This document shows, one piece after another, positions 1 to 20,827 of a stretch of DNA of 20,827 nucleotides (position 1 is its first letter; every line of letters starts with the position of its first letter). The notes below the pieces were generated by a model. The model saw only the letters and a program-made list of their open reading frames with translations. It was not told where the DNA came from and did no database searches. A program made the position numbers and the translations under genes. Origin of the DNA: a virus; the IMG/VR virus record IMGVR_UViG_3300032265_001298, positions 1 through 20,827 of that record; one strand, given 5' to 3'.

Positions 1-282
1 CGTGCTTGGGTAAACTTTAATGGTACAGGTACTGTAGCTATTCGTGCAAATGGTAATGTAACAAGCATTACTGACAATGGTGTTGGTGATTACACCATTA
101 ATTTTACAACAGCAATGCCTGATGCAAATTATGCAGTTGCTGGTTCATCAAATTCAGATGGAACTACGTTCGGAGTGGTGTCACCAATAACTCTTGCTGC
201 GGGATCTGTAAGAATAACAATTAGACAACAAGCTGGTTCTTTTGTTGATTACACAATAAACACTGTTTCCATTATCCGTTGA
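1..282 (+). CDS. Tail fibre / virion surface protein, C-terminal end (partial)
   Basis: The frame is open from base 1 to the TGA at 280-282, so the N-terminus lies outside the window. The 93 visible residues contain RAWVNFNGTG near the start, then ITDNGVGDYTINF and AMPDANYAVAG. I recognise this pattern from the C-terminal beta-rich domain of many phage tail fibres and other surface proteins. It alternates short beta strands with Gly/Asn turns and has no charged core. The role would be receptor contact or trimer closure at the fibre tip, by family analogy. Two small genes follow in the same direction, with SD TTAGGAGA just after the stop, as is usual for fibre cassettes. Confidence 0.8.
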   Translation, partial: RAWVNFNGTGTVAIRANGNVTSITDNGVGDYTINFTTAMPDANYAVAGSSNSDGTTFGVVSPITLAAGSVRITIRQQAGSFVDYTINTVSIIR

Positions 283-294
283 TTAGGAGAAATT

Positions 295-486
295 ATGAAT
301 TCAAGAATCATTTACCCAACAGACGATGGTGGCGTAGCAGTCATTATTCCAGCACCTGAGTGCGGTTTAACCATTGAAGAAATTGCCGCTAAGGATGTTC
401 CTGCTGGCAAGTCTTACAAGATTGTGGATGTTGCCGATATTCCAACAGACCGCACATTTCGCAACGCATGGGAATACATAGCATGA
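295..486 (+). CDS. Small conserved phage protein following the tail fibre
   Basis: This 63-residue protein begins MNSRIIYPTDDGGVAVIIP and contains GLTIEEIAAKDVPAGKSY and RNAWEY. These motifs recur in small genes next to fibre genes in many phages, but I know of no proven function. A clear SD (TTAGGAGA) sits 6-7 bases before the ATG. Its stop overlaps the next start in an ATGA at 483-486, so the two are translationally coupled. A role in fibre assembly is only an inference from position. It is soluble, with no membrane segment or signal peptide. Confidence 0.75.
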   Translation: MNSRIIYPTDDGGVAVIIPAPECGLTIEEIAAKDVPAGKSYKIVDVADIPTDRTFRNAWEYIA

Positions 487-704
487 TTATCATCAATATC
501 ACCAAAGCCAAGGTAATTGCTCATGATAAGCGCAGAGAAGCACGATCTGCTGAGTTTGCGCCTTTGGACATCAAGGCAACCATTCCATCTGAAGCGGCAA
601 CGGCAGAAACTGCTAGAGCAGCAGTCAGAGCCAAGTACGCCACAATGCAAACAGCAATTGATTCAGCCTCAACAGTAGATGCAATTAAAGCGGCAATAAC
701 ATGA
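483..704 (+). CDS. Small helical protein, possible tail-fibre assembly partner
   Basis: I chose the ATG at 483 because it forms an ATGA overlap with the preceding stop; an upstream in-frame ATG at 468 lies inside the previous gene without a good SD. The product is 73 residues, starting MIIINITKAKVIAHDKRREA, and is Ala-rich and helical. The motif TKAK-x-IAHDKRR-x-AR-x-x-EFAPLD resembles small proteins that follow the 63-residue type upstream in other phages. The pair may help fold or attach the fibre, but this is inference from order alone. A weak intrinsic terminator follows two bases after the stop. Confidence 0.7.
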   Translation: MIIINITKAKVIAHDKRREARSAEFAPLDIKATIPSEAATAETARAAVRAKYATMQTAIDSASTVDAIKAAIT

Positions 705-705
705 G

Positions 706-730
706 TTGCTAGATAATTAGCAAATTTTTT
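706..730 (+). terminator. Weak intrinsic terminator after the fibre cassette
   Basis: TTGCTA (706-711) pairs with TAGCAA (718-723) around a 6-base loop, and six T residues follow at 725-730. The stem is short and AT-rich, so termination would be partial at best. It separates the fibre cassette from the next gene, whose SD AAGGAA comes directly afterwards. Confidence 0.45.
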
Positions 731-744
731 AATAAGGAATAAAA

Positions 745-1047
745 ATGGGCGCACCTTCAGCACAAGTTCAATCTCCTCAATCTTCGACACCAGCAAGCAA
801 GGGTTCGGGAATTTCGCCCAGTACGCCTAGTGGATCTGGTAAAGCTAGTATGGCGGCTACATCTGGCCAACCAACAATGGGTCAACCAAATACTAATGGT
901 AATACTGGCATGAACCCTGTAAATGCTGGATTTGTTGCGCCTATAGATGGGGCTACTTCTGGTTTGCCAAATCCTTACCCAAATACCACAAGTCAATGGG
1001 ATAATCAATCAACTAAAAGCCCTGCTGGGCTGGGTAAAGGAGTTTAA
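745..1047 (+). CDS. Low-complexity phage protein (Ser/Pro/Gly/Asn-rich)
   Basis: The 100-residue product is almost entirely Ser, Pro, Gly, Thr, Gln and Asn, with no predicted globular core, membrane segment or cysteine. It starts at an ATG with SD AAGGAA 7-8 bases upstream. The next gene starts two bases after its stop. It is the first of five genes whose products share Gln/Ala/Gly/Asn-rich composition and lie upstream of lysis, which suggests a virion component. I do not recognise a family. Confidence 0.6.
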   Translation: MGAPSAQVQSPQSSTPASKGSGISPSTPSGSGKASMAATSGQPTMGQPNTNGNTGMNPVNAGFVAPIDGATSGLPNPYPNTTSQWDNQSTKSPAGLGKGV

Positions 1048-1049
1048 TC

Positions 1050-1772
1050 ATGGGCGGCGGTAAATCATCAGGTCAACAGACCACTCAAGTTCAAATGACT
1101 CCTGAGCAACGGGAGGCTATACAAACACAAACAGACTTTCTTAGAAACACAGCTCTTCCTGCTTATAAACAAACGGTAGGTGGGGCGCAAGATGTTTTAA
1201 GTAATGTCATGCCAGCCGTTACAAATGCTGCTGGGAATGCTTCCGATGTTGCATCTCGCACTGGTGCTGTGCAAGAAGCCGCAGGCACTGGAGCGTTGGC
1301 TACAGGTTTGACGGGATTGGCTTCATTATTCAATCCACAATATAAAGAACAACAAGTTCAAGGCGCTTTACAAGCAGGTCGTGAAGCAACCCGTGAACAA
1401 CTTGGCCAACAAAATGCCATGTACGGTGGTGCTGGTGGTCTTGGTAGTTCTCGTATGGCTTTGGCTGATGTTAATTTACGTCAACTTGGCGAACAAAGAC
1501 AAGCAACTGCCGCAGCAAATGCGGCCGCTGGAGTTGAAGCAAATCGTGCCGCCGCCGCAAATCAATTGGCAACTTTAGGCGGTGCTGGATTGACATCTGC
1601 TCAACAGGCCGCTGCTAGTCAAGTTGGTTTGGCTGGCACACCACAAGATGTTTACAGCAAGTATGCATCAGTTGTATATGGTATTCCGCAAGCTGGCACA
1701 ACACCAAATTTTGCTGGTACTCAAGGATCTACAACACAAGGCTCGTCAAAAGGCTTTGGCTTTGGAAAGTAA
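1050..1772 (+). CDS. Putative internal virion / DNA-injection protein
   Basis: This 240-residue protein is rich in Ala, Gln and Gly. It has an N-terminal segment TPEQREAIQTQTDFLRNTALP, a central GGAGGLGSSRMALAD motif around residues 126-140, and long helical Ala/Gln stretches. The C-terminal part, VYSKYASVVYGIPQ, is followed by a Gly/Ser tail. The GLGSSR-type centre and tail resemble small ejectosome proteins (gp14/gp7-like) that form part of the DNA-injection channel of podoviruses. No signal peptide is seen. It lies between two other low-complexity genes with 2-3 base gaps, as in an injection-protein cluster. The family call is by pattern, not proof. Confidence 0.6.
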   Translation: MGGGKSSGQQTTQVQMTPEQREAIQTQTDFLRNTALPAYKQTVGGAQDVLSNVMPAVTNAAGNASDVASRTGAVQEAAGTGALATGLTGLASLFNPQYKEQQVQGALQAGREATREQLGQQNAMYGGAGGLGSSRMALADVNLRQLGEQRQATAAANAAAGVEANRAAAANQLATLGGAGLTSAQQAAASQVGLAGTPQDVYSKYASVVYGIPQAGTTPNFAGTQGSTTQGSSKGFGFGK

Positions 1773-1775
1773 CAA

Positions 1776-2144
1776 ATGAATTTCCTACCTGCTGTTCCCA
1801 CATTTACCCAACAGTCTTATGGCAAAGACTATGGCAATTGGCAACGATATGCTGGTCTTGGTCAGCAACAAGCTTATGGTCAAGACGCAAGTCAACCTGT
1901 AAGAGCGCCACAAGGTGCGGTTGCTGCTGTTCCTCCTCCTCAATCAATGGGTGACCTTATGAAATTAGCTGTTGGACCTATTGTTGATCAAGCAAAAAGT
2001 GCAATGGGACAAGCTGGCAATATGGTTGATGCGGCAGGTCAATTAGCACAAGGAAATGTTCTTGGTGCGTACAACACATCAAAAGGGAATGCACCAGCTA
2101 CTGGTAGTTCCGACTATCAATATCACACAGCGATTGGACAATAA
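1776..2144 (+). CDS. Small Gln/Ala-rich virion-cluster protein
   Basis: The product is 122 residues. It has an aromatic N-terminal half (YGKDYGNWQRYAGLGQQQAY), a Pro-rich linker near residue 50, and a helical segment with MGDLMKLAVGPIVDQAKSAM. It starts three bases after the previous stop and ends two bases before the next start, so it belongs to the same transcription unit. Composition matches its neighbours. A minor virion or injection component is likely from context, but I do not recognise a family. Confidence 0.55.
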   Translation: MNFLPAVPTFTQQSYGKDYGNWQRYAGLGQQQAYGQDASQPVRAPQGAVAAVPPPQSMGDLMKLAVGPIVDQAKSAMGQAGNMVDAAGQLAQGNVLGAYNTSKGNAPATGSSDYQYHTAIGQ

Positions 2145-2146
2145 TC

Positions 2147-3661
2147 ATGGCAGAAGCAATAGCGCCCCCTCGTGATGCTGGTTTAGTTCCTTTAAATCCA
2201 ACAGTCAATGTGAAGATGCCGCCAGTAACAGGTGTCACTGTTACTACGCCTGTTACTGTCACCGATGCTCCTGCGGCAACACCAAATGTAACTGCGGCAG
2301 ATATGCCACCAAGGGCGCAACAAATTATTGCTGGCGTGGCATCAGCAGATCCAAAACAAAAATTAGAAGCTGTTAAGTTGATGAATCAACAAGACGCTGA
2401 TACAGCAGAATATCACCCTAATCTTCAACCCCAATGGGGCAAGATGTTTATTTCTGCTCTTCAAGGTAATTATGGTGATGCCTATAAATATTACAACGGC
2501 GGCGCTCAAAGAGAAGAAGAAGCCCGTGATGTAAACAATAATAGATATTACAAACAATTCAATGAATTGGGTGCTACTGGTGTTGTTAAAGACACCAAAG
2601 GAAATGTTCTTAATCCTAATCAAATGAAAGAACTTGATGCAAAAGGTGGCATCATTTCTGATTCTGATTTAAAAGTTTTACAGACTGCTCCTTGGGTAAA
2701 TGGCAGAACAAATTCAACTTTATCTAACAATGCATTGATAACTCCTTTGACAAGAGCTACCAATGACGCATACAACGCCGCAAATTTAGCTGGTTCTGCA
2801 AATAAAAACGCAGATGAGCAAATTGACATTTTGCAAAAAAATGAAGGCGTTAGAAAAATTCTAGATCATATTTCTACATTGCCACCAGAAAAACGTCAAA
2901 AACTTCTTGGATTGGTTAATCAATTTAAAACCACTTCGGCTAACGCTGGTACAACAACTGAAAAACGTGGTGGTGCAACTGGTGGAACTCAAAACACTGG
3001 AACCAACACATCAAATATTGGCGGCAGTGCAAGTGGTGGTGTTGGTGGACAGACTGTAGATGGTGCTGTAGCCCCAGGCGCACAAGTTGGTGGCAAAGCT
3101 GGTATCAGTGCTTCTGATACGTCAATGGTGCAAGGTGGTGTAAGTGTTGGCCAAGGAGTTGGCACATCTGCTTCTAATGCAAATACTTTGCAAGAACAAC
3201 AAAATGTTCGCTCATTAATTGAAAAAGAATTGCAAAATGTAACAAATTCAGCAGATTTTGATAAATACATGCGTATTCAAGCTCTTGATGCACAAAACAA
3301 AGCGGCCTCTTCTGCCGTACCAACGCATGTTATGCCGCCTGGTTACACCAACGTAACAGAGTCTGATTTGCAATTGGGTGGTACTAAAGCTGTTATAGCG
3401 AATCGTGTTGAACAATTAAAAAACAATGCCTTGATGGCGGCTTGGTCAAATGAGCTGTACAAAGCTACAAGAGAAGCCGCAAAAACTGGTGCACTTATTG
3501 ATATAAATGCTGTTGCAAATCAATTTCAACAATCAGATATTTTTAAAGGAATTAACAACCATTATGCAGAACGAATGGCTGGAGAACTTGGTTTGCCAAA
3601 TCCTTTAAAAAGTGGAGATTTGGTTGTCGATCCAAAAACGCACAAACTTGGAAGAAGGTAA
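2147..3661 (+). CDS. Large putative internal virion protein with Gly-rich middle
   Basis: This 504-residue protein has three zones. Residues 1-60 are a Pro/Thr/Val-rich leader. Residues 60-260 are a mixed helical domain containing LQPQWGKMFISALQGNYGDAY and Asn/Tyr-rich stretches. Residues about 264-346 are a Gly/Ser/Thr/Gln low-complexity linker. A helical C-terminal domain of about 150 residues ends GDLVVDPKTHKLGRR. No catalytic motif, cysteine cluster or membrane span is evident. Two globular parts joined by a flexible linker fit an internal or injection protein. No scaffold, portal or capsid gene lies in this window to anchor the comparison. Confidence 0.6.
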   Translation: MAEAIAPPRDAGLVPLNPTVNVKMPPVTGVTVTTPVTVTDAPAATPNVTAADMPPRAQQIIAGVASADPKQKLEAVKLMNQQDADTAEYHPNLQPQWGKMFISALQGNYGDAYKYYNGGAQREEEARDVNNNRYYKQFNELGATGVVKDTKGNVLNPNQMKELDAKGGIISDSDLKVLQTAPWVNGRTNSTLSNNALITPLTRATNDAYNAANLAGSANKNADEQIDILQKNEGVRKILDHISTLPPEKRQKLLGLVNQFKTTSANAGTTTEKRGGATGGTQNTGTNTSNIGGSASGGVGGQTVDGAVAPGAQVGGKAGISASDTSMVQGGVSVGQGVGTSASNANTLQEQQNVRSLIEKELQNVTNSADFDKYMRIQALDAQNKAASSAVPTHVMPPGYTNVTESDLQLGGTKAVIANRVEQLKNNALMAAWSNELYKATREAAKTGALIDINAVANQFQQSDIFKGINNHYAERMAGELGLPNPLKSGDLVVDPKTHKLGRR

Positions 3662-3670
3662 GGATTTATT

Positions 3671-4993
3671 ATGGCCGCAACTGACTATCCTCAAATTGAT
3701 GAAGAAGAATATAGAAAAGCTACATATGGAGATAGAGCTTCTAAAATAACTCATTTTAATGAACCAGATCAGCAATCTGCATCACAAACACAAGAAGCTG
3801 TAAAACCGCCGACAAGGCCAGCAAATACATCATCAGTGCCTAATGCCGCAGCGCCTCCTTCCAGAAGTGGTGACATTGATTTAACAGGCATGGTTAATCA
3901 AGTTACAAATGCAACAACGCAAATGCAACAAGATATGCCAGCACCTAAGCCTGCTGACTCAGTGCAACATATTATGGATTTAGTTGCAAAACATTGGCAA
4001 ATACCTGCTGCTATTGTTGGCGCTGGTGCTACAGCCGCAATATTAAACAATCTTATGAAAGGTGGAGATGGCACTCGTCCTCCGCCTAATCCTGGTGGTC
4101 TTGCAAATCCAGTTGAACCTAGCATGGATGTAAATAAACAAGGGCCTAGAGAACCTTATTTGCCAGAAGAAAAGCCAACTATTCAGTCTCGTAACTTTAC
4201 TCCAAAGTATTCTGCTGAAGAACAAGCATGGATAGCTAAATCTGAAGCTAATCGTATTGCCAAAGAGCAAGACGCTGCCAGACGGGCGCAAGCCGAACCA
4301 ACAACACCTAAACAAGAACCACCTGCATTTATATTAAATAAATCTGCCAGTGCAGATGTTCCACCTAATGAGCCAAAGAAAATTTGGGAACCACCTACAG
4401 CAGAAAGCATGCGTGCACAATACAACAGGGGCGTAAAAAATCCTATTGGCCCATCTGCATTTAATCATTTGGCAAACAATCTTGGACTTGAAAAAGCAAA
4501 AGAAGTTTGGGAAGGTATGTATGGAAAAACAAACGTACCTTATGACCAATACATAAAAGACTATTCACAAGCTGCTGGCAAAGAAATGGTGGGACCAAAA
4601 CAACCATTAGCGCCAGGGGCAAAACCAGGCGGTTCTTTTGGAACGCCAAAATATATTCCTGAATATATTAAAGGTAGCGTTGATCCTCGTTTATTAGGCG
4701 GCGTAGCAGGAACAGCATTAGCTGGATATTTAGCTAAACCTAGTATTGAAGCTGCCGCACAAGCCGCAGGACAAGGCGATACTGAACTTGCAAAAGCGCA
4801 TGCTTCAGAACTTTTAAATATTCATCCATTGACTGCTTTGGGTAATATTTTATTTGGTAAATCTCCACAAGAAGTTGAAATGATTCGCAAAGAAAAATCT
4901 GATCAAATTCTCAAACAAGTATCAGATTTATTAAAAGAAAAAACAATTGGTGCTGGCCGTGGCGTAACACCTTCATCCGCATATAAGAGGTAA
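3671..4993 (+). CDS. Putative virion protein with two hydrophobic Gly/Ala segments
   Basis: The 440-residue product is Pro-, Lys- and Gln-rich and probably largely disordered. It has two short hydrophobic Gly/Ala segments, about residues 113-127 (AAIVGAGATAAIL) and about 340-358 (LLGGVAGTALAGYLA). Such segments could insert in a membrane during DNA ejection, which would fit a third injection-type protein. The region between them has repeated basic/acidic helical pieces and Pro-rich spacers. It starts 9 bases after the previous gene with SD AAGGAT and ends three bases before the next gene. The function is inferred from position and composition. Confidence 0.55.
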   Translation: MAATDYPQIDEEEYRKATYGDRASKITHFNEPDQQSASQTQEAVKPPTRPANTSSVPNAAAPPSRSGDIDLTGMVNQVTNATTQMQQDMPAPKPADSVQHIMDLVAKHWQIPAAIVGAGATAAILNNLMKGGDGTRPPPNPGGLANPVEPSMDVNKQGPREPYLPEEKPTIQSRNFTPKYSAEEQAWIAKSEANRIAKEQDAARRAQAEPTTPKQEPPAFILNKSASADVPPNEPKKIWEPPTAESMRAQYNRGVKNPIGPSAFNHLANNLGLEKAKEVWEGMYGKTNVPYDQYIKDYSQAAGKEMVGPKQPLAPGAKPGGSFGTPKYIPEYIKGSVDPRLLGGVAGTALAGYLAKPSIEAAAQAAGQGDTELAKAHASELLNIHPLTALGNILFGKSPQEVEMIRKEKSDQILKQVSDLLKEKTIGAGRGVTPSSAYKR

Positions 4994-4996
4994 ATC

Positions 4997-5206
4997 ATGT
5001 CTGAAATTGATCCCATTGCTTACGGCATATTGACACAAAAAGTCGAAAATCTTGAAGCCAAAATTGAAAAGCTTGAAGCTTCAATTGATACCTTAATTGC
5101 TTTGGTAAATCAAGGCAAGGGGGGTCTTTGGATGGGTATGGCTATTGTTTCTGGCATAAGTTCAGTTGTTGGATTTGTGACGCATACATTTTTGAACAAG
5201 GGGTAA
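4997..5206 (+). CDS. Small coiled-coil membrane protein at the start of the lysis block
   Basis: Residues 8-40 form a heptad pattern (LTQKVENLEAKIEKLEASI) and residues 44-64 are a hydrophobic segment (MGMAIVSGISSVVGFVTHTF). The product is therefore a 69-residue protein with an N-terminal coiled coil and one C-terminal transmembrane helix. Similar proteins sit beside holin and endolysin genes in many phages. It could be an accessory holin or antiholin, but the sequence alone cannot decide. A GGGGGGTCTTTGG motif shared with other sites lies inside it at 5119-5131. Confidence 0.65.
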   Translation: MSEIDPIAYGILTQKVENLEAKIEKLEASIDTLIALVNQGKGGLWMGMAIVSGISSVVGFVTHTFLNKG

Positions 5207-5209
5207 GAA

Positions 5210-5755
5210 ATTGATCCGATCACTCTTATTGCAATGGCAAGCACGGCTGTTGGATACATCAAACAAGGTTGTGCCCTTTATAAGGAATACAAAGCAACAG
5301 GTACTGAAGTGGCTGAAGTCATTCAAGACATCAGTGGTCACCTTGGTAAATTCTTTACTGCACAAGAAACCTTAGTCAAGGTTGTCAAAGAAGAAGAAAA
5401 GAAACCCAAAACTGTTTCATTAAATCAACAAGCGTTAGACAGGGTTTTAGCGCAAAGAAGAATGGCGCAGATGGAGGTTGAGTTAAGAGAGACTCTGATA
5501 TATCAAAGCCCACCTGAGTTGGGTGCAATATATACAGATTTCATAGAAATGCGAAAGGTAATTCAAGCAGAACAGGAACAGCAAGAAGAAGAGCTAAGGC
5601 AGCGTGAAAGACTTAAACAATGGCAACGAAAGCAAATGATAAGCGCACTGCAAGACAAGGCTCTGTATCTAATAGCGACTATGGTGGTTATTCTGTACCT
5701 GTATCTAATGGCGTATCTAATCGTTCTGGACAGGAAAGTTCGATGGGGTTTTTAA
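5210..5755 (+). CDS. Coiled-coil protein with C-terminal membrane anchor; ATT start proposed
   Basis: The first ATG of this frame is at 5234 and has no SD. An ATT at 5210 has AAGGGG six bases upstream and would give MDPITLIAMASTAVGYIKQG. The N-terminal pattern MDP-[IV]-[ST] is what I know from this phage family. With that start the protein is 181 residues. It has a helical N-terminus, LNQQALDRVLAQRRMAQMEVELRE, then LIYQSPPELGAIYTDFIEMRK, a Glu/Gln-rich charged helix, and a terminal transmembrane segment near residues 150-172. Proteins of this layout are common in phages near lysis and tail genes; their role is unknown. The conservative annotation would be 5234-5755 (173 residues). Confidence 0.7.
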   Translation: MDPITLIAMASTAVGYIKQGCALYKEYKATGTEVAEVIQDISGHLGKFFTAQETLVKVVKEEEKKPKTVSLNQQALDRVLAQRRMAQMEVELRETLIYQSPPELGAIYTDFIEMRKVIQAEQEQQEEELRQRERLKQWQRKQMISALQDKALYLIATMVVILYLYLMAYLIVLDRKVRWGF

Positions 5756-5901
5756 TTGGATTAGTTGTAATGTGTTTTGTTTTTGTCGTCATACTGCCTT
5801 TGATGGGGATGATGTACATGGACATCCTTGAAACAAAACATGAGACACAACACCAGCAAAAACAAATTCAAAAATTAATTAATGAAGCAAAGGAAAAATG
5901 A
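5743..5901 (+). CDS. Small single-span membrane protein of the lysis block
   Basis: The ATG at 5743 has SD AGGAAA seven bases upstream and gives 52 residues: a strongly hydrophobic N-terminal helix (GLVVMCFVFVVILPLMGMMY) followed by a charged coiled-coil tail (ETKHETQHQQKQIQKL). The same frame is open back to an ATG at 5620, giving a 93-residue form whose first 41 residues lie in an alternate frame of the previous gene. That start lacks a good SD and reads as a low-complexity extension. The layout fits an inner-membrane spanin or holin regulator, but there is no lipobox partner. Its stop overlaps the holin start (ATGA). Confidence 0.6.
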   Translation: MGFLIGLVVMCFVFVVILPLMGMMYMDILETKHETQHQQKQIQKLINEAKEK

Positions 5902-6395
5902 TGGATTGGCTTAAACAAATCGCTCCCACTATTGCCACAGCCCTTGGCGGTCCACTGGCTGGACTTGCTGTTGATGCAATCTCTAAAGCTGTTGGAATCG
6001 ACCCTAAAGACGTCAATAAGACCATTGCCGAGGGTAAGTTAACCGCTGACCAGATAGCCCAAATTAAAACCGCTGAATTGGCTATGGCGGCACGGGCGCA
6101 AGAGATGGGGTTGGATTTTGAAAAGATCGCTGTTGATGATCGCAAGTCTGCCAGACAAATGCAATCCACTACTCAGTCTTGGATACCTGGCATTATGGCT
6201 ATCGCCGTCACCCTTGGATTCTTTGGCATTTTGATTGGTTTGATGACCGAACACTTCAAAACATCTGATGCACTGATGCTAATGCTAGGGTCACTAGGTA
6301 CGGCATGGACGGGCATTATTGCTTTCTATTTTGGATCTTCTGCGGGTAGCCAAGCCAAAGATCAGCTTCTTCACAAATCAAGCCCTACACCATGA
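5898..6395 (+). CDS. Holin, 3-TM (GTA/DUF3154-like) family
   Basis: The 165-residue protein begins with an amphipathic segment, DWLKQIAPTIATALGGPLAGLAVDAIS. A helical region KDVNKTIAEGKLTADQIAQIKTAEL follows, then QSWIPGIMAIAVTLGFFGILIGL and a second span LMLMLGSLGTAWTGIIAFYFGSSAGS. This order is typical of the 3TM holin family in phages and gene transfer agents, which opens the inner membrane at lysis time. A second ATG follows immediately (5901); SD AAGGAAA supports either. The endolysin gene starts inside its last codons, so the two are coupled. Confidence 0.8.
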   Translation: MMDWLKQIAPTIATALGGPLAGLAVDAISKAVGIDPKDVNKTIAEGKLTADQIAQIKTAELAMAARAQEMGLDFEKIAVDDRKSARQMQSTTQSWIPGIMAIAVTLGFFGILIGLMTEHFKTSDALMLMLGSLGTAWTGIIAFYFGSSAGSQAKDQLLHKSSPTP

Positions 6396-6820
6396 ATTTA
6401 ACTTTGCACTTTACCCTTGAGGAATTGACATTCACTGACCACCGTGAGTTTGACAATACGCCTAATGAGCAAGAATTAGAAAATCTGAAACGTCTAAGTT
6501 TATTTTTAGAAGAAGTAAAGAAACTTCTAGGTGGTAAAGCAATCATGGTGAATTCAGCTTTCAGGTCTGAGCAAGTCAATGCTGCGGTCGGTTCTAAGGA
6601 CACAAGCCAACATAGACGCGGTTGTGCGGCAGATATTCGTGTGCCTAATATGACGCCAGATGAAGTGGTGCAAGCAATTATCAATTCTGATTTGCAGTAT
6701 GACCAATGCATAAAAGAGTTCGACAGGTGGACCCATCTGTCAATTCCAAACAATGTGGATGAAAAGCCACGCAAAATGGCATTAATCATTGATAAACAAG
6801 GCACTAGGGCATATTCTTAA
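6392..6820 (+). CDS. Endolysin, peptidase M15_3-type
   Basis: This 142-residue protein has the zinc peptidase M15 layout. NSAFRSEQVNAAVG (residues 54-67) is followed by SQHRRGCAADI, with H74 and D81 as the H-x6-D ligand pair, and then RWTHLSI with H115 as the third ligand. Family members cut peptide cross-links of peptidoglycan at the end of infection. There is no signal peptide, so export should depend on the holin encoded just upstream. Its start overlaps the holin stop in an ATGA. The length matches the short single-domain members, with no separate cell-wall binding domain. Confidence 0.88.
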   Translation: MNLTLHFTLEELTFTDHREFDNTPNEQELENLKRLSLFLEEVKKLLGGKAIMVNSAFRSEQVNAAVGSKDTSQHRRGCAADIRVPNMTPDEVVQAIINSDLQYDQCIKEFDRWTHLSIPNNVDEKPRKMALIIDKQGTRAYS

Positions 6821-6830
6821 ATTAATTTGT

Positions 6831-6856
6831 CACATATATGTGTGGTAATACTACCA
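6831..6856. promoter_or_regulatory. Two adjacent inverted repeats upstream of the phosphoesterase gene
   Basis: CACATATATGTG at 6831-6842 is a perfect 12-base palindrome. It is followed at once by TGGTA (6843-6847), a 4-base gap and TACCA (6852-6856). Both lie in the 54-base gap between the endolysin stop and the preferred start of the next gene. They may be an operator or a processing hairpin; no promoter hexamers are clear beside them. Confidence 0.35.
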
Positions 6857-6874
6857 ATTCAACAAGGCGCATAT

Positions 6875-7825
6875 ATGAAACTGCTTGACCAAGAATTCCT
6901 TGAATTGTGGAAACAATATCAGTCAGCAACTGACATGGCGGCGGCTACTGGGATGAACATTAGAAATATTTCTCGTAGACGTAGGGCTTTAGAAATTAAA
7001 TATGGTGAGTCTTTAGAAGCAAAAAAACCTGTACAAAATATATCTACAAAACCTAGCGCAGCCCGTAAAGACTTGGGGATGTTAAATGGCACTGTCATTG
7101 TTTTTAGTGATGCTCATTTTTGGCCTGGTATACATACTACGGCATTTAAAGGACTTCTATGGGCTATTAAAGAGTTTAGACCCAATGCAGTTATTGCCAA
7201 TGGGGATATTTTTGATGGCGCTAGTATTTCTCGCTATCCAAGAATTGGTTGGGATTCCACACCATCTGTAATACAAGAACTCAAAGCTTGTGAAATAGCA
7301 ATGGGTGAAATTGAGGATGTAGCCAAGAAGACACGGCACAATATGCAGTTGATCTGGACACTTGGCAATCATGACGCAAGGTTTGAAAACCGTTTAGCGG
7401 CAAATGCACCGCAATATGAGTTTGTCAAAGGGTTTTCCCTTAAAGACCATTTCCCCGCTTTGCATCCATGCTGGGCTTGTTGGCCTGCGGAGAATACCAT
7501 TGTTAAACACCGTTGGAAAGGCGGCGTACACGCAACCCACAACAACACAGTCAATGCTGGCGTAAGCATCGTTACAGGGCATCTACACAGCCTTAAAGTG
7601 ACACCTTTTGATGATTATCACGGCACAAGGTTTGGCGTGGACACAGGCACTTTAGCTGAACCCACAGGACCACAATTTGAAAATTATCTGGAACTGTCCC
7701 CTACCAACTGGCGGTCTGGATTTGCTATTCTGACATTCCATGATGGACGTTTGTTATGGCCTGAACTGGTTCATACATGGGCAGATGGTCAAATTGAATT
7801 TAGGGGCAAAATACACAATGTCTAA
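6875..7825 (+). CDS. Calcineurin-like metallophosphoesterase with N-terminal HTH-like segment
   Basis: I chose the ATG at 6875 (AAGG seven bases upstream) over an in-frame TTG at 6827 that would translate the palindromic leader. The product is 316 residues. Residues about 8-45 look like a helix-turn-helix (SATDMAAATGMNIRNISRRR). The phosphoesterase signatures then appear in order: FSDAH (D79, H81), NGDIFDG (D111), LGNHDAR (N165, H166, D167), GGVHATHNN and TGHLHS. All metal-binding motifs are intact. Related phage enzymes hydrolyse phosphodiesters of unknown substrate. The gene sits between lysis and a convergent early operon, so it may be a separately controlled accessory gene. Confidence 0.88.
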   Translation: MKLLDQEFLELWKQYQSATDMAAATGMNIRNISRRRRALEIKYGESLEAKKPVQNISTKPSAARKDLGMLNGTVIVFSDAHFWPGIHTTAFKGLLWAIKEFRPNAVIANGDIFDGASISRYPRIGWDSTPSVIQELKACEIAMGEIEDVAKKTRHNMQLIWTLGNHDARFENRLAANAPQYEFVKGFSLKDHFPALHPCWACWPAENTIVKHRWKGGVHATHNNTVNAGVSIVTGHLHSLKVTPFDDYHGTRFGVDTGTLAEPTGPQFENYLELSPTNWRSGFAILTFHDGRLLWPELVHTWADGQIEFRGKIHNV

Positions 7826-7838
7826 TTTAGACTTGTTT

Positions 7839-7854
7839 GCTATTTGCAAATAGC
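7839..7854. repeat. Perfect 16-base palindrome between convergent genes
   Basis: GCTATTTGCAAATAGC is perfectly self-complementary and lies 14 bases after the phosphoesterase stop. No T-run follows on the plus strand, so it is not a classic intrinsic terminator. It could act as a 3-prime-end hairpin or a protein-binding site. Confidence 0.5.
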
Positions 7855-7857
7855 GAA

Positions 7858-7884
7858 TAAAAAAAGGGAGTCCGAAGACTCCCT
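7858..7884 (-). terminator. Strong intrinsic terminator of the left early operon
   Basis: Read on the minus strand, AGGGAGTC pairs with GACTCCCT around a TTCG tetraloop, and a run of seven T follows. The stem spans 7865-7884 and the T-run corresponds to the A-tract at 7858-7864. This is a near-ideal rho-independent terminator for the genes transcribed leftward from 10827. Confidence 0.88.
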
Positions 7885-7903
7885 ACAGGCAACTGCGGAT
7901 AGA

Positions 7904-8185
7904 TTATCCCACTAATTCCCAAACAAGTCCATCTTCATCTTCAACGAAGTCGCCAACTGCATATTCAGCTTCTTCGTCTTCTTCTTCTTCGTCTTCCACT
8001 TCGACTTCTTCGTCTTCTTCTTCGTAGTCTTCAACTAAGTCATAGTCGGCAGCCCAACCGTGGTCTTTTTGGAACTCAACGAATTCTTGAATGATAAGTG
8101 CTTTGTCAAAATCACTTGTTTCAATAGTCAATTTTTGCTCTTCGTCCCATGACCAGTCGCCGATGTCGATAATTACTTTGTACAT
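7904..8185 (-). CDS. Highly acidic small protein; possible DNA mimic
   Basis: This is the last gene of the left operon. The 93-residue product has 38 Asp/Glu against 4 Lys and no Arg, with an almost unbroken acidic stretch from about residue 51 to 76. The N-terminal half (MYKVIIDIGDWSWDEEQKL) looks folded, and the C-terminus returns to hydrophobic residues (AVGDFVEDEDGLVWELVG). I do not recognise a family. Small acidic phage early proteins often mimic DNA and block host nucleases or polymerase, but that is a hypothesis here. An SD (AGGAG) precedes the ATG. Confidence 0.75.
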   Translation of the reverse strand: MYKVIIDIGDWSWDEEQKLTIETSDFDKALIIQEFVEFQKDHGWAADYDLVEDYEEEDEEVEVEDEEEEDEEAEYAVGDFVEDEDGLVWELVG

Positions 8186-8206
8186 GCTGTACTCCTAAAA
8201 ATTTGT

Positions 8207-8222
8207 TACGGAACATCCCGTA
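8207..8222 (-). terminator. Weak hairpin with short U-run between early genes
   Basis: On the minus strand TACGG and CCGTA form a 5-base stem around six bases, with an ATTTTT run a few bases later. It lies between two left-operon genes and might cause partial termination or processing. The stem is too short to be sure. Confidence 0.25.
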
Positions 8223-8271
8223 CACAAACTTTATCCCAAATAAATGACATTTGGAAGTTAATCATTATTTA

Positions 8272-8517
8272 TTAATAATCATCATCTTGATTGAGGCGCT
8301 CGGAGAGATAGTTATAGATTTCTTTTTCTATTTCTCTGCGTTCAGCATCGGTTAAATCATCCTTATGATCTTTACCAAAGGTGTCTAAAGCTTCCCATTC
8401 AAATTCAAATTCAATCCCATTTTCTGGCTCATGTTCTACGTTGCCGTACCAGATCTCAAGCTCTTTGCTCAAGCTTTCTGACCAATATGTTTGTGAGTAA
8501 AAAGAAAATTCATTCAT
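8272..8517 (-). CDS. Small acidic early protein of unknown function
   Basis: The 81-residue protein starts MNEFSFYSQTYWSESLSKEL and is rich in Glu, Asp and aromatic residues. It has a helical region near residues 55-75 (DAERREIEKEIYNYLSERL) and ends in Asp residues. It contains no cysteine or membrane segment. AAAGGAT lies upstream of the ATG on the minus strand. It shares the negative charge of the next gene in the operon but not its sequence pattern. I do not recognise a family. Confidence 0.65.
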   Translation of the reverse strand: MNEFSFYSQTYWSESLSKELEIWYGNVEHEPENGIEFEFEWEALDTFGKDHKDDLTDAERREIEKEIYNYLSERLNQDDDY

Positions 8518-8518
8518 A

Positions 8519-8632
8519 TCAATCCTTTAAAAATTCAATGGAAACTAAAACCAACAAACCCAAACCGACCAACAATACAAAAAAGCCAGCAACAATAACT
8601 GTCAATGCAAAAATGTTCAAGAGGCTTTCCAT
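8519..8632 (-). CDS. 37-residue membrane peptide in the left operon
   Basis: This gene encodes MESLLNIFALTVIVAGFFVL, then LVGLGLLVLVSIEFLKD and a TGA. Almost the whole length is one hydrophobic helix with a charged C-terminal tip. SD AAGGA sits six bases before the ATG. The gene overlaps the end of the upstream gene by 16 bases and its stop nearly touches the leader of the next, so it fits the operon spacing. A small inner-membrane phage protein, such as a lysis timer, superinfection or host-modifying peptide, is plausible. The specific role is unknown. Confidence 0.6.
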   Translation of the reverse strand: MESLLNIFALTVIVAGFFVLLVGLGLLVLVSIEFLKD

Positions 8633-8949
8633 TCCCGTTCCTTTCTGCCAGCATTAGACAGAACTGTTTTGCCTGTCAAAGTAACAATACCAAGCTTTTG
8701 CAATTCAGGTAATCTTCTAGCCACCGCATTGGGGTCTAGATCAGTCCAAAACGCAATCTCATCCTTACCCATAGGGCCATGTTCAATAAGGGCTAAATGG
8801 ATCGTTTGGAAGTGATTTGAGGCAGTGCTAACTTGTTCTGCAGCTTCATGGCTAGTTGTTGGATCTGTTTTGCGAGATCTATTAAATATTGGTAAATCAA
8901 AAAAAGCTTTAACAGTACCGCCAAAGTGAATATCGTCTAATTTGCTCAT
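8617..8949 (-). CDS. Winged-helix-like phage regulatory protein
   Basis: The 110-residue protein has the motif RKTDPTTSHEAAEQV (about residues 26-40). A winged-helix-like domain follows: HGPMGKDEIAFWTDLDPNAVARRLPELQKLGIV, then a wing LTGKTVLSNAGRKEREW. This combination is familiar from small phage DNA-binding proteins with a MarR/DprA-type fold. It could regulate early genes. SD AGGAG precedes the ATG on the minus strand. The start and end are well supported by the neighbouring overlaps. Confidence 0.75.
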   Translation of the reverse strand: MSKLDDIHFGGTVKAFFDLPIFNRSRKTDPTTSHEAAEQVSTASNHFQTIHLALIEHGPMGKDEIAFWTDLDPNAVARRLPELQKLGIVTLTGKTVLSNAGRKEREWKAS

Positions 8950-9032
8950 TGTTTTCTCCTGAAAGTTTCTCTTAAAAAGTGAGGTACTTGCGTCTGCTTT
9001 CCCTCTGTTGGTTATTCTAGCATAGTTTATTG

Positions 9033-9302
9033 TCAGAAGGGAATATCATCATCCATATCTTCAAAACCGCCCTTTGATTTGCGGGTTGGCTCCGAGCTTT
9101 GCCTGGTTGACGGGGTTTTGGGTTTGATTGATAGGGATAAAAAGCTTTTACCTTCATTGCCCTTTTTAATCCAGCCATTCAGCCAATAATCAGTGCCATT
9201 GACATTCAGTTGACCGTTGTAATCAGCGTGGGTATCTGATTCTTTCTTTTCGTTTCTTGCCAGTGTCCCACGGTTGGTGGGATCAAATACTTTCTTTTCC
9301 AT
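9033..9302 (-). CDS. Small protein with SSB-like acidic tail next to the annealing protein
   Basis: The 89-residue protein starts at an ATG overlapping the annealing-protein stop (TAATG). Residues 1-55 carry NRGTLARNEKKESDTHADYNG and YWLNGWIKKGNEGKSFLSLS, a pattern seen in many small phage proteins. A basic linker follows, and the chain ends FEDMDDDIPF. That ending matches the C-terminal tip of bacterial single-stranded DNA-binding proteins, which recruits recombination and replication partners. The N-terminal part looks like five short beta strands and may be a reduced OB-like fold. A role with ERF-mediated annealing is likely from coupling. Confidence 0.75.
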   Translation of the reverse strand: MEKKVFDPTNRGTLARNEKKESDTHADYNGQLNVNGTDYWLNGWIKKGNEGKSFLSLSIKPKTPSTRQSSEPTRKSKGGFEDMDDDIPF

Positions 9303-9943
9303 TATTTACCTTTCACAGTTTCGCCATGTTTCTTTAGGGCACTACGGGTTTTGCTGTTAAGCATTCCCCACAATGCAATCTTTTCTTCACCATCGGAAAT
9401 GCCGATGTACTCTTCGTATGCTCCTATTAAATCGTCTACCTCCATTCTTTCCTGAATTGCCAATGACACATCGGTTATTAAATTCATGCGTGAATCATCG
9501 ACACCAACTTGCCCACGGGGGGAAATAACAGCGCCATCACCTTTGCGGCCAGTGGTGGCGTCCAAGGCATCGTGCTCAACGATCTCCATAGCGGCCACCC
9601 ACAAATACCTGCGTTGATAGGTTTCAACTGCACCTATGTTCTGGACTTCGTGGCAACCTTTGAGTGCTGCGGAACCAAATGGGCTAGTGATCACAATCTC
9701 ACCACCTCCATCAACGTCCACAATGCATAGGCTTGCTTCGTCTTTGGTGAACGACACAATGCCAATCAAACCAAGCTGGTCAAAAATTTCAAGAGTGGGG
9801 TGCAAAAAGTCGCCCAACTCAAAATATTGATAACCAGCAAACTTATTAAGGCCAGACTTCTTGAGTACCTGTGCCCGTAACTTTGCCCGTGCTATGGCCA
9901 GTTTGCGATAAACCTCCATATTTGCTTTGCTTACTTCATTCAT
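9302..9943 (-). CDS. ERF-family single-strand annealing recombinase
   Basis: I chose the ATG at 9943 because it overlaps the upstream stop as ATGA and has AAGGAT upstream; the frame extends further but into the previous gene. The product is 213 residues. Residues 34-46 (KFAGYQYFELGDF) and the later HEVQNIGAVETYQRRYL match the signatures of the ERF superfamily, which anneals single-stranded DNA during phage recombination and concatemer formation. The C-terminal third is helical and ends in Lys-rich GETVKGK. The next gene downstream carries an SSB-like tail, a common ERF companion. No dedicated exonuclease is evident in this window. Confidence 0.87.
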   Translation of the reverse strand: MNEVSKANMEVYRKLAIARAKLRAQVLKKSGLNKFAGYQYFELGDFLHPTLEIFDQLGLIGIVSFTKDEASLCIVDVDGGGEIVITSPFGSAALKGCHEVQNIGAVETYQRRYLWVAAMEIVEHDALDATTGRKGDGAVISPRGQVGVDDSRMNLITDVSLAIQERMEVDDLIGAYEEYIGISDGEEKIALWGMLNSKTRSALKKHGETVKGK

Positions 9944-10164
9944 AAATATGATCCTTGTTTGTCTGCCCATCGCTCGTATTCTTCCAATTCCCATTCAATA
10001 AATTCACTTTTTGCATCATCATCCAAGTCACTGAATTTCACAAAGTGATTTTCTTGGCAGCAATGATATTTGTCATACTTTGGCCCCATGCAATAACAGC
10101 AATAAAGCTCATCAGATCGCATATGCTCACTGATTAATTGTTGTTTGTATTCGTTCATTCTCAT
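9940..10164 (-). CDS. Small Cys-rich protein, possible zinc binder
   Basis: The 74-residue product contains ELYCCYCMGPKYDKYHCC, with five Cys and one His in about 15 residues, then an acidic helix FSDLDDDAKSEFIEWELEEYE. The Cys/His spacing could hold one zinc. The start MRMNEYKQQ offers two ATG codons. Its stop overlaps the annealing-protein start. I do not recognise the family; the context suggests an accessory early protein. Confidence 0.65.
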   Translation of the reverse strand: MRMNEYKQQLISEHMRSDELYCCYCMGPKYDKYHCCQENHFVKFSDLDDDAKSEFIEWELEEYERWADKQGSYL

Positions 10165-10165
10165 T

Positions 10166-10378
10166 TCAATCCTCTCTTAATAAACTTTCAAAATACTTCA
10201 ATGCTTGAATTCTTACAAGGTCAGTGATGTTTTGACCGTGGGGAGTCAATACAGCATCAAGACCATATTCGCCATCAGTATCCCTGCTGTACTGAATCAT
10301 GATGTGGATGCCCTCATACATGACTTCACGGGTGTACTGTTGTTTGTTTATGTCATAGGACGTTTTGTTATTAATCAT
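10166..10378 (-). CDS. Small early protein of unknown function
   Basis: The ATG at 10378 gives 70 residues (MINNKTSYDINKQQYTREV) and has GAGGAAA directly upstream. The frame can be read further only with a TTG. It overlaps the upstream gene by 8 bases. The sequence has a beta-like centre (EGIHIMIQYSRDTDGEYGLD) and a C-terminal helix (IQALKYFESLL). I do not recognise a family. Confidence 0.6.
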   Translation of the reverse strand: MINNKTSYDINKQQYTREVMYEGIHIMIQYSRDTDGEYGLDAVLTPHGQNITDLVRIQALKYFESLLRED

Positions 10379-10580
10379 TTTTTTCCTCAAAAGGATCTCC
10401 CCACGATGACATGACCCCTGTTTTTGTGTTTAAGAATTGGTCGCCCATTTTTTGTACTATCTCACCGTTGTTTCCAACCCACATACTGCCCATTTTTGTA
10501 AATGTGTTGCCGTTAGAAGCAACCTTTGTGGTTTCGGTTTCAAAGTAAGTTTCACCAGAAAATTGATTAACTTTGATCAT
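10371..10580 (-). CDS. Small early protein with repeated Gly/Asn turns
   Basis: I chose the ATG at 10580, which follows the upstream stop by one base (TGAAATG) and has GGAG upstream. This gives 69 residues beginning MIKVNQFSGETYFETETTK. A longer reading overlaps the previous gene and is less likely. The protein appears all-beta, with three short repeats of the type G-x-x-[FW]-x-x-x-x-G (NTFTKMGSMWVGNNGEIVQKMG). The function is not recognised. Confidence 0.6.
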   Translation of the reverse strand: MIKVNQFSGETYFETETTKVASNGNTFTKMGSMWVGNNGEIVQKMGDQFLNTKTGVMSSWGDPFEEKND

Positions 10581-10581
10581 T

Positions 10582-10827
10582 TCAATAGCTCCAGGCAAAG
10601 TGTTTAGCCCAATATTGAAAAGGGTAATATTTAACAACTGATTCGTGATCAATGGTGATTGTTATGTCATGCCACCAATCATTGCTTTCTTCTCTACGCA
10701 TGAATTCCCGTATGTCATCCATAAGGATGGATACTGCTTCATCAAGGGTTTCTGCTTTGCAATCACCAAAGGTTATTGGTGCAATTGCATGAATCGGTAA
10801 GTAAGTCGCTGTCGCTGTGAAAGTCAT
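10582..10827 (-). CDS. First gene of the left early operon, unknown function
   Basis: The 81-residue product starts MTFTATATYLPIHAIAPITF with SD GGAGAGA just upstream. It contains a helical centre (DEAVSILMDDIREFMRREE) and ends WAKHFAWSY. It reads from the divergent control region, so it should be among the first leftward transcripts. No cysteine, membrane span or known motif is seen. Confidence 0.6.
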   Translation of the reverse strand: MTFTATATYLPIHAIAPITFGDCKAETLDEAVSILMDDIREFMRREESNDWWHDITITIDHESVVKYYPFQYWAKHFAWSY

Positions 10828-10864
10828 TGCTCTCTCCTGTTGTTACGCCAAAAATGACAAATGA

Positions 10865-10893
10865 AGTGTCTGATTAACTTAGGTTATTGTCAA
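10865..10893 (-). promoter_or_regulatory. Candidate leftward early promoter
   Basis: The minus strand has a perfect TTGACA at 10893-10888. At 17-base spacing the -10 position is GACACT, which is poor. The good -35 and weak -10 suggest a promoter that needs an activator or is tightly set. The -35 lies inside an inverted repeat, AGGTT-N6-AACCT (10881-10896), that could be an operator. Confidence 0.5.
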
Positions 10894-10946
10894 CCTGTTG
10901 CATAACATACACACAATGTTTACTCAGGTTTATCAATGGTGTGTAT
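10881..10946. promoter_or_regulatory. Operator-like repeats in the divergent control region
   Basis: Three inverted pairs fill the region. They are AGGTT-N6-AACCT (10881-10896), AACAT-N7-ATGTT (10904-10920), and ATACACAC (10907-10914) with GTGTGTAT (10939-10946). AGGTT also recurs as AGGTTTATC at 10926. They overlap the leftward -35 and the rightward -10, where a Cro-like repressor from the adjacent gene would act. Confidence 0.5.
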
Positions 10947-10949
10947 ACT
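10920..10949 (+). promoter_or_regulatory. Candidate rightward early promoter
   Basis: TATACT at 10944-10949 is a good -10. TTACTC at 10920-10925 is an 18-base-spaced, weak -35. The Cro-like gene starts 30 bases downstream. The -10 overlaps one arm of the ATACACAC/GTGTGTAT inverted repeat, so a bound repressor would block it. Confidence 0.5.
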
Positions 10950-10978
10950 AAACCCATCGACAACTAATGGAGAACGTT

Positions 10979-11152
10979 ATGACAGTGACTGAATTAGAAA
11001 AAAAAGCCAGTTTGTACAAGGTGGCTAAGGTGTTGGGGCTTACTGCTCCAGCTGTTTACAAGTGGCGTGAAAAAGACAAAGTGCCTGATTTGCGTGTGTA
11101 CCAACTCAAGGAAAAAATGCCTGAGTGGTTCAGTGATTTGACAGCGGCTTAA
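10979..11152 (+). CDS. Cro-like HTH repressor
   Basis: The ATG at 10979 has GGAGA six bases upstream; an earlier ATG at 10967 overlaps that SD and is unlikely. The 57-residue protein has the helix-turn-helix KVAKVLGLTAPAVYKWREKD, followed by VPDLRVYQLKEKMPEW, the usual ending of Cro and YdaS-type repressors. It lies immediately right of the divergent promoter region, in the position Cro holds in lambda-like early switches. No CI-type partner gene is in the window, so a lysogenic switch is not supported. Confidence 0.78.
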   Translation: MTVTELEKKASLYKVAKVLGLTAPAVYKWREKDKVPDLRVYQLKEKMPEWFSDLTAA

Positions 11153-11205
11153 CATCATGTATACTGCAACCCGTCTTGAGTGGCATCAAGGCGATGAACT
11201 GGTAG

Positions 11206-11324
11206 AAACCCCGCAGGGTACTGTGTGGTCTTGTCGTACGGCAGGCGAGTCTTTTGACCAGTTCAATCGTCTTGCTGTTGCTCTCGCCAAGAGCCAAGAC
11301 CACAGAGCATCTTGCGGGGTTTTT
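11206..11324 (+). ncRNA. Candidate structured RNA ending in an intrinsic terminator
   Basis: Three nested helices are visible. AAACCCCGCA (11206-11215) pairs with TGCGGGGTTT (11313-11322), TGTGGTCTTG (11224-11233) with CAAGACCACA (11295-11304), and GGCGAG (11244-11249) with CTCGCC (11283-11288). Symmetric internal loops separate them and a 33-base apical loop caps them. The outer stem runs into TTTTT. The shape is a roughly 117-base rod, 6S-like in outline only. A competing pairing GTACGG (11236-11241) with CCGTAC (11338-11343) could disrupt the terminator. Confidence 0.45.
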
Positions 11325-11413
11325 GCTTTTGGCCAGACCGTACTCCACACGATAGTAAGCGTTCAACCTGACGGCGTGGAAGAAAAGGGCACACGGTATG
11401 CAACCGTGGTTCA

Positions 11414-11650
11414 ATGATGGTGATTGGCGGGTATGAAGTCGGTCATGTGGCCTCTGAGGTGCGGTGTCTTGCAAGCTAACCAAACCCAAGTCATTCACTC
11501 CGATGCTCCGAGTGGATCGCAACCACAACAGTCATCATCACTGAGCCACGGGCTAGGGGGCAGTTCCCGAATAACCCGTGCGACTGGTCGAATCATCAGG
11601 TCGAGGGGCGTGGCTTATGCCAGCATGATGATCCTGTTTATCAGGGGTAA
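11414..11650 (+). pseudogene. Reading frame interrupted by one TAA
   Basis: A frame opens at ATGATG (11414) and reads MMVIGGYEVGHVASEVRCLAS, then hits TAA at 11477-11479. The same frame continues for 56 protein-like codons (SEWIATTTVIITEPRARGQF, then PNNPCDWSNHQVEGRG) to TAA at 11648-11650. The second half has no ATG start. It may be a gene broken by a point mutation, or two overlapping short frames. I do not recognise the product. The first ATG overlaps the stop of another frame as ATGA, but that frame is itself doubtful. Confidence 0.35.
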
Positions 11651-11684
11651 AGTACCTTTCCTTTCTACTCTACGTTGTGGGGTA

Positions 11685-11698
11685 GGGGGGTCTTTGGG
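11685..11698 (+). repeat. G6-TCTTT motif, copy in the replication-gene leader
   Basis: GGGGGGTCTTTGGG occurs 38 bases before the replication gene start. It matches 13 bases of the copy at 5119 and shares GGGGGGTCTTT with 14157 and 14746. Confidence 0.6.
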
Positions 11699-11736
11699 TA
11701 AAAATTAAGAGTAGAGCAAAGTAAAGGAGAAAGAAA

Positions 11737-12090
11737 ATGTTTGAAAGTGGATTTGATAGATTCTGGAAAGCATATCCAACATCACCTCGAAAGGGTGCAA
11801 AGTTGTTATGCAGAGAAAAGTGGGTCAACAGGCTTTATGAAAGCAATGCTGATCAAATCATTAAACACGTTGAGTGGATGAAGACTACTGAAGGTTGGCA
11901 AAAACAAAACGGGACTTTTATACCTGCACCACTTGTTTACCTTAATCAGCAGCGATGGGACGGGGCTGAGATACCTGAGACAAGAGAAATAGAAAATCCC
12001 TTGATTAAGATCGAAGAAGACAGAAAAAAAGCGGTTCCTATGCCTGACGATATTAAAGCAAGATTAGATGCATTGAGGGGAAGAAAATGA
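11737..12090 (+). CDS. Replication protein, O/DnaT-like C-terminal type
   Basis: A near-perfect SD, AAAGGAGA, precedes the ATG. The 117-residue protein has FDRFWKAYPTSPRKGAK near the N-terminus, a helical middle with HVEWMKTTEGWQKQNG, and the hallmark FIPAPLVYLNQQRWDGAE. This block is known from the C-terminal part of phage and primosomal replication proteins that load helicase or bind ssDNA. Here it stands alone, without the usual N-terminal origin-binding winged helix. Because no helicase or polymerase is in the window, the phage may recruit the host replisome through it. Confidence 0.72.
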   Translation: MFESGFDRFWKAYPTSPRKGAKLLCREKWVNRLYESNADQIIKHVEWMKTTEGWQKQNGTFIPAPLVYLNQQRWDGAEIPETREIENPLIKIEEDRKKAVPMPDDIKARLDALRGRK

Positions 12091-12218
12091 CAACAGAACA
12101 ATTTTTTGCTGTACTTGGAACTATTTATCTTGCGCCTCATACGCCCCCAATCTTTAGTCAAGTAATGGGATTTGGCTTATTTTTTGCGGTGGCTTGTAAA
12201 AATTTGGGGTGGCTATGA
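12087..12218 (+). CDS. 43-residue hydrophobic peptide
   Basis: The ATG overlaps the replication protein stop (ATGA at 12087-12090). The product starts MTTEQFFAVLGTIYLAPHTP and ends PIFSQVMGFGLFFAVACKNLGWL. It is one hydrophobic segment with a Pro break, so it is probably membrane-associated. Its TGA in turn overlaps the next ATG at 12215. Coupling on both sides supports it as a real gene despite its size. The function is unknown. Confidence 0.65.
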   Translation: MTTEQFFAVLGTIYLAPHTPPIFSQVMGFGLFFAVACKNLGWL

Positions 12219-12487
12219 CACAAGATGAAATCATTGAGATGGCTGAACAGGCTGGCTTTGATTGTTATGGCAAACATATAACTTGGGATGATGTTATTTG
12301 CACAGACGAACTCAAAGCCTTTGCAAAACTGGTAGCCGCCAAGCGCACATGGATAGGATTGACTGATGATGAATTTAATGAACTTTATGATAGATATGTT
12401 CCATTAACTTGTTATGCGTTGTTGATTGAAAAAGTTGAAGCCAAACTCAAGCAAAAGAACGGCTACTTTGAGGAAAAGAACACATGA
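12215..12487 (+). CDS. Small acidic early protein
   Basis: The ATG at 12215 overlaps the previous stop; the frame also opens two codons earlier at a GTG. The 90-residue product starts MTQDEIIEMAEQAGFDCYGK. It continues with a FAKLVAAKRTWIGLTDDEFNEL segment and a Lys-rich helical tail. The AEQAGF-x-x-x-x-G-x-x-x-x-x pattern with a later FA-x-LVA is common in short phage proteins of unknown function. The stop overlaps the next ATG at 12484. Confidence 0.68.
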   Translation: MTQDEIIEMAEQAGFDCYGKHITWDDVICTDELKAFAKLVAAKRTWIGLTDDEFNELYDRYVPLTCYALLIEKVEAKLKQKNGYFEEKNT

Positions 12488-12681
12488 CAAAAGCAGAAGC
12501 AAACAGAATTCTTGATGAACACAAAAATGGAATCAGAAGACATCCAGTTGTTGAAGTCACAAAAGCCCTTTGGGTCACAGGCGACCTTAGAAGAGTACGA
12601 ACAGACTCTAGTCCATCTCATAAAAATGGCATCAACACAAGGATGGAAAGATCACGCATGGCATCGGGCCAAGGAACTTGA
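12484..12681 (+). CDS. Small early protein overlapping a second frame; possible frameshift pair
   Basis: The ATG overlaps the previous stop. The first 35 residues (MTKAEANRILDEHKNGIRRH, PVVEVTKALWVTGDL) look like a genuine small phage protein. After about codon 35 the frame becomes Arg/Ser-rich and unlike protein, while the +1 frame reads well (EEYEQTLVHLIKMAST). Either this gene is longer than its conserved core and overlaps its neighbour by about 170 bases, or a +1 shift near 12583-12595 joins the two frames. Confidence 0.55.
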   Translation: MTKAEANRILDEHKNGIRRHPVVEVTKALWVTGDLRRVRTDSSPSHKNGINTRMERSRMASGQGT

Positions 12682-12766
12682 TGTTAATCCAACTGGATTG
12701 TGGCGTGGAATTGCAAATGACTTAGTAAAGATAATGAAAGAAAAAAATGCCAAGACCAAAGAGTGA
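12512..12766 (+). CDS. Early protein in +1 frame of its neighbour
   Basis: The 84-residue frame contains EEYEQTLVHLIKMASTQGWK and HAWHRAKELDVNPTGLWRG, a convincing helical sequence, and ends Lys-rich. Neither the ATG at 12512 nor the one at 12527 has an SD, and both lie inside the preceding gene. That is unusual for this tightly organised operon and is the main reason to suspect translational frameshifting or an indel. Its end overlaps the next gene by 20 bases. The function is unknown. Confidence 0.6.
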   Translation: MMNTKMESEDIQLLKSQKPFGSQATLEEYEQTLVHLIKMASTQGWKDHAWHRAKELDVNPTGLWRGIANDLVKIMKEKNAKTKE

Positions 12767-12914
12767 ACGCACTGGCAGCGGTAGAACTGTTGGAGTAAGA
12801 CTAAGTGAATGGGAGTTTCAAGAATGGAAAAAACTTGGTTCTACGAAATGGTTACGTCAATTGTTAATGGAAAGCAAAAAAAAGAGAGTTGCTGATGAAA
12901 TACATCGGAATTGA
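12747..12914 (+). CDS. Small ribbon-helix-helix-like DNA-binding protein
   Basis: The 55-residue product starts MPRPKSERTGSGRTVGVRLS and continues EWEFQEWKKLGSTKWLRQLL. A basic N-terminal arm, a short strand with the pattern TVGVRLS, and two helices match the Arc/CopG-type RHH fold. It overlaps the preceding frame by 20 bases and the RuvC-like gene by 20 bases. It probably regulates early or middle genes by binding DNA as a dimer. The frame is short but has no internal stop and strong protein-like character. Confidence 0.65.
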   Translation: MPRPKSERTGSGRTVGVRLSEWEFQEWKKLGSTKWLRQLLMESKKKRVADEIHRN

Positions 12915-13353
12915 TCCTGGTTTCAGTGGTGCATGGGGAATGATTGACCACAATAATGTTTACAGGGCTTGTGGAGATATGCACCATACTGGTAAATATC
13001 TAATGACCCATGAAATCTTTGGTGAAATCATTGATTGTCTTCATGGAGATGACCATGAAGTGGTAGTCGAGATCGTCCACAGTATGCCTAAACAAGGGGT
13101 TGCGTCCAGCTTTAAATTCGGAGTGGCATATGGGGGCGCTATATCCATCGCACAACGGCTTAATTGCGTGGCGCACATGGTAACGCCCCAAGTCTGGAAA
13201 AAAGCTCTTAAATTGGATTCTGACAAGAATAAAAGCCTATCAATGGCACGGGAACTATGGCCAACCGCACCGTTGAAAAGACAAAAGGACAATGGACGGG
13301 CAGAAGCATTACTGATGGCTTATTGGTTAAGGAAACAAAGTGGTATCGATTGA
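12895..13353 (+). CDS. RuvC-like Holliday junction resolvase
   Basis: I chose the ATG at 12895 over the in-frame TTG at 12889 because the RuvC fold begins at MKYIGIDPGFSGAWG. The product is 152 residues. D7 in IGIDPG, E59 in VVVEIVHSMP and the C-terminal KDNGRAEALLMAYW (D132, E137 region) match the acidic active site of the RuvC superfamily. A TPQVWKKALKL segment precedes the last motif, as in phage members. The enzyme cuts four-way junctions so that recombined or replicated DNA can be packaged. It works downstream of the ERF annealing protein. Confidence 0.86.
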   Translation: MKYIGIDPGFSGAWGMIDHNNVYRACGDMHHTGKYLMTHEIFGEIIDCLHGDDHEVVVEIVHSMPKQGVASSFKFGVAYGGAISIAQRLNCVAHMVTPQVWKKALKLDSDKNKSLSMARELWPTAPLKRQKDNGRAEALLMAYWLRKQSGID

Positions 13354-13615
13354 GAATCCATTTCAATATCCTGAAGGTACACCTCAATGGATAAAAGAAA
13401 AGAAAAGACAGTACCGCCGTGATTGGTGGGCTAAAAAGCTTGGTAGAGAAATTGGAGAGTGGGGTGGAAAGAGAGAAGGAGCAGGTAGACCAAAGAGAAA
13501 GACTCAGGAGAATTTCAACCTGAACTTAAACAACATACAGAGAATGAATTTAGAGGAGATTGGCGATGGAAATATCGAAAGAGGAATCCAGAGACTTATT
13601 GACAAACACGTTTAA
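13340..13615 (+). CDS. Basic DNA-binding-like early protein, GTG start
   Basis: There is no ATG near the start. GTG at 13340 has AAGGAA five bases upstream and gives 91 residues, overlapping the resolvase gene by 14 bases. The N-terminus is basic and aromatic (QWIKEKKRQYRRDWWAKKLG), followed by GGKREGAGRPKRK and a C-terminal ribbon-helix-helix-like segment ending GDGNIERGIQRLIDKHV. The GGxREGAGRPK block is common in phage and mobile-element proteins just before such a domain. It probably binds DNA. Confidence 0.62.
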   Translation: MVSIENPFQYPEGTPQWIKEKKRQYRRDWWAKKLGREIGEWGGKREGAGRPKRKTQENFNLNLNNIQRMNLEEIGDGNIERGIQRLIDKHV

Positions 13616-13630
13616 AGCATAGGAAAAGCA

Positions 13631-13954
13631 ATGGAAGCAATTGACCCAAACAAAGCAATCAAATTCATCCAAGAAAACGCCAAAGAATATGCCGAAGCAA
13701 AGGCAACTAGGGTGCATCTTGAATCATTTCTAAAGACAGTAAAAGCTCAACTGATGAGCGAGTCAGATGAAAAGACATTGGGAGCGCAAGAAACATTTGC
13801 ATATGCTCATGGTCGCTACATTGATCAACTGCAAGAACTTAAAAACGCAGTTATCTCAGAAGAATATCTTCGGTACATGTTGAAGGCGGCTGAGATGCGT
13901 GTGGAAGTGTGGAAAGTGGAGCAATACACACTCAGAGCAGAAATGAGAATGTGA
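13631..13954 (+). CDS. Helical phage protein linked to recombination genes
   Basis: This 107-residue protein is almost wholly alpha-helical: KFIQENAKEYAEAKATRVHL, a KAQLM patch, AQETFAYAHGRYIDQLQELKN, and MLKAAEMRVEVWKVEQ. The pattern is familiar from small phage proteins found beside recombination and nuclease genes; the exact role is unknown. SD TAGGAAA precedes the ATG. Its stop overlaps the start of the YbcO-like gene. Confidence 0.7.
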   Translation: MEAIDPNKAIKFIQENAKEYAEAKATRVHLESFLKTVKAQLMSESDEKTLGAQETFAYAHGRYIDQLQELKNAVISEEYLRYMLKAAEMRVEVWKVEQYTLRAEMRM

Positions 13955-14337
13955 TGTACAGAGATGCAAACCTACTTAAATTGGCCAAAGATGAGAAATG
14001 CTTACTTCAGATTTCTGATGACTGTATGGGGGATGAGGGTTCCACAACGGTGGCGGCACATTCAAACCTTATGGAACATGGCAAAGGGAAGGGTTTGAAG
14101 GCTGAAAATTGCTTTACAGTGTGGTCTTGTTACAAGTGCCATTCACTTTTTGACCAGGGGGGGTCTTTCTCCCGTGAAGAAAAAAACGACCTCTTTTATG
14201 AAGCTTTATTGCGTCAGATTGAGGAATGGAGGAAAATAGCCATCAACCCCGCACTCAGGCCATGGAAGGTCGAAGCGGCCAGACAGGTGCTTGACCATTT
14301 AATCAACTTATACAAAGAGGACACCAATCATGGGTGA
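13954..14337 (+). CDS. YbcO/DUF1364-like nuclease
   Basis: The ATG at 13954 overlaps the previous stop (TGATG). The product is 127 residues starting MYRDANLLKLAKDEKCLLQI. The pattern CLLQISDDCMG, then TTVAAHSNL, KAENCFTVWSCYKCHSLFD and EWRK matches DUF1364/YbcO proteins, a small HNH-like nuclease family of lambdoid phages. Cys and His residues in the CxxC-type SCYKCH motif probably bind metal. It sits among RuvC-like and other recombination genes. A G7-TCTTT motif lies inside it at 14157-14168. Confidence 0.8.
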   Translation: MYRDANLLKLAKDEKCLLQISDDCMGDEGSTTVAAHSNLMEHGKGKGLKAENCFTVWSCYKCHSLFDQGGSFSREEKNDLFYEALLRQIEEWRKIAINPALRPWKVEAARQVLDHLINLYKEDTNHG

Positions 14338-14686
14338 ATTCATTCTTACCTTGCTCCATGCAGCCACCAATACCCATATCTTGCATTGGCAAACAAAATC
14401 CTTTGCTGATCACATGGCTTTGAATGAGTTTTACCAAGCATTGCCCGAATTGATAGATGCAGTTGTAGAAGCCACACAAGGCCGTTATGGCCAAATAATT
14501 GAATATCCTGTCCAATACTATGCACCTGCGGCAAATGGTCTTGAAGAGCTTGAAATGCTGAAAGATTACGTTGATGAGGAACGGCATAAGGAAGGCATCC
14601 CACAGGATAGCGAAATCCAAAACCTGATTGACGAGATAGCCAGCCAGATAGACAGCACGTTGTACAAGTTGCGATTCTTAAAATAG
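14330..14686 (+). CDS. Dps/ferritin-like phage protein (DUF5856-type)
   Basis: The 118-residue protein has LHAATNTHILHWQTKSFADHMALNEFYQ near the N-terminus. H16, H19-W20 and H28, followed by E40, D43 and E47, resemble the metal-binding pattern of Dps and other small ferritin-like proteins. The C-terminal half is a second helical hairpin. Dps proteins bind DNA and store iron in starvation, but the phage member may bind metal for another purpose. It overlaps the nuclease gene by eight bases and is the last gene before the right-operon terminator. Confidence 0.7.
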   Translation: MGEFILTLLHAATNTHILHWQTKSFADHMALNEFYQALPELIDAVVEATQGRYGQIIEYPVQYYAPAANGLEELEMLKDYVDEERHKEGIPQDSEIQNLIDEIASQIDSTLYKLRFLK

Positions 14687-14704
14687 TCTGCGGAAAATTC
14701 ATAA

Positions 14705-14740
14705 TTTAGACTCTAAAAAAAATAGGGGTCTAAATTTTTT
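14705..14740 (+). terminator. Intrinsic terminator of the right early operon
   Basis: TTTAGAC (14705-14711) pairs with GTCTAAA (14728-14734) around a 16-base loop, and TTTTTT follows at 14735-14740. The position, 18 bases after the ferritin-like gene stop, fits the end of the rightward early transcript. Confidence 0.75.
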
Positions 14741-14745
14741 GGGGA

Positions 14746-14757
14746 GGGGGGGTCTTT
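14746..14757 (+). repeat. G7-TCTTT motif after the terminator
   Basis: GGGGGGGTCTTT, followed by TCT, lies just beyond the T-run. It is one of four G6-7-TCTTT sites on the plus strand. Confidence 0.6.
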
Positions 14758-14788
14758 TCTTACACACAAGAAAAATCTCATTTTTTTA

Positions 14789-14850
14789 AGTATTACTGTT
14801 GTTTTATACAGTATTACTGGATATATACAGTAGTAAAATAGTTGTATAAT
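14789..14850 (+). promoter_or_regulatory. Repeated AGTATTACTG sites upstream of a TATAAT
   Basis: AGTATTACTG occurs at 14789-14798 and 14810-14819, with a degenerate copy at 14829. The spacing is about two helical turns. Each site is close to self-complementary. TATAAT at 14845-14850 could be a -10 for a rightward transcript, but no gene follows in that direction until 17625. Confidence 0.4.
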
Positions 14851-15082
14851 ACTTTTTTCAATCGGCGGACATAGTGTCATTAGTAGTCGCTGTTTTTCCC
14901 TTAGAAGATCGCTGATTTTGCCTTGATTTTGCTGGGTTTTCGGCCTGTTTTCGGCCTGTGGTGGCCAACTTGTGGCATGGTGCAGCCTGTGGCCTGTGAT
15001 CGGTGGCTGCTGGTGATCGGTGATCAGCTGCTGGCTGCTGGTGGCCTGTGCTGCCCTGATCTGCTGGCCTGATCTGCTGGCA

Positions 15083-15154
15083 TTGTCGCTGGGTTTATAA
15101 AATACCCCTAAAATCGATTTTAAGCCACCTAGAATCGATTTATTGTCGCTGGGT
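15083..15154 (+). repeat. Two exact copies of TTGTCGCTGGGT, 60 bases apart
   Basis: The 12-mer is at 15083-15094 and 15143-15154, flanking the TAAAATCGATTTTA palindrome (15109-15122) and a second AATCGATT (15133-15140). Core GTCGCTGG also occurs at 15583, 16819 and, on the minus strand, 16355 and 16365. Confidence 0.7.
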
Positions 15155-15236
15155 GATGCACAGGTGGCATGATGCACTAAAAACCCCTTAAAAAGCCTAT
15201 TTTGAGAATGTAAGCACTCACTTCGCAAACACTGCC

Positions 15237-15264
15237 AAAAAAACACCAGTTGTTACGCTGGTGT
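15237..15264 (-). terminator. Intrinsic terminator of the minus-strand module operon
   Basis: Read leftward, ACACCAG pairs with CTGGTGT around an 8-base loop (15264 to 15243), followed by seven T residues from the A-tract at 15237-15243. It lies 21 bases after the last gene of the operon that starts at 16785. Confidence 0.82.
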
Positions 15265-15285
15265 GTTTGTGGTGATATTCGCTGA

Positions 15286-15450
15286 TCAGGGCATGCGATC
15301 GATCAGTACCCAGAATTGATCTGGCAGCACTATGCGGATCTGCCACTGGCCAGATATTGGCCTGCAGTAGATCAGGCCATTGTGCGAGCCTGTGACGGTC
15401 CACAGGGCTGCATTATCGTCAGTGGTTATCACACCTACAGCGCCGATCAT
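15286..15450 (-). CDS. 54-residue protein at the end of the module operon
   Basis: The ATG overlaps the stop of the Cys-rich gene (ATGA at 15450-15447). The product begins MIGAVGVITTDDNAALWTVT and goes on SHNGLIYCRPISGQWQIRIV. It looks all-beta, with regular hydrophobic alternation, and ends DQFWVLIDRMP. Translational coupling, protein-like sequence and the terminator right behind it support a real gene. The function is not recognised. The DNA is dense in GATC, with six sites between 15284 and 15373. Confidence 0.6.
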   Translation of the reverse strand: MIGAVGVITTDDNAALWTVTGSHNGLIYCRPISGQWQIRIVLPDQFWVLIDRMP

Positions 15451-16124
15451 GCTGCCACCTGTGACATGTAAAACACTTTTTCGACTTTAGCTTTCCCTGT
15501 GCCATGTGCTGGGAAACCTATTATTGTTTCACGCTGTCGCTGACACAGCTGGCAGGTGGCGCAGCTGACATCGTCTCTATATGTCGCTGGGCAGGTGATA
15601 ACTTTATGGCCAGCTGGTGTGGTCAGCTGGGCAGGTGCATCAACAGGCAACACCACCACCACAGGACCAGCACCTGTGTCATACAACTGGTCAGCATGGT
15701 GCAGGTCATTCGCTGACAGGTTTACAGTGAAATTCCATGTGTTGGCCTGTTTCACCCAGTACAAAGCTTCTGCGCTGTGTTTGTGTGTATATGTAAAACC
15801 CCTGCGGCCTGTGTTTGCTTTGACCAGCTGTCCCAGTGCAACAGGATCGACAGATTCACCAATGCCAGGCAGATCACCAGCTTGATTGTGTCTCCACAGC
15901 TGGCCATCGGGCAGCGCTGCGATAGTGTCGCAGAATTCTGACCATGCCATGCCCCTATCACCTGCGGTCACTTTGGCCCAGTGTAGGGCCAGTGGTCCAC
16001 TGTCAGCGTAGCAACCCTGTTTTTTAAATGGACAGCTACTAGGGCAGGTTTCGGCGCTGCTAGTACTTGCAGGGATCGGCCCTGTTTTTGCATTCGCTGA
16101 CTTCATAGTTAGATGTACTTGCAT
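15447..16124 (-). CDS. Cys-rich Gp88/DUF7227-type protein
   Basis: This 225-residue protein is the largest of the module. NAKTGPIP (residues 11-18) precedes TCPSSCPFKKQGCYADSGPL, with C27, C31 and C38 in a C-x3-C-x6-C array. The centre has DGQLWRHNQAGDLPG, GRRGFTYTHKHSAEAL and WNFTVNLSAND. Near the end C178, C188, C191 and C194 form C-x9-C-x2-C-x2-C, followed by IIGFPAHG. This layout matches phage and prophage proteins of the Gp88 and DUF7227 type. Two Cys groups suggest a metal or Fe-S site, and a radical-SAM-like origin is possible but unproved. Composition differs from the rest of the phage. Confidence 0.78.
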   Translation of the reverse strand: MQVHLTMKSANAKTGPIPASTSSAETCPSSCPFKKQGCYADSGPLALHWAKVTAGDRGMAWSEFCDTIAALPDGQLWRHNQAGDLPGIGESVDPVALGQLVKANTGRRGFTYTHKHSAEALYWVKQANTWNFTVNLSANDLHHADQLYDTGAGPVVVVLPVDAPAQLTTPAGHKVITCPATYRDDVSCATCQLCQRQRETIIGFPAHGTGKAKVEKVFYMSQVAA

Positions 16125-16125
16125 A

Positions 16126-16212
16126 TTAAACCCCTAAAAAAATAATAAAAAACAAAAACACAGCTGCGACAGCGCAGGCCAGCATTACAGGTTTATCAGT
16201 AGAGTCGATCAT
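16126..16212 (-). CDS. 28-residue membrane peptide between two module genes
   Basis: The ATG overlaps the previous stop (ATGA at 16212-16209). The product is MIDSTDKPVMLACAVAAVFL, then FFIIFLGV and TAA. Residues 10-28 form one hydrophobic helix after a short polar N-terminus. The next gene starts two bases after the stop. Its position in a coupled operon supports expression, although a leader peptide with no product role is also possible. Function unknown. Confidence 0.5.
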   Translation of the reverse strand: MIDSTDKPVMLACAVAAVFLFFIIFLGV

Positions 16213-16544
16213 GCTTTCCCCTTTTGAATTGTGGTGGTGATACGGGGTACGTTAACCACTGTTTTTGTGTGTGCTGTCAACAGCTGACGTGACGGGTTGA
16301 AATGCATGGCCACTGCTTCCCAGTTAACACGATCTGACTCTGACTCTGCTGTGACCAGCGACTGCCAGCGACTGCCCAGATAACGACCTGCGCCCTGCGC
16401 TTTAATAGTGGCTTTAATGCTGTCGATCTGTGCTTTAAGCACTGCAGCATCATCTTCTAATTGACCCAGCTGATCAACCAGCAGATCAATTGACGGCGTC
16501 AGCGTGATCACTGCAGCTGTTGTGGTGTGTGTGGTGGTTTCCAT
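16209..16544 (-). CDS. Gp157-like helical phage protein
   Basis: This 111-residue protein begins METTTHTTTAAVITLTPSID. It then has a coiled-coil-like helix (LVDQLGQLEDDAAVLKAQIDSIKATIK) and a Gly/Arg segment (GAGRYLGSRWQSLVTAE). The end is DRVNWEAVAMHFNPSRQLLTAHTKT followed by a basic tail. The helix followed by a short beta domain recalls small phage proteins of the siphovirus Gp157 kind, which are linked to resistance to other phages. This is a pattern call only. Two GTCGCTGG octamers lie inside it. Confidence 0.6.
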   Translation of the reverse strand: METTTHTTTAAVITLTPSIDLLVDQLGQLEDDAAVLKAQIDSIKATIKAQGAGRYLGSRWQSLVTAESESDRVNWEAVAMHFNPSRQLLTAHTKTVVNVPRITTTIQKGKA

Positions 16545-16575
16545 GGTGGTTCCTTTGCTTTACTGTGGTTAAAAA

Positions 16576-16785
16576 TTAAATACTTTTTGACTCTAAACGC
16601 TCTGCATCTTGTGCATTTGCATAAACTCTGGCCAGATCAGAATTAAATGCATTTAAAAGCTTTTCACGATTATTAGAATCGGCCAGCTGTAATGCACATC
16701 CAACGCTAGACATGAACGAGCCGTAATGGCCATCTTGCAATATGCGTGCTATTTTGAATACTTGATCAGGTGTGAAAACAATCAT
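16576..16785 (-). CDS. First gene of the module operon, small helical protein
   Basis: The 69-residue protein starts MIVFTPDQVFKIARILQDGH with SD AAGGGG upstream on the minus strand. It is helical throughout, with FNSDLARVYANAQDAERLES near the end. It has no membrane span and one cysteine. It opens a five-gene leftward operon. A DnaA-box-like TGTGAATAA (16797-16805) overlaps its leader. I do not recognise a family. Confidence 0.65.
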   Translation of the reverse strand: MIVFTPDQVFKIARILQDGHYGSFMSSVGCALQLADSNNREKLLNAFNSDLARVYANAQDAERLESKSI

Positions 16786-17001
16786 TTTTTGCCCCTTGTG
16801 AATAACTGATGTTTACTGTCGCTGGCACTGTTGCCAGTGATAAATACTATGCAAACAATGTGCCACCTATTAAACCCAGCGATAATTAAACCTTATGACA
16901 ACAGAATCAACATTATTTTAGAATTGACCATATCCCATATTGGTGCATTATTTAATGTCGCGCATGACAATAGTGCATAGAATCACCGATAGAGTGCATG
17001 C

Positions 17002-17088
17002 TGTGGATACTGTGGATAAGTAGCACCCCTGTGGATATCTGTTTGATTGTTTGCTTTATTCAAGAAAAAAAAGAAAAGAAAAAATAAC
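17002..17088 (+). other. Candidate replication origin: three DnaA boxes and AT-rich tract
   Basis: TGTGGATAC (17002-17010), TGTGGATAA (17011-17019) and TGTGGATAT (17030-17038) are in the same orientation. The middle one is the exact complement of the DnaA consensus TTATCCACA, and the others differ at one end base. The first two are adjacent and the third is 19 bases further on. An AT-rich stretch with long A-runs follows to 17088 and could be the unwinding element. No Rep or O-type gene adjoins it. Confidence 0.55.
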
Positions 17089-17416
17089 CCTGATCAGCTG
17101 CTGATCACATAAGGGAAGAGATAAGGGGCTGACAGTGGTGTTTATAAGCTGCTGTGGTGATACTGCTGGCCATGTGAAACCCGCAAAAACCCCTATAAAC
17201 CTTGGCCTGTATGTACTCTGACTGTATAGCCAGACACAAGGACAACTGGCATGGCCAGACCGATCAGCCACACTACAAAAACACGAAAAGCATACCTGCC
17301 CCTGTAGGTTTATTGTCGCTCCACAATTACTGACCAGCGAGTCATTAATTATCCGCAGCACTGGCACTGGTCAACACACAGCTGGCCACCTGTATACCCA
17401 CCCCATGTAGGCAAAA

Positions 17417-17459
17417 GGGGGGAGGGGGGTAGCACTGGAAGCACCAAAAAAAGGGGGGG
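17417..17459 (+). repeat. Cluster of three G-runs ahead of the packaging genes
   Basis: GGGGGG (17417-17422), A, GGGGGG (17424-17429), then GGGGGGG (17453-17459). The runs could form quadruplexes or mark a packaging or cleavage site near the terminase genes. This is a suggestion from position only. Confidence 0.45.
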
Positions 17460-17518
17460 CCCACTCACCCATTCCCAAATTTTTTTTAAAAAGTCTAGCC
17501 ACGGGCGACAATAACTTG

Positions 17519-17524
17519 TATAGA
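17519..17524 (+). promoter_or_regulatory. Possible late promoter -10
   Basis: TATAGA (17519-17524) lies about 100 bases before the first packaging gene and after a T-run. No good -35 is found at 16-18 bases upstream, so activation by a phage factor would be needed if it is used. Confidence 0.3.
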
Positions 17525-17526
17525 AT

Positions 17527-17602
17527 GGAGTTTCTAGCGCACAGTAACTGGATTCATTTGCTCCTTGCTTAATGACCGACCATCCAGAACTCCCTGCGCT
17601 AG
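17527..17602 (+). promoter_or_regulatory. Two crossing inverted repeats in the packaging leader
   Basis: GGAGTT (17527-17532) is complementary to AACTCC (17588-17593), and CTAGCGCA (17534-17541) to TGCGCTAG (17595-17602). The order of arms makes the two helices cross, so they are either a pseudoknot or two exclusive folds. They end ten bases before the SD of the next gene. Confidence 0.5.
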
Positions 17603-17624
17603 TACCTATTGCAAAGGAAATGAA

Positions 17625-18173
17625 ATGCGTGAATGGTTACTTGCTGATCCTAGATATGACATAGACGATATAGTTGCCTTGGCTGATGACCAGTATGGTC
17701 CTGAGACTGAGGGCATCTTGGCTAAGAGTCCTGCTACGTTGCGCCGTCATGCAACAGTTACTGCCACTGTACAACTGTTTGACAAGAGTAAAGAATTTCT
17801 TGCTGTTTGCCGTGGTGGTGATTCGGAACAGTTGTTGGGGTTTTGTTGGTTTGACCGTGGGGGTTATACAACCTACTCGGTTGAAGAGATCTCAAATTCT
17901 AAATTCCATTTTGTTGATAAAAATTTGCCGTTGCGGTTGCGGTTTACATTGATTAATGAGATGATTGATCAACATATCCTTTGGGCTGGCAATTGCGGGA
18001 TTCCTGTCATTTGCTCAACTTCGATTAGGATGGAGCATAGTGCGTTTGTTAGAATCCATAGTAAACGTGGATTTACTGTCAATGGTTCATATGCTTGGAT
18101 GAGAACTGAAAAAGGAATTGAATGGCTACGGTTGCAAAATTTAACAGACCATCAGGAAGACCATCACCTGTAA
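17625..18173 (+). CDS. GNAT-like phage protein upstream of terminase
   Basis: I chose the ATG at 17625, with AAAGGAA seven bases upstream, over an in-frame ATG at 17565 without SD. The 182-residue product starts MREWLLADPRYDIDDIVALA. A beta-rich middle (LLGFCWFDRGGYTTYSVEEIS) precedes a helical NEMIDQHILWAGNCG and the ending RIHSKRGFTVNGSYAWMR, which resembles the C-terminal strand-helix-strand of GNAT acetyltransferases. The acetyl-CoA loop is not clear, so the enzyme activity is uncertain. It overlaps the next gene by 52 bases. Confidence 0.55.
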   Translation: MREWLLADPRYDIDDIVALADDQYGPETEGILAKSPATLRRHATVTATVQLFDKSKEFLAVCRGGDSEQLLGFCWFDRGGYTTYSVEEISNSKFHFVDKNLPLRLRFTLINEMIDQHILWAGNCGIPVICSTSIRMEHSAFVRIHSKRGFTVNGSYAWMRTEKGIEWLRLQNLTDHQEDHHL

Positions 18174-18457
18174 ATAAAGTCACCGAATATGGTGCATTAT
18201 TTAACCGACTTAATGAAGAACGATTGGCTGCGGGTCTTCCCGCTTTAAAGACGGCTATGGAAGTCTTGATTGAAGCTATGCAGTCTGATGAATTAGATAT
18301 TAAGGATAAGGCCAGAATTGCTGATAAGCTGGCTCCTTTTGAATCCTCCCGTGCGCCGATAATCTCAATTGAACACGTTCAGAATGTCCAAAGAGATGAA
18401 GAAGAGGATGCTGACGGCGCTCTTGAAAACTTCATGCAATCACTCAAAAAGGTTTAA
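18122..18457 (+). CDS. terS: Terminase small subunit candidate
   Basis: The 111-residue protein begins MATVAKFNRPSGRPSPVNKV with AAAGGAA before the ATG. A helical centre (EYGALFNRLNEERLAAGLPALKTAMEVLIEAMQ) and DELDIKDKARIADKLAPFES are followed by an acidic C-terminus. Size, order and fold pattern fit a small terminase subunit that recognises the packaging site and delivers DNA to the large subunit about 2 kb downstream. I rely on context, because small subunits are poorly conserved. Confidence 0.6.
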   Translation: MATVAKFNRPSGRPSPVNKVTEYGALFNRLNEERLAAGLPALKTAMEVLIEAMQSDELDIKDKARIADKLAPFESSRAPIISIEHVQNVQRDEEEDADGALENFMQSLKKV

Positions 18458-18460
18458 CAT

Positions 18461-18646
18461 ATGCCACTGAAACACGGTACTTCTAAAAAGACTATGTCTG
18501 CCAACATCAAAACAGAGATGAAAGCTGGCAAGCCTCAGAAACAAGCAGTTGCCATTGCCTATGCTGAAAAGCGTGAGTCTGGCAAAAAGAAAGAAAAGTC
18601 AGAATCCAAAGCGTCTGAAAAACGTGAAATGAAAGGCAAGAAATGA
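18461..18646 (+). CDS. Small basic phage protein (DUF6496-type)
   Basis: The 61-residue product reads MPLKHGTSKKTMSANIKTEM, then AGKPQKQAVAIAYAEKR and a Lys/Glu/Ser-rich tail. The block G-x-S-K-x-x-x-x-x-NI-x-TEM-x-AGKPQKQA-x-AIA is a well-known small phage protein domain of unknown function. It is strongly basic and may bind nucleic acid. The next ATG overlaps its stop (ATGA at 18643). Confidence 0.78.
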   Translation: MPLKHGTSKKTMSANIKTEMKAGKPQKQAVAIAYAEKRESGKKKEKSESKASEKREMKGKK

Positions 18647-18930
18647 GTAACTACACATCTGGCAACAATGCCCCTACGCAAATGGCTCAAATGCCTAATC
18701 GTAAAGGCAATGTGTCTAAAACTTCACCAAGCAATAAAGGTGGTGTAACTGCTGTTACCCGTCCTCAAGGTTGGTTAGATCAGCCTGATGGCTCACAAGG
18801 TGCACCTGCTGCCAATGGCAACATTGCAACCCGTGGCCAAAAAGTAATGGTTACCACACACTGTGATTATGATGGCCGCATCAAAAATGATGGCTACATG
18901 AATACAGACCGCAACAATTTTTTGAAGTGA
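18643..18930 (+). CDS. Conserved-type small phage protein
   Basis: This 95-residue protein is Asn/Gly/Gln-rich with a conserved-looking centre VTRPQGWLDQPDGSQGAPAA and HCDYDGRIKNDGYMNTDRNN. It overlaps the preceding stop by four bases and has no membrane or catalytic motif. Its place between terminase subunit genes suggests a packaging- or head-linked role, which is inference. Confidence 0.65.
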   Translation: MSNYTSGNNAPTQMAQMPNRKGNVSKTSPSNKGGVTAVTRPQGWLDQPDGSQGAPAANGNIATRGQKVMVTTHCDYDGRIKNDGYMNTDRNNFLK

Positions 18931-18937
18931 GGCAACT

Positions 18938-19165
18938 ATGTCAGGCTATGGACAAGTACTTTCAGGTGGCGCAGCAATGCGTAAAGGTCTTTCTAAAGAC
19001 ATCAATGACAAACATAAAAGCCGTGAGAGCGAAGATGCTCGCCGTAAGGTAGTGGCTACAGCAGTAAACAACGCTTACAAGATTAATACTGTTTCCAGCC
19101 AACACACCAACAATGTGCATAACAGTGGCAAGTTTACCAAGCCTTCAGTTCCAAAAAAGACGTAA
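18938..19165 (+). CDS. Small basic phage protein in the packaging block
   Basis: The 75-residue product starts MSGYGQVLSGGAAMRKGLSK and is rich in Lys, Ser, Asn and His (VNNAYKINTVSSQHTNNVHN). It is polar throughout and probably partly disordered. SD GAGGCAA lies in the 7-base gap. The next gene follows without a gap. No family is recognised. Confidence 0.6.
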   Translation: MSGYGQVLSGGAAMRKGLSKDINDKHKSRESEDARRKVVATAVNNAYKINTVSSQHTNNVHNSGKFTKPSVPKKT

Positions 19166-19315
19166 ATGAAAGTTGGACTTTATGCAAATATTCACGCAAA
19201 GAAAAAAAGGATAGAAGAAGGCTCTGGCGAAAAAATGCGTAAGCCTGGAGCCAAAGGCGCACCAACTGCAAAAGCTTTTAAACAATCTGCCAAGACGGCA
19301 AAAAAACCAAAGTAA
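19166..19315 (+). CDS. 49-residue basic phage protein
   Basis: The product is MKVGLYANIHAKKKRIEEGS, then GEKMRKPGAKGAPTAKAFKQ and a Lys-rich end. The blocks GLYANI-x-AK-x-x-RI and GSGEKMRKPG-x-KGAPT are familiar from very small phage proteins next to terminase genes. The ATG touches the previous stop (TAAATG). It is strongly basic and may bind DNA or pack in the capsid; the function is unknown. Confidence 0.72.
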   Translation: MKVGLYANIHAKKKRIEEGSGEKMRKPGAKGAPTAKAFKQSAKTAKKPK

Positions 19316-19329
19316 CCTAGGAGTAATGA

Positions 19330-19971
19330 ATGGCAACGTATGACATAGAAGCCCTCAAGGCTGACCTTCCCACAGCTAAAGATCTTTCACAATTTGTTTA
19401 TGACCGCACCCAGATTGCTCTGGATCTCATTGGCAAATCAAAAGAAGATCAATACATTGTTGCGAAGAATGCCCTTGAGGGCAAGAAGATTCCGTCTGAA
19501 TACATTACAGATGAAAACCCTTATGTTGACAAACGGGAAACCATTCCTGTTGATGAAAAACGTAAGTTGCCTCCCCGTAGCGCAGATCTTCCGCCCGAAG
19601 AAAACCGTGTGAATTTCTTTGGTGCATTCAATATGCCCCACCCACAAGATCCACAAGGTGACAAGAAAGTACAGATTAATTTCTGGAAGTATGACAATGA
19701 ATTGATTACATACCAGATCATGGGTCCAATTGAGCAGATTGCCGTTGGCGAAAAGATCAACAAGTATGGCCAATCAGTTCCTGAGAAATATTCTTGGATT
19801 GATCCTCGCACTGAAGAAAAAGTTTTGCGCCGTCCTGATGGCACATATACACAAGAAGGTCGTGGTTTGTATTTGTTCTGTTCAGGCGAAAAAGGCAGCG
19901 GTATTTGGCGCATGATAGATAAAGACATTGGCACAACTTCTGCTAAGAACATTACCGACCCGTGGGCATAA
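19330..19971 (+). CDS. Conserved-type phage protein in the packaging block
   Basis: This 213-residue protein starts MATYDIEALKADLPTAKDLS; a TAGGAG SD precedes it. It contains a Pro/Asp/Lys-rich middle (KRKLPPRSADLPPEENRVNFF), a beta segment (QINFWKYDNELITYQIMGP) and a C-terminal beta/turn part (GLYLFCSGEKGSGIWRMI). No catalytic motif is recognised. It ends directly against the next ATG at 19972. Gene order places it with packaging or head genes. Confidence 0.65.
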   Translation: MATYDIEALKADLPTAKDLSQFVYDRTQIALDLIGKSKEDQYIVAKNALEGKKIPSEYITDENPYVDKRETIPVDEKRKLPPRSADLPPEENRVNFFGAFNMPHPQDPQGDKKVQINFWKYDNELITYQIMGPIEQIAVGEKINKYGQSVPEKYSWIDPRTEEKVLRRPDGTYTQEGRGLYLFCSGEKGSGIWRMIDKDIGTTSAKNITDPWA

Positions 19972-20160
19972 ATGGAAGATTACTCTGTAGTTTTCAGAGA
20001 ACGGCTTGCAAGTCAGGCTGAAGTGTGCGCTAGGAAAGCCCTAGAAATGCTTCAGAAAGATTTGCAAACCAACCATAAGTTAAACCCCGAAGACATTTTT
20101 CACCTTGCTTCTGCCGCTGAAATTCTTTTAGAAATTCGGGACAAATATGGCAAAAAGTGA
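19972..20160 (+). CDS. Small helical protein before terminase
   Basis: The 62-residue product starts MEDYSVVFRERLASQAEVCA and is helical to its end (IFHLASAAEILLEIRDKYG). There is no gap before it, and its last 14 bases overlap the terminase large subunit gene. Two-helix proteins of this kind often precede large terminase genes; the function is unknown. Confidence 0.62.
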   Translation: MEDYSVVFRERLASQAEVCARKALEMLQKDLQTNHKLNPEDIFHLASAAEILLEIRDKYGKK

Positions 20161-20827
20161 AGCCAGTAATTACATACTCCCACTCTATAAAGATAGGGCG
20201 TTAAAACATCTGGTCAAACTGGCTGGAGGAAAGAAACACGCCAAATCCCTTGATGCTGATCAACTCAGAGCAATGATGATTGCTAGAGACAAGATTGCTG
20301 AAGACATGCAATTTAATGCCATCAAGTGGTTTCGTCCTTTCCCTTACCAAATAACTTTTTTCAAAACAGGCAAAGACTTCACCCGCCGTGGCATGATTGC
20401 TGCCAACCGATCTGGCAAAACCGTTGCATCAGCCTTTGAGGTTGCGTATCACCTGACGGGAATGTATCCAGATTGGTGGGATGGCAAGCGATGGGATAAG
20501 CCCATTATTGCTATGGCCACTGGCGAATCTTGGGAGCAAGTTGCAAAAACGCTACAGTCTAAAATTTTAGGTTGTGACGATATAAAGCAAGCTTATAAGT
20601 TGGGATCGGGTTCTATTCCACGGGAGAAAATTGATGTCAAATCCATTCGAGCGGATGGCCAGAATGTCCTCGCCATTGAAATCTGGCACTCTAGCGGAGG
20701 AAAATCAAAACTCTATTTCTCCAACTACACCCAACAAGTTAGACACCTTCAGGGCTTTGAACTCGACCTCGTCCTTCTTGACGAACAACCACCTGACGAA
20801 ATTTTCTCGGAGCTTGTTGTGCGTACA
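20147..20827 (+). CDS. terL: Terminase large subunit, N-terminal part (runs off the window)
   Basis: The ATG at 20147 overlaps the preceding gene, and the frame is open for 227 codons to the window end. MIAANRSGKT (residues 83-92) is the Walker A motif, with K91 and T92. LDLVLLDEQPP (206-216) is Walker B, with D212 and E213. RPFPYQITFFKTG and ESWEQVAKTLQSKIL fit the ATPase domain of large terminases that drive DNA into the capsid. The C-terminal nuclease domain is outside the window. The lack of a gap from the small genes upstream supports one packaging operon. Confidence 0.93.
   Translation, partial: MAKSEASNYILPLYKDRALKHLVKLAGGKKHAKSLDADQLRAMMIARDKIAEDMQFNAIKWFRPFPYQITFFKTGKDFTRRGMIAANRSGKTVASAFEVAYHLTGMYPDWWDGKRWDKPIIAMATGESWEQVAKTLQSKILGCDDIKQAYKLGSGSIPREKIDVKSIRADGQNVLAIEIWHSSGGKSKLYFSNYTQQVRHLQGFELDLVLLDEQPPDEIFSELVVRT

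Follow-up and report, generated by a model that had tools for sequence, protein, structure and literature searches.

The minus-strand operon and its edges

The window, meaning the whole stretch of DNA analyzed here, is a linear virus record of 20,827 bases whose end falls within a terminase large-subunit gene. A block at 14687-17624 (14.69-17.62 kb) is bounded by a DUF5856 gene, which ends at 14686, and a GNAT-like gene, which starts at 17625; the latter name is an orientation label only, for a gene without a Pfam or PHROGs match. The block consists of a small minus-strand operon and noncoding arms at one fixed position, after the rightward nuclease/DUF5856 operon and before the operon leading into the terminase. 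Its placement between two plus-strand units and its five coupled minus-strand genes (ORFs of 69, 111, 225, and 54 aa and a 28-aa ORF read from the sequence) agree with a preliminary description of the same DNA. For comparison, relatives were collected from IMG/VR through searches seeded with two window genes right of the block; at least 66 non-redundant relatives span the locus, and the window together with the 66 spanning relatives among the matches listed makes up the 67 blocks considered below. These relatives were sampled via the window's own genes, many contigs are fragments, and the limits of each block follow from matches to genes.

Read along the minus strand, the operon opens with a 69-aa protein gene (ORF at 16576..16785) with relatives in 6 blocks, the window being counted in this and the following figures. 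The 111-aa protein gene (16209..16544; ORF and alignment) has relatives in 24 blocks, and the alignment of its products revealed a conserved DWxAIAxxFNPSxQLITAHT-like motif close to the C-terminus; as the sole query, this protein retrieved no viral relatives, which reflects a limit of sensitivity, since relatives are found by tblastn. Its stop is overlapped by the start of a gene for a 28-aa hydrophobic peptide (MIDSTDKPVMLACAVAAVFLFFIIFLGV; 16126..16212, read from the sequence), and a similar small ORF occupies the same place in one relative (L108). The next gene (15447..16124; Pfam, alignment, and model) encodes a 225-aa protein with relatives in 43 blocks, a figure obtained by single-linkage clustering, which joins GP88-like proteins. 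With scores above the curated Pfam cut-offs for both DUF7227 (E 7e-87; 291 bits against a cut-off of 27) and GP88 (E 7e-7; 29.8 bits against 24.4), the 225-aa product is assigned by sequence to the GP88/DUF7227 superfamily, and seven Cys columns (27, 31, 38, 178, 188, 191, and 194) are invariant in its alignment. Its confident structure model (pLDDT, 88.5) had no significant match in the PDB, where the best hits (E 0.014 at best) were mostly barrel proteins with low TM-scores, and no sequence match was found. The last gene (ORF at 15286..15450), with its start overlapping the 225-aa gene's stop, encodes a 54-aa protein with relatives in 26 blocks at 39-70% identity.

The noncoding arms carry several distinct elements. 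The left edge (14705..14754) combines a terminator-like stem of the upstream plus-strand operon (14705-14711/14728-14734, plus strand) with an element, AAATTTTTTGGGGAGGGGGGGTC, on the plus strand at 14732-14754; AAATTTTTTGAGGGGGGGGTC was found near the left edge with at most 5 mismatches in 40 of the 67 blocks, a looser conservation than that of the right element. A quasi-repetitive tract (14900..15095, no strand assigned) has the highest short-range repeat score in the contig. The operon's own terminator, as proposed earlier, was recognized on the minus strand at 15237..15264 as an intrinsic terminator with a stem (15264-15243) followed by T's, and a terminator-like hairpin occurs at the matching place in two relatives (L108 and L129). 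The right edge (17417..17495, no strand assigned) consists of a G-run with TAGCACTGGA, then a 26-nt core, GGGGGGCCCACTCACCCATTCCCAAA (17454-17479), and then an A/T tract. This core was found in 64/67 blocks with at most 7/26 mismatches, while the next best place in the window has 10. The repeats described at both sides correspond to G-runs at 14741-14752 and about 17417-17430. Conservation of an RNA fold in the right element was considered and discarded, as none of 7 predicted pairs showed a compensatory change, and Rfam gave no match anywhere in the window. Contig ends are concentrated upstream of the GNAT-like gene, as would be expected if the right element marked a genome end; however, assembly breaks at G-runs are an equally likely explanation because the positions of these ends vary and the relative MW202484 is recorded as circular.

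Occupancy and exchange of the block in relatives

A block of 1.7-5.2 kb was present between the same two genes in all 66 spanning relatives among the matches listed, so that no empty site was seen in this set, each block measuring at least 1.7 kb; loci collected with DUF5856 as the seed overlap the earlier contigs and therefore do not provide an independent check on this point. MW202484, the only named relative among the matches listed, has the same layout as the window. In most blocks, the product of the longest minus-strand ORF is rich in Cys and about 215-290 aa long, and a gene of the GP88/DUF7227 superfamily was detected on the minus strand in 58/67 blocks (tblastn, one query per type). 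When 10 of the longest minus-strand ORFs were tested, seven passed the Pfam GP88 cut-off and an eighth (L169) fell under the DUF7227 cut-off, yet shared the PHROG of the window protein; the exceptions were a cytosine methylase (L082) and a beta-clamp-like protein (L106). These matches indicate that the main slot of the cassette holds one or another of several divergent GP88/DUF7227-superfamily proteins, and the content of the blocks, wherever recognizable, was phage genes.

The flanks and the interior of the block have separate histories of similarity. Two relatives (L108 and L126) are 91% identical left of the block and 96% identical right of it, whereas inside the block they match only over one stretch of 72% near the right end; in another pair (L210 and L227), the flank identity is 95% and the core coverage 2%. 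Right flanks share at least 80% identity in 42 pairs, which are not independent of one another; in 22 of these pairs, less than 30% of the block core was alignable. The window itself behaves in the same way. Its flanking proteins are closest, among the matches listed, to those of L082 (81-92% for most), and DNA similarity to L082 ends at 14757 and starts again at 17417. Its block genes, by the same measure, are closest to L168 and not to L082: the 54-aa protein is 70% identical to L168 versus 48% to L082, the 111-aa protein 67% versus 42%, and the DUF7227 protein, 82% identical to L168, is absent from L082. Near-identical flanks around a non-homologous interior thus point to exchange of whole blocks between related phages. 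Homologous recombination through conserved DNA at the flanks and edges could bring such exchange about, and the Erf-like annealing protein encoded by the phage may assist in it.

These results divide the earlier proposal of an acquired module. A discrete, sharp-edged unit with its own composition that is exchanged as a whole was confirmed, as the L082 junctions and the closer L168 genes illustrate, but an insertion that relatives lack, taken from a plasmid or satellite, is contradicted by the presence of the block, with phage genes inside, in every spanning relative listed. The refuting observation named with that proposal is only half borne out: the relatives do carry a block at this place, but not with the same composition.

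The timing of operon expression may be read from homologues in other phages. The GP88-superfamily gene is gp01 in CRP-4 and gp04 in CRP-345, in Peaches it is the penultimate gene at the right end, and the PAK_P1 homologue sits among small unknown genes. From these positions of the homologues, among the first genes or in early-type regions of named phages, we infer that the cassette, which is hypervariable, is probably expressed early, and a role of the operon in acting on the host at that stage is plausible. A limited literature search found no paper on DUF7227 or PF17338, which in itself is weak evidence.

A private vocabulary for each block

The shift in composition noted in the preliminary description was confirmed. 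The block has a GC content of 0.464 versus 0.423 in the flanks and is richer per kb in CTGG (18.7 versus 6.0), CAGCTG (4.8 versus 0.0), GATC (9.2 versus 3.7), and TGGCC (10.6 versus 2.8); it is also the tetranucleotide outlier of the contig, with a Jensen-Shannon divergence (JSD) of 0.061 (z 13.2) against a mean of 0.015 and a maximum of 0.022 for the other contig segments of equal length. The preference for CTG as leucine codon likewise held, with CTG in 10/15 Leu codons of the 225-aa gene and CAG in 10/12 of its Gln codons. CTG enrichment as a common rule was rejected, as the DUF7227 gene contains 20-22 CTG+CAG codons in the window and L168 and none in L119, L126, L153, L109, and their close kin, and other alleles thus avoid both codons.

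The divergent composition recurs across the family, and the top words differ from phage to phage. In 48/49 loci, the tetranucleotide divergence of the block exceeded that of every equal-length segment of the same locus, although this and the other tests on pairs or loci use statistics that ignore kinship and are not phylogenetically independent. Because the difference between coding and noncoding DNA could explain part of this divergence, two controls were applied. In the first, greedy clustering yielded 36 representative blocks, 30 of them usable with both flanks, and the left half of a block retrieved its own right half first in 21/30 (k = 5), compared with 5/30 for left and 4/30 for right flanks. 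In the second, the synonymous codons of block genes were compared with the vocabulary of the rest of their own block, a reference that includes the other genes of that block, and followed it with a mean z of 5.2 versus 1.5 for the vocabularies of other phages, the value for the own vocabulary being higher in 30/32. Between sister alleles, the differing synonymous sites also followed this dialect (t above 3 in 9/12 pairs), although less than the conserved sites did in most pairs. Trinucleotide bias correlated between words and their reverse complements (0.53-0.90), and this strand symmetry ruled out a codon- or mRNA-level bias as the sole cause. Each block therefore has a private, strand-symmetric vocabulary that is common to both of its halves, shapes synonymous codons too, and differs even between near-identical phages. 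No published account of this kind of dialect was found in a limited literature search, again weak evidence.

A similar coincidence was observed in other phages. Where these have a DUF7227 gene, the composition peak lies at most 1.8 kb from the gene in 42/53 loci, where about 15 would be expected by chance. The neighborhood of the homologue ranks near the top in Peaches (2/191) and MW202484 (6/158) but is not the peak in PAK_P1 (22/363), CRP-4 (12/154), or CRP-345 (51/191), and because the named phages show this mixed pattern, the tie between composition peak and gene family is suggestive only.

Origin of the vocabulary and related systems

Repeats offer a clue to how the vocabulary arises. The tract at 14900-15095, assembled from words private to the block (CTGCTGG, GATCGGTG, and GGCCTG) and, on the minus strand, rich in C/A and poor in T, has a short-range repeat score of 181 against an outside 99th percentile of 73, and comparable tracts made of other words lie near the left edge in many relatives' blocks. 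A role of this C/A-rich tract in Rho utilization and a primase-site explanation based on CTG are speculative further readings. Across blocks, direct 8-mer repeats exceed a trinucleotide model 8.5-fold at distances below 50 nt and 1.2-fold beyond 1.6 kb, compared with 1.5-2.2 times below 50 nt in flanks; inverted 8-mer repeats show no comparable local rise. In the one pair aligned for gaps (L108 and L129), 16 fell in the block, many of them in the repeat tract, and 2 in the flank. An excess of short direct repeats that decays with distance fits short-range duplication by slippage.

Our preferred explanation, which we judge somewhat probable when all of its parts, mechanism included, are taken jointly, is that the block is an exchangeable resident cassette in a family of freshwater phages with genomes of about 40 kb. 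Its dialect would be made and maintained by a process acting on the double-stranded DNA of the block only; frequent short-range duplication or slippage is the process we favor, with further block-specific turnover spreading the favored words across the block, and within genes such words would be tolerated mainly at synonymous positions. Slippage is not easily squared, however, with a block-wide symmetric bias or with alleles wholly lacking CTG and CAG in the DUF7227 gene.

Selection on the words themselves is the main rival, live because slippage alone fails to explain the block-wide symmetric bias, and also because agreement with the dialect is weaker at variable than at conserved synonymous sites. 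Each allele would encode or depend on a DNA-binding factor, or a host factor, that prefers allele-specific short words and coats, protects, or marks the whole block; word usage would then evolve together with the factor, giving a type of self-recognition or incompatibility. Strand symmetry, an extent that includes the genes, sharply different alleles in near-identical phages, and the all-or-none use of CTG and CAG codons would all suit such a factor. We nevertheless consider it unlikely, as the top words give no single site consensus by eye, the repeat enrichment is mainly short-range and in direct orientation, and no known DNA-binding protein was recognized among the ORFs of the window's block with Pfam and PHROGs. 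In a stronger form, which we hold to be rather improbable, the whole double-stranded allelic locus would be held to an allele-specific word code read by a sequence-specific partner, the code itself being exchanged and diversified; if true, this code would serve self-marking or incompatibility, and more than proteins would be exchanged.

Replication could also be involved, with the noncoding right arm serving as the origin of the phage and the unusual composition arising as a by-product of origin-linked processes. DnaA-box-like sites at 17002..17037 (no strand assigned) comprise one perfect box TTATCCACA at 17011-17019, read there as TGTGGATAA, and two partial TGTGGATA sites at 17002 and 17030; calling them a cluster, as had been done, is generous, as most box-bearing blocks hold a single copy. 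The density of TTATCCACA is 6-fold higher in blocks (0.164/kb, 34 copies) than outside (0.027/kb), an enrichment that bears on the earlier claim of replication signals, with origin function putative. Long noncoding arms and the conserved right element would be in keeping with an origin, but the perfect box is present in only 26/67 blocks, no clear GC-skew switch occurs at the block, and no initiator gene was recognized in the window's block by Pfam or PHROGs; we regard this account of the right arm and the composition as doubtful. The vocabulary might instead be a donor signature left by recent arrival of alleles from phages or hosts of different composition, with amelioration incomplete. The blocks are clearly exchanged and unlike their flanks in composition, yet the flanks of relatives are ordinary and mutually similar, no such dialect occurs outside the locus within the family DNA examined, and synonymous changes between sister alleles follow the dialect and not flank usage; we thus regard a donor signature as quite improbable. 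The earlier suggestion, an element acquired from a plasmid or satellite and carrying a replication origin of its own, has sharp edges, a foreign-looking composition, and DnaA boxes to recommend it but is rejected as extremely improbable, as there is no empty site in the 66 spanning relatives listed, related gene families occupy the same place in them, no Rep, integrase, or relaxase was found in the block ORFs of the window with Pfam or PHROGs, and the 225-aa protein matches only 2 of 72,556 plasmid records, both called non-mobilizable.

Odd composition is routinely taken as a mark of foreign origin; here, the outlier is a resident locus, which cautions against this shortcut. The dialect of each allele is visible even at recently changed synonymous sites, and the locus, which offers dozens of alleles in similar genomic backgrounds, provides a natural system for studying what bends word usage locally. 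It also ties a widespread, uncharacterized superfamily to a diversifying locus: most blocks have as their main gene a member of GP88 (PF17338) or DUF7227 (PF23872), families without an assigned function, divergent members of which replace each other at this one place.

Three known kinds of system invite comparison. As in the swapping of lambdoid immunity regions, an allelic block is exchanged between otherwise similar genomes, but no repressor or operator set was identified in the block and its position differs. The run of small unknown genes, the high turnover between close relatives, and the modular exchange recall hypervariable early or host-takeover modules of phages, from which the block, its early timing being only probable, is set apart by a private strand-symmetric vocabulary over genes and noncoding DNA and by conserved edges. 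Like cryptic simplicity, or slippage-derived sequence, the blocks contain scrambled short direct repeats that are most pronounced at close distance; unlike it, the pattern described here is confined to one exchangeable phage locus, has a different vocabulary in each allele, and is visible in synonymous codons.

Edges of the exchangeable block

The gene immediately upstream of the DUF5856 gene, which borders the block on the left, was annotated as a YbcO-like/HNH nuclease gene in the window (13909-14337) from Pfam and PHROGs. At the left end of the block, an alternating purine-pyrimidine type tract (ACACACGCGCACCCATGCGC-like) was located directly past the G-run in five loci from other records (L132, L150, L153, L154, and L227); these loci belong to divergent phages, and the tract is similar among them. 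At the opposite edge, the contig ends of relatives were clustered in the stretch immediately upstream of the GNAT-like gene, several of them lying inside or adjoining the conserved G-rich right element, and this crowding could reflect either a physical genome end or an assembly break. The interval that separates the right element from the GNAT-like gene holds tRNA-like sequences in some relatives (L235:21500-21580; L201), recognized by eye only.

Other genes in the blocks of relatives

A minus-strand gene for a C-5 cytosine DNA methylase (Pfam E-value, 2e-33) lies at 5269-6276 in the block of L082, the closest relative of the window in the flanks. The longest open reading frame of the L106 block (6169-6807) resembles the central domain of the DNA polymerase III beta subunit (Pfam E-value, 7e-7), and its best PHROGs listing was a RusA-like family, with a processivity factor also listed.

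DUF7227 relatives in bacteria

Relatives of DUF7227, the family of the 225-residue protein in the window block, were also found in bacterial assemblies (L268-L293), among which Variovorax recurs.
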